Assembly: GCF_011297335.1 (NCBI RefSeq)
Contig: NZ_JAAOTJ010000003.1
Span: 62,001-126,000, forward strand
Reading direction: 5' to 3'
Source: Catellatospora methionotrophica
Lineage (GTDB): Bacteria > Actinomycetota > Actinomycetes > Mycobacteriales > Micromonosporaceae
Length of the DNA stretch: 64,000 bases
Each line of letters opens with the position of its first letter. Position 1 is the first letter of the stretch. The notes below the pieces were generated by a model that worked only from the letters and a program-made list of their open reading frames with translations, made no database searches and was not told the DNA's origin. Made by a program: the position numbers and the translations under genes. Of this stretch, positions 1-64,000 are shown piece after piece.

Positions 1-672
1 TTGCCGTCTTGCGCCTCGTCCAGAGCTTTCCGAGAGACGCATTCCGCTGTCGAACTGTCGACTCGACCGATAGAAGCCCCGCCTGACGGGCAGAACTGGC
101 GGAACGGCGGGAGGTACGACCGCGGCAGGGCCGCTCATCGTGGCCTTGAGCAACTCCTCGGTCATTACCGCCATGAAGTAGGCGTCCCGACGGCTTGGCT
201 GCCGAATCCAAGTCGCACCTACGTCGGTCCAAAAGGCGCGAGCGACGGAGCCTCTGAAGAATCTCTCCGCTGAGGCGCGGAGCATCAGTTCATCGATGTC
301 GCGAATGCGCCACAGCGTCAGCCAGTGGGTACAGATGAGATTACAGAAGACGCGGAGCCGGTAGTTCGGATCGTCGCCCTCTTCGCCCCAACTATAGGTC
401 AAGGCAGGATTTTCGAGCGTGTACTTGACCAGCTCGAACTGCCGCTGGTTCATCGTGTACAGCAAGTTAGTCCGATGCTCCCGATGCTGTAACACGAGCG
501 AGACCGACACCCCGCAGAGCGCGATCGCTGCTACTAGTGCCGAGACGCCTTCCGCGCCAGGCATGGATAGGGCCGAACGTGCTTGCACCGCCAGAAGGGA
601 CGAGGTGGCAACGAATCCGGCGGTGGAAATTACGGAGATCGCAACAAGGGTTGACCGCTTCACCTGGAGCAT
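1..672 (-). CDS. DUF6082-like two-helix membrane protein (3' end outside window)
   Basis: The minus strand is open for 224 codons from an ATG at 672 to the window edge with no stop, so the C-terminus is missing. Two hydrophobic segments (about residues 6-28 and 40-61) are followed by HREHRTNLLYTMNQRQFELV and a soluble region rich in W, R and aromatic residues. Two N-terminal helices followed by a Q-x-E-L stretch resemble DUF6082 proteins of streptomycetes and relatives, whose role is unknown. Assignment is from recalled family features, not a search. No clear Shine-Dalgarno sequence supports the start. GC content is slightly lower than in the neighbouring operon, consistent with an accessory gene. 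Confidence 0.6.
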   Translation of the reverse strand, partial: MLQVKRSTLVAISVISTAGFVATSSLLAVQARSALSMPGAEGVSALVAAIALCGVSVSLVLQHREHRTNLLYTMNQRQFELVKYTLENPALTYSWGEEGDDPNYRLRVFCNLICTHWLTLWRIRDIDELMLRASAERFFRGSVARAFWTDVGATWIRQPSRRDAYFMAVMTEELLKATMSGPAAVVPPAVPPVLPVRRGFYRSSRQFDSGMRLSESSGRGARRQ

Positions 673-887
673 GTGGCCATCGTGTCAGCGAGCCGCAACC
701 TGCCGCCTCATGTTGTCGCTATGCCGCTTCCGGCTTCCGCTCCCTGCCCGAGTTTCTTACCGCACGGCATTTTCACCCCTGCGCAACCTGTGGTCGTCGA
801 GGTCTGAGGCGTCGGTCGCCCTTCTCACTAATCGAAAGCCCATTAACACATTCCAGCGAGCGATGCACGTCCCGTGTTAGCGGGAAC

Positions 888-1865
888 TTAGCGTGTTTGA
901 TGCGATGGGGACGCCGGCGGGCGCGGATGCCTGATGCCGCTACCCCAGCCGACCTCCCATCCCTCTGTATCGTCGAAGTAGTCGGCGTAAGCGATCGGGG
1001 GCGCGTTGTGCTTCTCGACGAGCTGCATGAGTCCAGCGAACCAGGCGACGTACGCGGGATCGTCATGGGTGACCGCGATCGTAGGCAACGCACCGAGTAT
1101 GAGGTCGGCGACTACATCGGGCGCGGTGGTGACGGTGACCTCTCCACCCGCGAACGCGGTCAGCGCGCCAGTCGTGTAGCAGACCGCCTGCTTCTCGTTG
1201 CGTACGTGGAGGTAGCCGTGTTCGCTGACGAAGTTGTCGGGAGCGGCGACCGCGACCCGCCAGTACATGCCAGACGCGCTCATCCCCGGTAGTACGCGCA
1301 CGCTGTGATAGCCACGTTGGTGCAGAGTTTGCACGCCTTGAAGGATGCGTAACGGCGTCGAGCGTGCGAGTGCCCGGCGAACCTCCTCAAGGACGTCCTC
1401 GTCCGTAACCACAAGCCGTACTTCGTCAGCGCGAGTGGCGGCGGTTGCGATCGTCGCGACGGCTGCGGAGATGGCGTCATGTCGCGGCCAGCCATAGGCG
1501 CCAGAGCCGATGAGTGGAAACGCCACAGTGCGCAGGCCGAGATCGTCGGCGACTTCCAGTGCGCGCCGGTAGCAGGACTCCAAGACCGATCGATCGCGCT
1601 GCCCAGCCGTGTAGTCGGGTCCAACTGTGTGGATGACCCACTTCGCAGGCAGGTTGCCCGCCGTAGTCCAGGCCGCATCACCGGTAAGAAGCCCGTTCGG
1701 AAACCTGGTGATGCAGTCGTGGAGAATCGCTGGTCCTCCCAGCCGATGAATCGCGCCGTTCACTCCACCGCCACCTCCACCGATCACCGCGTTGCTCGCG
1801 GTGTTGACGACGGCGTCCACGGCCTGCTTCGTGATGTCTCCAACGACGGCGATAAGCGTGGTCAC
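888..1865 (-). CDS. Macrodomain protein with an extra C-terminal domain
   Basis: A 325-residue protein. Residues about 1-160 form a macrodomain, a fold that binds ADP-ribose and in MacroD-type members removes ADP-ribose or hydrolyses O-acetyl-ADP-ribose. Visible signatures are GDITKQAVDAVVN, a glycine run ending GGVNGAIH, and PLIGSGAYGWP near the end of the fold. MacroD-type enzymes have GVDGAIH, so the catalytic-loop Asp is Asn here. Residues about 170-325 are a second region (RGYHSVRVLPGMSASGMYWR, then WFAGLMQLVE and YADYFDDTEGWEVGWGSGI) that I cannot assign. The open frame extends upstream to a GTG at 1994 but crosses the hairpin at 1923-1953. The GTG at 1865, just before the macrodomain, is therefore the better start. 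Confidence 0.78.
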   Translation of the reverse strand: MTTLIAVVGDITKQAVDAVVNTASNAVIGGGGGGVNGAIHRLGGPAILHDCITRFPNGLLTGDAAWTTAGNLPAKWVIHTVGPDYTAGQRDRSVLESCYRRALEVADDLGLRTVAFPLIGSGAYGWPRHDAISAAVATIATAATRADEVRLVVTDEDVLEEVRRALARSTPLRILQGVQTLHQRGYHSVRVLPGMSASGMYWRVAVAAPDNFVSEHGYLHVRNEKQAVCYTTGALTAFAGGEVTVTTAPDVVADLILGALPTIAVTHDDPAYVAWFAGLMQLVEKHNAPPIAYADYFDDTEGWEVGWGSGIRHPRPPASPSHQTR

Positions 1866-1922
1866 GACACCAGTCTGCGGTGAGCGCCGTTCGCGATCAA
1901 TGCTGAGGGCGGCGATAAGAAC

Positions 1923-1953
1923 CGCCCCGCCCTCGTGTGAAGAAGGCGGGGCG
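1923..1953 (-). terminator. Hairpin terminator after the PFNA/type VII operon
   Basis: A perfect 9-bp stem (CGCCCCGCC against GGCGGGGCG) encloses a 13-base loop. Read on the minus strand it is followed by GTTCTTAT. It lies about 115 bases past the last gene of the large minus-strand operon and before the macrodomain gene, so it most likely ends operon transcription. Confidence 0.6.
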
Positions 1954-2068
1954 CTCTCATAGCTCGCACCGTTGTCAGCGTACGACTTAGTCACTCAGGT
2001 GTCGAGCGCGACCACTCAACCTCAGAACCTCTCTCACACCGTGTTTCACAGTCTTCCTGGACGCTGGG

Positions 2069-2686
2069 TCAGGCGGTGACCGCCGTAGGCAGCGAGGCCA
2101 GTGCCTCGCCGAACAACCGCAGCGCCTCGTCGAGGGTCGCCGCCGGCTGGCGTGGATCCGCCTCGCCGCGCAGCACCCTCCAGCCGCCGTCGGCCAGCGC
2201 GGCCACGGCGGCCGTGCCGCCACCGCTGGCCGACTCGCTGCGGCAGGCCACCAGCGCTGGCCGGGGTTCACCGAGGTAGCGCCTGGCCACGGAGACCAGC
2301 AGCTCGACCGGGCTAACCCCGGCGCGTACGCCCTGGATCTCGAAGGTGCCGTAGGCGCGCGGCGCGAGCAGGAACATGCCCCTGTCGTGAACGTACAGGT
2401 GGGCGGCGTCGGCGGTGTCTCCGGTGAGCAGGCTGACCTCCACCCACAGCACCGGCTCGGTGAGGCCGCGCAGAACGGCCGCGAGCGGAGCCGCCAGGGT
2501 CAGTTCGGTGCCGGTGCCCGTCGCCAGGCCGCGCACGGTGAGCGAGCCGAGCCCTTCCCGCAGCAGCAGCTCGCCGCTGTTCTGCTCGGTCAGGCGCAGC
2601 CTGGCCCACGCCGTGCGCCGCTGGTCCGCGTCGGCCAGGGTCAGCAGAAATGCGAGCTCGCCGCTGGTCAATGCCAGTTTTTCCAT
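2069..2686 (-). CDS. Unknown protein at the end of the WXG100 operon
   Basis: A 205-residue soluble protein without signal peptide or membrane helix. The start MEKLALTSGEL is preceded by GAGAGGGAGA and lies 13 bases after the stop of the 288-residue WXG100 gene, so it is the last gene of the operon. It is rich in alternating hydrophobic residues typical of an alpha/beta fold (for example VLWVEVSLLTG, GMFLLAPRAYGTFEI). Size and position next to WXG100 substrates are compatible with an EspG-like cytosolic chaperone of type VII secretion, but I see no motif that proves this. A longer in-frame ATG at 2737 would overlap the upstream gene and is less likely. Confidence 0.6.
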   Translation of the reverse strand: MEKLALTSGELAFLLTLADADQRRTAWARLRLTEQNSGELLLREGLGSLTVRGLATGTGTELTLAAPLAAVLRGLTEPVLWVEVSLLTGDTADAAHLYVHDRGMFLLAPRAYGTFEIQGVRAGVSPVELLVSVARRYLGEPRPALVACRSESASGGGTAAVAALADGGWRVLRGEADPRQPAATLDEALRLFGEALASLPTAVTA

Positions 2687-2699
2687 GGGGGTCTCCCTC

Positions 2700-3566
2700 T
2701 CAGAACAGCCTGTCCCACAGTGATTTGGCGCTGTCACCGATGAAGTGCGCTTCCGAGACCAGCAGGTCGGCGCCGTAGCGGAGGTGACCGTCCCAGCCGG
2801 AGTACCGCTCGGTCATCTCGGCGAGCTCGGCGGGCGACAAGGAGCCGCCATAACGGTCGGCGACGATGCTGTTGAAGATCGCGTCCTGGAAGTGGGTCTT
2901 CTCCTGCAAGAAGTTCCCGATCCCTGTTCCGATGTACATGCCGGTCTCCCAGGCACCGGTCAACAGGCCGACGCGTGGAACCACGGCGGAGGTGACGTCC
3001 CAGACGAGTTTGCCCACGGTAAAGGGCTGAACGTCGCCACGCAGAAATTCTTCCCGAAGCTGTGCAACGTCTACAGCGACGGAGAGTGCGTCCAGCGGGC
3101 CGACCTTGAGAGGCAGCACATTGTCGAGGTGCTTGAGTGTTCGCCACGTCATGTCGAGATCCAGGCCCCTGGTCCAGTCCAGCGCCTGGAAGCCGTCGAG
3201 CAGGTCCCCGAGGTCGTCGAGGTCGAGCATGTACGGCAGCGGCATCACCTGGAGGCCCTGCAAGCCGGATCCGCGTTGTAGGGTGCCGCCGCCGGATTCG
3301 CTGGCCCCGCGTTGCTGCGCGGCGTTCGTGCGCAGGGTGCGGGCGGTCTGGCGCAGCATTTCGCAGGCCGCGCTGATGACGGCGGTCTGTCGCTGACGCC
3401 ACTCCTGCCTGACGTGTTCCCCGTCGCGCCCCTCCCAGTGGACGCGGCCGAGGGTGCCGCCGATGGTCGAGCGGACGCCTTCCAGGGACCGCGCGCCGCG
3501 GTCGAGCTGGTCGGCGAACGCGTCGAGCTGCTCCGGATCGGCCCCGACGAAGCCCTGTGTGGGCAT
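2700..3566 (-). CDS. Long WXG100-type protein, probable type VII substrate
   Basis: A 288-residue protein. Residues about 8-100 are a helical hairpin of WXG100/LXG type: VGADPEQLDAFADQLDRGA, then the turn HWEGRDGEHVRQEW, which carries W-x-G. Residues 100-288 are a second region with no recognisable toxin motif; it has a small glycine-rich hydrophobic stretch (TGMYIGTGIGNFL) and ends KSLWDRLF. Secreted proteins with an N-terminal WXG100 module and a C-terminal cargo are typical substrates of EccC/EssC ATPases. The gene sits 76 bases after a short WXG100 gene, which may be its partner. No nuclease or hydrolase signature is visible, so a toxin role would be speculation. Confidence 0.75.
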   Translation of the reverse strand: MPTQGFVGADPEQLDAFADQLDRGARSLEGVRSTIGGTLGRVHWEGRDGEHVRQEWRQRQTAVISAACEMLRQTARTLRTNAAQQRGASESGGGTLQRGSGLQGLQVMPLPYMLDLDDLGDLLDGFQALDWTRGLDLDMTWRTLKHLDNVLPLKVGPLDALSVAVDVAQLREEFLRGDVQPFTVGKLVWDVTSAVVPRVGLLTGAWETGMYIGTGIGNFLQEKTHFQDAIFNSIVADRYGGSLSPAELAEMTERYSGWDGHLRYGADLLVSEAHFIGDSAKSLWDRLF

Positions 3567-3642
3567 CTGGCTCCCTTCCTGCGACCTGCTGCTGGACGAT
3601 GTGGGTCGCCGACCGGTCGTCGGCGACCCGGGTGCCGTGGCC

Positions 3643-3909
3643 TCAGTGGGCGGCGGCCTGCTCCTGCTCGTTGGCGTTGCGGGTCGCCACGGAGGACGTG
3701 TCGCGCAGCGCCGACGCCACGTTCAGCAGCTGGCTGCGGTGGCCGGAGTTCCATTCGCTGCGGAAGCGGTCGGCGTCGGCGCCGCGCCACTCGACGCTGC
3801 CGAGCTGGTGGGTCAGCGAGTTGGCGATGGCCTCGATCTCGTCGGCCTTGGTGCCGAGCATCTTGGCCAGGTGCCGGACGGCCTGGATGTCCATACCGGT
3901 GAGAGACAT
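3643..3909 (-). CDS. WXG100 (ESAT-6-like) small protein
   Basis: An 88-residue protein without signal peptide. The helix-turn-helix hairpin with W-x-G in the turn (GSVEWRGADADRFRSEW) near the middle is diagnostic of the WXG100 family. Length is close to the usual 95-100. These proteins dimerise and are exported by EccC/EssC ATPases, and the EccC gene lies directly upstream. The start MSLTGMDIQAV is preceded by AAGAAGGAGAAACG, a strong ribosome binding site. It probably pairs with the 288-residue WXG100 protein downstream. Confidence 0.88.
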   Translation of the reverse strand: MSLTGMDIQAVRHLAKMLGTKADEIEAIANSLTHQLGSVEWRGADADRFRSEWNSGHRSQLLNVASALRDTSSVATRNANEQEQAAAH

Positions 3910-3987
3910 CGTTTCTCCTTCTTGTGATGAGCCAAGAGCCCAGGTCGGGTCATGGCTGACGGTACGTATCTGCCTCGTGACCGGGAA

Positions 3988-4003
3988 TGGGGAGCACTCC
4001 CCA
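3988..4003 (-). other. Small intercistronic hairpin between eccC and WXG100 gene
   Basis: TGGGGA-GCAC-TCCCCA forms a 6-bp stem in the 104-base gap between the secretion ATPase and the WXG100 gene. It has no T-tract. It could be an mRNA processing or stability site that sets a higher level for the small substrate, but this is inference. Confidence 0.3.
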
Positions 4004-4013
4004 CCCCCGGGTG

Positions 4014-7000
4014 TCAGCCCTCTTCGAAGCCGACGCCGACCACCGCGGTCCGGCCTGCCCGCACGAGCAGGCCACGGCCTGGCGGGAAGTCGGCACGGGG
4101 CAGTTTCATCGGGAACTCCGTGGTGAACACCCGGTCGCCGTCGCCGGAGTCGGGGCTGAGCGCCAGCCCGTAGCGGCTGCGTTTGAGCAGCTCCAGGGGT
4201 CCGGACTTGGAGCCCAGCGTGCTCGTGTCGCTCTCGCCGACGACGAAGCCACCCTGGTCCAGGCAGACGCGTACCAGTTCGGTGACCGCGTCGGCGGTGT
4301 CGGTGTCCATCGTGTACGCGGCGAACTCACCGACGTTCTCGATGAGGATCGCCTGGGGTGCGGTTGCGGTGAGCTGCTGGGCGAGTGTCTTGGCCTGGTC
4401 GCGTACCTCGTCGAGTCCGCACGCCTGGGTCCGCCACAGCGGCAGGTCGGCCAGGTCGGAGCGGCGGGCCGGGGACAGCAGGTGCAGGCCGAGGTCGGGT
4501 TTCCAGCGGTGCAGGGCGCGGGCGATCGTCCGTACCGCCGAGGTCCGGCCCGACTGCGGCGGTCCGGAGATGAGGAAGCCGCCCTGCGGGACCACGGTCG
4601 CCGGTGACAGGGTCTCGGCGAGCAGGCCGACGACGGGCAGGCCGTTGTCGGTCGACGGCAGCTGGCGGGCCAGTACCCGGTCGGGCATGCCGCGTACGGG
4701 TGGCGCTGCGGAGATGCCCGCGCGGATCATGGCGTCGGCGAACTCGCGTACCGCCGCTGCCTGCAGCTGTGTCTGGGGTGCGCCGCCGAGGAGCGCGACC
4801 TGCAGTTCCTCTCCGAGCAGCAGGCCCCGGCCGACCGGTGAGGAAGGCTGCAGGACGTCGACGGGCACGTCGAGGGCGCTGTAGTCGTTCGGGTCGGCCA
4901 TCCGCAGCACGACCCTGGTCTGCACCGCCGAGGCCAGGGCGGACGGGACCGACGCGGGCCGGTCGGCGGTGAGCAGCACGTGCAGGCCGACCGCGCGGCC
5001 GTCGCGGGCGAGCTGGCAGAAGGCGTCGAAGTGTTTGAGGCGGTCGACGGTCTCGTACGCCTGCCGGAACGCGTCGGTGCCGTCGACCAGGAGCAGGATG
5101 CGTGCCTCGTGCGGGGCGCCGGCCAGGGTGCGGTAGTCGGTGATGCTGCCCGCGCCGATCCGACTGTACCGCTCTCCCCGGTCGGCCACCAGCTGGGTGA
5201 GCCACTTGATGAGCCGGATGGTGCGGTCGGTGTCCGCGCCGCTGATGATGCTGCCGACGTGGGGCAGTTCCTCCAGCATGGCCAGGCCGCGGTTGCCGAA
5301 GTCCAGGCCGTAGACGTGGCAGGGTCCGCCGCGGACGGTGAACCCCGCGGCGATGGCCAGGGTGCGCAGCAGGGTGCTCTTGCCCGAGCCGCCGGTGCCG
5401 TAGACGGCGAGGTTTCCCTGCTCGTCGGGCCTGAACGCGATCGGCGGCTGGTCCTGCTCCTCGGGCTGGTCGCATACGCCGAAGACGAGTTGCGTGTCCT
5501 GGCGCAGGGTGGGCACCCTGGCCAGGTCGTGCACTCCGGCCAGGGCGGGCAGCCAGGGCTGGCGCGGGCGCGGGATCTGGGCCTCGCGGCTGGCGAGGCT
5601 GATCGCGGCGATCATCCGCTGGATGTCGGTCGCCCCTAGGTCGGCCTGGCTCTGGTCGACCTCGGGCGCCTCCCACACCACCCGCGCGCCGAAACGAAGT
5701 TCCTCCAGCACGATCTCCGGTGGTGGTGGCGCCTCGCTGGTCCAGCCGCCGGCGTAGCCGGTCTGGAACGGCACGAGCCGGCCGGGTCCGGTCTTGGAGA
5801 CCGCGCGGCCGGGGATCGCCGAGTCGAAGAACGCCGCCTGCGGCGAGCCGAGCACGTCGACGCTGTCGCCCTCGTCGGCGGTGCGCAGCGCCAGGCGCAG
5901 GTTGGTGTTGGCGCGCAGGTTGTCGGTGATCACGCCGGCCGGGCGCTGGGTCGCGAGGATGAGGTGTACGCCGAGCGAGCGGCCCCGCTGGGCCACGTCC
6001 ACGACGCCGTCGACGAACTCGGGCAGTTCCTTGACCAGGGCGGCGAATTCGTCGACGACGATCACCAGGCTGGGCGGCACGTCGGCGACGCCGGTCTTCT
6101 CCAGTTCGATGAGGTCCTTGACCTTGTGCAGCGCGAACTGCCTCTCCCTGCCGCGTAGTTCGGCCCGCAGTGAGGTCAGGGCGCGGCGGACCAGGTGCGG
6201 GTCGAGGTCGGTGAAGTTGCCGACCGTGTGCGGCAGCAGCGCCAGGTCCTTAAAGGCGGAGCCGCCCTTGTAGTCGATGAGCATGAACGTCAGCCGCTGC
6301 GGGCTGTGTGCTGCGGCCATGGCGAGGATCCACGCCTGCAGCAGTTCGCTCTTGCCGGAGCCGGTGGTCCCGCCGACCAGCGCGTGTGGGCCGTCCTCGC
6401 GCAGGTCGAGGGTGTGCGGGCCGAGCGCGGTGCGGCCGATCACGGCCCGCAGCGTGCCGGCTTTGCGGCTCGGGCCGGCTGCCGCGTACGGCCCGGTGAG
6501 GATCGACCGGTTCTGCACCCAGTTCTCCAGCACGTGCTCAGCGGTGGCCGTCACAGGTTCGTCGGCGACGGCCAGCAGGGAGACGGTCCGGGGCAGGTCG
6601 CTGTCGTCGTCGACGCGGGCTCCGACGTCCACCAGCGGCGACATGAGCCGCCCCACGGCTGCTGCGCCCTGGGCGTCGAGCAGTTCCACGGCCAGCGGTG
6701 TCACCGCGTCTCCGCTGTGGACGTACCCCACGGTGGCTTTCGTGGTCGATGCGGGGACCTCGACGAAGGTGCGGCACGCGGCCGGAAGCTGGGAGCTGTC
6801 ACCGGCTATCCAGAGCACGTGTACGCCGTGACGCCAGCCGCGCTCGCCGAGTTCGACCAGCCGGCTGCGATCCACCGGGGTCCGGTCCTCGACGAGTACG
6901 AGGATCGCCGGGGCGGTGGTCGGCTCCTGCTCGGCGGCGCGCAGGGCGACCTGTTCTTCCAGGGCTGAGACCAGCGCGACGGCTCCCTCATTGGTGCTGG

Positions 7001-8387
7001 TGAGGTGCCTGGGCGGCAGCGGGCTGTGCGGGGAGGTGGTGTGCGGCAGCCATTTGAGCCAGTCCCACGTGCGGGCGCTCTCGTCGTCAGTGAAGGCCGC
7101 AATGATCAGCTCGGCGGGCGAGTGGAGGCAGGCCGCCTGGGCGATGAGGGCGCGGGCCACGCCCAGGGCCAGGTCCCGCGCTCCGGCGACCCCGATCGCG
7201 CCGTGCTCGGCGGGGCTGGCGATGACCGGGACGCCCTCGACGGTGGCGTGCTCGCGGGCGATCGCGACGGCCTCGGCCATCAGGTCGCGGGGCAGGTCGC
7301 GCCCGGTCGGGAGTTTGATCACGCTGCGGGAGGGCTGCGGGCCCAGCCCGATCCGGAATTCGCAGAATCCGGGGTCGGCGGGTCGCCGGGTCCACAGCAG
7401 CGGACCGCGCCGGCGTACCGCCTCGACGCAGACGTCGGTGGCGGGGTGTTCGCGGCGACGCCACTCGATCTCGGTCTGCGCGGCGGCGGCGGCTTCGGTG
7501 GACAGGTCGGCGAGGTCCGCCCGGTAGCGGGCGACGGCCTTGCGGAAGCCCGACCGTCCGGCCATGGCCGTCTCGACCGCGAATCCCACGACCATGAGCG
7601 GGCTGAACGCCATGAAGATCAGCGACAGCGTCGACCGGGTGATCAGGTAGAGGACCGCCCCCATCAGCAGCGGCACGAGCAGGGCGATGATCGGGAACCG
7701 TGGCGTCTCGGGGCGCTTGGGCGGCTCGGGAGCGTCGTACTCCTGACCGGCGTAGCGGGGATCGAGGCGCGGCGGGCGGGTGAATCCGTCGGCCGCGCCG
7801 TCGGCCGGTCCGGTCGACGTGACCCGGATCGAGAGCCTGGTGTCGCCGAGCTGGACGACGTCGTCGGGGCGCAGCGTCGCGCGGGTGATCCGGGAGCCGT
7901 TGACCTCGACGCCGTTGGCCGAGGCCAGGTCGACGATCTCGGGCAGCGCGCCGATCGCGAACCGGATGTGGCGGCGTGAGGCCAGGGTGTCGGTGAGGAC
8001 CACGGCGTTGTCGCGGTCGCGGCCGATCACCCCGGCGCGGGTGCGCAGCGGGACGTCGCGGGGCACGCCCGACGGGTCGACCACGGTGGCGATCGCGACG
8101 GTCTCGCCGCCGGTCGCGGAGTAGCCCTCCGGTGCCCAGGTCAGGCCGACGGTCATGCCGGAGCGCAGGCCGCTGTCGGTGAGTTTCGAGGTCGGGTCGA
8201 GCGCGGCGTCGGTGGCGCCCTTGATGACCAGGGTGGGCCGGCCCTGGATGTGCCCGGCGTGGTGCGGGGCAGGGTCGGCGCGCCACAGCCGCTCAGCCAG
8301 GTCACCGACGGTGGCTCCGGTGTCGACCGTGGCCATCAGGTCCACGGCGGACGCGCCGCTGCGCTGCAACGTGATTTTGATCTTCAT
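4014..8387 (-). CDS. eccC: EccC/EssC-type type VII secretion ATPase with FHA domain
   Basis: A 1457-residue FtsK/SpoIIIE-family motor of type VII secretion. Order: ubiquitin-like start (1-85), FHA domain (about 119-190, with GVIGRDRD, SRRH and NGVEVNGS), two membrane helices near 225-270, then three P-loop modules. The Walker A motifs are GGTTGSGKSELL (near 671), GTGGSGKSTLL (near 996) and GPPQSGRTSAV (near 1274). The last has Arg for Lys, as is common in the degenerate third ATPase domain. An N-terminal FHA domain on a single-chain three-ATPase protein recalls EssC of Firmicutes. The start at 8387 has GGAGGTATCGC before it and overlaps the upstream stop by ATGA. The kinase and phosphatase in the operon could control FHA-dependent assembly. 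No EccB, EccD, EccE or MycP gene is present. Confidence 0.93.
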   Translation of the reverse strand: MKIKITLQRSGASAVDLMATVDTGATVGDLAERLWRADPAPHHAGHIQGRPTLVIKGATDAALDPTSKLTDSGLRSGMTVGLTWAPEGYSATGGETVAIATVVDPSGVPRDVPLRTRAGVIGRDRDNAVVLTDTLASRRHIRFAIGALPEIVDLASANGVEVNGSRITRATLRPDDVVQLGDTRLSIRVTSTGPADGAADGFTRPPRLDPRYAGQEYDAPEPPKRPETPRFPIIALLVPLLMGAVLYLITRSTLSLIFMAFSPLMVVGFAVETAMAGRSGFRKAVARYRADLADLSTEAAAAAQTEIEWRRREHPATDVCVEAVRRRGPLLWTRRPADPGFCEFRIGLGPQPSRSVIKLPTGRDLPRDLMAEAVAIAREHATVEGVPVIASPAEHGAIGVAGARDLALGVARALIAQAACLHSPAELIIAAFTDDESARTWDWLKWLPHTTSPHSPLPPRHLTSTNEGAVALVSALEEQVALRAAEQEPTTAPAILVLVEDRTPVDRSRLVELGERGWRHGVHVLWIAGDSSQLPAACRTFVEVPASTTKATVGYVHSGDAVTPLAVELLDAQGAAAVGRLMSPLVDVGARVDDDSDLPRTVSLLAVADEPVTATAEHVLENWVQNRSILTGPYAAAGPSRKAGTLRAVIGRTALGPHTLDLREDGPHALVGGTTGSGKSELLQAWILAMAAAHSPQRLTFMLIDYKGGSAFKDLALLPHTVGNFTDLDPHLVRRALTSLRAELRGRERQFALHKVKDLIELEKTGVADVPPSLVIVVDEFAALVKELPEFVDGVVDVAQRGRSLGVHLILATQRPAGVITDNLRANTNLRLALRTADEGDSVDVLGSPQAAFFDSAIPGRAVSKTGPGRLVPFQTGYAGGWTSEAPPPPEIVLEELRFGARVVWEAPEVDQSQADLGATDIQRMIAAISLASREAQIPRPRQPWLPALAGVHDLARVPTLRQDTQLVFGVCDQPEEQDQPPIAFRPDEQGNLAVYGTGGSGKSTLLRTLAIAAGFTVRGGPCHVYGLDFGNRGLAMLEELPHVGSIISGADTDRTIRLIKWLTQLVADRGERYSRIGAGSITDYRTLAGAPHEARILLLVDGTDAFRQAYETVDRLKHFDAFCQLARDGRAVGLHVLLTADRPASVPSALASAVQTRVVLRMADPNDYSALDVPVDVLQPSSPVGRGLLLGEELQVALLGGAPQTQLQAAAVREFADAMIRAGISAAPPVRGMPDRVLARQLPSTDNGLPVVGLLAETLSPATVVPQGGFLISGPPQSGRTSAVRTIARALHRWKPDLGLHLLSPARRSDLADLPLWRTQACGLDEVRDQAKTLAQQLTATAPQAILIENVGEFAAYTMDTDTADAVTELVRVCLDQGGFVVGESDTSTLGSKSGPLELLKRSRYGLALSPDSGDGDRVFTTEFPMKLPRADFPPGRGLLVRAGRTAVVGVGFEEG

Positions 8388-10744
8388 GCGATACCTCCGG
8401 CGGGGGCGGCGACGGGCACGGTCCGGGTGCGCCGCCGCGAGCGCGCGCGGGCTGCGGCCCGGTCGGTGGCACGCAGCGAGCGCAGGCTCAGCGCGACGCG
8501 CCATCGCCTGGTGCGGCCCAGGCCCGCCATGAGCCCTCGCATGATCTCGTCGGTGTCCGCCCAGAACGCGTGGGCTTCCTGCTCGGTCGGTTCGGCCGAC
8601 CCGTAGACGATCTCGTCGATGCGCGCGGCCAGTTCCCGGAACCCGACACCGCCGAGCAGACCCGAGGCGTCGAGGGCCGCGGCCTGCTCACTCCGGGTCG
8701 CGGCGGTGGCGGCGGTGGCCGCGCGCAGCGCGGTGTTCACCTCGCCCAGGTCGCGTACCCGGTCGAGGAGTTCCTGCCACGCTCCGGCGTAGCGGTTGGC
8801 CGGCAGCCCGTGTAGGCGACGGCGGCGACGGCGACGGGCCTTTACCCCGCGGATCGCGGCGATCAGCCCACCGGCGAGCAGCAGCGGCGGGCCCGCCCAT
8901 GGCGCGACCAGCAGGAGGATTTCCAAGATCCGGCCCAGGATGGTCTCCTCCCGTGGCGCCTGCGGGAAGGGGTCCACCCGGCTGGTGTCGGTCGACGTGG
9001 TCGGCAGCCGCTGCACGTTGGGCGGCGGCACGGCCGCGGCCTCCTTGTTCTCGAAGTTCTCCGGCGGCTGTTTGCTGGGCCGTTTCGACGGGTCCGGCAT
9101 GAACGCCGCCTCGGGGACCGCGGCCCAGGAGCCGTCGGCCTGGTGGAGTTCCACCCACGCGTGCACGTCCTTGCCGCGTACGACACCGGTGACGTCCGGT
9201 CGCGCGCCGAGCACCACCCGCGCCGGTATCCCGAGGTGGTTGGCGGCCAGCGCGAACAGGGACGCGTACTGCTCGTCGTCGCCGGCGGGGGCCTTCTCCT
9301 GCAGGAAGGCCGTCAGCCGGCCGATGCTGTGGCCCGGCAGGTACCGGCTCTCGCCGGGTCCGCCGTCGGTGTAGGCGCCGTTGTCCTTCAGATAGGTCGC
9401 CAGCGCCCGGATCCGCGCCCCGAGTCCGGTGCCGCCCTTCGTCCAGGCGGCGATCTTGCTGGACAGCATGGCCTGGGAACTCTCGGTCAGCGACGGGCTG
9501 GCGAAGGGCTGCAGGTCTTCGGGCAGTGTCTGGTCGGCCACCGTGGTCTGCAGCGTGTACACGTCGCCCTTGCGCAGGCGCACGGTGACGATCCCGGCCG
9601 AGAGGTCGCGGTTGTAGTGCAGGCTCGCCGCGAGTTCGGGGGCCCGCCCGCCGGCGAACTCGACCCGGGACACGGTGCCCGCCTCGGGCAGCCACGCGTT
9701 GACGTCCAGCGACGCGGCGTACGCGGCGGCGATGGACACCTGCACGGTGGTGACCGGCCCGGCCGGTCGTGGGCTGATCCGCGACGACACCAGCCGGAAC
9801 GAGGCCTCCTCGGTGGCGCCCCATACGGTTCCGTCGTAGTCGTCGAGCGTCGCGATGCGCACGCTCGACCCCGGCGGCAGCCCGGTGACCGTGAACAGTT
9901 CCTGGTCCCAAAGCCGGTTGGCATCCTTGGTGTACTTGCGGAACCCGACCAGCGGGCTCGGATAGTCACTGAGCCGGAACGGCGGGACCACGTAGTCGCG
10001 CAGCACGGCGCGTGGGGTTTGCGCCCCGGGCAGCAGTGGCGCGCCGAGCGCCGCGAGGGTCGCCGCAGCGGCGAGCAGGCCGGTCGCGGTCGCGGCGCGA
10101 CCCGCCCGGCGTGAGGTCGTGCGGGCCGCCGGACGCTGCCTGCGCAGCCGCACCGACGTCCAGAGCAGCGTGCCCAGCGCGAAGACGACGCCGTCGAGTA
10201 CCTTGGCCGCGGGTTCGTCGGTCCCGCAGGCCACCACCACGGCGAGCGTGGTCAGCAGCACGAGGGCGGGGGCGCCCGCGCGGGCCAGCGCGGCGAGGCT
10301 GCCCGGTCGGGCCGGGCTGTCGAGCCGCCGGGCCGCGCCGAGGCCGGCCGCGCCGGTGGCCAGGCCCAGCAGGAACGGGATCACCAGCAGCGGGCTGTCC
10401 GCCGCGACCGGCGGGACGGTGGTGAGCAGCTGCTTCCAGCCCAGCACGGCACCTGCGGCGAGCTGCCGGTGGGTGTCTATCGACGTCCACGACGACGCGG
10501 GCAGCACGAGCAGCGGACCGACGGCGAAGTAGGCCAGCAGCGCCGCCGCGGCCAGTGTCACGGCCGGGCCGCGCAGCGCCGTCGTCGCGTACGCCAGCAG
10601 CATCCCGATGAGCAGGGCGATACCTGCGACGAGCAGGTAGGACGATCCGTCGAAGGTGGTGGCGAAGCCGAGCATCGCGAGCATGCCCAGCCCCGCCACG
10701 AAACCGCCGTCGACGAGCGCGCCGGTGACCGTGTGCCGTCTCAT
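8384..10744 (-). CDS. Transglutaminase-like membrane protein (probably inactive)
   Basis: A 786-residue protein: several N-terminal membrane helices (about 10-235), an extracytoplasmic region, a transglutaminase-like domain (about 430-560), another helix (ILLLVAPWAGPPLLLAGGLI) and a cytoplasmic tail. This is the layout of the transglutaminase partner (tgm) of MoxR/DUF58 clusters. The block GDDEQYASLFALAA near residue 487 aligns with the usual G-x-C-x-x-Y/F-A site, so the catalytic Cys is replaced by Asp. The His remains (DVHAWVEL, near 529), and the final Asp motif reads VPEAA. It therefore looks like a scaffold or binding protein. It overlaps both neighbours by ATGA (8384-8387 and 10741-10744). 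Confidence 0.85.
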   Translation of the reverse strand: MRRHTVTGALVDGGFVAGLGMLAMLGFATTFDGSSYLLVAGIALLIGMLLAYATTALRGPAVTLAAAALLAYFAVGPLLVLPASSWTSIDTHRQLAAGAVLGWKQLLTTVPPVAADSPLLVIPFLLGLATGAAGLGAARRLDSPARPGSLAALARAGAPALVLLTTLAVVVACGTDEPAAKVLDGVVFALGTLLWTSVRLRRQRPAARTTSRRAGRAATATGLLAAAATLAALGAPLLPGAQTPRAVLRDYVVPPFRLSDYPSPLVGFRKYTKDANRLWDQELFTVTGLPPGSSVRIATLDDYDGTVWGATEEASFRLVSSRISPRPAGPVTTVQVSIAAAYAASLDVNAWLPEAGTVSRVEFAGGRAPELAASLHYNRDLSAGIVTVRLRKGDVYTLQTTVADQTLPEDLQPFASPSLTESSQAMLSSKIAAWTKGGTGLGARIRALATYLKDNGAYTDGGPGESRYLPGHSIGRLTAFLQEKAPAGDDEQYASLFALAANHLGIPARVVLGARPDVTGVVRGKDVHAWVELHQADGSWAAVPEAAFMPDPSKRPSKQPPENFENKEAAAVPPPNVQRLPTTSTDTSRVDPFPQAPREETILGRILEILLLVAPWAGPPLLLAGGLIAAIRGVKARRRRRRRLHGLPANRYAGAWQELLDRVRDLGEVNTALRAATAATAATRSEQAAALDASGLLGGVGFRELAARIDEIVYGSAEPTEQEAHAFWADTDEIMRGLMAGLGRTRRWRVALSLRSLRATDRAAARARSRRRTRTVPVAAPAGGIA

Positions 10745-11997
10745 GACTTCTCTCCCTTGCGCAGCAGGCTCCGCAGGTCGGACAGCTTGCCCATGGTCAG
10801 CACGGACACCGACGCGCCGGGCGCGACGGCGGGGCTGGCCCCCGGCACGACCCGTACGACCGCGGTGCGCACGTGCCGTGGCACGCGTGACGCGCAGCGG
10901 CGCAGGGTGGCGAAGTCGGGACGCGAGCCGGTGACGACGAAGGCGAAGGTGACGTCCTGTGCTTGGCGTACGCCGTCGCCGATGAGGTCGGCGAAGCGCC
11001 TGCGCCCGAGCCCGGCGCGGGAGCAGGCGTCCAGGACCTGCTGGCTGGTCAGCCGCCGCGCGCCCTGCCGCCTGACCTGCTGGTCGGCGACGAGCACCGC
11101 CACGTCGAGTTCCTCGCGGACCGCCTCCACGGCGACGGACGCCCCGGCCGAGATGGCGAGTTCGAACTCGTCCAGGTCGGCGTAGCCGTCGCGGTCGCCG
11201 TCGACGACCACCAGCAGCTGGGTGCGCCGGGTGTCCTGGAACTGGCGCACCATCAGGTTCCCGCCCGAGCTGAGGGCCTTGGCCGAGGAGCGCCAGTGGA
11301 TGAACCGGCGGTCGTCGCCGGGGGCGTACTCGCGCAGGGCGTGGAAGGCCAGATCGCTCATCGACAGTTCGCTGGTGACCCGGCCTTCGAGGTCGCGGAG
11401 CAGTCCGCTGCCCAGCGGCGGCAGCGCGGTGGTCGCCGGGTGGACGAACAGGTCGGTGGTCTGCGTCCAGCGCACGCGACGTTCGAGCAGGCCCAGCGGG
11501 TCGCCGCGCACCGTGGTGGCGGGGCCGACGGGGATGACCCCGCGCCGGGCGCCGACCACGGGAAAGCTGTCCTGCCAGGTGGCGTTCCCGCCGATGCTGG
11601 GCAGGGCGAACGTCTCCACCGACGCGGCGACGGCGATCTCCAGTTCCACGGGCAGCATGGCCGCGGCGGTGCCGTTGGTGACCCGGACCTCGACGACGGT
11701 CGACTCGCCCACGGTGAAGCGCCGCCGTCGCGGGGCGATGTCGACGGTGGGCTGAGCGCGGTTGAGGACGTACAGCGAGCACGCGGCGAGCACGAGCAGC
11801 CCGGTACCCGCACCCAGGAACAGTTCGGCCCAGCCGACAATCGCGCCCGCCGCCCACGCGGTGAGCGAGGCCAGGAGCACGGCGGCGCCCAGCGGGGTGA
11901 ACAGCGAGACGACCGGCAACCGCGCGATCGTCTCGCGGGTCGCGTCGATCCGGCGGCCCGCGGCGCGTACGCGGTCGCGCACCTGCCATCGTTTCAT
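10741..11997 (-). CDS. DUF58 domain membrane protein
   Basis: A 418-residue protein with two N-terminal membrane helices (about 30-80) and a DUF58 domain carrying the hallmark REYAPGDDRRFIHWRSSAKA, followed by a von Willebrand A-like region (LLVVVDGDRDGYADLDEFEL). DUF58 proteins almost always sit between a MoxR ATPase and a transglutaminase-like membrane protein, as here. MoxR is thought to act on them as a chaperone-like ATPase. The start at 11997 is preceded by GGCAGAAAGGACGTCGACG, and the stop overlaps the next start by ATGA. The domain call is firm, the biochemical role unknown. Confidence 0.9.
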   Translation of the reverse strand: MKRWQVRDRVRAAGRRIDATRETIARLPVVSLFTPLGAAVLLASLTAWAAGAIVGWAELFLGAGTGLLVLAACSLYVLNRAQPTVDIAPRRRRFTVGESTVVEVRVTNGTAAAMLPVELEIAVAASVETFALPSIGGNATWQDSFPVVGARRGVIPVGPATTVRGDPLGLLERRVRWTQTTDLFVHPATTALPPLGSGLLRDLEGRVTSELSMSDLAFHALREYAPGDDRRFIHWRSSAKALSSGGNLMVRQFQDTRRTQLLVVVDGDRDGYADLDEFELAISAGASVAVEAVREELDVAVLVADQQVRRQGARRLTSQQVLDACSRAGLGRRRFADLIGDGVRQAQDVTFAFVVTGSRPDFATLRRCASRVPRHVRTAVVRVVPGASPAVAPGASVSVLTMGKLSDLRSLLRKGEKS

Positions 11998-12031
11998 CGT
12001 CGACGTCCTTTCTGCCTCGTGCCGAGCCGGA

Positions 12032-13000
<969 letters not shown>

Positions 13001-13047
13001 GGTGCCTGCCTCCTTGTGAGGGTCGGGATGGTCGGGTTCGGAGCCGG

Positions 13048-16000
13048 TCACGGCCAGTTGTCACGGCGTCCGGTGACACCACCGCAGGTGGCGGTAGCCC
13101 AGCCGCCGTGCCCTCCGAACCAGTTGCCGGACTGTTTGGTCTGGTTGGGGCCGATACTCATCGTCACGAACCCGTCAGAGCCCAGGCTGCTGTTGAAGGT
13201 GCAGGTCTGGTTGCCGGAGAAGTTCGCCGTAGTGACCGTGATGTAGTAGCAGGTGCCGGAACACGTGCCGGTTCCCGCGCAGGCTGTCCCGGTGCTGGGC
13301 CCGCAGGCGGCACCGACCGAGACACCGACCGTCGGCGGGGGCGGCGGGGTGGTGGCGCTGGCCGACTGGGTCAGGGTCGGGCGGCCGGAGTCGGAGACGG
13401 TCACCGTGATGTTGTCGGTGGTGCTGTAGCCGACGTCGTCGCTGTAACTCCAGCTGCCCGCGCCGACCCCGGTGGTGAAGGTGGTGTCGCGGACCCTGGA
13501 CTGCACCCGTACCGTGGCGGGTTTGCCGTTGGGGTTGACCGCGACCGTGAAGTTCACGACCGTGCCGTTGACCGACGTGTTGATGGTCAGGCTGTTCATG
13601 TTCCCGTAGGTCGTCACGTTGCGGCCGACCGCCGTGTTGCACGGGGTCCCCGCTCCCGCGCCGCCGCTGCTGCCGTTGCAGACCTGCAGGCTGACAGTGG
13701 TGTTCTGGCCGTTGTTCAGACCGCCGACGGTGCGCACCACGCCGGACTGGCCGCCGACGGGATAGCTCCAGGAGCCGCAGTTGCCGCCGCTCCAGGTGCA
13801 CGTCACGGTCGAGCTGGCGCCGTGCGAGGCCGGCACGTCGAACGACAGCTGCGCCTGCCCGTCGGTGCCGGTCGCCGCGATGGTGTAGTCGGTGATCGGG
13901 TCGGGGGTCGCGGTCGCCTCCATGCTCGCCCCGGCGCTGGGCGGGGAGGTGTGGCCGGGCCCGCCGGCGGCGGCCGCGTTGGCGGCCACCACCGTGTAGG
14001 TGTAGATCGTGCCGTCGTTGGGGATGCCGTCGTCCGGGCACGAGGTCGTGGTCACGTCGGCGCACACCGTCACGGTTCCCGAGCCCCGGCGCACCAGGGT
14101 GTAGGTGGTGGGGCCGGGGCCGTTCGGGCCGACCGCGTTCCATGACACGGTCACCGCGCGGGTGGTGCGGTCGGCTGAGGTCAGCGAGGCGAAGTCCGGT
14201 GCCGAGGGGGCGGCGGGCGCACCGGCCGACTGGCCTCTGACCTGGGTGCCCGGTCCTGGGCCCTTGTCGTTGACCGCGATGACGGTGAACGTGTACTGCA
14301 GGTCGTTGTCCAGGCCGGGCGGGTTGAAGGTGGTGCCGGTCGCCGATCCGCGTCCGCCGCCGCTCCAGGTGATGTCGTACCTCTTGACCCGCGAGCCGTC
14401 GGTGGTCGCCGGCTGCCAGGTCAGCGTGAGCGTGTGGTCCTGCGGGTTCGACGCGCTCAGCCCGGTCACCGCGCCGGGTGCGGCGTCGGGCCGGATCTCG
14501 GCCGAACGTGCGCTGGGCTTGGACCAGCCGACGACGTTGTGCGCCTTGACCGTGAACGCGTAGCCGACGTTGTTGGCCAGCCCGGTGATCAGGCACGGCG
14601 AGGCCGCGCACTGCTGGGTGCCGCCGCTCCAGGCGACCTCGTAGTAGTCGATCGGCGCCCCGTTGTTGGCGGGCTTGTCCCAGCTCAGCTGGACTGAGTG
14701 GCTGAGCACCTCCGCGCCTGAGGACGGCGTCCCGGGCGCGTCGGGCACGCCGAGCACGTGCGCGACGACCTGGCCGGTGACGTGCCGGTCGCCGCGGCCG
14801 GTGTCGGCGACGTCGGTGACGGTCACCGCGAAGACCATGTCGCCGTGCGACTCGGCGGCCGGGGTGATCACGACCTTCGCGCCGTCGAACGACGCCTTGG
14901 CCGCCATGCCCTTGGTCTGCTCCACGGCGACGACCGACACCGCCGGTTGCCGCAGCACCGAGCGCACGTAGCCGGTCACCTCGACGGTGGCGGTGTCTCC
15001 GGCCTTGACGGCGGGGATCTCGGCCGGGCTGAACGACGCCGGGGCTGCCGGGATCACCTTGACGTGCAGCGTCGCGGGAACCGCCTCGGTGCCGTCCACG
15101 CCGACGGTGATGCTGCCCGTGGTGCCCGGCACGGTGCCGGTGTCGGCGGAGAGGGTGATCGCGCGGCCGCCGCTGTCGCCGAGTTCGATCCCGTCGGCCC
15201 GCTGGTTCCACGACGCGGTGTATCGCAGCTCGGGCAGCCGGTTGGGATCGGCGGTCCAGGTGTGGCAGACGGTGGTCACGTCGATGGTCACGACCGGTCC
15301 GCCCTCGATGACCTCGATCGGTTCCAGCGGGCAGTGCAGCACCGGGGTGTCCGGGCCGACCTGGACCGGGATAGACACGACCGCGGTGCGTGCCTGCGGA
15401 TCGGACAGCGTCTGCCCGTCGGTGACCTCGAACGACAGCGCCGCCGGTCCGATGTAGTCACCGGCGGAGGTCAGCTGGAGGCCGGTCTGCCCGTCGTTGG
15501 CGGCGACCAGGCCCTTGGGCGGGGACGCCCAGATGCGGTCGGTGGTGGTCAGCCGCACCGGTTTACCGGACGGCGACACCACGTACTCACTGATGTCGAT
15601 CTTGGCGCTGGTGTTCTTGCCGATGGTGATGCTGGCGCCGGGCTTGGCGTACGGCAGGCCCGAGCCCGGCGTCGAGACGTGGATCAGGCCGACCGCGGTG
15701 GCGCCGTCGGCGTCGCGCACCTCGTAGCCGACAGTGCGCGGCACGCCGGTGACCTGCAGTTTCACCCGGCCCCCGAGGAAGGTCGCGTTCGGTTCGAAGA
15801 CCCGGGTGACGACCAGGTCGGCGAGATCGCCGTCGATGTCGGCGCAGCGGCCGAGCACGTCCACTTCGACCTCGGTCGCGCCGGGTGCGGGATCGGCGTA
15901 CGCGTCGTACGCGATCGGCGGGTTGTTGTAGTCGTCCTGGCTGCGGACCGTGACCGTGGCGACCGAGGGCTCGCCGATGCCGTCGGTGATCGCGTAGACG

Positions 16001-19000
16001 ACGACCACCGCCTTGCCGGGCTCGTCGGGCGCGGTCACCTCGATCGGGCCGCGCGGGCCGGACAGTTTCGCCCCCGGCGGCAGCTGCGGGTTACGGTCGG
16101 CCAGCGGCAGGATCGTGAGCGCGTCGCCTGGCGCGTGCAGGTCGTTGGCGAGCACGTCGAGCTGCAGCTGCGCGCCGGGCGCGGCGGTGACCAGGTCGTC
16201 GACGGCGACGGGCGGCTGCGGTGAACCCGGCGGGGTGATGCCGACGCGGATACCCGCCCGCCCGACCGCGCCGAAGCGGTCCGTCACGAGGTAGCTGAAC
16301 GAATCGGTGCCGGCGCTGGTCGGAAACGCCTGGTACGCGATCGAGGTGGCGTTCGCGGCGATGATGCGGCCCTGCGTCGGCGCGGTCGCGATGCCGGACA
16401 CGGCCACCGGGTCGCCGTCGATGTCGACGCCCGTCGTCGGGATCGTGATGGTGACGGTCTGGCCGGCGACGGCCCTGGCCTCCACCGGGACCGGGGCCGG
16501 CGGGCGGTTGGCGAACTTGTCGCCGGGCGGCGGCGTGACCGTGATCTTCAGGTGGCCGACGGCCGTGTCACCTGCGGCGTTCTGTACGACGTAGTCGACG
16601 GTCACCGGCTGCGCGATGGTCACCGCGGGCGCGGTGTAGCGGACCAGGTTGCCGGTCACGTAGGCCGCTCCGGGGTCCTGCGCGCCGGGCGCCCTGGCCA
16701 CGAGCTGACCGGGTGCCGGGGCGTCGAGCACGTTGGCGGCAAGCATCATCGGCGCGCCGCCGGCGTTGGTGTCGTTGTCGAGCACGGCGACGGTGACCGT
16801 GTCACCGGAGCGCACGGTGGCGACGTCGTCGGCGGGCACCGGCGTCGTGTCGGCCGCGTCCGGCAGCAGGGTGACGCTGACCTCACCGGTGACGGGGGCC
16901 GTCAGCCCGTTGTCGACGGTGTAGCGGACGACCTGGCGGGTGCTGGTGCGGGCCGCCTCCAGGGCGCTGATCCGCAGCCACTGCCCCTCGATGACGGTGA
17001 CCTGCAGTTTCGGGCCCTTCGGCGCGGGTGCGGCGTGCAGCACCGCCAGTACGCCACCGGCCTGGTCGAAGTCGTTGGCCAGCACGTCCACGGTGGCCGG
17101 GAGCTGCCCGTGCAGGACCGAGGTGTCCGGCATCGCGACCGGTGCGGCGGGTGACTTCGGCACCGGCAGGACGTCGACCCGGATCATGCCGTTGTCGCTG
17201 AACGGCGCGTTGCCGAACGCCGCACGGTAGGTCAGCTGGTACGGGCCCGGCTTGGTGGCGGTGACCACGACGGTGCCGGTCGCCAGGTTCGTGACCACGA
17301 TCGCGTCGGCCTGGCCACCGACGTCTCCAGCCAGGGCCAGTTTCGCGGCGGGAGCGCTCGGGTCCGCGCCGGGCACGTCGTTCTCCAGCGGGCGGATGAC
17401 GATCGGCTGGCCGACCTGCCCGCGCGCCACATCGGGCAGGGCGGTCGGGGCGACCGTGGTGGTGGCGGTCGGGGCGAGCACGGTCACGTCGATGTTCGCG
17501 GGCGTCGGCGTGCCCATGCCGTCGGATACGCCGTAGCTGACGCGGTACGTGCCACCGGCCGGCGGGGCGAGGTAGTCGAGGAATCCGTTGGTGCGGGTGG
17601 TCACCGAGCCGCGGGTGGCCTTGGCGTCGGTGAGGACCATGGGGTCGCCGTCGAAGTCGCGCCAGTCCGCCAGCAGCGGCATGGCCAGGCGCCCGCCCGA
17701 GGGCACCGACCAGCGGGGGGCCACGAACTGGGGGCGCAGTTTCGGTGTCTCGTTCTCGTCGGCCGTGCGCACCTTCACCGTGACCGCGGCCTGCTTGGAA
17801 TTGCGGCCGTCGTCGACGGTGTAGGTGAAGTGCACCGGCCCGCCGGGTTCGGTGACGGTGATGGCGACGGTCTGGCCGTCGGGTGAGATCGAGACCTTCG
17901 CCGTGGCGACGTCGGTGGCGCTGACCGCCGAGATCGACAGGATGCTGCCGGCCGGGTCGGAGTCGTTGTCGAGTACGTGCAGCAGCGTGGTCCGGCCGGG
18001 GCGCGCGCCGAGCACGTCGTCGACCGCCTTGGGCGGCTGGTCGCGCAGGACCTGCCGGTCGGGGTCGGTGCGCTTCTCCTTCGACGGGTCCGCGACCGGA
18101 GGCGGCTTGACCAGCGCCCAGTTGTCCATCCGCTGCTGGTCGATCAGATCCCAGGTCGCGCCGTTGCGCAGGTCGTTGAGCACGACGACGCCCCGGTTGG
18201 CCCGGAACACCGGCCGCTGCAGGACCTGCGCGTGCTCCAGGTCGCCTTTCTTGACCTCGCCGCCGTCGCAGCCACGGGCGTAGCCTCCGCTCGTGCCGGC
18301 CCAGGCGGCGTGGACGCAGCCGCCCATCCGCACCGGTGCGGTCGGGGTGCCCGTCATGGCGTCGAAAAGGGTGGACATCCGGCCGCCGTCGAGTGCCACC
18401 GAGACCAGCCCGGCCGAGGTCGCGATGAGCACACTGGCCGCGCCGGGCAGCGGCTGGCTCGGCCGCTGCAGCACCGGCCGGGTGGCCTCGGCGGAGGTCC
18501 CGACGCCCGCGAGGGTCACCGGGGCGGCGCCGGGCACCGCGACGCGGCCGCTCGCCGGGTCGAACACGACCATCCGGTCGCCGACCGCGGTGACGGCGAC
18601 CTCGGTCGGCGACCAGCCGAGCTCGCCTGCCTCGGCCGCGCCGAAACCCGAGCCCGCCGGGTGGACGACGGTGGTGTGGCCGGTGACGGAGGCGAGGTGG
18701 ATGGTCCCGTCGACGCCGACCGCCAGTGCCGACCGGATGGTGCCTGCCTCACCGGGCGTTCCCACGTCGGCCGTCGCCAGCGGGGGCTGCTCGAAGTCCA
18801 GCCCCCGGAATCCGGTCAGGCTCCTGGCCTGGTCCACGCGGGTGGCCCAGACCTTGCCGGTGGCGGGGTCGAGCACGGCGAGCGTGCCGCCCAGCAGCTG
18901 CGCCTGGTAGCCGGCGGGGACGGGCAGGCCCTGCGAGCCGACGGTGACGCCGCGCGCGACGTCGACCGGGAAGACCTTGCCTTCGGTGCGGTCCCAGGCC

Positions 19001-19329
19001 ACCACGGCCGAGCCGTCCTGCAGCACGTCCAGCGCGTAGGTCGGGTGGGCCCCGCCGGGTGGGTAGAACACCGCGTCGAGCGAGGCCGCGGGGCGGTTGA
19101 GGCGGCCGAACAGGCCGTCCTTGTCACTGGTCACCCAGATGCCGCCGTCGTTGAGTTCGACGTGGCGCACCGGGAAGCCTTCGGCGTGGATGGCCGACAG
19201 CACCAGTGCGGCGAGCCCGGCCACGAGCACGACGGTGGACACCAGCGACGGCCAGCGGCCACGGGTGCGGAGCCGGGGCGTGCGGCCACGGCGTAGGGCG
19301 TGGGGGTCTGCTCGGTGGGACCGGGCCAT
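13048..19329 (-). CDS. Giant surface protein with cadherin-like and fibronectin III repeats
   Basis: A 2093-residue protein. A single N-terminal helix (about 28-50) after a basic stretch anchors or exports it. Residues about 55-410 look like a beta-propeller (repeats such as GGIWVTSDKDGLFG and DGTIHLASVTGHTTV). Then come many Ig/cadherin-like repeats, recognisable by VLDNDSDPAG, VLANDFDQAG, VLDNDTNAGG and VLANDLHAPGD, and about three fibronectin type III domains towards the C-terminus (SHSVQLSWDKPANNGAP, HTLTLTWQPATTDG). The last 90 residues hold about seven cysteines. It corresponds to the FN3 protein of the PFNA cluster of bifidobacteria, which is surface-exposed. The ATG at 19329 overlaps the upstream stop by ATGA, so it is preferred over the ATG at 19356. 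Confidence 0.88.
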   Translation of the reverse strand: MARSHRADPHALRRGRTPRLRTRGRWPSLVSTVVLVAGLAALVLSAIHAEGFPVRHVELNDGGIWVTSDKDGLFGRLNRPAASLDAVFYPPGGAHPTYALDVLQDGSAVVAWDRTEGKVFPVDVARGVTVGSQGLPVPAGYQAQLLGGTLAVLDPATGKVWATRVDQARSLTGFRGLDFEQPPLATADVGTPGEAGTIRSALAVGVDGTIHLASVTGHTTVVHPAGSGFGAAEAGELGWSPTEVAVTAVGDRMVVFDPASGRVAVPGAAPVTLAGVGTSAEATRPVLQRPSQPLPGAASVLIATSAGLVSVALDGGRMSTLFDAMTGTPTAPVRMGGCVHAAWAGTSGGYARGCDGGEVKKGDLEHAQVLQRPVFRANRGVVVLNDLRNGATWDLIDQQRMDNWALVKPPPVADPSKEKRTDPDRQVLRDQPPKAVDDVLGARPGRTTLLHVLDNDSDPAGSILSISAVSATDVATAKVSISPDGQTVAITVTEPGGPVHFTYTVDDGRNSKQAAVTVKVRTADENETPKLRPQFVAPRWSVPSGGRLAMPLLADWRDFDGDPMVLTDAKATRGSVTTRTNGFLDYLAPPAGGTYRVSYGVSDGMGTPTPANIDVTVLAPTATTTVAPTALPDVARGQVGQPIVIRPLENDVPGADPSAPAAKLALAGDVGGQADAIVVTNLATGTVVVTATKPGPYQLTYRAAFGNAPFSDNGMIRVDVLPVPKSPAAPVAMPDTSVLHGQLPATVDVLANDFDQAGGVLAVLHAAPAPKGPKLQVTVIEGQWLRISALEAARTSTRQVVRYTVDNGLTAPVTGEVSVTLLPDAADTTPVPADDVATVRSGDTVTVAVLDNDTNAGGAPMMLAANVLDAPAPGQLVARAPGAQDPGAAYVTGNLVRYTAPAVTIAQPVTVDYVVQNAAGDTAVGHLKITVTPPPGDKFANRPPAPVPVEARAVAGQTVTITIPTTGVDIDGDPVAVSGIATAPTQGRIIAANATSIAYQAFPTSAGTDSFSYLVTDRFGAVGRAGIRVGITPPGSPQPPVAVDDLVTAAPGAQLQLDVLANDLHAPGDALTILPLADRNPQLPPGAKLSGPRGPIEVTAPDEPGKAVVVVYAITDGIGEPSVATVTVRSQDDYNNPPIAYDAYADPAPGATEVEVDVLGRCADIDGDLADLVVTRVFEPNATFLGGRVKLQVTGVPRTVGYEVRDADGATAVGLIHVSTPGSGLPYAKPGASITIGKNTSAKIDISEYVVSPSGKPVRLTTTDRIWASPPKGLVAANDGQTGLQLTSAGDYIGPAALSFEVTDGQTLSDPQARTAVVSIPVQVGPDTPVLHCPLEPIEVIEGGPVVTIDVTTVCHTWTADPNRLPELRYTASWNQRADGIELGDSGGRAITLSADTGTVPGTTGSITVGVDGTEAVPATLHVKVIPAAPASFSPAEIPAVKAGDTATVEVTGYVRSVLRQPAVSVVAVEQTKGMAAKASFDGAKVVITPAAESHGDMVFAVTVTDVADTGRGDRHVTGQVVAHVLGVPDAPGTPSSGAEVLSHSVQLSWDKPANNGAPIDYYEVAWSGGTQQCAASPCLITGLANNVGYAFTVKAHNVVGWSKPSARSAEIRPDAAPGAVTGLSASNPQDHTLTLTWQPATTDGSRVKRYDITWSGGGRGSATGTTFNPPGLDNDLQYTFTVIAVNDKGPGPGTQVRGQSAGAPAAPSAPDFASLTSADRTTRAVTVSWNAVGPNGPGPTTYTLVRRGSGTVTVCADVTTTSCPDDGIPNDGTIYTYTVVAANAAAAGGPGHTSPPSAGASMEATATPDPITDYTIAATGTDGQAQLSFDVPASHGASSTVTCTWSGGNCGSWSYPVGGQSGVVRTVGGLNNGQNTTVSLQVCNGSSGGAGAGTPCNTAVGRNVTTYGNMNSLTINTSVNGTVVNFTVAVNPNGKPATVRVQSRVRDTTFTTGVGAGSWSYSDDVGYSTTDNITVTVSDSGRPTLTQSASATTPPPPPTVGVSVGAACGPSTGTACAGTGTCSGTCYYITVTTANFSGNQTCTFNSSLGSDGFVTMSIGPNQTKQSGNWFGGHGGWATATCGGVTGRRDNWP

Positions 19330-20051
19330 CACTGGTCGTCCTTGTCTGTCGGGCATACGCCGGGATGGTCCAGAAGTTCGAGGTCGGCCCGCTGCACCAG
19401 GCGGGCGGCCAGGGCGTACTCGACGAGCCGGGCGCGGCGGTTGACGGCGAGGCGTCCGGGTTCACCGTGCAGGCCGCGGATGCCGACGCGGGCGAGCTTG
19501 TCGCAGACGTTGTCGAGCTTGCGGTTGAAGCGGGTCAGCGCCCAGCCGAGCCGGGCCGCCGCCTGCGCCGACGTCGGCACCGAGCCTGAGCCGCGTACGC
19601 CGCGTCGCAGCGTCGGTTCGCACAGGGCGAGGATGAGCCGCTTCTGGTCGGTGGTGAAGACCGTCCGGCCGATCGTGGCCGGGCTGGCCTGCCCGGCGTG
19701 CCCGGCGGCCAGCGGCGTGAACGGCGGATCGGCGAGGGCGACGTCGACCTCGTAGGTGGTGGAGCCGGCGGTGAACCAGACGACGCTGCGTTCGAATACC
19801 AGGGGCAGCCACGCGCCGGGCGCGAGCCAGGCCTGCATCATGCCGTGCTCGTCGGCGACGGTGGCGGTCAGCAGCGATCCGACGTTGGTCAGCCACCACA
19901 TCGAGTTCTGGTCGCTGATCTGCAGGAAGGCTCGGTGCAGGTAGGGGTTGTCGTCGATGGCGAGGGGTCCGTCGCGGCCGATGATGAACGGCTCTCCCGG
20001 CGCGACGGGGTAGGTCTGGCCGCAGAATTCGACGGTGGCGGTGGTCGACAT
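19329..20051 (-). CDS. FHA-like domain protein with C-terminal helix-turn-helix region
   Basis: A 240-residue soluble protein. Residues 1-110 resemble a diverged FHA domain (EPFIIGRDGPLAIDDN, HRAFLQISDQNSMWWLTNVG), though the usual S-x-x-H and N-G motifs are weak. The C-terminal part (FTTDQKRLILALCEPTLRRG, then AARLGWALTRFNRKLDNV) looks like a helix-turn-helix, similar to the effector domain often attached to FHA domains in actinobacteria. It lies between the kinase and the giant surface protein and overlaps the latter by ATGA, so it may be a kinase-controlled adaptor or regulator. The domain calls are by eye. Confidence 0.65.
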   Translation of the reverse strand: MSTTATVEFCGQTYPVAPGEPFIIGRDGPLAIDDNPYLHRAFLQISDQNSMWWLTNVGSLLTATVADEHGMMQAWLAPGAWLPLVFERSVVWFTAGSTTYEVDVALADPPFTPLAAGHAGQASPATIGRTVFTTDQKRLILALCEPTLRRGVRGSGSVPTSAQAAARLGWALTRFNRKLDNVCDKLARVGIRGLHGEPGRLAVNRRARLVEYALAARLVQRADLELLDHPGVCPTDKDDQ

Positions 20052-20057
20052 CGGCGG

Positions 20058-21590
20058 TCAGCTCCCGCAGCCCTGGTCCGACCAGGCGACGGTGCCGTTG
20101 CTGCCGTCGGCGCGCACGACCTTGACCACGATGCAGACCTCGGTGCCGCGCGGGCTGGGCACGTCGACGGCCGGTTCGGTCACCGGCTTGGACTGTTCGC
20201 TGGCCACCACGCGCCACAGGTAGGTGTCGCTGTCCAGCGGGGCCGAGTAGGTCCAGGTGAAACGCAGCGTGCGGTCGTCGACGCGGACGGCCGTGATCTC
20301 CGGCTTGCCCGGTGGCAGGCTGTCGCCCTGGCTGCCCGCGCCCCCGCCGTCGGCGCCACCGGTGGTCTCGTCGACGGCAGCCGGTGTCGTGGGCGGCGTC
20401 GGGTCGCGGTCGACGAGCAGCAGCCCGGCCGCGGCCACCGCGACTATGGCGACCCCGGCGAGCCAGGCCCACCGGGCGGTACGCGACGCGGCAGGCGCGG
20501 CGGGCGCGGCCGGGATCGGGTCGGGCTGGCGTTCGCGCCGCTTCAGCTCGGTCGCGACGGGCACCAGGATCGCGATGGGGTCCTCGGGCGGCGACCCGGC
20601 AGGCGGCACCGGGACCGCGCGGAGCGGCGGCGACGGTGTGGCCCGGCCGGCGGTGCGGACGAGTTCGGGCGTGACGGACGGAGTCATCGGACGCGGGTCG
20701 CCGGTGTGCCACGGTTCGTCGGGGCGCGGGGCGCCGATCCTCTGCTCGATCGCGGTGAGCGCGACGGCGACCTCGGCGGCCGTACGGGGCCGCGCGGACG
20801 GCGCTTTGGCCATCATCCGTGCCAGGAGCTGTTCGAGCTGCGGCGGCACGTCGGAGCGGCCGAGCGGCGCGGGGCACGGGTCGGCGATGCGCGCCTCCAG
20901 TTCCGCCTGCGAGTTGCGGCCCGGCACGTCGAAGGGTGAGCGCCCCACGAGCAGGTGCCACAGCGTCGCGCCGAGGGAGAACGTGTCCGAGGCTGCGGTG
21001 GCCGGCCGTCCGGCGAGGATCTCCGGCGGGCACCAGGGCAGCGACAGCCCGAACTGCTGGTCGTCGTCGGCGCCGTCGAGGCGGCCGGCGATGCCGAAGT
21101 CGGTCAGCCGGGGGCTGCCGCGGTCGTCGGTGAGGATGTTGGCGGGCTTGATGTCGCGGTGCACGATGCCCTTGTCGTGTGCCGCCTGGACGACCCCGGC
21201 GATCTGGATCCCGAGCCGGATGACCCGGCGTACGCCGAGCAGGCGCGGGCGGCCGCTCGGGCTGTCCCGGTCGGTGACCAGGGTCAGCAGGTTGGGTCCG
21301 CCGCAGTACATCATGATGATGCAGGGCTGGCCGTCGGTGGACATCTTCGCCTCGAACACCGGGACCATGTGCGGGTGGGTCTCCAGCACCGCCATCGCGG
21401 TGGCCTCGTCCAGCATCGCCTGGTAGTGCGCCTCGCCGATGCCCTGGACACGCAGCACCTTGACGGCGACCATGCGGCGCGGCGACTGCTGCTCGTACCG
21501 GAAGACCTTGGCGTAGCCGCCGTCGCCGCCGTCGACGGGCCCGACGTAGGCGAAACCGGGCAGCTGCGGCGGCGGGGGTGTCGCGCTCAT
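20058..21590 (-). CDS. Membrane Ser/Thr protein kinase (PFNA-type)
   Basis: A 510-residue Hanks-type kinase. The glycine loop GGDGGYAKVFRYE, the Lys in MVAVKVLR, the catalytic loop HRDIKPANIL, DFGIAG and the PPEIL block are all present, so it should be active. A proline-rich linker leads to one membrane helix (WAWLAGVAIVAVAAAGLLLV), and the exposed C-terminus is a single fibronectin III-like domain (TLRFTWTYSAPLDSDTYLWR) ending in Cys. Kinase, FHA protein and PP2C are adjacent, and the start overlaps the FHA gene by ATGA. It matches the Pkb2 position in the bifidobacterial PFNA cluster. Likely targets are the FHA proteins and EccC of this operon, by inference. Confidence 0.92.
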   Translation of the reverse strand: MSATPPPPQLPGFAYVGPVDGGDGGYAKVFRYEQQSPRRMVAVKVLRVQGIGEAHYQAMLDEATAMAVLETHPHMVPVFEAKMSTDGQPCIIMMYCGGPNLLTLVTDRDSPSGRPRLLGVRRVIRLGIQIAGVVQAAHDKGIVHRDIKPANILTDDRGSPRLTDFGIAGRLDGADDDQQFGLSLPWCPPEILAGRPATAASDTFSLGATLWHLLVGRSPFDVPGRNSQAELEARIADPCPAPLGRSDVPPQLEQLLARMMAKAPSARPRTAAEVAVALTAIEQRIGAPRPDEPWHTGDPRPMTPSVTPELVRTAGRATPSPPLRAVPVPPAGSPPEDPIAILVPVATELKRRERQPDPIPAAPAAPAASRTARWAWLAGVAIVAVAAAGLLLVDRDPTPPTTPAAVDETTGGADGGGAGSQGDSLPPGKPEITAVRVDDRTLRFTWTYSAPLDSDTYLWRVVASEQSKPVTEPAVDVPSPRGTEVCIVVKVVRADGSNGTVAWSDQGCGS

Positions 21591-23185
21591 TCGATCACCT
21601 CGTACTGGAACCAGGTGGCGGCGTCCAGGTTCACCCGCCAGCCGTCGTCGATGGTCCGGCGGCCGCCCGGCGGCAGCTGCTCGGCGACGCCGCCCGGCGC
21701 GGCGAGCTGGGTGCCGTTCGTCGACTGGAGGTCGACCACGGTGACCGTCCAGCCCTGCAGGACCACCTCGACGTGCCGGCGCGAGATGCTGGCGTCGGGG
21801 CTGGGCAGCTGGATGCGGTACGGCGCTTCGGGGCCGAAGTCGTCAGGCGCACCCGGAGCGCGGCCGACGATCACTCCCCGGTCCAGCGACACCACCTCTC
21901 CGGTGGACAGCCGCAGCACGCCGAGCCGGGGCCGCGGCCTGGACTGCGGTGTCTGCGACGCGATGGCGCCGCCACAGATCCGGCAGTGCATGGCCGACGG
22001 GGGGTTCAGGTGGCTCAGGCCGCAGCTGACGGTGACGACCATGGGTCCGGTCGGCGGCGGCGTGCTCGGTGCGCGGCGGGTGGTCGACAGCAGCTCGGGG
22101 TCGATGCCCCCGGTCGCCGGTGCGCTCGGCGCGACGAATTGCGGCATCGCCGCCATGGGCCGCGCGACACCGGCCGGGCCTGCGGGGTGTATCGGGTACG
22201 GGTCGTCGCTCGGGCGGGGCTCGTCGGTGATGTCGGCCCAGGAGACGTCCGCGAACAGGTCGGCTCCGACGGCGGGTGTCGCGGCGGGAGCCGGCTGGCG
22301 GTACGGCGTCTGCACGGCGCGGTGCTCCACGACGCGGTGCTGTTCTGGTTGCCACTGGTCGCCGGTGGTGTGCGGCGGGAGCAGTGTCGCGTCGGGCAGG
22401 GGGCCGCCGGGCGGGCGCATCCCTGCCATCCACTCGTCGGGCACCGCTTCGGCCTGTGCCTGTTCGGCTGTGGAGTGCACGGTCTTACCGAAGAAGGCGT
22501 CGAAACGCCCACCCGGCTCGGACTCCGGCACCGTCATGGGGGCTGGTCCGGGTTCCGGCACCGCCCCGGCGGCTGGTTCGGGTTCCGCCGCCGAGAGGCC
22601 GCCGGGATAGGACACTTCGATCGGGAGGGCGGCCGGGGCCGACGCCTGGACCGGTGGGTCGGCGGGTGCGGACTCCATCGCCGTGGCCACGGGTGCCGGC
22701 ACCAGCGCCGTGCCGCTGACGGCGTCGACGGTGATCACGGCGGCGGGAACCACTCCGCTGACCAGCGAGAGCGACACCGTCGACTCCTCGCCGTGCGGTG
22801 CGTGCCCGGCGAGCCGGAGACTGATCGCCTGGAACGACTCGACCGTCGCGTCGGCGACCTGCCCGTGACCGGCCCGCAGCTGGAGCACCTCGGACTCGGC
22901 ACTGGCGTCGCCGGTGACGTCGGCCTGCGCCTGGCCGAGCACGACGATCTCCGTGCCCGCGTCGCCGCGACGGGCGACCGCGACGTTGGGCACGTGGGTC
23001 GGACGCTGCCGGCTGAGCACCGCGAGCACCTGGTCGACTGTCGCCGTCGCGCTGACCAGCTCCCAGCAGGTGGTGACGACGGGGTCGTGCTGGTCGAGGT
23101 CGGCGATGAGCCACATCCGGGCGGTGGCCATGCCGACCCAGGGACCTGGCGTGTACCGCGTGGCGACCGACTCGGGCCCGCTCAT
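21587..23185 (-). CDS. FHA-domain protein with zinc-ribbon-like motif
   Basis: A 532-residue protein. A C-terminal FHA domain (about 420-532) has the phosphothreonine-binding signatures SISRRHVEV and LQSTNGTQL. Just before it is a C-x(n)-C-x-x-C segment (VSCGLSHLNPPSAMHCRICG) that may hold zinc. The N-terminal 170 residues form an unassigned folded region (MWLIADLDQHDPVVTTCWEL) and the middle is low-complexity, Pro/Ala-rich. FHA domains read threonine phosphorylation, and the kinase gene overlaps downstream by ATGA while the PP2C gene overlaps upstream by ATGA. The much longer frame to 23446 only translates the antisense side of PP2C, so the ATG at 23185 is the start. Confidence 0.85.
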   Translation of the reverse strand: MSGPESVATRYTPGPWVGMATARMWLIADLDQHDPVVTTCWELVSATATVDQVLAVLSRQRPTHVPNVAVARRGDAGTEIVVLGQAQADVTGDASAESEVLQLRAGHGQVADATVESFQAISLRLAGHAPHGEESTVSLSLVSGVVPAAVITVDAVSGTALVPAPVATAMESAPADPPVQASAPAALPIEVSYPGGLSAAEPEPAAGAVPEPGPAPMTVPESEPGGRFDAFFGKTVHSTAEQAQAEAVPDEWMAGMRPPGGPLPDATLLPPHTTGDQWQPEQHRVVEHRAVQTPYRQPAPAATPAVGADLFADVSWADITDEPRPSDDPYPIHPAGPAGVARPMAAMPQFVAPSAPATGGIDPELLSTTRRAPSTPPPTGPMVVTVSCGLSHLNPPSAMHCRICGGAIASQTPQSRPRPRLGVLRLSTGEVVSLDRGVIVGRAPGAPDDFGPEAPYRIQLPSPDASISRRHVEVVLQGWTVTVVDLQSTNGTQLAAPGGVAEQLPPGGRRTIDDGWRVNLDAATWFQYEVIE

Positions 23186-23967
23186 GCCGTTGCCCCGGTC
23201 GCCCGCGAACGCTGCAGCGTGTCCTCGTCCAGACCGTCGGCTGCGGCGATCAGGTGGTCGACGACAACGACGGTCACGTTGTCCCGCCCGCCCGCCGCGA
23301 CGGCCTGCGCGACGAGTTGCTGTGCGGCCGACGGCGCGGTCGGCTCGGCGTACAGCACGCGGGCGATCTGGTCGTCGGTCAGCTCGCTCGACAGCCCGTC
23401 GGTGCAGATGACGAACCGTTCGCCGGGGGTCAGCGGGAAGACCCACAGGTCAGGTGCCGGGTCGGGGCGCATGCCCAGTACGCGCGTGATGACGTTGCGT
23501 TTGGGGTGCAGGTGGGCCTCGTCGGCCCGGATGGTGCCCGCGGCGACCAGTTCGGCCACTTCCGAGTGGTCGACCGTCACCTGCACCAGGCTGCCGTCGG
23601 TGAACCGGTAGACGCGGGAGTCGCCGACGTTGAAGACGACCCAGTGGTCGGTGCCGCCCAGGCGGGTGACGCCGACGCCCGCGAGGGTGGTGCCCATGCC
23701 CGAACGTGTCTGGTCGGCGGCGGCCGCGGCGAGGATCTCGCGGTTGCACTCGGTCACCTCGGTGCGTACGTCGCCTGGTTGCAGATGCGCACGCTGGGCG
23801 AGCCGGGCCAGGCGGGCCACGGCGATCGCGCTCGCCACGTCGCCGGCCGCGTGTCCGCCCATGCCGTCGGCGACGGCGAACAGGTGGCTGCTGGTGAAGG
23901 ACGCGTCCTCGTTGATCCGGCGGACGTTGCCGCAGTCCGTGGCCGTGCCCACCCGCACCGAGATCAT
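23182..23967 (-). CDS. PP2C-family Ser/Thr phosphatase
   Basis: A 261-residue single-domain phosphatase. Metal-binding motifs are visible: RRINEDASF, FAVADGMGGHAAGDVAS, GDSRVYRF, CTDGLSSELTDDQI and GRDNVTVVVV. This is the usual PrpC/PstP-like soluble form without the membrane anchor of PstP. It is the first gene of the operon and should reverse phosphorylation made by the kinase two genes on. The start at 23967 has GGAG nine bases before it. Its stop overlaps the FHA gene by ATGA. Confidence 0.95.
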   Translation of the reverse strand: MISVRVGTATDCGNVRRINEDASFTSSHLFAVADGMGGHAAGDVASAIAVARLARLAQRAHLQPGDVRTEVTECNREILAAAAADQTRSGMGTTLAGVGVTRLGGTDHWVVFNVGDSRVYRFTDGSLVQVTVDHSEVAELVAAGTIRADEAHLHPKRNVITRVLGMRPDPAPDLWVFPLTPGERFVICTDGLSSELTDDQIARVLYAEPTAPSAAQQLVAQAVAAGGRDNVTVVVVDHLIAAADGLDEDTLQRSRATGATA

Positions 23968-24643
23968 CTGGCGTCACTCCGGACCTTGTACCGAGGCCGA
24001 GGGCGGGAGTCATGCACGTTGCCCACCTCCTGGCCGACCGATGAACCGAACGGCCCGGTACGCATACCGGTGACCGTGTGCTGTGCGGCGATCGATTACC
24101 GGCGGGCCTTATGCAGCCGGTCGATTGACGCCATGGCGCAGTCTTGCGCAGCACCATGGGGCGCACAACATGCTTCCGAGTGAATACGTTTCGTTATGGC
24201 CGACCGGCATCCCTGGGTAGCCTGAGACGACCGGGTATTCGACGACATTGGATAGTCGATCACCAGTCGAACGAAAGCGATCCCGTTCTTCCGGATGATG
24301 TCAATCGGCCTTCCCAGCAGATGTCGGTCCGACTCTCGAACGCCAGGTCGTCGGGGCTGTGATGGGAATCCATACCGGACACCAGAGAAGGCGTTTCGGC
24401 GTCGTCTAATGCCGACACGGCTGAACCGCCATGGGCCGACACGGTCGGGCACCGCCGCGCCACGGCCAGTGAAACCGCATTGGCATGATCATTCACGATA
24501 GGCCGAGGGGCCGTCGGGCAGGCGCATACGCGAGGCGTGTTCGCGTCATTCGCCGCCGGCATCGACCATCGGGCCACTGCCGATCGGCGACCGGCTGAAT
24601 GCGAGAGTAATTCGCGCGCCCGTACCGCCACGGCAATAAACGA
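23968..24643. other. Long intergenic region upstream of the PFNA operon
   Basis: About 680 bases with lower GC than the flanking genes. No frame shows convincing protein-like sequence on either strand. It must hold the promoter of the 22-kb minus-strand operon, but I could not pick a convincing -35/-10 pair. The size suggests room for regulator binding. Confidence 0.5.
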
Positions 24644-24668
24644 GCCCCGCCGCATTTCGCGACGGGGC
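24644..24668 (-). terminator. Rho-independent terminator after otsA
   Basis: A 10-bp stem (one G-U pair) with a 5-base loop lies 18 bases past the otsA stop. Read on the minus strand it is followed by TCGTTTATT, a T-rich tail. It isolates otsA from the PFNA operon downstream. Confidence 0.75.
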
Positions 24669-24686
24669 CTGTCATCTATCGCGCTG

Positions 24687-26084
<1,398 letters not shown>

Positions 26085-26496
26085 CGGGTGCTCCCTTTCC
26101 ACGCTTTCGCTGACATGAGAACGGTTGGTGCTGTTGTGCGGCATTGACAGTCAAGCGAACTTGTACCAACCCAAAGTTACGCCGCGATTACAGAACGCAA
26201 ATCCTTCGTTCGTGCCAGTCTCCACACAGTAACCGCGACCCACGCCTCGATCCATAGCCGTCCCATGGGCGCGGTACACAGTGGATCGTCTCGAAGCGCA
26301 GCTCGCACGTGCGAGAACACTGTCGCACCGGCGACCGCCGCGCCGATCGTGACCCGAGCGGAAGCCACCGGGGCCCTCACTGTCCGCACATGCCGCACGG
26401 AAGCCCGTACCGCGATGATGAAGATTAGCTTCTTGACCCTCTACTTATATGTAGCTAACTTTCACATAGTCGAACAACTCTCCCTGGAGGCCGTCG
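26085..26496. other. Divergent promoter region between otsA and nagZ
   Basis: A 412-base divergent intergenic region. A 73-codon minus-strand frame (26177-26398) is open but has no good start signal and unconvincing composition. The right end is clearly A/T-rich and contains the nagZ promoter candidate. The left part should hold the otsA promoter, for which I saw no clear boxes. Confidence 0.5.
26433..26461 (+). promoter_or_regulatory. Candidate promoter of nagZ-namZ
   Basis: TTGACC (26433-26438), a 17-base A/T-rich spacer and TAACTT (26456-26461) lie 35 bases upstream of the nagZ ATG. Spacing is ideal and the site stands in the most A/T-rich stretch of the intergenic region. Confidence 0.45.
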
Positions 26497-28302
26497 ATGA
26501 AACGTTTCGTCGCCGCCGTCGCAGCCCTGGCGACAGTGTGGTCCGCTCCCTCCCCCGCCGCGGCGCGGCCGGCTCCCCCACCAGCCGCCGAACACGGCTG
26601 GGTGACCTCGACCCTGCGGCACATGAGTCTTGAGCAGAAGGTCGGCCAGCTCTTCTCCACCTACGTCTACGGCTCCGACGCCACCAGCCCCTCGGCCGCC
26701 GACCGCAGCGCGAACCTGGCGGCTTTCGGCGTGGAGACCCCCGCGCAGGTCGTCGACCGCTTCCACCTCGGCGGCGTCGTCTACTTCGCCTGGTCGCACA
26801 ACCTCGACAACGTCCGGCAGATCGCGACCCTGTCCAACGGCCTGCAGACCGCCGCGCTCGGCGAAGGCGGCAAGGACGACGTGCCGCTACTCATCTCCAC
26901 CGACCAGGAACAGGGCCTGGTGCAGCGGATGCCCGCACCCTCGGCCCAGTTCCCGGGCTCGATGGCGCTGGGCGCGGCCCGCTCGCCCGCCGCCGCGCGC
27001 CTGGCCGCCGAGATCACCGGACGCGAGCTCGGCGCGGTCGGCATCCGCCAGCCGTACGCGCCGGTCGCCGACGTCAACGTCAACCCCGCCAACCCGGTCA
27101 TCGGGGTCCGGTCCTTCGGCGCCGACCCGGCCCTGGTCGCCGACCTCACCGCCGCGCAGGTGGCGGGCTTCGAGCAGGGCGCGCAGGTGACGTCGGTGGC
27201 CAAGCACTTCCCCGGCCACGGCGACACCGCCACCGACAGCCACACCGGCCTGCCGGTCATCAGCCACACCCGCGAGCAGTGGGAAACCATCGACGCCCCC
27301 GCGTTCCGGGCGGCCATCGCCGCGGGCATCGACTCGATCATGACCGCGCACATCGTGGTGCCCGCGCTCGACCCGTCCGGCGACCCGGCGACCCTGTCGC
27401 CGGCCATCATCACCGGGGTGCTGCGCGAGCAGTTCGGCTTCCAGGGCGTCGTCGTCACCGACGCGCTCAACATGGCCGGGGTACGGGAGAAGTACGGCGA
27501 CGCCCGCGTCCCCGTACTCGCCCTGAAAGCCGGTGCCGACCAGCTGCTCATGCCACCGAACCTGCAGCTGGCCTACGACGCGGTGCTGAACGCCGTGCGC
27601 GGCGGCGAGCTGACCGAACAGCGCATCGACGAGTCGGTGCGCCGGATCCTGTCGGTCAAGTTCCGCCAGGGCCTGGCCGGGTCGCCGTACGTCGACGCCG
27701 ACGCGGCCGTCGCCTCGGTCGGCAGCGCCGCGCATCTGGCGGCGGTCGCGCAGGTCACCGACCAGACCCTCACCGCGGTCCGTAACGACGCCGGGCTGCT
27801 GCCACTGGCCGGAGCAGACCGGTCCGTGCTGGTCACCGGGTGGAACAACGCCGCGTTCAACCCGATCGGGCGGCTCGCCGGCGGATTCACCGCCCGCGGC
27901 TCGCGCACCACCGCGCTGCCCGCGACGTTGCCGTCGGCGTCGGCGATCGCGGCGGCGGCAGCGCAGGCCGCCCAGCACGATCTGACGGTCGTACTGGTCA
28001 ACAAGGCCTGGGACACCGCGGTCGGCGATCCGCGCGCCAGCCAGCAGCAACTGGTCGCCGCCCTGGTCGCCACCGGCAGACCGGTGATCGTGGTGGCCGT
28101 GCGCGACCCGTACGACATCGCCGCCCTGCCCGGGGTGAGCACCTACCTGGCCGCCTACACCTACACCCCGGCGGCGATGGACACCCTGGTCCGGGCGCTG
28201 CACGGCGACCTGTCGCCGCACGGGCGGCTGCCGGTGACCATCCCCGCCGCCACCGACCCCGCCACCACGCTCTACCCCATCGGCCACGGCCTCACCTGGT
28301 AG
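26497..28302 (+). CDS. nagZ: Secreted beta-N-acetylglucosaminidase NagZ (GH3)
   Basis: A 601-residue exported glycoside hydrolase family 3 enzyme that removes N-acetylglucosamine from the non-reducing end of cell-wall fragments. The N-terminus MKRFVAAVAALATVWSAPSP is a signal peptide ending near AAARP. The catalytic region has VLISTDQEQGLVQR-like LLISTDQEQGLVQR, the NagZ signature KHFPGHGDTATDSHTGLP with the His/Asp dyad, and VVVTDALNMAG with the nucleophile Asp. A C-terminal GH3 domain follows (about 400-600). RBS is CTGGAGGCCGTCG. The stop is 10 bases before namZ, so the two form an operon, as ybbD-ybbC do in Bacillus subtilis. Confidence 0.94.
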   Translation: MKRFVAAVAALATVWSAPSPAAARPAPPPAAEHGWVTSTLRHMSLEQKVGQLFSTYVYGSDATSPSAADRSANLAAFGVETPAQVVDRFHLGGVVYFAWSHNLDNVRQIATLSNGLQTAALGEGGKDDVPLLISTDQEQGLVQRMPAPSAQFPGSMALGAARSPAAARLAAEITGRELGAVGIRQPYAPVADVNVNPANPVIGVRSFGADPALVADLTAAQVAGFEQGAQVTSVAKHFPGHGDTATDSHTGLPVISHTREQWETIDAPAFRAAIAAGIDSIMTAHIVVPALDPSGDPATLSPAIITGVLREQFGFQGVVVTDALNMAGVREKYGDARVPVLALKAGADQLLMPPNLQLAYDAVLNAVRGGELTEQRIDESVRRILSVKFRQGLAGSPYVDADAAVASVGSAAHLAAVAQVTDQTLTAVRNDAGLLPLAGADRSVLVTGWNNAAFNPIGRLAGGFTARGSRTTALPATLPSASAIAAAAAQAAQHDLTVVLVNKAWDTAVGDPRASQQQLVAALVATGRPVIVVAVRDPYDIAALPGVSTYLAAYTYTPAAMDTLVRALHGDLSPHGRLPVTIPAATDPATTLYPIGHGLTW

Positions 28303-28312
28303 GAGAAAACCC

Positions 28313-29602
28313 TTGCTACGCAGAAACCTGATCACCGGTGCCGCCGCCGCAGCCGGCGTACTGGGCGCGGGCGTGCTCTCACAGCCCGCGTACGCCGCAC
28401 CGAAACCCCGCCGGGTGGAGACCGGACTCGACCGGCTGGTCGCCGACCGGTTCGCGACCCTGGCGGGCCAGAAGGTCGGCGTCGTGTCGAACCCGACCGG
28501 CGTCGACGCCGACTACCGGCACCTGGTCGACCTCATCCACGAATCCGGCCGGGTGAACCTGGTCGCGGCGTTCGGGCCCGAGCACGGCTTCCGCGGCTCC
28601 GCGCAGGCCGGCGGCAGCGAGGGCACCGGCGTCGACGCCCGCACCGGCGTCACCGTCTACGACGCGTACGGCGCCTCCCAGGCCAAGTGGGAGGAGCTGA
28701 TGACCCGGGCCGGGGTCGAGACCGTCGTGTTCGACATCCAGGACGTCGGGGTGCGTTTCTACACCTACATCTGGACCATGTACACCTCGATGGTCGCCGC
28801 CGCCCGGCTGGGCCTGCGCTACGTGGTGCTCGACCGGCCCAACCCGATCGGCGGGCGCGCCTACGGGCCGATGATGACCCCGGAGTTCACCTCCGGCGTC
28901 GGCCTCAAGGAGATCATCCAACAGCACGGCATGACGGTCGGCGAGCTCGCCCGCTTCTTCAACGCCGAGTTCCTGCCCGCCGAGGCCGGAGCCCAGGTGG
29001 AGCTGGAAGTGGTGGCGTGCAGGCACTGGAAGCGCGACATGTTCGCCGCCGACACCGACATGCCGTGGGTCATGCCCAGCCCGAACATGCCCACCCCGGA
29101 CACGGCGCTGACCTACCCGGGCACCGGCCTGTTCGAAGGTGTCGCCTCGATCAGTGAGGGCCGCGGCACCACCCGCCCGTTCGAGCTGGTCGGCGGACTG
29201 GCCACCGACTTCGACTACCACTGGTCGGACCGGCTCAACGCCCGCGACCTGCCCGGCGTCCGGTTCCGGGAGGCGTACTTCGTGCCGACGATCGCCGGGC
29301 ACCACCCGCCGCTGCTGAACAAGATGTGCGCGGGCGTCGAGGTGAAGGTGACCGACCGGGCCGCGTACGACCCGATCCGCACCGCGGTCGCGATGCTCGT
29401 GGAGGCGCGCAAGTACGCGGCGTTCGCGTGGCGGGCCGACGCCTACGACCCGGTGCGGCCGTACTGGGTCGACAAGCTCACCGGCTCGCCGCGGCTGCGC
29501 ACGATGATCGACGCGGGCGCCGACGTCGACGACGTGGTGGGCGCGTGGTCGGCGGAGCTGGCGGCGTTCGAACGGCGCCGCCGCCCGTACCTGCTCTACT
29601 GA
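28313..29602 (+). CDS. namZ: Exported exo-beta-N-acetylmuramidase NamZ (DUF1343)
   Basis: A 429-residue DUF1343/GH171 protein. NamZ (YbbC) of Bacillus subtilis cleaves MurNAc from the non-reducing end of peptidoglycan fragments after NagZ has removed GlcNAc. Motifs: KVGVVSNPTGVDADYRHL, AFGPEHGFRG, FDIQDVGVRFYTYIWTMY, VVLDRPNPIGG and ISEGRGTTRPFELVG. The N-terminus MLRRNLITGAAAAAG with two Arg and a hydrophobic run to SQPAYA looks like a Tat or Sec signal. Start is TTG, with AGGAG overlapping the nagZ stop. The third ybb enzyme, amidase AmiE, is not next to it. Confidence 0.92.
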   Translation: MLRRNLITGAAAAAGVLGAGVLSQPAYAAPKPRRVETGLDRLVADRFATLAGQKVGVVSNPTGVDADYRHLVDLIHESGRVNLVAAFGPEHGFRGSAQAGGSEGTGVDARTGVTVYDAYGASQAKWEELMTRAGVETVVFDIQDVGVRFYTYIWTMYTSMVAAARLGLRYVVLDRPNPIGGRAYGPMMTPEFTSGVGLKEIIQQHGMTVGELARFFNAEFLPAEAGAQVELEVVACRHWKRDMFAADTDMPWVMPSPNMPTPDTALTYPGTGLFEGVASISEGRGTTRPFELVGGLATDFDYHWSDRLNARDLPGVRFREAYFVPTIAGHHPPLLNKMCAGVEVKVTDRAAYDPIRTAVAMLVEARKYAAFAWRADAYDPVRPYWVDKLTGSPRLRTMIDAGADVDDVVGAWSAELAAFERRRRPYLLY

Positions 29603-29608
29603 CCCGCG

Positions 29609-29643
29609 AACGGGGGCGCCCGGGTGCTCCGGGCGCCCCCGTT
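29609..29643. terminator. Bidirectional terminator between namZ and esterase
   Basis: A perfect 15-bp stem (AACGGGGGCGCCCGG and its complement) with a 5-base loop starts 6 bases after the namZ stop and ends at the last base of the esterase stop codon. It serves two convergent genes. Confidence 0.85.
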
Positions 29644-30452
29644 CACTTGCCCGGCAGTACCTCGTCCAGGAAGTCGATGCCCCGCTCGATGAGGCCGCCG
29701 ATGTCGTCGTACCCCTCGAAGCAGTGGTCGGCTCCGGGCACCAGCAGCAGGTCCGCCCGCACCCCGGCGGCGCGCAGCGCCTGCGTGAACGCCTCGCCCT
29801 GCCCGACCGGGACGATCTGGTCGGCGGTGCCGTGCACGGTGAGGAACGGCGGCGCCCCGGGGTGTACGCGGTCGATCGGATTACCGAACGCGACGAACTC
29901 GCGACGCCCGCTGGGCGGGCCGCCGAACAGCATCGCCGGCGGGCTCGCCGGATCGTCGAGGTCGTCGAAGGCGAGCAGGTCGACGGCCCCGTACCAGTTG
30001 ACGACGGCCTGGATCGCGGTGTCGCCGGAACCGGTCAGCCCGGCCATGGCGGCCAGGTGTCCACCGGCCGACTCCCCCAGCGCGGCGAACCGGGCCGGGT
30101 CGAGGCTGAGCTGTTCGGCCCACAGGCGCAGCCACCGCACGGCCGCCTGGACGTCGAGCAGCTGGGCCGGATACTGAGCCTCCAGGACGAGCCGGTAGTC
30201 GACGTCGGCGACCGCCCAGCCCCGGTCGAGGAAACGCTGGTGGAAGCGGTGCGGGGCGACCGGTGGGGGCAGGCCCACCCGGCTGCCCTCCAGCCAGCCG
30301 CCGCCGTGTACCCACAGCAGCACCGGGAACGGCCCGTCGCCCGGCGGCAGATGCAGGTCCAGGTGCAGCGGCCGGAAACCGGGCACCACGGCGACCGTGC
30401 AGTCGGCGTAGGTCACGGTCGGCCGCGGCTCGGGCGGCGGATATCCGGTCAC
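29643..30452 (-). CDS. Alpha/beta-hydrolase esterase (HSL/carboxylesterase type)
   Basis: A 269-residue cytosolic hydrolase. The oxyanion motif LLWVHGGGWLEG, the nucleophile elbow AALGESAGGHLAAMAG, the acid region TVHGTADQIVPV and the His in VPGADHCFEGY form the complete catalytic set of the HSL/BD-FAE group of esterases. The start is GTG at 30452 with GGAG 7 bases before. The natural substrate cannot be told from sequence. It stands alone, convergent with namZ. Confidence 0.9.
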   Translation of the reverse strand: MTGYPPPEPRPTVTYADCTVAVVPGFRPLHLDLHLPPGDGPFPVLLWVHGGGWLEGSRVGLPPPVAPHRFHQRFLDRGWAVADVDYRLVLEAQYPAQLLDVQAAVRWLRLWAEQLSLDPARFAALGESAGGHLAAMAGLTGSGDTAIQAVVNWYGAVDLLAFDDLDDPASPPAMLFGGPPSGRREFVAFGNPIDRVHPGAPPFLTVHGTADQIVPVGQGEAFTQALRAAGVRADLLLVPGADHCFEGYDDIGGLIERGIDFLDEVLPGK

Positions 30453-30478
30453 TGTCGCACTCCATCCATGATCACTAC

Positions 30479-30491
30479 TGTCGGTTCGACA
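30479..30491. promoter_or_regulatory. Short palindrome upstream of the esterase
   Basis: TGTCG-GTT-CGACA is a perfect 5+5 inverted repeat, 27 bases before the esterase start in a small intergenic gap. It may be an operator, but short palindromes like this occur by chance. Confidence 0.25.
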
Positions 30492-30671
30492 ATACTGCGG
30501 ATCCCCGACTGATCACTCGATTTGCCCGGCACCTGTGCGTATCTCGGGACGCCGTCAGCTCACCTGCCCGGAAAGCCGGGTGAACTGGAGCCCGTGCGCC
30601 CGTGACAGATGCTCGCGACGTCAGTCGCGGGGCTGTCCTTCAGGCCTCTACCCAGGCCGGATCCAGGCCAC

Positions 30672-30677
30672 TACAGT
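30672..30677 (+). promoter_or_regulatory. Candidate -10 box for a leaderless DUF1295 transcript
   Basis: TACAGT ends 8 bases before the ATG at 30686, and no Shine-Dalgarno sequence is present between them. This spacing fits a leaderless mRNA, which is common in actinobacteria. No clear -35 box was found. Confidence 0.35.
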
Positions 30678-30685
30678 GCCCGATC

Positions 30686-31513
30686 ATGGACGCTGTCATC
30701 GTCTGCCTGTGGATCTGCGCCGGGACCTGTGCCGCGACGTGGATCGCTTCCCTGATCACCGACGAGCACTCGTGGGTGGACCGGATCTGGTCGATCATCC
30801 CTGTCGTCTACGTCGGCGTCTTCGCCGCCGCGGCTGGCTTCGCCGACCTCCGGCTGAACGTCGTCGCGGCGCTGGTGCTGCTGTGGGGTGCGCGGCTGAC
30901 GTTCAACTTCGCGCGGCGCGGCGGGTACGCCCCCGGCGGTGAGGACTACCGCTGGCCGATCCTGCGCGCCCGGCTGGCACGGTGGCAGTTCCAGCTGTTC
31001 AACCTGCTGTTCATCACGGTGTACCAGAACATCATCCTGTTGCTGATCGCGCTGCCCGCGTACACGATGCTGACCCACCGCGGCGGATTCGGCCCGGTCG
31101 ACGCCGTGCTCGCGCTCGTGTTCCTGGGGCTGCTGGCCGGGGAGACCGTCGCCGACCAGCAGCAGTGGAACTTCCACCGCGACAAGCAGGCGGCGCTCGC
31201 CGAGGGCCGCGTGCCGCCGTCGCGGTTCATGCGCAGCGGGCTGTTCCGCTACTCGCGCCACCCGAACTACTTCTTCGAGCAGGCGCAGTGGTGGGTGGTA
31301 TTCGGCTTCGGAGCCGTCGCAGCCGGGTCGTCGCTGCAGTGGACGATCCTAGGACCGGTCCTGCTGACCGCGCTGTTCGTCGGCTCGACGATCTTCACGG
31401 AGTCCATCACCCTGTCCCGCTACCCCGAATACGCCCGCTACCGGGCGACGACCTCGCCGATCGTCCCCTGGCCGCCCCGCAGCGACGCACCAGCGCCCGC
31501 AGACCAAGCCTGA
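30686..31513 (+). CDS. DUF1295 steroid reductase-like membrane protein
   Basis: A 275-residue integral membrane protein with about six to seven helices (for example VVYVGVFAAAAGFADL, IILLLIALPAYTML). The C-terminal block SGLFRYSRHPNYFFEQAQWW is the signature of the DUF1295/steroid 5-alpha-reductase-like and ICMT group, where it binds the cofactor. Members reduce or methylate lipid substrates, but the substrate here is unknown. I chose the ATG at 30686 because the longer frame to the GTG at 30602 adds a polar stretch unlike the family and lacks a ribosome binding site. Confidence 0.85.
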   Translation: MDAVIVCLWICAGTCAATWIASLITDEHSWVDRIWSIIPVVYVGVFAAAAGFADLRLNVVAALVLLWGARLTFNFARRGGYAPGGEDYRWPILRARLARWQFQLFNLLFITVYQNIILLLIALPAYTMLTHRGGFGPVDAVLALVFLGLLAGETVADQQQWNFHRDKQAALAEGRVPPSRFMRSGLFRYSRHPNYFFEQAQWWVVFGFGAVAAGSSLQWTILGPVLLTALFVGSTIFTESITLSRYPEYARYRATTSPIVPWPPRSDAPAPADQA

Positions 31514-31578
31514 GCGCCCTGACACCGAGGTTGGACCACGCTGGCATCGACAACTATGCGGTCTCGTTGGAGCCCTTG

Positions 31579-32010
31579 ATGCGAGAACACCATCCGATCG
31601 ACCGTCTGATCGCCACGGTGCAGGCACCAGTGACCGCACCGGTCGCCGATGCGATGCACGCGTCGTCTCAGCGGCTGGCCAGCCACCGCCAATGGGTCCT
31701 GGGGCCGCCTGAGCTGTCCGACGAACCAGCCGGTCGCGAGGGCCGGTCGCTGGGGTTGGCGCTGTCGGTCTACACCGCCCGGCCACCCTGGGGCGGCGAC
31801 CTGGACCGCACGATCGACCGCGCCCACCTCAACGAGGCAAAGGAACTCCTCGGGGAGATCTGCCGGATCTCCGGCGAGCGTCAGGTGTCGTTCGCTGTTG
31901 ATTTCGCAGGGGAAGCGATCGGCTGGGTCGAGGAAGGTCGCATGGACGAATCGCTCGCGATCGGCCTGATCGGCGAGTGGCAACGAGTCTTGGACGGGCA
32001 GGAGCAGTAG
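31579..32010 (+). CDS. Unknown 143-residue soluble protein
   Basis: An ATG at 31579 with GGAG six bases upstream opens 143 codons of acidic soluble protein with an alternating fold (GLALSVYTARPPWGGDLDRT, QVSFAVDFAGEAIGWVEEGR, IGEWQRVLDGQEQ). I do not recognise the family. Size and acidity resemble immunity-type proteins, but no toxin gene is adjacent. It follows the DUF1295 gene by 65 bases and precedes the JAB-like gene, in a stretch of accessory genes. Confidence 0.6.
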   Translation: MREHHPIDRLIATVQAPVTAPVADAMHASSQRLASHRQWVLGPPELSDEPAGREGRSLGLALSVYTARPPWGGDLDRTIDRAHLNEAKELLGEICRISGERQVSFAVDFAGEAIGWVEEGRMDESLAIGLIGEWQRVLDGQEQ

Positions 32011-32121
32011 GTACGCTGCCGCGCATGCGTCGGATATCCGGCGCGATGTACTAACGGCGGCGGGAGCGCCCTCTCACCGGTAGCGCGATTCCATTCCGGC
32101 GCGTACCGCAGAGGAGATCCG

Positions 32122-32883
32122 ATGCAACCCGATCAACTGGCCCCCGACGGTTCAGTCACCCTCACCGACTACCTGACCGCCCTGCGCAAAGGGCCTACGC
32201 CGAAACCATCCGGCCTGATCTTCCCGGAGGACATGCTCGCGAAGTTCGACGAGTTGTACGCCTTCACCGAGACGAAGGCCCTGGAATCCGGGCATGCCCT
32301 GACCTTCGACCCAGCATCGGGCACGTTCGTCCACGGTGCCACCATCACCGGCAACCGCAACTCGATCAACCCGACGCTGATGGCCGGGATCGACGACCCG
32401 AACTGCTTCGGCTTCGTACACGCCCACCCGTCGGCGTCCATCGGATACCAGGGTGGGTACTGCCCTCACTCGGTCGAGGACCTGCTGACGTTCGAGTCCT
32501 ACAGGGACAGGCCGTACTTCTTCATGATCGTGGTGTCTGGTCCCGTGGTCTACACCATGGTGTACATCAAAGGCGCCTCCGTCTGGTCAGACGACGTGAA
32601 GAATCACCTATACCACCGGCTGCAGGAATACCAGGCAAAGGGACAGGAATTGCTCTACCCGGCTGCGGGTGGCCAGCAGGCATACGGCGATCTCGGCGTG
32701 AGCATCGAGGAGACCGAGGAGGCCGGGGAGGCCCTTCGGCAGCGGCTCATCGACAAGACACCGAACTTCGGCCAGTCGGTGGAGAAGATCTCCTACGACG
32801 AATGCACCGCGTTCAGCACTGCATACAATTATTTGTTCGCCATTCAGCGTCGTCCTCAACAGAGCGTCTGCCAGCTCCTGTGA
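32122..32883 (+). CDS. JAB/MPN-like metallopeptidase-fold protein
   Basis: A 253-residue soluble protein with RBS GAGGAGATCCG before the ATG. The central block FGFVHAHPSASIGYQGGYCP followed by HSVEDLLTF resembles the JAMM zinc motif (H-x-H-P ... S-x-x-D), with about seven more residues than usual between the His pair and the Ser/Asp pair. An upstream Glu candidate is in LYAFTETKALESG. JAB proteins are Zn peptidases that cut isopeptide or C-terminal bonds. With the altered spacing, activity is uncertain. The C-terminal 90 residues (GVSIEETEEAGEALRQRLID) are helical and unassigned. Confidence 0.6.
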   Translation: MQPDQLAPDGSVTLTDYLTALRKGPTPKPSGLIFPEDMLAKFDELYAFTETKALESGHALTFDPASGTFVHGATITGNRNSINPTLMAGIDDPNCFGFVHAHPSASIGYQGGYCPHSVEDLLTFESYRDRPYFFMIVVSGPVVYTMVYIKGASVWSDDVKNHLYHRLQEYQAKGQELLYPAAGGQQAYGDLGVSIEETEEAGEALRQRLIDKTPNFGQSVEKISYDECTAFSTAYNYLFAIQRRPQQSVCQLL

Positions 32884-33114
32884 CGGACGTCCGCCCGGTC
32901 GCTGCGGCCACGCCGCGAACTGTGGACTGCCCGCGGCACCGGCCAGCGTCGGCGAACCTGCGACCGGCAGTCGGACGACCTGGTAAACGTGTTGTCGCCG
33001 GACTGCGCTGCGGACGATGATGGCGGCGAGGACCCGCCACTCGTCTGCCGGTCTCCGACCGGTGACGGGCGGTCTGCTCCGAGCGAGCTGACCCCACCAG
33101 CAACGGAACCCGCC

Positions 33115-33786
33115 ATGGAACTCGCCAGACGCCGTGAACTCGCCCGCCGGGCGCTGGACGGCTACGACAGCGGCCCGGACGCCACCAACCGGGCGCTCGC
33201 CGGTGCCCAGGCGAGGATCGCCGATGCTGCGGGGCTGATCCTGGTCGAGGGGGTCAGCGACCAGATCGCCGTGGAGACCGCCGCGGCGGGCCGTGGCCGT
33301 GATCTGGTCGCCGAGCGTGTCGTCGTCGTGCCGATCGGCGGGGCGCACGCCATCGGCCGTTTCCTGACCGAGCTCGGCCCGCTGGCGACCCGGCTGCGCC
33401 TGGGCGGGCTGTGCGACGTACGCGAGGAGGAGATCTTCCGGCGGGCACTGACCGCCGCGGGCCTCGGCTCGCCGGGCACGCGCGCCGACATGGCGCGCCT
33501 GGGTTTCCACGTCTGCGTCGACGACCTCGAGCAGGAGTTGCTGCGCGCGGTGGGCGTCACCGGGGTCGAGGCCCTGTTCGCCTCGCAGGGTGATCTGGGA
33601 TCGTTCCGCACGTTGCAGGGCCAGCCGGCCTGGCGCGGCCAGGATCCCGAGCGGCAGCTGTGGCGGTTCCTGCGCGCGGGCTCGCACCGCAACCTGCGCT
33701 ACGCCCGGCTGCTCACCGAAGCGGCGCTGTCCACCGACGCTCTGCCCGCTCCGCTTGCCGCGCTGCTCGACGGAACCGCCGACTAG
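33115..33786 (+). CDS. TOPRIM-domain protein of the OLD-like nuclease group
   Basis: A 223-residue protein. [18 protein letters not shown] carries the TOPRIM glutamate, [16 protein letters not shown] the second strand, and [18 protein letters not shown] the Asp motif. These match the stand-alone TOPRIM proteins of actinobacteria related to the C-terminal domain of OLD nucleases. The ABC-type ATPase half of OLD proteins is absent, so it is either a single-domain nuclease or acts with an unlinked partner. The ATG at 33115 starts right where similarity begins. Its TAG stop lies inside the CTAG that borders the IS element. Confidence 0.75.
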
Positions 33787-34283
33787 GTCGTGTATCGAAG
33801 TGCGTGTAGCCACTCGTTGATCGCCGTGATGTGGATCGTGGCGAGGTACCGGACGGCGAGCTTGTCGTAGCAGGTGGCCATGGCGCGGTGGCGTTTGAGC
33901 CGGTTGATGCCGCACTCGACAGCGTGACGCTGCCGGTAGGCGACCGGGTCGAACATCGGTGGTGGCCGGCCACCGGCCTGGCCGCGTCGACGGCGGTGGC
34001 CGGCCCGGTTTGCCCGGGTCGGGAAGGTGGCATTGATCCCGCGTCGACGCAACAGGTCGCGGTTGGCACGGCTGCTGTATGCCTTGTGCCAGGATCCGTA
34101 GCAGTCAGGTACGTCGCGCCACGGCGCACCTACCCGGACACGCCACCGGATACCGTCGATGAGCTGCCGTTTCGTCCATGCCGACGGCCGACCCACCCGC
34201 GCGCCTGCCGGTAGCAACGGCTCCAGGACCGCCCACTGCGCGTCGGTGAGATCGTGCCGCCTCGTCACCGTTAAGGTAGCCAC
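33783..34283 (-). pseudogene. Internally deleted IS5-family transposase
   Basis: The protein starts like an IS5-type transposase ([18 protein letters not shown], then [20 protein letters not shown]) and ends like one ([20 protein letters not shown], then [20 protein letters not shown]), but the middle is missing. [14 protein letters not shown] joins the N-terminal domain directly to the segment that normally follows the second catalytic Asp. The frame is kept, yet two of the three DDE residues are lost, so it cannot transpose by itself. The frame is open to a GTG at 34340; the GTG at 34283 is nearer the conserved start. The stop codon uses the CTAG flank. Confidence 0.85.
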
Positions 34284-34381
34284 GAGGTCTCCGGTATACA
34301 GGTTCTGCTTGGTCGCTGAGCCCTTTACCGGAGACCTCACTCCTTATCGATCATCGACACCTAACGACTTCGACACATGCG
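33787..34381 (-). mobile_element. Deleted IS5-type element flanked by CTAG
   Basis: About 595 bases bounded by CTAG at 33783-33786 and 34382-34385. Imperfect inverted ends: GTGTATCGAAGT on the left against GTGTCGAAGT within GCGCATGTGTCGAAGTC on the right, about 12 of 17 positions matching. CTAG fits the YTAR target and 4-base duplication known for the IS5 group; TA or CTA duplications cannot be excluded because CTAGGT is shared at both ends. With its ends kept and the transposase core deleted, it is MITE-like. Confidence 0.7.
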
Positions 34382-34879
34382 CTAGGTGCGCGCAGTGGGT
34401 GTCAACAGCGGACCCTGAGCGCTGCGCAGTTTGCGTACCGCCACGCCGATCAGCCAGCTCGCCGGGAAGTAGCCGATCTGGCGGGAGTCGTAACTCGCCG
34501 TGGCGTTGTCGCCGACCAGCACCATCATCCCTGGTGGCACGACCGTTTCCGGGCGGTCGGCGAGTGCGGGTACCGACGCGCGCGGCACGGGGTCTCCGGG
34601 CAGTGCCAACACCCGTTTGAGCATGAGGCGGCGAGGATCGGCGTCGCCTACCGTGTCACGGGCTGGTGGTGCGGTGTTCACGCGTGGGCGGCGGACCACC
34701 ACCACCTGTCCGATACGCAGGTGGGCCGTCCCGAATCTCCTGACCACCAGCACGAGGTCGCCCTCCCTGTATGCCGGCAGCATCGACCGCCCCGTTACCG
34801 CTGCCGCCACCAGGAACCGGTTCGCGAGAATCAGCACCATCACGGCGACCAGTACCATCGCACCTATCAGCACCCACAT
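34382..34879 (-). CDS. S26 signal peptidase of the Cys-rich peptide cluster
   Basis: A 165-residue type I signal peptidase. One N-terminal helix (MWVLIGAMVLVAVMVLILAN), the catalytic Ser in VTGRSMLPAYREGD (Ser32), the general-base Lys in LMLKRVLALPGD (Lys88) and the GDNATASYDSRQIG box are present, so it should be active. It lies 11 bases after the ABC exporter and is the last gene of the cluster. A dedicated peptidase here suggests it removes the leader of the 12-Cys peptide, possibly after ASA. The stop codon lies in the CTAG target of the IS element. Confidence 0.88.
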   Translation of the reverse strand: MWVLIGAMVLVAVMVLILANRFLVAAAVTGRSMLPAYREGDLVLVVRRFGTAHLRIGQVVVVRRPRVNTAPPARDTVGDADPRRLMLKRVLALPGDPVPRASVPALADRPETVVPPGMMVLVGDNATASYDSRQIGYFPASWLIGVAVRKLRSAQGPLLTPTART

Positions 34880-34890
34880 GGTCTTCTGCC

Positions 34891-36723
34891 TCAGTCCAGC
34901 CCAGACGTGGCGGGCACGTCGACAAGATAACCCTGCGCCTGGCGCATGAACAGGCGAGCGTATGAACCGCCACCTTCTATGAGTGCGTCGTGGTTGCCCT
35001 GTTCCACCACACGGCCCCCCTCGATCACAGCGATCGAGTCGGCGTCACGGATGGTGTTCAGCCGGTGGGAGATCAGTACGCTGGTGCGGCCCGTGCGAAG
35101 CGTGTGCAGCCGGCGATGGATCTGGTACTCGGCCTCTGCGTCCAGCCCCGACGAGGGCTCGTCCAGGATGAGCAGGTCCAGGTTCTGCCGCAGGAACCCT
35201 CGGGCGAGCGCGATCCGCTGCCACTGGCCGCCGGACAGCGACACCCCGGCGGTGTTCGGGTCGTCGTCGGGGAACGTGCGGCTCAGCAACGTCTCGTAGC
35301 CCTTTGGCAGGTTGTCGACAACCTCGTGTATGTCGGCGCTGGTCGCCGCAGCGATGATGCTGCGCCGGTCGGACAACTGTGCCAGGTCGCCGAGCCCGAT
35401 GTTCTCGGCGGCCGACAGGTCATATGTCATGAAGTCCTGGAAGACAGCGCCGATCCGCAACCGTAGCTCCTCTACGGGAAAGTCACGAATGTCCACGCCG
35501 TCCCATCGGATGCTGCCGCGGACCGGATCGTAGAACCGGCAGAGCAGCTTGATCAAGGTGCTCTTGCCGGCACCGTTGAGCCCGACGAGCCCGAGCGCCT
35601 TGCCTGCCGGAATGTGCAGGTTGACCCCGTTGAGAACCCATGGATGCTCGGCGGAGTACCGGAACCAGACGTCACAGAACTCGATGCCGTGACGGAGCGG
35701 CTCCACGGCCGTGGTCCGGGCCGGGGCCGAGAGATCCGGTGGTGCGGCGACCACAGTCCGATAATGATCGAAAAGGGCAAGCGCCTGGTGCAGTGCGCCG
35801 ATACGGTCGATGGCTCCCGACAGGCCGCCGACCACGCCCCCGGAGGCGGCGACGACGATCGCTATGTCGCCGACGCTGAGTCGGCCGGCGCCGGCCGACA
35901 GCACCGCCCAGACGATGGTGGCACCCGCGACCAGGGCGCCCAGCACGGCCATCGTGCCGTGCGAGCTCAGTTCGCGGCGGTCCATCTGCCGCTGCTCGCG
36001 ATGGATGGCCATGAGCTCGCGCAGCATCCGCAGGATGAAGAAGTCCGCGAGGCCGAAAAGGCGGATCTCCTTGGCGGCGTCCATCCGGGTGAGCAGGCCC
36101 TCGTAGAACATCTCCCGACGTTCCACCCGGCTCAGGCGCCAGATCATCGCCGTGCGCCGCCGTGACAGGTCCAGTTGGAGCAGGATGGTCGGCACGGCGG
36201 CGATGAGTGCGAGCAACATCAACCATGGGTTGAGCACGATCAGCGCGGTCAGGAACCCGAAGGTGGTGACCAGCCCCTGCCCGATAGCCAGCAGCGCGGT
36301 GAAGATCGTCGAAGGGCCGCCCCGGCCGGCCTGGGTGGCCATCCGGAGCTGGTCGTAGAAGACCGGGTCTTCGAGCCGGGCGAGGCCGCTCAGGCGCTTG
36401 ACCGACCTCGCGAGCGCTTCCTGGGCGACCAGCACGATGGCCCGTCCCATCTGCGCGGCCGCGTACTGCATCAGGTAGGGAATCATCGCGGCCAGCAGCC
36501 CGGCAACGGCCATCGCCACCGCGAGGCCGAGCAGCCGCCGCAGGTCCCTGTCGCCTGCCGCGATCCCGTCTATCACCAGTTTGCTCAACCACGCGAGCCC
36601 GATCGGCAGCACGCCTGCCAGTAGGGCCGAGAGCACCTGGACGGCCGCGCTGCCGCTGGCGGCACGCCATACCAGCAGCAGCGCTTGTCGCATCCCCCCG
36701 GGGGTGCGCGTCGTCGTGTCCAT
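34891..36723 (-). CDS. ABC exporter (membrane plus ATPase domains)
   Basis: A 610-residue half-transporter. Residues about 20-320 hold six helices and 340-600 the ATPase: Walker A VGLNGAGKSTLIKLL, signature GVSLSGGQWQRIALARGFL, Walker B LDLLILDEPSSGLDAEAE and the switch His in SVLISHRLNTIRDAD. No C39 peptidase domain is present, so leader removal must come from another protein, consistent with the S26 peptidase next door. The ATG at 36723 is 8 bases after the thioredoxin gene; the open frame further upstream is antisense-like and rejected. It most likely exports the Cys-rich peptide. Confidence 0.92.
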   Translation of the reverse strand: MDTTTRTPGGMRQALLLVWRAASGSAAVQVLSALLAGVLPIGLAWLSKLVIDGIAAGDRDLRRLLGLAVAMAVAGLLAAMIPYLMQYAAAQMGRAIVLVAQEALARSVKRLSGLARLEDPVFYDQLRMATQAGRGGPSTIFTALLAIGQGLVTTFGFLTALIVLNPWLMLLALIAAVPTILLQLDLSRRRTAMIWRLSRVERREMFYEGLLTRMDAAKEIRLFGLADFFILRMLRELMAIHREQRQMDRRELSSHGTMAVLGALVAGATIVWAVLSAGAGRLSVGDIAIVVAASGGVVGGLSGAIDRIGALHQALALFDHYRTVVAAPPDLSAPARTTAVEPLRHGIEFCDVWFRYSAEHPWVLNGVNLHIPAGKALGLVGLNGAGKSTLIKLLCRFYDPVRGSIRWDGVDIRDFPVEELRLRIGAVFQDFMTYDLSAAENIGLGDLAQLSDRRSIIAAATSADIHEVVDNLPKGYETLLSRTFPDDDPNTAGVSLSGGQWQRIALARGFLRQNLDLLILDEPSSGLDAEAEYQIHRRLHTLRTGRTSVLISHRLNTIRDADSIAVIEGGRVVEQGNHDALIEGGGSYARLFMRQAQGYLVDVPATSGLD

Positions 36724-36731
36724 GCCCAGCG

Positions 36732-37283
36732 TCAGAACGCCGCGAGCGCCGTCAGCCGTTCGACGCGGTAGCTGGAGTCCAGCACCACGCCGTGCTCGTC
36801 GACCAGCCCTACCGCGGGGAAGGCGTCGACCTGGAATGCTTTCGCGAGCGGCCCGTTGCCGGACTCCACGACGACCTTGGCCGCGTCGACCATCGGCCGG
36901 GCGAACTCGGTGGCCAGGTCGGCGTCCCCGACGACCACGGCGATCACCCGTGCCTTGCCGCCCGGCATTGCCTCGGCGAACTTCACGAACTCCGGGGCCT
37001 GCTCTTTGCACGGTTCGCAGGTCGGTGAGAAGAAACCGACGAGCGTCGGACCTTCGAGCAGGTCCAGTGCGACGGCGTCGCCATCGAGCGTGACGGCCGA
37101 GAATCCCCCCACCGTCGACCCCTTGGGCGCCATCATCTCGGCGGCGGCGTCGGAGTGGCTGCCACCCCTGTCGGCCAGAAGCTCGGAGTGAGTACGCAGA
37201 CGCTTGATTACGCCGAGGGTCAGGACGAGATCCACGGTGCAGATCACGCCGACGAAGACGACAGCGGCGATGAGATATGGCAT
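36732..37283 (-). CDS. TlpA-like membrane-anchored thioredoxin
   Basis: A 183-residue protein. The N-terminal helix (PYLIAAVVFVGVICTVDLVL) anchors a thioredoxin-fold domain whose active site is VGFFSPTCEPCKEQAPEF (C-x-x-C), followed by the cis-Pro region VDAFPAVGLVDEHG. TlpA-type proteins act outside the membrane in thiol-disulfide exchange. With the MauE-like gene upstream it would form a redox pair that sets or edits the disulfides of the 12-Cys peptide. Start ATG at 37283 has TAGGAGGAACACAT before it, a strong ribosome binding site. Confidence 0.9.
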   Translation of the reverse strand: MPYLIAAVVFVGVICTVDLVLTLGVIKRLRTHSELLADRGGSHSDAAAEMMAPKGSTVGGFSAVTLDGDAVALDLLEGPTLVGFFSPTCEPCKEQAPEFVKFAEAMPGGKARVIAVVVGDADLATEFARPMVDAAKVVVESGNGPLAKAFQVDAFPAVGLVDEHGVVLDSSYRVERLTALAAF

Positions 37284-37294
37284 ATGTGTTCCTC

Positions 37295-37861
37295 CTAGGA
37301 TGAGTGATCGGCACGGCGGCGCGTGGTGCCCGTTTGCTCGGACGCGAAGAGCGCCGCGATGTCGTCCAGGTGGATGAGCACGACCGCGGCCATTGCGCCG
37401 CAGCACACGGCCAGGCCTGCGCCAGCCGGGTTGAGGGCTGCTCGCGTGCCGATGGCCGCGGTGAGTAGGCCGGTGAGCGCAATCACGGTGAGCAGCAGGT
37501 TGCGTACTACGTGTATGCGGCTCATCCGGGAGACGCCGCTGCCGAAGCAGCGGCAGCTCGGTGCGAGACCGCGCCGGAGCGCTCGTACGATGGCGACTAC
37601 GAAGACCAGGAGCACGCCTGCGGCGATGAGCAGTCCCCAGCGAAATGTCGCGGAGAGCACGGTCAGGCCGACGATGGCCGCCTCGGCAAGCACGGTGGCC
37701 GCGGCCAGCAGGCGGGCCGCGGCTGCGGTGGGCTGCCCGAACCCGTACAGGGAGTCGGTGAATTCGGAGAACGCCGCGCGGGTGCGCACCTTGCCGACCA
37801 CGGAAACGGTGAACACCACGATGATTGCGCAGCGTGCACCGACCGTCCAGAGTTCCCCCAT
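37295..37861 (-). CDS. MauE/DoxX-like redox membrane protein
   Basis: A 188-residue protein with four to five helices. The start MGELWTVGARCAIIVVFTVS and the central RRGLAPSCRCFGSG motif are typical of MauE, the membrane protein that passes electrons to periplasmic thioredoxins during disulfide formation in methylamine dehydrogenase. A second pair of Cys (GLAVCCGAM) lies in a later helix. Start ATG at 37861 has GGAAGGGTTCGTGAC before it. It lies 78 bases after the Cys-rich precursor gene, beyond a hairpin, and 11 bases before the TlpA-like gene. Confidence 0.85.
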   Translation of the reverse strand: MGELWTVGARCAIIVVFTVSVVGKVRTRAAFSEFTDSLYGFGQPTAAAARLLAAATVLAEAAIVGLTVLSATFRWGLLIAAGVLLVFVVAIVRALRRGLAPSCRCFGSGVSRMSRIHVVRNLLLTVIALTGLLTAAIGTRAALNPAGAGLAVCCGAMAAVVLIHLDDIAALFASEQTGTTRRRADHSS

Positions 37862-37902
37862 GTCACGAACCCTTCCAAACCGTATGCGCGAATGGATGGT
37901 GA

Positions 37903-37932
37903 CGGCTCCGCGACCGACCGGTCACGGAGCCG
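37903..37932 (-). other. Hairpin between precursor peptide and redox/export genes
   Basis: A 13-base stem with one mismatch (CGGCTCCGCGACC against GGTCACGGAGCCG) and a 4-base loop lies 8 bases after the precursor stop. No T-tract follows. Such a hairpin often acts as a partial terminator or 3' stabiliser so that precursor mRNA exceeds the downstream enzymes. Confidence 0.55.
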
Positions 37933-37939
37933 TGACCGG

Positions 37940-38191
37940 CTAGCAGATGCAGACGGTGGGGTAGCTGGGCTGGCAGGTTCCCCTGCAATACCAGTGACAT
38001 CCGTCGCATTCGCAGCGGTCGTAGTACCGGGTGCCGAACGAGCCTGCGCCGCAGGCGCGACAGCCGCAGTACGGGGTGGTGACCTTGCCGGCCTGACCGG
38101 CGCATTCACAACCCGGGTCGGCCGAAGCCTCGACACGAGGAACGACCATAGCCAGCAGGCGATCGCCAACTGATTCGAGCATTCGTAGCAT
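37940..38191 (-). CDS. 12-cysteine precursor peptide, candidate disulfide-rich bacteriocin
   Basis: An 83-residue peptide. The leader MLRMLESVGDRLLAMVVPRV (amphipathic, no Cys) is followed by EASA, a possible signal peptidase site (A-S-A before D25). The remaining 59 residues start at DPG and hold 12 Cys, six of them in C-x-C pairs (CEC, CGC, CEC, CIC) plus single Cys near Gly, Trp and Tyr, ending VCIC. It has no lanthipeptide, thiopeptide or sactipeptide enzyme nearby, only redox, export and leader-cutting genes. I infer a ribosomally made peptide with up to six disulfides, comparable in logic to fulvocin-C-type bacteriocins. ATG at 38191 has AAAGGGGGATAAC before it; the longer frame to 38269 has no start signal. 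Confidence 0.78.
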   Translation of the reverse strand: MLRMLESVGDRLLAMVVPRVEASADPGCECAGQAGKVTTPYCGCRACGAGSFGTRYYDRCECDGCHWYCRGTCQPSYPTVCIC

Positions 38192-38239
38192 GTTATCCCC
38201 CTTTCTCTGCCACGATTCAGCACATGCGTGCCAAGAGCC

Positions 38240-38269
38240 ACTCTCGCCTCTGACCGACGGATATGTCAA
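38240..38269 (-). promoter_or_regulatory. Candidate promoter of the Cys-rich peptide operon
   Basis: On the minus strand a perfect TTGACA (38269-38264) is followed after 18 bases by GAGAGT (38245-38240), 48 bases before the precursor start. The -35 is ideal, the -10 weak, which would suit a promoter that needs an activator bound at the dyad just upstream. Confidence 0.4.
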
Positions 38270-38282
38270 TACCTAAATATAG

Positions 38283-38318
38283 TTGCAATACGCAAATAAA
38301 AGTATTTGCATTGTGCAA
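38283..38318. promoter_or_regulatory. 36-base dyad operator candidate
   Basis: TTGCA-4-GCAAATA-AAAG-TATTTGC-4-TGCAA. Both arm pairs are perfect and share the same centre (38300.5). The dyad stands in the most A/T-rich segment of the window, about 14 bases upstream of the candidate -35 of the peptide operon. Position suits an activator or a repressor of that operon. Confidence 0.55.
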
Positions 38319-38503
38319 CAAAGGCGCTCGACCGGTTCCACGAAGATCGTTGATCTATCCACGTCCGACGATGAGCTGGCTCGCGAAATTTATTCAAGTA
38401 GCCTGCCACCAGCAGATATGCTTCTGAGGATGAGTCACGACGAATGTTCGGGGCCACTTGCCGCCCGACGCTGTGATAACTTGCCTCCAAACAGGAGGAT
38501 TAT

Positions 38504-38578
38504 ATGCAACCACGAGCACGTGACCCTGAAAGGGCTATGAGAACGCCGACGAGCATGGCAGTCACCGCTGCTGAATAG
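38504..38578 (+). CDS. Possible 24-residue peptide with strong Shine-Dalgarno
   Basis: ATG at 38504 is preceded by AGGAGGATTAT, the best ribosome binding site in this region, and opens 24 codons (MQPRARDPERAMRTPTSMAV, then TAAE) to TAG. The peptide has no recognisable feature. GC at third positions is not typical. It could be a small protein or leader, the start of a decayed gene, or chance. It points away from the peptide cluster, towards gnd. Confidence 0.25.
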   Translation: MQPRARDPERAMRTPTSMAVTAAE

Positions 38579-38652
38579 CGTTGTCTATGGCGAGCGGGGC
38601 CTTCCACTGGCAACTGAGGGCGACACCACCCCCGCAACCGACCAAACCGCCG

Positions 38653-39684
38653 TCAGGGCTTCTTTTCGGCGTGGCCGCCGAATTCGCTGCGCATCGCCGA
38701 CAGGATCCGGTCGGTGAACTCGCCGAGCTGGCGTGACTCGAACCGTTCGTACAGCGCGGTGGTGATGACCGATGCCGGAACGCCCTCGTCGAGTGCGGCG
38801 AGCACGGTCCAGCGGCCTTCGCCGGAGTCGGAGACCCGCCCGGTGAAGTCGTCGAGTTCGGGTGAGCGCGCGAACGCGTCGGCGGTCAGGTCGACCAGCC
38901 ATGAGCCGACGACCGAGCCGCGCCGCCAGACTTCGGCGACCTCGCCGACGTCGATGTCGTACTGGTAGGCCTCGGGGTCGCGCAGTGGGGTTGTCTCGGC
39001 GTCGACGGTGCGGGTCTGCTTGCCGGCGTCGGCGTGTTTGATGACGCTGAGTCCTTCGGCGATGGCGGCCATCATGCCGTACTCGACGCCGTTGTGGACC
39101 ATTTTGACGAAGTGGCCGGCGCCGTTGGGACCGCAGTGCAGGTAGCCCTCGGGGGCGGTGCCGTCGGTGCGGGTGCGGCTCGGGGTGGGTTCGACGTCTC
39201 CCTTGCCGGGGGCGATGGTCTTGAAGATGGGGTCGAGGTGGTTCACGGCCTCGACCTGCCCGCCGATCATGAGGCAGTAGCCGCGTTCCAGGCCCCATAC
39301 GCCGCCGCTGGTGCCGCAGTCGACGTAGTGGATGCCCTGGGTGGCGAGCTGCTTGGCGCGGGTGATGTCGTCGCGGTAGTAGGAGTTGCCGCCGTCGATG
39401 ATGGTGTCGCCGGGTGCGAGCAGCGGGACGAGCTGGGTGAGGGTGGCGTCGACGATCGCGGTGGGCAGCATGAGCCAGGCGGCGCGGGGTGGGTCGAGTT
39501 TCGCGGCGAAGTCCTGCAGGGAGGTGGCGCCGGTCGCGCCTTCGGCTTCGAGTTGCCTGATCGCGTCGGCGTCGACGTCGTAGACGACGCAGCGGTGTCC
39601 GTCGCGCATGAGCCGCCGGACGAGGTTGGCGCCCATCCGGCCGAGTCCGATCATGCCGAGCTGCATGGGCCGGTCAGTGGCCAT
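38653..39684 (-). CDS. gnd: 6-phosphogluconate dehydrogenase (decarboxylating), short type
   Basis: A 343-residue enzyme that oxidises and decarboxylates 6-phosphogluconate to ribulose-5-phosphate. The Rossmann start [31 protein letters not shown], the signature [20 protein letters not shown], and the catalytic region [18 protein letters not shown] are clear. The length fits the short Gnd form of actinobacteria and Bacillus-like bacteria rather than the 470-residue form. ATG at 39684 overlaps the end of pgi by 11 bases, with GGGGGAGACCACG before it. Confidence 0.95.
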
Positions 39685-41320
39685 CGTGGTCTCCCCCGCC
39701 TTTGAGTGCCCGGTAGCGTCGGATCAGGGTGTTGGTCGACGAGTCGTGGTTCAGCGCGGGTTCGGTTCCGCCCAGTTCGGGGATGATCGCCACGGCGAGG
39801 ACCTTGCCGAGTTCGACGCCCCACTGGTCGAAGGAGTCGATGCCCCAGATCGTGCCCTGGGTGAAGACGCTGTGCTCGTACAGGGCGACGAGCGCGCCGA
39901 GGATCCGCGGGGTCAGGGTCTCGGCGAGCAGCACGTTGCTGGGACGGTTGCCCTGCATGACGCGGTGCGGTGCGACGTCGGGCGACGTTCCTTCAGCGAG
40001 GATCTCCTGCTCGGTCTTGCCGAACGCGAGCGCCTGGGCCTGGGCGAAGACGTTGGAGGTGAGGATGTCGTGGTGGTCGCGCAGCGGGTTGAGGCTGCGC
40101 CCGAACCCGATGAGGTCGACCGGGATGAGCCGGGTTCCCTGGTGCAGGAGCTGGTAGAAGCTGTGCTGGCCGTTGGTGCCGGGTTCGCCCCAGTACACCG
40201 GGCCGGTCTGGTAGTCCACGGTGGTGCCGTCGAGGGTGACGTGTTTGCCGTTGGACTCCATGGTCAGCTGCTGCAGGTAGGCGGGGAAACGTTTGAGGTA
40301 CTGCTCGTAGGGCATGACGCCGATCGACTGCGCGCCGAGGAAGTCGACGTTCCAGACGGTGAGCAGGCCCATCAGCGCGGGCAGGTTACGGTCGAGGGGG
40401 GCGGTGCGGAAGTGCTCGTCCATGGCGTGGAAACCGGCCAGCAGTTCGCCGAACTGCTCGGGGCCCAGGGCGACCATGGTGGACAGGCCGATGGCGGAGT
40501 CCACCGAGTAGCGGCCGCCGACCCAGTCCCAGAAGCCGAACATGTTGGCGGTGTCGATGCCGAACTGGGCGACGCGTTCGGCGTTGGTGGACACGGCGAC
40601 GAAGTGTTTGGCGACGGCGGCGGGGTCGCCGAGCCGGGCGATCAGCCAGTCGCGGGCGGAGGTGGCGTTGGTGAGGGTCTCCAGGGTGCCGAAGGTCTTC
40701 GACGAGACGATGAACAGGGTCTGTTCGGCGTCGAGGTCGCGGGTCGCTTCGACGAAGTCGGTGGCGTCGACGTTGGAGACGAACCGGAACGTCAGGTCGC
40801 GGTCGGTGTAGTGGCGCAGTGCCTCGTACGCCATGACGGGTCCGAGGTCGGAGCCGCCGATGCCGATGTTGACGATGTTGCGGATCGGCCGGCCGGTGTG
40901 GCCGAGCCACGCACCGGTGCGGATCTTGTTCGCGAAGTCGGCCATCCGGTCCAGGACCTCGTGGACCTGGGCGACGACGTCGACGCCGTCCACGGTCAGC
41001 GACGCGTCTCTGGGCATCCGCAGGGCGACGTGCAGCACCGAACGGTTCTCCGAGACGTTGATCCGGTCTCCGGCGAACATCATGTCCCGGCCCTGTTGCA
41101 GCTGTGACTGCTCGGCCAGGTCGAACAGCAGCCGCAGCGTCTGGTCGGTGACGCGGTTCTTGGAGTAGTCGAGGTAGAGCCCGGCCGCCTCGGCGGACAG
41201 GCGCTCACCGCGCTGGGCGTCCTCGGCGAACAGGTCCCGCAGGTGGCGGTGCTGCAGCTGCGTGTGGTGCTCGGCGAGGGCGGCGTAGGCGGGGCGCTCA
41301 CGCAGCGGCGGGATCGGCAC
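39674..41320 (-). CDS. pgi: Glucose-6-phosphate isomerase
   Basis: A 548-residue enzyme interconverting glucose-6-phosphate and fructose-6-phosphate. Family motifs: [18 protein letters not shown], the first signature [29 protein letters not shown], and the second signature in [15 protein letters not shown]-like [18 protein letters not shown]. Start is GTG at 41320 with AAGGAAGGAACAGGAC before it. It precedes and overlaps gnd, so the two are co-transcribed and tie hexose isomerisation to the pentose phosphate branch. Confidence 0.97.
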
Positions 41321-41699
41321 GTCCTGTTCCTTCCTTGGCCAGGTCGCAGCGAGGGCCGCAAGCGCGTGCAGAGCCCCGACCGCTCATCCGAAGAGTACTT
41401 GACCAGCTACCTGCCGTGACGTCGTTCTCCGGGTCGGGTCGGCAGAAGGTGCCGGCCCGGCAGCCCCGGTCGCCGGGTCGGCCTGGCTGCGGCGGTTGGT
41501 CAGGCAAGCAGTCCTACCGCACGACCCCGAAAGGATTAGGCCTGGCGTCCTGTTCGGCGGGGGTGAACGTGCAACGGTCCGAGGTCGCGTCCGCTATGCG
41601 ATGCGGGTTCACATCGGCGGCCGAAATGAGCCTGTCAGGCGTCGGCGCCCGTCGATAACATGCGTCGCACCGGACCCGACGGCATGGGAGCAGGTTCAG
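41321..41699. other. Divergent intergenic region pgi / membrane protein
   Basis: A 379-base divergent region. No convincing gene was seen. A weak candidate -10 (GATAAC, 41654-41659) lies 40 bases before the downstream ATG. Confidence 0.4.
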
Positions 41700-42413
41700 A
41701 TGTCGCAGAGCACTACCCGCGAGCTAGCCACCGTCGCCAGCCGGGCGCTGGTGCAGGACATGCAGTCCGAGCAGTGGGCGCTGACCCGCACGTTCGCCGT
41801 CAACCTGCTCGGCCGCAACAATGCCGCCCGCGAGTCGCAGATGGCGCAGACCCTGGACGATTCGCGGGCGTCGCTGCTGTCGGGCACGGCCGAGCGCAGC
41901 GCGGTCGAAGCGACCTGGCAGGCGCGCCTGGAAGAGTTCATGTACGCCGACTCCTCAGCCGAGACGCGGGTGCGCAACTTCGTCACCGCGTCGGGCCAGC
42001 CGCTGCCCCAGCCCGCTTCCCTTCACCAGCAGGCCACGGCCAGCGGCAACGCGCAGGTGAACCAGGCCGGTCGTGACATCCGCCACGACAACAGCCGCAG
42101 GACCAGCTTCGGCGGGCCGCTGGCGGTCATCGCGGTGATCGCTGTCCTGCTCATCGTCGGCGGGTTCGGGGCCGTGAAGATCATCTCTTTCATCGGTGGC
42201 TCTTCCTCGTCAACGGTGATCACCGAGGACAGCAGTTGCGGCGACTACCTGCTGGCCTCGACCGAGGAGCGCGAGCACGCCGTGAAGTCCATCGGGATCG
42301 CGAAGGGCGCATCCGGGGCGGGTAATCCCATGGCCCGCCTGAACGTGGACTACAGCTGCGGCCAACAGCCCAGCGCCCGCGTCGGCGACGTCATCGCCAG
42401 GCAGAACTACTGA
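41700..42413 (+). CDS. Single-pass membrane protein with NQAGxDI motif
   Basis: A 237-residue protein. Residues 1-95 are helical and charged (ELATVASRALVQDMQSEQWA). A short block ASGNAQVNQAGRDIRHDN follows, then one membrane helix (GGPLAVIAVIAVLLIVGGFG) and an outer domain with two Cys (EDSSCGDYLL and VDYSCGQQPS) that could form a disulfide. I do not recognise a family. The NQAGRDI block recurs in the next gene as INQAGGDI and resembles short amyloid-like signalling motifs described in bacteria. The start is chosen where the sequence becomes protein-like. Confidence 0.7.
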   Translation: MSQSTTRELATVASRALVQDMQSEQWALTRTFAVNLLGRNNAARESQMAQTLDDSRASLLSGTAERSAVEATWQARLEEFMYADSSAETRVRNFVTASGQPLPQPASLHQQATASGNAQVNQAGRDIRHDNSRRTSFGGPLAVIAVIAVLLIVGGFGAVKIISFIGGSSSSTVITEDSSCGDYLLASTEEREHAVKSIGIAKGASGAGNPMARLNVDYSCGQQPSARVGDVIARQNY

Positions 42414-42431
42414 GCCCGGCGAGGTCCCACC

Positions 42432-42692
42432 ATGACTACTCGCGTCAAGCGCCGGATCACCGGTGGCCTGCTCATAGCCGTGTGCGTCGCGGCCGCCGTG
42501 TTCGCCGGCGCCGGAGGCCTGGAGGTCGTCAGCTGGCTGGCCGGCATCGGCAGCTTCCTGATCGCGGTGTGGACGTGGCATCTGACCCGCGACTCCGAGC
42601 AGCAGCCGCAGCGAGCAGATGTCACGCAGTCCGCCGTCGCGGACGGCAACGCCATCATCAATCAGGCTGGCGGCGACATCGAAACGCGCTGA
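42432..42692 (+). CDS. Small two-helix membrane protein ending in NQAGGDI motif
   Basis: An 86-residue protein: a basic start MTTRVKRRITGG, two helices (about 11-28 and 32-50), a linker, and the C-terminal DGNAIINQAGGDIETR. RBS is GAGGTCCCACC; it lies 18 bases after the preceding membrane protein, with which it shares the motif, so the two are an operon and may interact through it. Function is unknown. Confidence 0.7.
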   Translation: MTTRVKRRITGGLLIAVCVAAAVFAGAGGLEVVSWLAGIGSFLIAVWTWHLTRDSEQQPQRADVTQSAVADGNAIINQAGGDIETR

Positions 42693-42693
42693 G

Positions 42694-42747
42694 CGACGCA
42701 TCCCCGTGCCTGGGAACAGGTTCGTCTCCAGGCACGGGGATGCGTCG
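42694..42747. terminator. Long perfect hairpin between convergent genes
   Basis: A 20-bp perfect stem (CGACGCATCCCCGTGCCTGG and complement) with a 14-base loop that contains its own GAAC/GTTC pair. It starts right after one stop codon and ends at the stop of the ter operon on the other strand. Confidence 0.85.
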
Positions 42748-44475
42748 TCAGCCGGTCGCCAGCCGTGCCAGGACCTGCTGCATGGCCCCGGGATCGCCGA
42801 CGACGTCGGGTACGTAGGTCCACCGCAGGCCCACCCAGGGATCGCCGATGTGGTCGTCGGGCACGGCCGACAACCGCAGGAACGCCTGCCACATCACCGA
42901 GATCAGCGGGCTCGCCCCGATCACGTCGGCCGGATCGGCGACCACCACCACGCCCACGCCCGCCATCGGGCCCAGCTCCAGCAGGTACCGGAGCTGGCCC
43001 ACCGCACGCTCGTCCAGGCCGTACGGGAAGTCGTGCAGCACCAGCACGTGCTGTGCGGGCGTCTCGCGCACGGCGAGCATGTCCATCGCGTTGCCGCCGC
43101 GCGCCATCCGGGTCAGGTCGACCCTGGCCACGAGGGTGTTCAGCAGCTCGGCGAGCTGCTGCGGGGTGTCGGCTGAACCGCCGACGCCCATGCCCGCCGC
43201 TGAGCCGGTCAGGGGCGCGAGGCTGCGCAGCGCCGCCCCGGCGCCCACGGGATCGCCGACGTGGATGGTGATCCCGCCCGGCGGGCACGAGGCCAGCAGC
43301 CGGATCATCAGCGCCCGCGCCGCGGCACGGGCGGCGTCGCGGTTGCCCGACCCGGAGTCGATCCACAGGGGTGTGGTCAGGGGCAGCCGGACCAGCATGG
43401 GCAGCAGCAGCTCGGGCGCGTCACCGCCGTAGAGGTCGCCGACGCGGACGGCGACGGCGTTCCTGGTCGGCGGGTTCCAGCCGCGCCAGACGTGGCTGTC
43501 CCAGTGCGCCATCGTCGGCGGGAGCGAGGCCCGCAGTTCACGCACCTCGCCGAGGAGTTGGCCCATGTCGCGGCGGTAGTCGGCCTCTGCACGGCGGACG
43601 AGATCGTCGTAGCGGCTCTCCGCGGTCGCCTGCTTGGCGTGGGTGAGCGGCGAGTTACGCGTCGCGGGGTCGGCGAACACCGCACTGAGCTCGTCGTCGC
43701 GCCGCTGCTCGGCGTAGGAGGTCGCCGATTTGTACGCGGCCGTCGAGCGCGCCGCGTCCTCGTAGATGCTCCACGACAGGTCGTAGAGCTGCTCCTCAGC
43801 CTGGGCGTCGACCAGTGCCCCGGAGCCGGCCACGCCGGTTCCCAAGCCGGGGCCCGACCAGGCCTGTGGGGCCGGCGCCGGGGGCTGCGCGCCTGCCGGA
43901 CCCGCGGTTTCGCCCGGGGCGCGCAGACCGCGGTGGGCCCTGCTGGATACGGCAGGTGCCGCAGGTGCCGCAGGTGCGGCAGGTGCCGTGGCACCGTGGG
44001 CGAGCGCCAGTTCGGGCAGTCCGCCGTCGTAGCCCTGGCCTACCGCGCGTAGTTTCCAGGCGCCGTCTCGCCGGTAGAACTCCCAGGCGATCAGTGCGCG
44101 CTCGCCGCATAGACCGGTCATTGTGAAGGTGAACAGCTCACCCCCGCCGCCGGTGTGCACCCGTGCCGTCGGGGCGACGGCGAGGCTGTGGGCGGCGGCG
44201 TCGATGCTCACGACCGCCAGCACCCGGGCGACGTCGGCGGGCACGACGTCCAGCGCGATGGTGAGGTGCGACGGCACGTCCACGGTGGCCGCGTGCCAGG
44301 AAACACCGTCGGCGACGGGCGACGCGGCGCACACCAGGTCGGTGTGCGCGCGTACGCGACCCGTCGTCGACAGCAGCAGGGCGCAGAGCTCCATCGTGCC
44401 CGCGACGTCGACCGTGACCTGCAGCGACGGGTCGGACAGTGTGGTGTTCTGGCCCTTTGCCAGCGCTATCGACAT
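42748..44475 (-). CDS. TerD domain fused to a degenerate FtsK-like ATPase domain
   Basis: A 575-residue protein. Residues 1-160 are a TerD/CABNR domain (LSDPSLQVTVDVAG, GAWKLRAVGQGYDGGLPELA) without the acidic Ca-binding run. After a Pro/Ala linker comes a helical part, then an FtsK/EccC-like domain (about 350-575): LYGGDAPELLLPMLVRLPLT, a P-loop remnant IDSGSGNRDAARAAA that lacks the Lys, and a Walker-B-like HVLVLHDFPYGLDERAV. It is therefore probably a non-hydrolysing scaffold. It is the last gene of the ter locus and lies 12 bases after the tandem TerD gene. Confidence 0.8.
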   Translation of the reverse strand: MSIALAKGQNTTLSDPSLQVTVDVAGTMELCALLLSTTGRVRAHTDLVCAASPVADGVSWHAATVDVPSHLTIALDVVPADVARVLAVVSIDAAAHSLAVAPTARVHTGGGGELFTFTMTGLCGERALIAWEFYRRDGAWKLRAVGQGYDGGLPELALAHGATAPAAPAAPAAPAVSSRAHRGLRAPGETAGPAGAQPPAPAPQAWSGPGLGTGVAGSGALVDAQAEEQLYDLSWSIYEDAARSTAAYKSATSYAEQRRDDELSAVFADPATRNSPLTHAKQATAESRYDDLVRRAEADYRRDMGQLLGEVRELRASLPPTMAHWDSHVWRGWNPPTRNAVAVRVGDLYGGDAPELLLPMLVRLPLTTPLWIDSGSGNRDAARAAARALMIRLLASCPPGGITIHVGDPVGAGAALRSLAPLTGSAAGMGVGGSADTPQQLAELLNTLVARVDLTRMARGGNAMDMLAVRETPAQHVLVLHDFPYGLDERAVGQLRYLLELGPMAGVGVVVVADPADVIGASPLISVMWQAFLRLSAVPDDHIGDPWVGLRWTYVPDVVGDPGAMQQVLARLATG

Positions 44476-44487
44476 CGTGCGGCCTGG

Positions 44488-45717
44488 TCAGGCCGAGACG
44501 AAGTGGTTGAGCACCGGCAGTGCTTCCATCGGGTTCTTGGCGTGGATCGGCTCGCCGATGGCGTGCATCTTCCAGCCGGAGGCGTCGCGGTAGAGCTTGG
44601 CCATCACCATGCCGGTCGCCGCACTGCCACCCGACAGCGTGTAGCGGGCGAGTTCGGTGCGGGTGGTCTCGTCGACCAGGCGGCAGAACGCGTTGGCGAC
44701 CTGGGTGAAGGTGTGGCCCTTGTACGACGTCACGATGAAGATGATCGAGGTGACGTGGGCCGGGACGCGGGCGAGGTCGAGGATGACCGACTCGTCGTCG
44801 CCGTCGCCGTCGCCGGTGCGGTTGTCGCCGGTGTGCATCACCGAGCCGTCCTTGGACCGCAGCTGGTTGTAGAAGACCAGGTCGACCGGCTGCCGGTCGG
44901 CGAACATGATCGCCGTGGCGTCGAGGTCGATGTCGACCTCGCGGCTGCCGAACATGCTCTTCTTCTTGAGCGGGTCCCAGCCCAGGCCCATGCGCACCAT
45001 GGTGAGCGTCGAGCCGTTCTGCTTGGCCAGTGAGACGCGCTGTCCCTTGACCAGGCTGACCGGTGCGCCGGGACGCCCGGTGGTCTGCATCGCGGGCGGC
45101 GCCGCGGGTGCGGGGGCGGCGGGTGCAGGGGCGAACGGTGCGGCGGCGACGGGAGCCGGGCGGGCCGCGGGGATCGTCGGCGGCGCGGCCGGCGGTGCGG
45201 TGGGCGCGGCCGGCTGGTCGACCACGACACCGTGGTCGGAGATCAGTTCGTCGAGGCCGCCGGCGTAGCCCTGGCCGACCGCGCGCGCCTTCCAGGCGCC
45301 TTCACGCCGGTACACCTCGATCGCCACGACGATGCTCTCCGTGGCCAGGCCGGTGATCTGGTAGGCCGCGATCTCGGCGCCGCCGCCGTCGGTCACCCGC
45401 GCCATGGGGGGCCCGTACTGCCCGAACCGGGTCCCGGTGCCGTCGAGGCTCACCACGATCCGGACCTTGTCGATGTCGTTCGGCACGGCGGGCAGGTTGA
45501 GGTCGATCTTCCAGGCGGTGCTGCCGGGAATCTGGCGGACCGAGACACCCGGCCCGTCGGGCTGGTTGTAGAACACGAAGTCCGCGTCGGAGCGCACCTT
45601 GCCGCTGGAGGTGACCAGCAGCGCCGACAGATCGGCGGGCGTACTGGTCTCGACCGTCACCTGCAGCTGGCCGGTCGGCACCGGCATGTTCTGCCCCTTG
45701 ACCAAGGTTGTGCTCAT
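44488..45717 (-). CDS. Tandem TerD-domain stress protein
   Basis: A 409-residue protein with two TerD domains (1-165 and 220-409) joined by a Pro/Ala linker. The second has the full signature: SLVKGQRVSLAKQ, GLGWDPLKKKSMFGSREVDI, HTGDNRTGDGDGDDESV (Ca-binding) and ELARYTLSGGSAATGMVMA. The first lacks the acidic run. TerD proteins bind calcium and act in tellurite and general envelope or DNA stress responses. It overlaps the upstream HAD gene by ATGA (45714-45717). Confidence 0.88.
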   Translation of the reverse strand: MSTTLVKGQNMPVPTGQLQVTVETSTPADLSALLVTSSGKVRSDADFVFYNQPDGPGVSVRQIPGSTAWKIDLNLPAVPNDIDKVRIVVSLDGTGTRFGQYGPPMARVTDGGGAEIAAYQITGLATESIVVAIEVYRREGAWKARAVGQGYAGGLDELISDHGVVVDQPAAPTAPPAAPPTIPAARPAPVAAAPFAPAPAAPAPAAPPAMQTTGRPGAPVSLVKGQRVSLAKQNGSTLTMVRMGLGWDPLKKKSMFGSREVDIDLDATAIMFADRQPVDLVFYNQLRSKDGSVMHTGDNRTGDGDGDDESVILDLARVPAHVTSIIFIVTSYKGHTFTQVANAFCRLVDETTRTELARYTLSGGSAATGMVMAKLYRDASGWKMHAIGEPIHAKNPMEALPVLNHFVSA

Positions 45718-46535
45718 AACATCTCCTTCGGATGCGAGTGCTTGCCGTCATCGAGTTGGCTCAGGTACCAGGCCGAGATCTCCGCGCCGGCGGCCGCGCC
45801 GCTGGTCGCCGTGGTGTGGCAGTGCGGCGCGCGGAACCCGGCCGTGTGCAGCTCTCCGTGGGCCGGACGCACCGCCCGGTCGGCGGCCAGCAGCATCCCC
45901 TCGTCCAGCAGCGAGTCTCCACCGGCGACGACCCTGTCGGCAGCCAGCCGTTCGGCTACACCGGCCACCGCCCACGCCTTGTCCAGCACGGTGGGTACGA
46001 GGTAGAGCTTGCGTCCTTGCAGCGACACCCGCCATCCGCGCGGCTCGGCCCACCTGCCGGCCTCGGCGGCGACGGCGCTCAGCCACGGCGCCGGTTCGGC
46101 GGCGACCGCGTAGACGAAGAAGTCCTCGGCCGACTTGACGTCGGTGAAGGGGTGCGCCTGCGCCCAACTGGCGACGTGGGCCCACACGGTGCCGAACGGT
46201 GCCGCGGAGGCCGCCGTCGCGCGGCGTACGCGCCGGTCCCAGGCCGGGTCGGGGTCTCCGTCGACCAGCAGCCGCGCGCCGTTGCACACCAGCGCGAGCC
46301 GCGGTGCGGGGCCGGGCAGGCGGATGCGCTGGTACTGGGCGCTGGTGCGGGTGGTCACCGGCACCAGCGCGCCGGTGCGGGCCAGCCGCTCCCAGGCGCG
46401 GTGACCCTGCGCGGTCATCGCTCCGCAGGACCGCCCGCGGTACTCGTCGACGCTGATCAGGTCCGCGCCGTCGCCGCCGGTGCGCGGCGAGAAGATGACC
46501 GTCCCGTCGAGGTCGGTCGCCACGATCGTGTTCAC
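45714..46535 (-). CDS. HAD-family hydrolase of the ter locus
   Basis: A 273-residue HAD phosphatase. Motif I is VATDLDGTVIF, motif II region LVPVTTRTSAQ, and the C-terminal GGDSLLDEGMLLAADRAVRP is motif IV of the Cof-like group. Such HAD genes are regular companions of TerD, phosphoribosyltransferase and StiP-type genes in ter loci, where they are proposed to process a nucleotide-like metabolite. It follows the StiP gene by 10 bases and overlaps the tandem TerD start by ATGA. Confidence 0.85.
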   Translation of the reverse strand: MNTIVATDLDGTVIFSPRTGGDGADLISVDEYRGRSCGAMTAQGHRAWERLARTGALVPVTTRTSAQYQRIRLPGPAPRLALVCNGARLLVDGDPDPAWDRRVRRATAASAAPFGTVWAHVASWAQAHPFTDVKSAEDFFVYAVAAEPAPWLSAVAAEAGRWAEPRGWRVSLQGRKLYLVPTVLDKAWAVAGVAERLAADRVVAGGDSLLDEGMLLAADRAVRPAHGELHTAGFRAPHCHTTATSGAAAGAEISAWYLSQLDDGKHSHPKEML

Positions 46536-46545
46536 CGGTCCGCCA

Positions 46546-47691
46546 TCACCGCCGCGGTCCTGGCGACTGCGGGGCGATCAGGCCCACGCAGGAGTACGGC
46601 AGGTCGTCGACCTCCTCCACCGGCACCCCGCGTTGGGCTGCCAGCAGAAGCACGTGGCGCACCTCGTCGCGGGCGTCCGGGCGGACCAGCACGCGCCAGG
46701 TCACCCTGCGCAGCAGCACCCGCGTGGTCTCACCGACCCCTGGTTTGACCAGGTTGACCCGCCCGATGCCGTAGCGCTCGGCGAGCTGCTCGACTGCCTG
46801 CCAGCCACGCCAGTCCGGGGTGCGGTCGGCGGCGGCCAGCACCGGCCAGCGGGCCGCGACGTCCGGCGCGACCGCGGCGAACTCGGCTGACACGGTGTCG
46901 AGGAAGGTGCCGGAGACGTCGCTCGCGCTCAGTTCGCGGTAGAACTTCGCGCCGTGGAACTGGCTCGGGCCGATCAGCCGGTCGTTGAGCACCGTACGCG
47001 ACACCAGTCCCGACACGGTCGAGTTGAGGCAGGCCGAGGGGATCAGGAAGTCATCGCGGGTGCCGTACACCGTCGTGCAGTGACCGGGGTCGGCGAGCAC
47101 GGCCAGGGTCGGATCGAAGTCGAGGCCGTCCTCGGCGCGTACCTCGTCCAGTGCGGCGCGCAGTTCCCGGGCGATCGCTCCCTTGCCGGTCCAGCCGTCG
47201 ACGAACACGATGTCGGCCGGGTCGTGGCGGGCGGCCAGGTAGCGCATCGCGACCCGGTCGATGCCCCGGTCGCGCACGATCGACACGGTGTAGTGGGGCA
47301 GGGCGAGGCCGTGGTGCTGTGCCGCCCAGCGCCGCATCAGGATGCCGATCGGGGTCCCGGCGCGGGCCAGCGATACGAGCACCGGCCGTGGCCGGGTCGA
47401 CAGGATCAGCTCGGTCACGACGCCGACCGCGGTCGCCACGCGGGTGGCTGTGTCTGCCATCACCTGGTGGAACAGCTGCTGGTATTCGGGTGTCGGCTGG
47501 TATTCGATCGGCAGGGCTTCGGCGTAGTGGCCGGCGCCGGACTGGATGGCCGCTTCGCGCTGCTCGGTCGAGATCTCCAGGGCGACGTGGGACAGATCGG
47601 TCAGCAGCCAGCTCACCTCGTCACCCGCGTACGACGAGAAGGCCGGCCCGTGCAGGGCGGCCGGCTCGGTCTTGGTGGTCGCGGGGGTCAT
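46546..47691 (-). CDS. StiP-type / phosphoribosyltransferase-like ter protein
   Basis: A 381-residue protein. It begins FSSYAGDEVSWLLTDLSHVA, with AIQSGAGHYAEALPIEYQP, as in the family annotated as cysteine protease StiP; residues 90-210 look like a phosphoribosyltransferase fold (RPVLVSLARAGTPIGILMRR and DIVFVDGWTGKGAIARELRA), and the C-terminal 90 residues (RIGRVNLVKPGVGETTRVLL-like region) resemble the PELOTA-type RNA-binding domain of ter systems. It overlaps the preceding phosphoribosyltransferase by ATGA. The protease label comes from databases in memory and is not shown by the sequence. Confidence 0.75.
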   Translation of the reverse strand: MTPATTKTEPAALHGPAFSSYAGDEVSWLLTDLSHVALEISTEQREAAIQSGAGHYAEALPIEYQPTPEYQQLFHQVMADTATRVATAVGVVTELILSTRPRPVLVSLARAGTPIGILMRRWAAQHHGLALPHYTVSIVRDRGIDRVAMRYLAARHDPADIVFVDGWTGKGAIARELRAALDEVRAEDGLDFDPTLAVLADPGHCTTVYGTRDDFLIPSACLNSTVSGLVSRTVLNDRLIGPSQFHGAKFYRELSASDVSGTFLDTVSAEFAAVAPDVAARWPVLAAADRTPDWRGWQAVEQLAERYGIGRVNLVKPGVGETTRVLLRRVTWRVLVRPDARDEVRHVLLLAAQRGVPVEEVDDLPYSCVGLIAPQSPGPRR

Positions 47692-49229
47692 GGCAGCCGC
47701 ACCACGATCAGTTCGTCACACACGCCGCGCAGCGCCTCCACCAGCCCGGACGGGTCCCACAGGGCATCGGTGTCGCCGGGGCCGTCGATGACCAGCACGA
47801 TCGCGGCGAATCCCGGTTCGCGGGCCGACGGGGCCACGTTGTAGGCGAACCGCTCCGGGGCGTCGCGGTGACCGGCGGTGTCGCGTACCACGACGGCGCG
47901 CAGGTCGTGTGCGGGGAACGCCAGGCTGGTGCGGATGGCGTACGACGGGTCGTCGATCGCCAGTGCCGGGGACCTGGTGGTGGAGGAGAACAGGATCTCG
48001 TCCGCCGGGTGCTCCGAGCGCTGCTCGGCGATGGCGCACGCGACCCGCAGCGGCGTGTACATGAGTTCCTCGGTGCCCAGCACGAGGATGCGACCGTTGG
48101 CGGGCAGCTGGTCGGCCACGGTGGCGGCGACCTGCCTGACCGCGTCGTCCAGCTCGCCTCGCCGGGCCGCCGGGATTCCCCGCCGGCCCCCCACCGGCAG
48201 GCCCGCGGGCCACTGCGGGTTGACGCGGCGCACGGTGGCGCGGACCGTCGCGGCACGTCCGGTGCGGTCGGGGGTCCGGGCCTGCTCGGACGGCTCGCTG
48301 AATTCGGCGACCAGCTGGCGGCCGCGTTCGAGGACGTCGTCGGGGGTGGACAGCACGCCCTGTGCGAGGGCGACCACGTCGATCCGCGTACCCAGGCGCG
48401 CGGCGTCGGCGGCGAAGGCGGCGCGGTCGGCGTCGCTGCGAAGGTCGAGCAGGGTCGCGATGATGTATCGCGGGCGGTGCCTGATCGCCTGCAGGACCCC
48501 GATGGTGGCCAGCGCGGTGCGACCGGTGGTCAGTTCGTCGTCGACGAGCACGACCGGCCTCTCGGTGGCCAGCAGTTCCGGTTCGGCCGGGACCAGCAGG
48601 TGTTCGGTGGCGTGGCTGTGTGCCTCGGTGAACGTGCCGACCGGGGTCTCGCCGGGCAGCAGCCGCCGGGTGGAGTGCAGGTAGTCCGCGTCGGGCAGGG
48701 CGTCGGCGACCAGGTGTCCCAGCGAGGTCGCGGTCTCGGCGTACCCGATGACCAGGACCGGGCTCGCCCCGATCGCCTGCGCGACCAGTTCGCCCAGGCG
48801 GTGTCCGGCCTCGCTGGCCCGGCGGGGGGTGACGGGGATGTTCTTGCCCAGCACCGTCGAGACGACCAGGTGGGCGCGGCGGGTGTTGCGCCTGACGGCG
48901 AGCCCGGCGAGGTCGCTGAGCATGACCTTGTCGTATCGCGACGCCTGCGCGCCGCCGCCGGATTCGGTCTGTTCGGCTGTTTGCTCGGTGGCGGAGGTGT
49001 TCATGGTGACGACGACGCCGAGCCGGTCGGCGACCCAGTCACCGGCCCACACGGCCGGCGTACCGGTGCCGTCCAGGTCGGCTTCGGTGCGCCCGGCCTG
49101 GCGTGGCACGCCGCCGTTGTCGGCGCCCGGTGCCGCCGATGGGTGGGATCCGGCGCGGGTGAACTCGTCGGGCATACGTTCGAGCACGGACTGCGGCCGT
49201 CGCGATGGCGATTCACGGACTCGTCGCAT
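47688..49229 (-). CDS. Phosphoribosyltransferase-domain ter protein
   Basis: A 513-residue protein. The PRPP-binding loop is RPVVLVDDELTTGRTALATI (near 225-245), typical of type I phosphoribosyltransferases. The C-terminal half (GRILVLGTEELMYTPLRVAC, SYAIRTSLAFP) is the TRSP-like domain found with it in ter loci. It probably makes or uses a nucleotide-like product with the HAD and StiP partners. The ATG at 49229 has AAGGAGGTTCC, a very strong ribosome binding site, and is preferred over the inner ATG at 49004, which has none. The first 75 residues are mostly low-complexity. Confidence 0.82.
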   Translation of the reverse strand: MRRVRESPSRRPQSVLERMPDEFTRAGSHPSAAPGADNGGVPRQAGRTEADLDGTGTPAVWAGDWVADRLGVVVTMNTSATEQTAEQTESGGGAQASRYDKVMLSDLAGLAVRRNTRRAHLVVSTVLGKNIPVTPRRASEAGHRLGELVAQAIGASPVLVIGYAETATSLGHLVADALPDADYLHSTRRLLPGETPVGTFTEAHSHATEHLLVPAEPELLATERPVVLVDDELTTGRTALATIGVLQAIRHRPRYIIATLLDLRSDADRAAFAADAARLGTRIDVVALAQGVLSTPDDVLERGRQLVAEFSEPSEQARTPDRTGRAATVRATVRRVNPQWPAGLPVGGRRGIPAARRGELDDAVRQVAATVADQLPANGRILVLGTEELMYTPLRVACAIAEQRSEHPADEILFSSTTRSPALAIDDPSYAIRTSLAFPAHDLRAVVVRDTAGHRDAPERFAYNVAPSAREPGFAAIVLVIDGPGDTDALWDPSGLVEALRGVCDELIVVRLP

Positions 49230-49354
49230 GGAACCTCCTTGTGTGTCGGCCCCCCGTCAAGGCCCGCCTGCGGTAAGCCGCCAGCGGCCTGGGCACGCGC
49301 GACTGCGCGGCCCAGGCGTTCTCGCCGTGGCGACGTGGTGGTGCTGGTCGGCCG

Positions 49355-50443
49355 TCAGGCCGACACGAGTTCGCGGTCGGGATCGTCGTCGGCGGCCTGG
49401 GCCGCCGCCAACCGGCGGTTGCGCACCACGGAGCTGATGAACGCGGCGGCGATGCAGACCACGCCCGACAACCCGGTGATGATCTCGTTGAGGTGGTACT
49501 TCATCGTGATCATCAAGATGACCGCCAGGGCGCCGATCGCCCAGTGCGCGCCATGCTCAAGGTAGACGTACTCCTGCAGCGTCCCCTTGTTGACCAGGTA
49601 GACCGTCAGCGAGCGGACGTACATGGCGCCGACGCCCAGGCCCAGCGCGATGACGAACGGGTCAGAGGTGACCGCGAACGCGCCCACCACGCCGTCGAAG
49701 CTGAACGACGCGTCGAGCACCTCGAGGTAGAGGAACAGGAAGAAGGCCTGCTTGCCGACTGCCAGCGCGACGCCGTTCTTGGCGCCCGCGGTGCTGGGCT
49801 GGGCTTCCTCCTCGTCCTCGGCCTTGTTGGAGAACAGCTCGCCGAGGCCGTTGACCAGCAGGTAGGTCAGCAGGCCGAGCATGCCCGCGACCAGGACGGT
49901 GACCGGGTCCGGTGCCAGGGTCTCGGCGACCAGCAGCAGCGCTCCGAGTGCGATGACCACCGACAGCTGGTCGAGTTTGCCGACCTTGCCGAGGGCCTTC
50001 TCGATCGGGGCGAGCCAGCTGATCTCGCGCTCCTCGAACACGAAGTCGAGGAAGATCATGAGCAGGAAGATCCCGCCGAACGCGGCGATGGCCGGGTGCG
50101 CGGCCAGCAGTTCGTTCTTGTAGGTCTCGGGATCGTTGATCGCCAGATCGACGACCGCGGCCGGTGAGATTCCCGCCGACGCCGACACCAGCACGAAGGG
50201 GAACACCAGCCGCATGCCGAACACGGCGATGGCGATGCCGATCGTCAGGAAGATCTTCTGCCAGAACACGGACATGCGGCTCAGGACGCCTGCGTTGATC
50301 ACGGCGTTGTCGAACGACAGCGAGATCTCGAGGACGGCCAGGATCGCCACGAGGGCGAGCATGGTCGGGCCACCAAACCAGAATGCGGCGGCGAGGGCCA
50401 GAATGGTGAAGATCAGTGATCCGCTGAACGTTCTGATTGCCAC
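49355..50443 (-). CDS. TerC-superfamily (DUF475) membrane protein
   Basis: A 362-residue integral membrane protein with about nine helices. Two acidic helix motifs are visible: AILAVLEISLSFDNAVINAG and YLEVLDASFSFDGVVGAFAV, matching the SxDN/SxDG metal-site motifs of TerC-like transporters. TerC proteins are associated with metal efflux and metallation of exported proteins, and with tellurite resistance when encoded with TerD. The start is GTG at 50443 with AAAGGGCTGACCT before it. It stands between the terD gene and the nucleotide-enzyme half of the locus. Confidence 0.92.
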   Translation of the reverse strand: MAIRTFSGSLIFTILALAAAFWFGGPTMLALVAILAVLEISLSFDNAVINAGVLSRMSVFWQKIFLTIGIAIAVFGMRLVFPFVLVSASAGISPAAVVDLAINDPETYKNELLAAHPAIAAFGGIFLLMIFLDFVFEEREISWLAPIEKALGKVGKLDQLSVVIALGALLLVAETLAPDPVTVLVAGMLGLLTYLLVNGLGELFSNKAEDEEEAQPSTAGAKNGVALAVGKQAFFLFLYLEVLDASFSFDGVVGAFAVTSDPFVIALGLGVGAMYVRSLTVYLVNKGTLQEYVYLEHGAHWAIGALAVILMITMKYHLNEIITGLSGVVCIAAAFISSVVRNRRLAAAQAADDDPDRELVSA

Positions 50444-50486
50444 AGGTCAGCCCTTTCTTTGTGTTGTTGAACAAGGCGCGAAGCGT

Positions 50487-50522
50487 AGTGTGGGTCACCC
50501 GATCGAGCGGGTGACCCACACT
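50487..50522 (-). terminator. Hairpin terminator after terD
   Basis: A perfect 15-bp stem (AGTGTGGGTCACCCG and complement) with a 6-base loop lies 12 bases past the terD stop. It lacks a T-tract, as often in actinobacteria. Confidence 0.75.
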
Positions 50523-50534
50523 GAAAAGCACAGC

Positions 50535-51110
50535 TCAGACGTTCACGCCGTAGTCGGAGGCGATGCCGCCCAGGCCGGTCGCGTAGCCCTGGCCGACGGC
50601 CCGGAACTTCCAGTCGGTGCCGTGCCGGTACAGCTCTCCGAAGAGCATGGCGGTCTCGGTGGCGGCGTCCTCGCTCAGGTCGTAGCGCGCGAGTTCGCTG
50701 CCGCCGGCCTGGTTGACCACGCGGATGAAGGCGTTGGTGACCTGGCCGAACGACTGGCTGCGGGCAGCCGCGTCATAGATGGAGACCGCGAAGACGACCT
50801 TCTGGCACTCGGCCGGCACGGCGGCGAGGTTGACGTCGATCTTCTCGTCGTCGCCGTCGCCTTCGCCGGTCAGGTTGTCACCCTGGTGCTTGACCGACCC
50901 GTCCGCGCTCGTCAGGTTGTTGAAGAACACGAAGTGACTGTCCGAGATGACCTTGCCGGCGGCGTCGCACATGATCGCGCTGGCGTCGAGGTCGAAGTCG
51001 GTACCGGTCGTGGTGCGGGTATCCCAGCCAAGACCGATAGTCACCGCCGTCAGACCCGGCGCCTCCTTGGTCAGGCTGACGTTGCCGCCCTTGCTGAGGC
51101 TGACTCCCAC
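50535..51110 (-). CDS. terD: TerD calcium-binding stress protein
   Basis: A 191-residue single-domain Ter[60 protein letters not shown] (Ca-binding run) and [20 protein letters not shown] are all canonical, as is the end [40 protein letters not shown] precedes the ATG. A hairpin follows the gene, so it is mainly a single transcript. It is close in sequence to the TerD at 55772-56350. Confidence 0.95.
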
Positions 51111-51667
51111 AAATTCCTCCTGTACAGATCGGCGGGCCGATGCCCGCGCTGAACCGGGCAGACATATCCCCGCTCACTCGATCGGAACGCGGCTCGCCGC
51201 ACCCAGACCGGAAGTCTGCCACACGGTGCCAAGGTGCACGGGTCCCCGAAAGAACGAAGCCCCCACGTACATGATCAACACCATGCCGCGCAGTGGCCAT
51301 CACCATGTTCAACCAGGTTGGGGGCAACGGCAAGGGTTTGGGGACCGAGAGATATGACTGGTTCAGCAGTCCGAGTCGGACATAAGTCCTTACGCCCGGA
51401 CCCGAGGAGCCGACCCGGCTCGGCAACGGCGTGCCCGGCTCAGCCGTTCGCCAGGGCGGTCGGCCGAAAAGCCATGCGTGTGACGACGATCGGTGGAGTC
51501 ACCGAAGATCACGAGACCACGGGCGGTGACGCCATCCGGCCCTGAAGCCTTGTGAGCATAGTCATCCCGCCGGGGACCGACGCTCACACTGTCACTTCAG
51601 ACAAGTCGCATGTTTTTACCCTATCGGTACAAATAATCTCGCCTGTCGGCCCGGCCCGAAAGCCCTG
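51111..51667. other. Intergenic region with no recognised gene
   Basis: About 560 bases between terD and the TerA-like gene. Frames on both strands are short and do not look like protein. The A/T-richer segment near 51601-51645 may be the 3' end of the upstream operon. I saw no clear terminator hairpin. Confidence 0.4.
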
Positions 51668-52615
51668 TCACCCGACAGGAGTGTTCGCGTCGAGCCATGA
51701 GATCCGGTCGAAGCCGTATGCCAGGCAGGCGTCACGAACCGACGCGCTGACCGCGTCCATTTCGGATCGAAGAACGAATTCTCCGCGAACGTTGTAGAGC
51801 GACAGGAACACGCACACACCACGCGAAGGCGCCGCGTCGATCGGCAGCTCGATCTTCGCGTGACCCTGGGTGGATACCACCAGGGCGCCGCCCCAGCTCA
51901 ACTCCGTGGCGCTCGGCGAGTAGCCGAAGATGATCAGACGCTCGATCTGCCGACACTGCCGCAGGTCGATGCTGAGCTGTGCATGCCGGTCGCGTTTGCC
52001 GGTGATCACCGGACGCGGCGAGCCTTTCGGGGCTGAGCCCGCGCCGTCGGCGTCGAGCAGGGTCGAGGTGTGACCGGAGCGCAGTTGATACGCGCAACCC
52101 AGCCGCAGATCGCCCACCAGGTCCGAGCACATGGCCGTGAAGGTGAGGCTTCCTACCCCCGTCTGCAGCCGGGTGAGCGTCACGGTCGGCGCCCTGGGGG
52201 TGAGGATCGTATGCGTGCCCGACCAGGCTCGGGCAGCGGGCGGCACCCGGGAAGCAGCCGGGCCGGTCTGCTGCGCCGCGGTCACCGAGCCCGTGCGTCC
52301 GGCCGCCGCGGCCGTGGGACTCGGCGGGGTGGACAGGTCGAGCGACTGACCGGCCGAGGCGGGCGACAACGGCGCAGCAGAGGCCGCAGGCGTCGCCGGA
52401 GCCGACAGGTCGAGGGCAGACGACCATCCGGCCGGACCCGTCGACGGTGCCGGGGTCGGCGGGGCCAGGCCTGCGCGAGCAGCCGGTGCGGCCACGGGCG
52501 CGGCCGGGCCGGCAGGGGCCGACTGCCGGGTCACCACTTTTTTCGGGCGTGACCTGCGGCGCAGGAACGGCAGATCGTCGCGCCGTGGTGCGTCGTGCGG
52601 TCCGGGCCGGTTCAC
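51668..52615 (-). CDS. TerA-like protein with Pro/Ala-rich N-terminus
   Basis: A 315-residue protein. The first 130 residues are a basic start (RRRSRPKKVVTRQ) and a Pro/Ala/Ser-rich stretch. The C-terminal 180 residues follow the TerA/TerD-type pattern: RLQTGVGSLTFTAMCSDLVG, LRLGCAYQLRSGHTSTLLDA, IERLIIFGYSPSATELSWGG, and the end YGFDRISWLDANTPVG, parallel to the protein at 56653-57324. The start is GTG at 52615, overlapping the upstream TerD-like stop by GTGA. Confidence 0.72.
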   Translation of the reverse strand: MNRPGPHDAPRRDDLPFLRRRSRPKKVVTRQSAPAGPAAPVAAPAARAGLAPPTPAPSTGPAGWSSALDLSAPATPAASAAPLSPASAGQSLDLSTPPSPTAAAAGRTGSVTAAQQTGPAASRVPPAARAWSGTHTILTPRAPTVTLTRLQTGVGSLTFTAMCSDLVGDLRLGCAYQLRSGHTSTLLDADGAGSAPKGSPRPVITGKRDRHAQLSIDLRQCRQIERLIIFGYSPSATELSWGGALVVSTQGHAKIELPIDAAPSRGVCVFLSLYNVRGEFVLRSEMDAVSASVRDACLAYGFDRISWLDANTPVG

Positions 52616-53175
52616 AGCGTCACCCCGTAGTCGGCGGCGATACCCTCGATTCCCTTGGTGTATCCGCCGCCGACGACCTTGAACTTCCATCCGCCGTTGT
52701 GCCGGTACACCTCGCCCAGCGAGATCCCGGTCTCGGCGCTCAGCGCCTGCGCGAGGTTCTCCGAACGGACGAGTTCGCTGTTGTCGGCAAGGTTCAGCAC
52801 CCGGATCCCGCACTGCTTGAGCTGCCCCAGGGCGCGACGGCGAGCCGTGCCCTCGTTGATGTACAGGACGACGGCGATGCGGCTGATCTCGGCGGGAACG
52901 GCGGCGAAGTTCACCTCGATCTGCTCCTCGTCGTCGCCGAGGGCCTCCTCCAGCTGCGTCACCGACAGATCGGGAGAGCTCAGCTGGTTGAAGAACACGA
53001 AGTGCTCGTCGGAGACGGCCTTGCCCGCCGCGTCGCACAGGATCGCCGCGACGACGAGGTTGTCCGACAGCAGCGATTCAGAGCCGGCATCCCAGTTGAT
53101 GCCGAACACGATCCCGGTCAGGCCGGGGATCTCCCGGGTGAGTGCCACGTTCGATCCGCGTCTCATCACTGCCAT
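52612..53175 (-). CDS. Divergent TerD-family protein
   Basis: A 187-residue TerD-fold protein (MAVMRRGSNVALTREIPGLT, HFVFFNQLSSPDLSV, GWKFKVVGGGYTKGIEGIAA). The Ca-binding run is changed: where TerD has GDGDGDDE this protein has EALGDDEEQIEV, so metal binding is probably weaker or different. It overlaps its upstream neighbour by one base (TGATG) and its downstream neighbour by GTGA, so the three genes are translated together. Confidence 0.85.
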   Translation of the reverse strand: MAVMRRGSNVALTREIPGLTGIVFGINWDAGSESLLSDNLVVAAILCDAAGKAVSDEHFVFFNQLSSPDLSVTQLEEALGDDEEQIEVNFAAVPAEISRIAVVLYINEGTARRRALGQLKQCGIRVLNLADNSELVRSENLAQALSAETGISLGEVYRHNGGWKFKVVGGGYTKGIEGIAADYGVTL

Positions 53176-53654
53176 CAGAGGTCCAGGTCCGATCGAGAGA
53201 ATTTCGTGCGCATGAAACTACCCTGGGTCATCAGCGCGTCGACGTCCTGGGCCTGCGCAGCCACCAGGACCGCCGACGTCGACTCCCACATCAGCTCGAG
53301 CTGCTCCTGCAAGGCTTCGACCGGGGTCTGCCCCCTGGCCCGCGCCACATCGTGGTGGGCCGGATCCAGGGCGAGGAAGCTCTTCAGGGTCGTGGGCAGG
53401 TAGTCGTCCACGACCCCGCGCACCGACACCACGGTGTAGATGTCGAGCTCGCGGACCTCCGAACTGTCGATGACCGCCCGCAGGACGTCGGTCACCCGCC
53501 GGGCGGTCACCACCGCCTCCCCCGGCAGCCGGCCGGAACTGCGGTTGACGAACCGGATCAGCTCATCCAGGTTCTGGCGCAGCACTGCGGGACTGTCGTC
53601 GACGGGCGCCGACTCTGCGGGCTGCGTCTCACGCTCTCTGCGAAACCATCGCAC
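53175..53654 (-). CDS. Unknown 159-residue protein of the ter locus
   Basis: A soluble helical protein (RQNLDELIRFVNRSSGRLPG, VVDDYLPTTLKSFLALDPAH, ALQEQLELMWESTSAVLVAA). No catalytic motif is visible. It lies 32 bases after the TelA gene and is coupled to the TerD-like gene, so it belongs to the ter system; helical content suggests an adaptor that binds TelA or TerD. The start is GTG at 53654; a polypurine stretch GGGGGA is 12 bases upstream, somewhat far. Confidence 0.68.
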   Translation of the reverse strand: MRWFRRERETQPAESAPVDDSPAVLRQNLDELIRFVNRSSGRLPGEAVVTARRVTDVLRAVIDSSEVRELDIYTVVSVRGVVDDYLPTTLKSFLALDPAHHDVARARGQTPVEALQEQLELMWESTSAVLVAAQAQDVDALMTQGSFMRTKFSRSDLDL

Positions 53655-53686
53655 TGCTGTCGTCCATCCCCCGAACGGTGTCTGCG

Positions 53687-54913
53687 TCAGGCCCCGACCT
53701 GGCCGGCCGAACCACCCTCGTTGCGGCGGGTCCGCTCCAGGTACGGCTTGGCGCGCTCGATCTGCCCCTCGATCGCCGCGACCGTCTGGGCCATGCTGTC
53801 CACGGCCTGGGCACGGAACGTGTCGAGGGCGTCCATCGTCTGGAAGACGTTGTCGAACGCGGCCTGGAGCTTGGCCACGTCGATCGTCGTACTCGCGGCC
53901 TGCTGGTTGATCTGGGCGCCCTGGACGCGAAGCTGCACCGACGTCGACTCGATCAGGCTGGAGGTGACCGTGTTCAGGGCGGTGATCTGGTCGAGCACGA
54001 GCTTCTGGCGCGACAGCGCCTGCGCGACGATGACCGCGGTGCGCAGCGCCGCGATCGTGGTCGTCTGCGCCCGGTCGACACCCTTGATCAACTCGATGTT
54101 GTTCTTGCGGACGAGGTCCAGGGCCAGGTAACCCTGAACCGCGACCGCCATCTGCGTCATGATGTCCTGCCGCCGCTGCCGGATGGGGAACAGCGCGTCA
54201 GCGCGCAACGTGTTCGCGTCCTCGCCCCTGCCCGCAGCGTCCAGCGCGGCGACCTTGGCCTCGACAGCGGCGTCCAGGGCCGCGGCCAGCTCGTTGTACT
54301 CCGCGAGCTTGCCCATCGCGGCCCACATGTTGGCCTTCTCGGTCTCGATGCTCGCGTTGTCCTTGCGCAGCTCGTCCTGGCCCGAGTCGAGCGCCTTGAT
54401 GATCGCGTTGAGGTGACTCTGCGCCGACTGGTACTTGGCGAAGTAGCGCTGGATCTGGTCACCACCCGGCAGGAACTTCAGCACCTTGCGCACACCGCTC
54501 AGGTCGGCGCGACCCGGGTCGAGCTCGGTGACCGTCGTACGCAGGTCGACCAGCGTGTTGGCGACCCGCGTCTGCGCATCGTCGCCACCGCGGCCACGAC
54601 CGGAGCGCAGCGCCGCCGCGGGCCGCTCCAGCATCCGGCTGGACACGCTCGCCGACGCCCGCATCTCCCGGTCACCCATCGACGTGATCGCGCCGACCTT
54701 CTCGGAGAACGCCGGCGAGCGCATGTCCAGCGCGCTCAGCTCGCCGGCGAACGCCTCCGCCCTCGACCGCAGCTCCGCCTGCTTGCCGCTGTCCACGGGG
54801 ACGGCGCCGGCCGCCTGCTCCTTTTCCACCACGACGACAGGGGCCGGCGGAGTGAGTACGAGCGCGGTGCCCGGGGCCGTGGGCGCTGCGCCACCGAGGT
54901 CGAGTTCGGACAT
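53687..54913 (-). CDS. telA: TelA/KlaA-family toxic anion resistance protein
   Basis: A 408-residue, largely alpha-helical protein. Family blocks are clear: VLKFLPGGDQIQRYFAKYQS, SAQSHLNAIIKALDSGQDEL, DNASIETEKANMWAAMGKLA and GYLALDLVRKNNIELIKGVD followed by AQTTTIAALRTAVIVAQAL. TelA proteins are linked to tellurite and envelope stress resistance, often beside TerD. The start MSELDLGG at 54913 has AAGGAGTCCTCC before it. Confidence 0.93.
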   Translation of the reverse strand: MSELDLGGAAPTAPGTALVLTPPAPVVVVEKEQAAGAVPVDSGKQAELRSRAEAFAGELSALDMRSPAFSEKVGAITSMGDREMRASASVSSRMLERPAAALRSGRGRGGDDAQTRVANTLVDLRTTVTELDPGRADLSGVRKVLKFLPGGDQIQRYFAKYQSAQSHLNAIIKALDSGQDELRKDNASIETEKANMWAAMGKLAEYNELAAALDAAVEAKVAALDAAGRGEDANTLRADALFPIRQRRQDIMTQMAVAVQGYLALDLVRKNNIELIKGVDRAQTTTIAALRTAVIVAQALSRQKLVLDQITALNTVTSSLIESTSVQLRVQGAQINQQAASTTIDVAKLQAAFDNVFQTMDALDTFRAQAVDSMAQTVAAIEGQIERAKPYLERTRRNEGGSAGQVGA

Positions 54914-55005
54914 GGAGGACTCCTTGGCGTACGTCAAACAGGTGGAGGGGGGTCAGCGGGAGGGAAACGGTGTTCTACGACGTCAGCGGACCGGTGCGGG
55001 GCAGG

Positions 55006-55581
55006 TCACAGGTGTGCGGCCATCGCGGGGAGCAGATCATGGAAGGTACGTCCGGAGGTGGGCGCGCCGATCGCCGTCATCGACCAGCCCTGCCCGTCGC
55101 GGGCCACCTTGGCCATGATCTGGGCGGTGTGGTTACCGGAGCCGGTGAGCGCGTAGCGGGCGACCTCCTGGCCGTTGGTCTCGTCGATCAGCCGGCAGAA
55201 CGCGTTCTCGATCTGGGAGAAGTCCTGCCCGGTGAACGAGTTCACCGTGAAGACCAGCGTCGTGATGTGGACGGGCAGGCGGGACAGGTCGACCTTGATC
55301 GACTCGTCGTCGCCGTCGCCGTCACCGGTCAGGTTGTCGCCGGTGTGCTGCACAGCGCCGTCACGGCTCTTCAGCTGCCGGAACCACACCTGGTCGGCCA
55401 GCTGGCCGCTGGCGTCGAACAGCAGGCACGACGCGTCGAGGTCGATGGTCTGCTTCCGGCTGCCGAAAAGGCTCTTCTTGCGTACGGCGTCCCAGCCCAG
55501 ACCCATCCGAACCTGGGTCAAAGTGCCGCCACCGGCCTTGGACAGCGAAACCTTCTGTCCCTTGCTCAAACTGACCGTCAC
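55006..55581 (-). CDS. TerD-family stress protein
   Basis: A 191-residue Ter[57 protein letters not shown] and ENAFCRLIDETNGQEVARYA match the second domain of the tandem TerD at 44488-45717 more closely than the other TerDs do. GTG at 55581 with AAAGGGCGCGAC before it gives the usual short N-terminus; the ATG at 55596 is possible. A promoter candidate lies just upstream. Confidence 0.92.
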   Translation of the reverse strand: MTVSLSKGQKVSLSKAGGGTLTQVRMGLGWDAVRKKSLFGSRKQTIDLDASCLLFDASGQLADQVWFRQLKSRDGAVQHTGDNLTGDGDGDDESIKVDLSRLPVHITTLVFTVNSFTGQDFSQIENAFCRLIDETNGQEVARYALTGSGNHTAQIMAKVARDGQGWSMTAIGAPTSGRTFHDLLPAMAAHL

Positions 55582-55611
55582 GTCGCGCCCTTTCATGTCG
55601 CTTTCGATATC

Positions 55612-55640
55612 GTTATAGCGGGATCGGCCACCTGCTGCCA
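55612..55640 (-). promoter_or_regulatory. Candidate promoter of the TerD at 55006-55581
   Basis: On the minus strand TGGCAG (55640-55635), a 17-base spacer and TATAAC (55617-55612) lie 31 bases upstream of the start codon. The -10 is close to consensus, and the segment is A/T-rich for this genome. Confidence 0.45.
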
Positions 55641-55771
55641 TCCCGTGGCAGTCCCAGCCGATCCGCAGATCATGCACGAACTCCGCAAGGCCCGAGCCGG
55701 GCTCGATCCAGCCGACTTCAGCGCACCGGAAGAGTACGTCGCCCGGGCCGCCAGCGGGGCCCGGTCCACGA

Positions 55772-56350
55772 TCATTCGACGTTGACGCCGAAGTCACGGG
55801 CGATGCCGGCCAGGCCAGAAGCATAGCCCTGCCCGATCGCCCGGAACTTCCACTCGCCATTGCGCCGGTAGACCTCACCGAAGATCATCGCCGTCTCGGT
55901 CGAGGCGTCCTCGGACAGGTCGTAGCGCGCCAGTTCCCCGCCGTCGACCTGGTTCAGGATGCGAATGTAGGCGTTACGGACCAGCCCGAAGGACTGCCCA
56001 CGGCTGCCCGCATCGTAGATCGACACGGCGATGGTGATCGTCTGCACCTCGGCCGGCACCGCAGCGAGGTCGATCTTGATGGACTCGTCGTCGCCGTCAC
56101 CCTCACCCGTCAGGTTGTCACCGGTGTGCTCCACCGACCCCTCAGGGCTGACCAGGTTGTTGAAGAACACGAAGTGCTGATCCGACAGGATCTTGCCCGA
56201 CCCGTTGAGCATGAGGGCGCTCGCGTCGAGGTCGAAGGCGGCTCCGCTGGTCGTTCGCGTATCCCAGCCGAGGCCGACGATCACCGCAGTCAGGCCGGGG
56301 GCCTGCTTGGAGAGGGAGACATTGCCGCCCTTGCTGAGGCTGACGCCCAT
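55772..56350 (-). CDS. terD: TerD calcium-binding stress protein
   Basis: A 192-residue canonical Ter[61 protein letters not shown] and [20 protein letters not shown]. It is about as long as and very similar to the TerD at 50535-51110, so the two are recent paralogs. ATG at 56350 is preceded by TTCAGGAGGACACAC. The upstream in-frame extension to 56488 is not TerD-like and is rejected. Confidence 0.95.
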
Positions 56351-56598
56351 GTGTGTCCTCCTGAACGTGTGGTGCGACCGGCACTGCTGACGCGCGGTAG
56401 GGACGTAGCCCCTGAGCGCAACGGCGATTGGCACTTTAGCCGCAGGGTCAAATGGTGAGACTGCACTTTCCGCCCATACCGGCCGCACCGCCGCATGACG
56501 TGACGACCGACATGGGTACTGCCGTCCTAGTGTGACGGCTCGATGCGATTCGCTCCCGACGATGCAACACCGCCTGACCGCTCACAGAGACCCGCAGG

Positions 56599-56633
56599 CC
56601 ACCGACTCGGGCATGGTGAGACCGAGTCGGTGG
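56599..56633 (-). terminator. Hairpin terminator after the TerA-like gene
   Basis: A perfect 12-bp stem (CCACCGACTCGG and complement) with an 11-base loop, 20 bases past the stop of the TerA-like gene. The rest of the 300-base gap (56351-56598) holds no gene and must contain the promoter of the downstream terD. Confidence 0.75.
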
Positions 56634-56652
56634 CGCGGTGATACGGACCGGA

Positions 56653-57324
56653 CTATTTGCGGCCCGGTGACCAGTTCATACCCCAACCGTAGGCACGGTC
56701 CAGATCAGCCTGACCACCATTGATGTACCGGACCTCACGTCCGATGGTCAGCCCACCACCCGCCGCCTCGAGCAGCGCGATCGCGCACATGCGGCTACCG
56801 GAACTCTCATCGAGCCGGATCTCGATGGGAGCACCACCCACGGGGTACAGAGTCACCACACCGTCGGCCTTGTCCCAGGCGGGGACGCCTTCGTAGATGA
56901 ACGCGAAGATCAGGACCCGCTTGAGGTGGTCGAGGTGGTCGAGGTTGATGAGCAGGTTCTCTCCACCGCTCGCGGCGCCCGAGCGGTCATCGCCGTCGAG
57001 CTTTATATAAGGATGCTGATCGAGGCTGCCGAAGGAGTTGCCCAGGGCCTGGATGACGCCTTTGCGGCCGTCGACGGTCTCGTAGAGGCAACCGATGTCG
57101 AGGTCGATGGAGTCACTGCCCGACAGAAGCTTCTTCAGAAAGCCCCCGCCGCTGTTGCTGCCTGCCGGTCGGGCGTTCCAATTGAGGTTGATGCGCATCT
57201 GCCCCGATGCGCCGGTCGCCTTGGTCAGCGAGACCTTGGGGCTGCTCTTGGTGAGCGACGTCTTCGACAGGGAGACGGGGGCAGCGGGAGCCGCGCCGGA
57301 CGGACGCTTGTTGTAGTCGACCAC
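56653..57324 (-). CDS. TerA-like tellurium resistance family protein
   Basis: A 223-residue protein. After a linker with repeated SLTK motifs (SLSKTSLTKSSPKVSLTK) comes the TerA/TerD-type domain: GQMRINLNWNARP, SIDLDIGCLYETVDGRKGVI, YIKLDGDDRSGAASGGENLL, LDHLKRVLIFAFIYEGVPAW and the end AYGWGMNWSPGRK. The acidic site reads LDGDDRSG. The start is GTG at 57324 with GGAAGGCACTCC before it. It is the first gene of the ter locus and has its own terminator. Confidence 0.87.
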   Translation of the reverse strand: MVDYNKRPSGAAPAAPVSLSKTSLTKSSPKVSLTKATGASGQMRINLNWNARPAGSNSGGGFLKKLLSGSDSIDLDIGCLYETVDGRKGVIQALGNSFGSLDQHPYIKLDGDDRSGAASGGENLLINLDHLDHLKRVLIFAFIYEGVPAWDKADGVVTLYPVGGAPIEIRLDESSGSRMCAIALLEAAGGGLTIGREVRYINGGQADLDRAYGWGMNWSPGRK

Positions 57325-57368
57325 GGAGTGCCTTCCTACGACGGCGAGCGGGGTGAGAGACCCATATC

Positions 57369-57397
57369 AGGCTAGTGCCGTCGAGGGTGCACGTTAA
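57369..57397 (-). promoter_or_regulatory. Candidate promoter of the TerA-like gene
   Basis: On the minus strand TTAACG (57397-57392), a 17-base spacer and TAGCCT (57374-57369) lie 45 bases upstream of the start codon. Spacing is ideal; both boxes match consensus in about half of positions. Confidence 0.4.
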
Positions 57398-57578
57398 CTG
57401 TCCATCACTATGCATTTCCTGACTAGGCGGACTAGCCCGTCGTCATCCTCGACATCACGTCATCCGATACGAATGGCGCCTGATACTGACCGCACATGGG
57501 CGATCCCCGCTTCTCTCCACCACCCGCCGCCCCTGATCACAATGACGAAGACCTGGCGGGTGGCGCCCTCGTAGCGGC

Positions 57579-58592
57579 TCAGCAGTAGCCGTCGTTCAGA
57601 AAGTCCCGCTCGCCGGGTCGGCCGAGCTCCAGCGGGATGTCGACGTAGCTGGGCAGTTGCCCGTACGCCGTGTTCGGCACGATAAACTCGCGGCCGGTGT
57701 AGCGCTGACGCACACTCTGCTCGCGGGCCGGTCCGCACACCAACGGGTTGGCGTACGTGTTGTACCCCAGACCCACCCCGGTGTTGAGGAAACCCGCGTC
57801 CTGGCACTGGTACAGCACCCCACGCAGCGCCGCCGCGCTGCGCCGACCCCGGTAGCGGTCGGCGAAGTTCGCGAAACACGCCTTGGACTGCGCGCCGTCG
57901 TACGGCGACGGGCCGGCTGCGGCGAGCGCGCCGAGGAAGTCACGGTCGCAGCCGATCGCCGCCGACGGCGCGGCGCCCTGCAGCAGCCTGCCACGGCGGC
58001 AGCCGGTCACGTCCTGGAACGCGCTGACGACGTCCTGACCCCGGCGCAGCCGGGAGTACGCGTAGACGAGGTCGGTCTGCGCGGCGAGCGGGTACGCGCC
58101 GGTATCGCCGAACTGCTCGTCGAGCAGCCGGAACCAGGTCTCGAAGCTGGGCACCTGGGCCCGCTGGTGCGGCGGGAGGGTGTACACGGCCAGGCCGGTG
58201 GGCGTGGACCAGTCTTCCAGGCCCGGGTAGCCGACGTAGGACAGCACGCCGATGCCGACCTTCGCCGGGGTGTCGCCGTAGTCGCGACGTAGCCGCAGGT
58301 ACTGCTCCAGGTTGGTGTTGGAGCCGGCCCAGGCGTACCAGAAGCCCTCGGGGTAGATCGAGCTCTGCCCGACCGCGTGGGTGGTGCCGAACAGCTGCGG
58401 TGAAACGCACCGGACCTGCCGCCGCTGCCAGGCGTCGCGGTACTCGGCCGGGGTGGCGATGCACGAGCCGTACCCGCCCGCCGGGCCCGGCGCGGCCGGG
58501 GCCGGGGACGCGGTCGTGAGGACCAGTCCGCAGATCGCCGCGGCGACGGCGCGCAGCATGCCGCGACCGGTGAGGATGTTTCCGACAAGCAT
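57579..58592 (-). CDS. Exported protein of unknown function
   Basis: A 337-residue protein with signal peptide (GRGMLRAVAAAICGLVLTTA, cleavage near APAAPG). The mature part holds about ten Cys, so it is probably disulfide-bonded, and is rich in Tyr, Trp and Arg (FWYAWAGSNTNLEQYLRLRR, LSYVGYPGLEDWSTPTGLAV, CFANFADRYRGRRSAAALRG), ending in Cys (FLNDGYC). I do not recognise a family or a catalytic motif. The start at 58592 (MLVGNIL) is preceded by GCAGGGACCGCCC; an ATG at residue 12 is also possible. It is divergent from the AfsR-like regulator. Confidence 0.72.
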   Translation of the reverse strand: MLVGNILTGRGMLRAVAAAICGLVLTTASPAPAAPGPAGGYGSCIATPAEYRDAWQRRQVRCVSPQLFGTTHAVGQSSIYPEGFWYAWAGSNTNLEQYLRLRRDYGDTPAKVGIGVLSYVGYPGLEDWSTPTGLAVYTLPPHQRAQVPSFETWFRLLDEQFGDTGAYPLAAQTDLVYAYSRLRRGQDVVSAFQDVTGCRRGRLLQGAAPSAAIGCDRDFLGALAAAGPSPYDGAQSKACFANFADRYRGRRSAAALRGVLYQCQDAGFLNTGVGLGYNTYANPLVCGPAREQSVRQRYTGREFIVPNTAYGQLPSYVDIPLELGRPGERDFLNDGYC

Positions 58593-58822
58593 GGGCGGTC
58601 CCTGCGCTTCGTTGCGGCTGTGCGGCGGCGCGACTGCCCGCCGCCGTCGAGTCTTGCCCACGGCCGACCGGCCAGGCCAGTGACGCGGCCGTGACCAGGA
58701 GACGATTCAGCAGTTCAACCGGGTACGGCAGCGTCGCGTCCCGGGGCCCGCCCAGACCCGGGCTGCTGGCGCGCGGCTGGGCGCGGGCTGGACCGGCGGA
58801 TCAGCCGGTTACGGTTGCCGGT

Positions 58823-60673
58823 GTGCAGGCGGGGGCGGGTGAGGCGATCGGGTTCTCGGTGCTCGGCTCGATCCGGGTCGTACGGGCCGGCGCCGCGCTG
58901 CCACTGGGCGCCCGCCAGCAGCGCCTGGTGCTCGCGCTGCTGGCGGCCCGGGCCGGTGCGCCGGTCTCGGTGGCCGAGCTGGTCGACCTGCTCTGGGACG
59001 AGCAGGCCCCGGCCAGCGCCGTCAATGTCGTCCACCGGCACATCGGCGAGCTGCGGCGGGTGCTCGAACCTGGCCTGCCGCACCGGGCGACCGGTCGGCA
59101 CCTGGTCCGGGAGCTGGCCGGCTACCGGCTGCGCGCCGACGAGCAGTCGCTCGACCTGCTGAGGTTCCGGGCGTTGAGCCGTCAGGCGGCTAGCCGTCTG
59201 CACGACGGCGACCCGGCGTCGGCGCTGCGGCACGCGCTGGACGGGCTGCGGTTGTGGCGAGGCCGCTGCGCCGCGGGCCTGGAACCGCAGTCGCGGCGGC
59301 ATCCGGTGTTCCTAGCGGTGGAGGCCGAACGTGCCCAGGCCGTACGGGAGGCCGCCGACGCCGCCGAGCGGTGCGGCCGGCTGGCGGCGGTGCTGGCCGC
59401 GTTGCGGCAGGCCGCCGAGCAGCATCCGCTCGACGAGTCGCTGCAGAGCCGGTTGCTGCTGGCGCTGGCCGCCGACGGCCGGCAGGCCGAAGCCGTCGAG
59501 GTGTACCGGGCGGTGCGGCACCGGCTCACCCACGAGCTGGGCGTCGAACCGGGTGAGGAGCTGCGGGAGTCCTACGACCGGCTGCTGCACCAGCGCACCC
59601 GGCCGGCGGCTGCCGAGTCGCCGTCGCCGCTGCCCCAGCCCGCGCAGTTGCCACCGGACCTGCCCGGCTTCCACGGCCGCGACGACCTGATCGCCCAGGC
59701 CGGTAAAGCGGTGTCGGCAGGCAGCACGGTGCTGGCGATCGACGGGATGCCCGGGGTCGGCAAGTCCGCCCTGGCCGTGCGCATCGCCCACGAGCTCGCC
59801 GCCGATTACCCCGACGGGCAGCTGTACGCCGACCTGCGCGGCTACGGCTGGGAGCAGCCGATGGGCCCGGCCGAGGCGCTGCGGGGGTTCCTCGGTTCGC
59901 TCGGCGTGGCGCAGGACGCCATCCCGGCCGAGCTGCACGCGCAGGCGGGCCTGTACCGCAGCAGGCTCGCCGGCCGGCGGCTGCTGATCGTGCTCGACAA
60001 CTGCCGTGACGCCGAACAGGTCCGGCACCTGCTGCCCGGCGGCCCTGGCTGCCTGGCTGTCGTCACCGGCCGCAACCGGCTCGCCTCCCTGCAGACCACG
60101 GCCGGGGCACACCCGCTGCCGATGTGCCCGCCGAGCCAGGCCGAGGCCCGCACAGTACTGGTGGGGATGCTCGGCGCCACGCCGGACCTGGACGCGGTCG
60201 ACGCCGTCGTCACGGCGTGCGGGCGGCTGCCGCTCGCGCTGGCAGCTGTGGCGGCCCGCGTGGCAGGGCAACCGGGCGTCACGCTCGCGCGGGTCGCCGA
60301 AGAGCTGGCGCAGGCAGCCGGAACCCTAGACGGCTTCGACGGCGACGATCCGCAGACCGGGCTGCGGGCCGCCTTCTCCTGGTCATACCGGGCATTGACG
60401 CCCGAGGCCGCGCGGCTGTTCCGGCTGCTGCCGGTCCATTCTGGTGCTGGCATCTCGGTCGCCACGGCGGCTGCCGCGGCCGACGTCGGGTTGCGGTCCG
60501 GGCGGGCACTGCTCGGCGAGCTGAGCCGCGCCCACCTGGTCAGCGAGGAACTGCCTGGCCGCTACCGCGCCCACGAGTTGCTGCTGGCGTACGCCGCCGA
60601 GCTGGGCGAGGAGCACGACAGTCCGGCCGCTCGGGCTGCGGCACGGCTGCGGTGCCTGCGGGCCGACCGGTAG
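58823..60673 (+). CDS. AfsR-like BTAD/NB-ARC regulator lacking TPR domain
   Basis: A 616-residue SARP-type regulator. Residues 1-100 are a winged helix DNA-binding domain (FSVLGSIRVVRAGAALPLGA), 100-260 the BTAD domain (LDLLRFRALSRQAASRLHDG), and 280-590 an NB-ARC ATPase with VLAIDGMPGVGKSALAVRIA, LLIVLDNCRDAEQ and CGRLPLALAAVAARVAG. The protein stops right after the winged helix that follows NB-ARC (YRAHELLLAYAAELGEEHD), without the C-terminal TPR array that AfsR and the paralog at 61488 have. The GTG at 58823 is chosen where similarity begins; the frame is open to 58691. Confidence 0.85.
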   Translation: MQAGAGEAIGFSVLGSIRVVRAGAALPLGARQQRLVLALLAARAGAPVSVAELVDLLWDEQAPASAVNVVHRHIGELRRVLEPGLPHRATGRHLVRELAGYRLRADEQSLDLLRFRALSRQAASRLHDGDPASALRHALDGLRLWRGRCAAGLEPQSRRHPVFLAVEAERAQAVREAADAAERCGRLAAVLAALRQAAEQHPLDESLQSRLLLALAADGRQAEAVEVYRAVRHRLTHELGVEPGEELRESYDRLLHQRTRPAAAESPSPLPQPAQLPPDLPGFHGRDDLIAQAGKAVSAGSTVLAIDGMPGVGKSALAVRIAHELAADYPDGQLYADLRGYGWEQPMGPAEALRGFLGSLGVAQDAIPAELHAQAGLYRSRLAGRRLLIVLDNCRDAEQVRHLLPGGPGCLAVVTGRNRLASLQTTAGAHPLPMCPPSQAEARTVLVGMLGATPDLDAVDAVVTACGRLPLALAAVAARVAGQPGVTLARVAEELAQAAGTLDGFDGDDPQTGLRAAFSWSYRALTPEAARLFRLLPVHSGAGISVATAAAAADVGLRSGRALLGELSRAHLVSEELPGRYRAHELLLAYAAELGEEHDSPAARAAARLRCLRADR

Positions 60674-60836
60674 GCAGCTCTGTCGCTGACGGGGACCGGC
60701 GCCGAAGTCTCGCGCTGAGCGAGATGCTGCGGACCCACGGTCACGGCACTGATTCAGCACTTATGTGTCAGTCCATCCGCATCGATGATCCCTAGGCTCG
60801 GCGCACTCACCCGCCGCACCTGCCTAGGGGGTCTCC

Positions 60837-61355
60837 GTGCTGCTGGCATCCGGCGAATCGACCGCCGCGGCGCAGCGCCTGACCGCGCTGCACGCCGACC
60901 ACGCCCCTGCCGTGCTGCGCCTGCTGACGGTGCTGACGCACGGCCAGCGGCAGTCGGCCGAGGACCTGCTGCAGGAGACGATGCTGCGGGCCTGGCGGCA
61001 CCTGGACACGGTGCCCGCCGAGGCCGACGCCGCACGCCGGTGGCTGCTGACCGTCGCCCGGCGGCTGGTCATCGACGGCGTACGGCGCGGCGCGAACCGC
61101 CCGTCGGAGGTCCACGTCGACATGAGCTGGATTGCGGCCGGTGACGACACGACCGGCACCGCGCTGGCCTCGCATGCGATGCGGCAGGCTCTGGGCCGGT
61201 TGAGCCCGGCGCAGCGCCGCCTGCTGTGCGAGGTGTACCTGGTCGGGCGGTCGGCGCAGGAGGTCGCGGGGCGGCTGGGTATGCCGGTCGGCACGGTGAA
61301 GTCCCGGACGCACTACGCGTTGTGCGCGCTGCGCACCAGCCTCAAGGCCGCCTGA
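60837..61355 (+). CDS. ECF-type RNA polymerase sigma factor
   Basis: A 172-residue sigma factor. Region 2 is visible as SAEDLLQETMLRAWRHLDTV with RRWLLTVARRLVIDGVRRG, and region 4 as LGRLSPAQRRLLCEVYLVGR with a helix-turn-helix SAQEVAGRLGMPVGTVKSRT. There is no extra C-terminal domain and no anti-sigma gene adjacent. Start is GTG at 60837 with GGGGGTCTCC before it. It lies between two AfsR-like paralogs. Confidence 0.92.
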   Translation: MLLASGESTAAAQRLTALHADHAPAVLRLLTVLTHGQRQSAEDLLQETMLRAWRHLDTVPAEADAARRWLLTVARRLVIDGVRRGANRPSEVHVDMSWIAAGDDTTGTALASHAMRQALGRLSPAQRRLLCEVYLVGRSAQEVAGRLGMPVGTVKSRTHYALCALRTSLKAA

Positions 61356-61487
61356 GACGCGGCCTGCCGAGCCGCGGTTCCGGCCCGAGGTCAAGTTCAC
61401 AGAGCCGCCGGCCCGGCTGGTCGCGCGCGATGATCCCTGCCACGCTACGGCGATCGTGACCACCTGCACCACACGGATCGCACTCAG

Positions 61488-64000
61488 ATGACCAGCCCAC
61501 TGACCTTCGCCGTACTCGGCCCGGTGCGGGCCTGGCGCGGCGGGTCCGAAATCGACCTCGGCACCCGGCAACAGCGGCTGATCCTCGCACTGCTGCTCGC
61601 CCGTGCCGGAGGTGCGGTCAGCGTCGCGGAGTTCGTCGACCTGCTGTGGGAGTCCGACCCGCCGCCGAGCGCGGTCAACGTCGTACACCGGCACGTGGGC
61701 GTGCTGCGGCGGCGCTTCGAGCCGGGCCTGCCCACGCGGGAGCAGGGTTCGGTGCTGGTCCGCGACGGCGCGCAGTACCGGCTGCGGCTCGACGGCCGTT
61801 CGCTGGACCTGCTGCGTTTCCGGCACCTGGCCGCCCTGGCCCAGTCCGGTTCCGGTGAGCAGGCCGTGGAGCTGTACCGGCAGGCCCTGGCCCTGTGGCG
61901 TGACCGGTGCGCCGCGGGTCTGCACACCGACGGCCGTTCGCACCCGGATTTCGTCGCCGTCGACGGCGAACGGTATGCGGCAGTGCGCGCGGCAGCCGAT
62001 GCGGCGCTGCGCGCCGGGTGCGTTCACGTGGTGCTGCCCGCGCTGCGGCAGGCCGCCGCAGCTGAGCCCCTCGACGAGGCGCTGCAGGCGCGGCTGCTGC
62101 TCGCGCTGGCCGCCGACGGCCGGCGGGCCGAGGCCCTGGCCGCCTTCGCCGACATAGAGCACCGGCTCGCCGACGAACTCGGCATCGTGCCAGGCCCGGA
62201 GCTGCGTGCGGCCCGCGACAGCCTACTCGGCCACGAGGCCCCGACCAGCGCGGCCGAACGCCCTGCCCAGTTGCCGGGTGACCATCCGTACTTCACGGGC
62301 CGCCGTGACGTGCTCGCCGCCGTCGAACAATTGCTGGCCGGGGAGCAGCGGCCGACGGCGCTGGTCGTCGACGGCATGCCCGGCGTCGGCAAGACCACGT
62401 TCGCGGTGCACCTGTCGCACCGGCTGGCCGACCGCTACCCCGACGGGCAGCTGCACGCCGACCTGCGCGGGTTCGACGCCACGGGTGCGGCGATGACGCC
62501 GTCGGAGGCGCTGCGCGGGTTCCTGTGGTCGCTGGGCGTGGCGCCGTCGGCGATCCCCGCGGAGCTGCACGCCCAGGCCGGCCTGTATCGCAGCATCCTG
62601 GCCGAGCGGCGGATGCTGATCCTGCTCGACAACTGCCGCGACGGTGACCAGATCCGGCACCTGCTGCCCGGCACAGGCGCGAGCCTGGTCATCGCGACGA
62701 GCCGCCGCCGGATCACCGGTGTGGCGGGCGCGCACGCGCTGCACCTGAACCTGCTGACCGACGCCGAGGCCCGGGAACTGCTGACCCGTCGGCTCGGGGA
62801 CGTGGTCGCCGCCGACCCTGCCGCCGTCGGGGAGATCATCGTGCGGTGCGGGCGGTTGCCGCTGGCGCTGGCGCTGGTCGCGACCCGCAGCGTCGGCCGG
62901 CCGGGGCTGAGCCTGCCGGAGGTCGCCGGTGAGCTGGCCGGGGCCGACGGGCGGCTGGCCGGTTTCGGCGACGCGTACGCCGACCTGGAGGCGATCTTCT
63001 CCTGGTCGTATCAGGCGCTGTCGCCCGGGGCGGCGCGGCTGTTCCGGCTGCTGCCCCTGCATCCGGGCGCGGACTGGAGCCTGGACGCGGCGGCGGCGCT
63101 GGGCGGGCTGACGCCACGGGCCGCGCGGGGCCTGCTGGCCGAACTCGGCGCGCAGTTGCTGGTGCAGCCCGGTGACGGCCGGTGGCGGATGCACGACCTG
63201 CTGCGCGCCTACGCGGCTGAACTCGGTGAGGAGCACGACGGCGCGGCCGAACGTGACGCGGCCGTCGAGCGGATGTACGACTTCTACGAGCTGAGCGCGT
63301 ACGCGGCGCATCTGCTGGTGCTGCCGCAGGTGCCGCTGCCGGAACCGGAGCCGTCGGTGGTCGCCGGGCGGTCGTTCACCGACCGGGACGAGGCGATGGC
63401 GTGGTTCGCCGCCGAGCAGCGGGTGCTGACCGGCATCGTCGCGCGGGCGGGGCGGCGCGGGCGGCCGGGTACGGCGTGGCGGATCGCGCTGGCGATGCAG
63501 AACTTCTTCCAGGACACGGCACAGTTCAAACAGTGGGCGGCCGTGGCGGGTATCGGCCTGGCCGCGGTAGGCGACGACCTGGTCGCGCGGGCGCTGCTGC
63601 ACCGCAGCCTCGCGGGCGCGTGCTACTTCCTGGGCGATCTCGACGGCGGTCTGTCGCACCTGGACCGGGCGCGGAAGATCTTCGAACGGCTGGGGCTGCG
63701 CACCGAGCAGGGCCATGTCGAGAACAACATCGCTGAGATCCGCCTCGAGCAGGGCCGCTACGACGAAGCGATCGAGCACGCGGGAGCGGCGCAGACCCTG
63801 TTCCGGGCAGAAGGCAACGAGCGGGGTGCGACGACGGCGCTGCTGGCGATCGCGCGGGCGCAGTCCTGGATGGGCCGCCACGAGCCGGCGCTGGGCATGT
63901 TCACCCAGGCGCAGCGGCAGTTCGAGGCCCTCGGTGACCTGCACGGGGTCGGCACGACGCAGGCGTGGCTGGCGCACACGTACTCGATGATCGACGACCT
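61488..64000 (+). CDS. AfsR-like BTAD/NB-ARC/TPR regulator (3' end outside window)
   Basis: At least 837 codons, open to the window edge. Order: winged helix (TFAVLGPVRAWRGGSEIDLG), BTAD, NB-ARC with ALVVDGMPGVGKTTFAVHLS, MLILLDNCRDGDQIRHLLPG and CGRLPLALALVATRSVG, winged helix (WRMHDLLRAYAAELGEEHDG), then a TPR array (LSHLDRARKIFERLGLRTEQ, YDEAIEHAGAAQTLFRAEGN). It is closely related to the regulator at 58823-60673 but keeps the TPR part. Proteins of this class control secondary metabolism or development through DNA binding gated by nucleotide. No Shine-Dalgarno sequence is evident before the ATG. Confidence 0.9.
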   Translation, partial: MTSPLTFAVLGPVRAWRGGSEIDLGTRQQRLILALLLARAGGAVSVAEFVDLLWESDPPPSAVNVVHRHVGVLRRRFEPGLPTREQGSVLVRDGAQYRLRLDGRSLDLLRFRHLAALAQSGSGEQAVELYRQALALWRDRCAAGLHTDGRSHPDFVAVDGERYAAVRAAADAALRAGCVHVVLPALRQAAAAEPLDEALQARLLLALAADGRRAEALAAFADIEHRLADELGIVPGPELRAARDSLLGHEAPTSAAERPAQLPGDHPYFTGRRDVLAAVEQLLAGEQRPTALVVDGMPGVGKTTFAVHLSHRLADRYPDGQLHADLRGFDATGAAMTPSEALRGFLWSLGVAPSAIPAELHAQAGLYRSILAERRMLILLDNCRDGDQIRHLLPGTGASLVIATSRRRITGVAGAHALHLNLLTDAEARELLTRRLGDVVAADPAAVGEIIVRCGRLPLALALVATRSVGRPGLSLPEVAGELAGADGRLAGFGDAYADLEAIFSWSYQALSPGAARLFRLLPLHPGADWSLDAAAALGGLTPRAARGLLAELGAQLLVQPGDGRWRMHDLLRAYAAELGEEHDGAAERDAAVERMYDFYELSAYAAHLLVLPQVPLPEPEPSVVAGRSFTDRDEAMAWFAAEQRVLTGIVARAGRRGRPGTAWRIALAMQNFFQDTAQFKQWAAVAGIGLAAVGDDLVARALLHRSLAGACYFLGDLDGGLSHLDRARKIFERLGLRTEQGHVENNIAEIRLEQGRYDEAIEHAGAAQTLFRAEGNERGATTALLAIARAQSWMGRHEPALGMFTQAQRQFEALGDLHGVGTTQAWLAHTYSMIDD

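What the first reader, a model, noticed from the sequence alone, without database searches (positions are those of the whole stretch)
34382..38318. Compact system for a 12-cysteine exported peptide: precursor, MauE-like, TlpA-like, ABC exporter, S26 peptidase
Five minus-strand genes lie in a row with a clear division of labour. A small precursor has a Cys-free leader and 12 Cys in the mature part; a MauE-like membrane redox protein and a TlpA-like C-x-x-C thioredoxin can set disulfides; an ABC exporter without its own peptidase and a dedicated signal peptidase complete the set. No classical RiPP modifying enzyme is present, so the product would be a disulfide-knotted peptide, perhaps antimicrobial. 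The logic resembles what I recall for fulvocin-C-related loci in actinobacteria. The C-x-C rich, 59-residue core is one I do not recognise.
Basis: partly seen in the sequence, partly recalled or inferred. Interest (0 to 1): 0.85.

Follow-up and report, generated by a model that had tools for sequence, protein, structure and literature searches.

The report
Exported disulfide-rich peptide maturation cassette
An actinobacterium carries a five-gene unit that appears to make, export, trim and disulfide-lock a small cysteine-packed peptide; it belongs to a large, almost uncharacterised family in which some genomes seem to use one such unit to process a dozen to more than twenty different peptides.

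Summary
In detail: five minus-strand genes (34382-38191) encode an 83-aa precursor (12 Cys, none in the leader), MauE, a TlpA-like CxxC thioredoxin, an ABC exporter without C39 peptidase and an S26 protease. The set is conserved: of 69 actinomycete loci found by TlpA profile, 65 carry a leader-matching Cys-rich precursor, 57 MauE, 64 the exporter, 64 S26; two controls gave 0 precursors. The leader is not Sec-like and ends in P-x3-A-x-A (65 of 71), a signal-peptidase-type site; cores vary but 67 of 71 hold an even Cys number. Across 300 genomes of the family, precursor and exporter co-occur (105 both, 3 and 17 one only, 175 neither). New here: some genomes hold 12, 19 or at least 22 scattered precursors with a single close exporter; 27 of 27 orphan precursors read have even Cys. 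Streptomyces mauE clusters with Cys-rich precursors were flagged by decRiPPter (PMC7794033), so the kind is not new; the leader rule and in-trans repertoire did not appear in nine paper searches. No product has been observed; antimicrobial action and the fulvocin C link are untested.

The parts
38282..38319 (.). 17-nt imperfect inverted repeat upstream of the precursor (operator-like, function unknown)
   Evidence: the repeat finder I4, 82% complementary; the pattern searched occurs once in the whole genome, so no sign of a regulon-wide box
38197..38204 (-). ribosome-binding site AAAGGGGG of the precursor gene
   Evidence: read from sequence
37940..38191 (-). precursor gene, 83 aa, 12 Cys
   Evidence: translation; homologues; no Pfam, NCBIfam or PHROG family
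38120..38191 (-). leader codons 1-24, MLRMLESVGDRLLAMVVPRVEASA, predicted cleavage after A24
   Evidence: leader motif conserved; helix 2-16 at pLDDT about 80; not Sec-like by hydrophobicity
37943..38119 (-). core codons 25-83, 59 aa, 12 Cys (four CxC motifs)
   Evidence: model of the core below pLDDT 50, no fold information
37898..37937 (-). RNA hairpin between precursor and mauE
   Evidence: inverted repeat I1; 81-nt stretch MFE -42.2 kcal/mol, z -4.3; z<-3 after 23 of 71 precursors (window included) vs 1 of 70 control stretches
37295..37861 (-). MauE-like membrane redox protein, 188 aa, CxCFG motif
   Evidence: PF07291 E 3.5e-22; CxCFG in 56 of 57 homologues
36732..37283 (-). TlpA-like membrane-anchored thioredoxin, 183 aa, C89-x-x-C92
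   Evidence: Redoxin, AhpC-TSA and Thioredoxin hits; CxxC in 68 of 69 homologues
34891..36723 (-). ABC exporter, 610 aa, membrane domain plus ATPase, no C39 peptidase found
34382..34879 (-). S26 signal-peptidase-like protease, 165 aa, SMLP and KRVLALPGD catalytic motifs
   Evidence: TIGR02227 over cut-off, PF10502; SMxP in 64 of 64 homologues

Best explanation
The locus makes, exports and oxidatively folds one secreted disulfide-rich mini-protein. The 24-residue leader is a short helical address tag (L..vgDRLL..VVP) read by the dedicated ABC exporter, not a Sec signal. After or during export the membrane-bound S26 protease cuts after the A-x-A that closes the leader. The TlpA-like thioredoxin and MauE, both membrane proteins with conserved Cys motifs, form or proofread the six disulfides outside the cell. 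The leader is the family's constant part and the Cys-rich core its variable part, so one station can serve many cores; in some relatives it apparently does so in trans. Shown: gene set, motifs, leader conservation, co-occurrence, Cys parity. Inferred: export route, order of steps, redox direction, six disulfides in the window peptide. Guess: the product antagonises other cells.
For: Conserved set: of 69 loci fetched by TlpA profile, 65 have a leader-matching precursor, 57 MauE, 64 ABC, 64 S26; 59 have precursor, TlpA, ABC and S26, 48 all five. The commonest order is the window's: 32 loci, plus 6 with two precursors. Co-occurrence of precursor and exporter in 300 genomes: 105 both, 3 precursor only, 17 exporter only, 175 neither. 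Leader: P-x3-A-x-A in 65 of 71; median longest run free of D/E/K/R/P is 6 residues, maximum 10. Peptidase: SMxP in 64 of 64; catalytic Lys motif in 48 of 64 by pattern and seen by eye in the other 16. Disulfides: even Cys count in 67 of 71 non-redundant precursors and in 27 of 27 orphan precursors of a later set. In trans: G014 has 12 precursor matches and one complete MauE-TlpA-ABC-S26 cassette with no precursor beside it; G017 has at least 22 precursor matches and one exporter.
Against: No product has been seen; nothing here measures export, cleavage or disulfides. 17 of 122 exporter-bearing genomes show no precursor, and 3 of 108 precursor-bearing genomes no exporter at the cut-offs used. 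Of the 69 loci, the precursor was not found in 4, ABC in 5, S26 in 5 and MauE in 12, some of them at contig ends. Four of 71 precursors have odd Cys counts; among ten further precursors that were new to me, two neighbours (L204) have 5 and 7. Genomes with many precursors hold several MauE-family genes (3 to 9 PF07291 matches each), and in G017 the TlpA and MauE genes lie apart from ABC-S26, so the single station is clearest for the exporter. Outside the family the profile found little: 3 of 396 genomes of the phylum, own included, with only 16 candidates scored per genome. AlphaFold2 gave no confident core. No immunity gene was identified. Genomes and loci are related, so counts are not independent events.
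Confidence: 0.8

Rival explanations
1. Same machinery, different role: the secreted mini-protein is not an antimicrobial but a protease inhibitor, signal, surface or host-interaction peptide. (This competes only with the last, guessed step of the best explanation.)
For: No immunity gene found beside the cassette; 20 of 20 orphan-precursor loci lack MauE, TlpA and S26 nearby, and in 16 of these whose neighbours were listed no neighbouring gene family was shared by more than 3 loci, unusual for bacteriocins with dedicated immunity; hypervariable cores on a constant leader also fit recognition or inhibitor repertoires.
Against: No evidence for any such activity either; occurrence on plasmids (28 records with a TlpA match) and patchy presence also fit antagonism.
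Confidence: 0.4
2. The product is a metal-binding (metallothionein- or zinc-ribbon-like) peptide and MauE/TlpA keep its thiols reduced.
For: Four CxC motifs and 12 Cys in 59 residues; phmmer finds 20 PDB sequences up to E 1, all eS31/S27a-type ribosomal zinc ribbons (best E 9e-4).
Against: CxC is not general in the family (one search list); Cys counts are even from 4 to 12 in 67 of 71, which metal binding does not demand; the match is one short Cys-rich stretch; thiols are hard to keep reduced outside the cell.
Confidence: 0.07
3. MauE and TlpA install another cross-link (for example a thioether) instead of plain disulfides.
For: The decRiPPter authors proposed that the mauE products modify RiPP precursors (PMC7794033, section 7 read).
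Against: Both are thiol redox families; no radical SAM, P450 or other tailoring gene is in the cassette; even Cys counts point to Cys-Cys pairs.
Confidence: 0.06
4. The leader is an odd Sec signal peptide and the ABC protein has another job (immunity or unrelated export).
For: Signal peptidase I-type AxA end and a signal-peptidase family protease.
Against: Longest strictly hydrophobic run in 71 leaders has median 3 and maximum 7; in the window leader 6, with the best 10-residue hydropathy 1.55 against 3.18 and 3.64 in the TlpA and S26 anchors; acidic residues in the middle; strong genome co-occurrence with one ABC subfamily. No signal-peptide predictor was run.
Confidence: 0.05

Closest known systems
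mauE / mauD candidate RiPP families of decRiPPter (Kloosterman et al. 2020, PMC7794033; section 7 and passages read)
   Same: MauE (and in one family MauD) homologue; precursor with at least 8 Cys; the strict filter required a transporter and a peptidase in or around the cluster. Streptomyces viridosporus T7A is named in that connection, and S. viridosporus NRRL 2414 was found here as L060 with a 10-Cys precursor, MauE, TlpA and ABC; its contig ends there.
   Different: Only Streptomyces was mined; no leader family, cleavage rule, Cys parity or in-trans repertoire in the parts I read.
Double-glycine bacteriocins exported by C39-containing ABC transporters (recalled; NCBIfam models)
   Same: Short leader read by a dedicated ABC exporter, leader removed on export, often disulfides in the core.
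   Different: No GG motif; no C39 domain found on the exporter; a separate S26 protease with an AxA site.
Methylamine dehydrogenase maturation by MauD/MauE (as cited in PMC7794033; otherwise recalled)
   Same: Membrane MauE with a thioredoxin-like partner tied to a disulfide-rich protein.
   Different: Client is a variable small peptide with its own exporter; the ten window neighbours scanned with Pfam include no methylamine dehydrogenase.
Conotoxin and plant cysteine-rich peptide families (recalled analogy)
   Same: Constant N-terminal part, hypervariable Cys-scaffold core.
   Different: No homology claimed; the bacterial leader is not Sec-like and comes with an ABC exporter.
Fulvocin C of Myxococcus fulvus
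   Same: Small Cys-rich bacteriocin (recalled).
   Different: No sequence held and no comparison made; nothing ties it to MauE-TlpA-ABC-S26 loci.

Membership tests
decRiPPter mauE candidate RiPP families | mauE homologue in the cluster | tested here: met
   PF07291 E 3.5e-22, 79.5 bits vs cut-off 27
decRiPPter mauE candidate RiPP families | precursor with at least 8 Cys | tested here: met
   12 Cys in the window; but 32 of 71 relatives have fewer than 8
decRiPPter mauE candidate RiPP families | transporter and peptidase in or around the cluster | tested here: met
   ABC exporter and S26
decRiPPter mauE candidate RiPP families | precursor similarity to the published precursors (S2 Table) | not testable with these tools
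RiPP | ribosomal precursor with leader and core | tested here: met
   conserved leader, variable core; mean pairwise identity 43% in leaders, 26% in cores without Cys-Cys columns (1,500 random pairs of 98 sequences)
RiPP | enzymatic post-translational modification of the core | not testable with these tools
   disulfides inferred from Cys parity only
Double-glycine / C39 ABC bacteriocin | GG cleavage motif | tested here: not met
   leader ends PRVEASA|D
Double-glycine / C39 ABC bacteriocin | C39 peptidase domain on exporter | tested here: not met
   no Peptidase_C39 hit; NHLM and bacteriocin_ABC models match only beyond their peptidase part and far below cut-off
Sec signal peptide substrate | hydrophobic h-region of about 7-15 residues (recalled) | tested here: not met
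   window leader longest hydrophobic run 6, best 10-mer mean 1.55 against 3.18 and 3.64 for the TlpA and S26 anchors; simple hydropathy only
Signal peptidase I (S26) | Ser (SMxP) and Lys (KRVxxxPGD) catalytic motifs (recalled) | tested here: met
   SMLP and KRVLALPGD; family over cut-off
Ni-SOD maturation protease SodX | TIGR02754 curated cut-off | tested here: not met
   43.3 bits vs 63.25
Fulvocin C-related bacteriocin | sequence similarity of core to fulvocin C | not tested

The most novel reading that the evidence does not exclude
A whole actinobacterial secretion route built on a constant non-Sec leader: one ABC-S26 exporter-protease with MauE and TlpA exports, trims and oxidises a dispersed repertoire of a dozen to more than twenty hypervariable disulfide mini-proteins per genome, an independently evolved bacterial counterpart of venom- or defensin-like peptide repertoires. 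The window's 12-Cys, predicted six-disulfide peptide has the highest Cys count seen among the 71 compared, shared with one other.
Probability: 0.55. Interest if true: 0.82.

Novelty: new variant of a known kind. Interest (0 to 1): 0.62.

Why it matters
If true, the leader alone (L..lgDRLL..VP...A.A) is an address tag by which many overlooked small secreted disulfide proteins of actinomycetes can be found, including unlinked genes that neighbourhood-based RiPP miners would not see. It would also give a compact genetic kit (exporter, protease, redox pair) for making disulfide-knotted peptides in Gram-positive bacteria, and makes testable what MauE-TlpA pairs do, because the client is small, defined and suited to mass spectrometry.

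Tried and rejected
Pfam and NCBIfam on the precursor and ten homologues, PHROGs on the precursor: no family, apart from two NCBIfam chance matches (E 0.033 and 0.16) far below their cut-offs. Precursor tblastn against plasmids: no match; the TlpA query then found 28 plasmid records, of which two regions were read. AlphaFold2 of the precursor on a 33-row alignment: leader helix only, core below pLDDT 50, so no fold search was run and no disulfide pairing is proposed. PDB sequence search: only weak eS31/S27a zinc-ribbon matches, listed as a rival. Sigma-70 promoter scan: none found, uninformative in actinomycetes. The upstream inverted repeat is unique in the genome, so no regulon was inferred. 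Profile A1 of two sequences found 10 of 394 genomes of the class, own included; profile A3 found 3 of 396 genomes of the phylum, own included, one of them (G598) with in-frame stops and not believed. Only 14 and 16 candidates per genome were scored in these, so both may be undercounts; they also mean that wide spread outside the family rests on the named loci, not on a rate. L012 showed no convincing precursor and was dropped. One search used one short peptide pattern, so its 69 loci are not exhaustive. Nine paper searches, each showing at most the first 12 to 20 rows, gave only decRiPPter as relevant among the rows listed.

Rows dropped before counts: 89 precursors were reduced to 71 by core similarity below 70%; only leader hits of at least 12 bits with at least 3 Cys entered from the 69 loci; cores were cut at the first Cys, so Cys-free leaders are by construction there. 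A3 used 33 of the 56 eligible sequences, and several rows begin at the profile match and not at the start codon. Of the orphan matches of G017 (at least 22), G014 (12) and G035 (at least 22), 12, 5 and 3 loci were fetched, 20 scanned for station genes and 16 listed with neighbours (no annotation run on these). The output was cut, so its rows for L157 and L158 were seen only in part.
Full report
WHAT IS THERE. Five genes lie head to tail on the minus strand: a precursor of 83 residues (38191-37940), MauE (37861-37295), a TlpA-like thioredoxin (37283-36732), an ABC exporter (36723-34891; its ATG lies just after the TlpA stop) and an S26 protease (34879-34382). The precursor has 12 Cys, the first at residue 28, and a good ribosome-binding site. 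Pfam confirms MauE, Redoxin, ABC and Peptidase_S26, and shows no C39 peptidase on the exporter. A stable RNA hairpin (z -4.3) separates the precursor from mauE, as expected if the precursor is made in excess over its helpers. Hairpins with z below -3 follow 23 of 71 precursors (window included) against 1 of 70 control stretches 200 nt further on.

IT IS A REAL, CONSERVED SYSTEM. A first relative in another genus has a 42% identical precursor beside the same four genes. A scan of one genome per species with a TlpA profile gave 69 loci, all in actinomycetes by their record titles. Of these, 65 have an ORF with the precursor leader and at least three Cys, 57 MauE, 64 the exporter and 64 S26; 59 of 69 have precursor, TlpA, exporter and S26, and 48 all five. 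The same leader test passed 0 of 17,481 ORFs of the reversed sequences and 0 of 866 ORFs of the rest of the window. The leader profile came from 13 leaders, some from loci that reappear among the 69. The window's gene order is the commonest one: 32 loci, plus 6 with a second precursor. Catalytic or redox motifs hold: CxxC in 68 of 69 TlpA, CxCFG in 56 of 57 MauE, SMxP in 64 of 64 S26, and the S26 lysine motif in 48 of 64 by pattern and by eye in the other 16.

THE LEADER IS AN ADDRESS TAG. Over 71 non-redundant precursors the leader keeps roughly L..[GA]DR-L-L...V-P-x3-A-x-A; P-x3-A-x-A is found in 65 of 71. AlphaFold2 models residues 2-16 as a helix at pLDDT about 80 and says nothing on the core. 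By simple hydropathy the leader is not Sec-like: longest strictly hydrophobic run median 3, maximum 7 in 71 leaders. So the leader joins a signal-peptidase type cleavage end to a helix that is not a Sec signal, which fits a dedicated exporter plus a dedicated S26 protease. This route is inference; no export was measured.

THE CORE IS BUILT FOR DISULFIDES. Cores vary in length and sequence, but the Cys count is even in 67 of 71 (4: 6, 6: 23, 8: 30, 10: 6, 12: 2; odd: 7 three times, 9 once). A later set of 27 orphan precursors was even in 27 of 27; of ten further new precursors in the same one search were even and 2, neighbours in L204, had 5 and 7. The window peptide and one from Actinomadura barringtoniae (L092) share the maximum of 12 among the 71. 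The sequences are related, so the binomial p-value printed overstates the strength.

THE STATION APPARENTLY WORKS IN TRANS. In 300 genomes of the window's own family, 108 have a leader-type precursor and 122 the exporter at E below 1e-120; 105 have both, 3 only the precursor, 17 only the exporter, 175 neither. Some genomes have many precursor matches: at least 22 in G017, G035 and G864 (22 was the number of candidates scored), 19 in G872, 12 in G014. Yet G014, G017, G872 and G856 each have a single close exporter (46-48% identity); other ABC proteins found in them reach at most 34%. G035 has two such exporters and G049 three, and G864 has many TlpA genes (17), so not every precursor-rich genome has a single station. 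In G014 and G856 the exporter sits in a complete MauE-TlpA-ABC-S26 cassette without a precursor beside it; in G017 it sits with S26 only, TlpA and MauE lying elsewhere. Twenty orphan-precursor loci had no MauE, TlpA or S26 within about 5 kb (0 of 20); four had only weak matches to other ABC proteins (E 1.8e-8 to 2.6e-24). In the 16 loci whose neighbours were listed, no neighbouring gene family was shared by more than three. The simplest reading is one exporter-protease serving many unlinked peptides. The window genome itself has four loci of this kind, with precursors of 12, 8, 8 and 8 Cys; in the stretches fetched one of them shows no MauE (L020) and one no S26 (L151).

ACCESSORY CHARACTER. 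In four same-genus genomes with the neighbouring gnd-pgi pair, DNA similarity to the window ends within about 10 bp of the gnd stop, and nothing like the cassette was found in the 19 kb fetched. Six of 10 same-genus genomes have a TlpA of this kind at E below 1e-20. An IS4/5-type transposase remnant abuts the cassette on the other side. TlpA relatives occur on 28 plasmid records (Streptomyces 25, Embleya 2, Nonomuraea 1). In the two regions read, TlpA, ABC and S26 lie with one and two leader-type precursors of 8, 6 and 6 Cys, annotated hypothetical; MauE is annotated in one of the two. A precursor identical to that of one of the window genome's other loci occurs in Catellatospora coxensis and C. 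vulcania, so the organism is most likely a Catellatospora or close Micromonosporaceae.

WHAT IS KNOWN. decRiPPter (PMC7794033, section 7 read) listed three Streptomyces candidate families with mauE, one also with mauD, each with a precursor of at least 8 Cys, and suggested a role in precursor modification; Streptomyces viridosporus T7A is named there and S. viridosporus NRRL 2414 appears here as L060. No other relevant paper came up among the rows listed by nine searches, which cover open-licence papers only.

VERDICT. As a single locus it is a new member of a computationally flagged kind for which I found no experimental work. As a family it has features that those searches did not show in print: a diagnostic non-Sec AxA leader, the even-Cys rule, and dispersed precursor repertoires with one exporter. 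What the peptides do is open.

Noticed in passing
window 33783-34340 (-): IS4/5-family transposase remnant (DUF4096 plus DDE_Tnp_1_2 pieces) directly downstream of the S26 gene; 13-nt inverted repeat at 34284-34296 and 34326-34338.
   Followed up: partly
window 32989-33786 (+): Small protein with an OLD-like TOPRIM domain (PF20469), beside a 253-aa ORF at 32122-32883 without Pfam match: possible defence remnant.
   Followed up: no
window 28313-29602 (+): NamZ exo-beta-N-acetylmuramidase.
   Followed up: no
window 42748-45717 (-): Two TerD-domain proteins in a row.
   Followed up: no
window 38282-38319: A/T-rich imperfect palindrome TTGCA....GCAAATA...TATTTGC....TGCAA upstream of the precursor, found only once in the genome.
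   Followed up: partly
L204 5303-5679 (+): Two adjacent leader-type ORFs with 5 and 7 Cys next to TlpA and S26 (leader scores 22.3 and only 8.7 bits): both odd, 12 together, perhaps a disulfide-linked heterodimer, or one is not a precursor.
   Followed up: no
L036, L058, L101: Three precursors with 7 Cys; L058 and L101 have similar cores by eye, so the odd count may be inherited and mean a covalent homodimer or a free thiol.
   Followed up: no
L161 4836-5042 and 5128-5328 (+), Streptomyces clavuligerus plasmid pF1D18A: Two tandem 6-Cys precursors before MauE-TlpA-ABC-S26 on a large plasmid of a well-studied species, annotated hypothetical: a convenient test system.
   Followed up: partly
G001, G007 (L154, L155): Same-genus genomes with exporter and TlpA but no precursor, MauE or S26 recognised in the 18 kb fetched.
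   Followed up: partly
L177 and L187 (genome G017): Two orphan precursors lie near the same pair of small genes (36% and 26% identical), the only pair of neighbours that recurs together.
   Followed up: no
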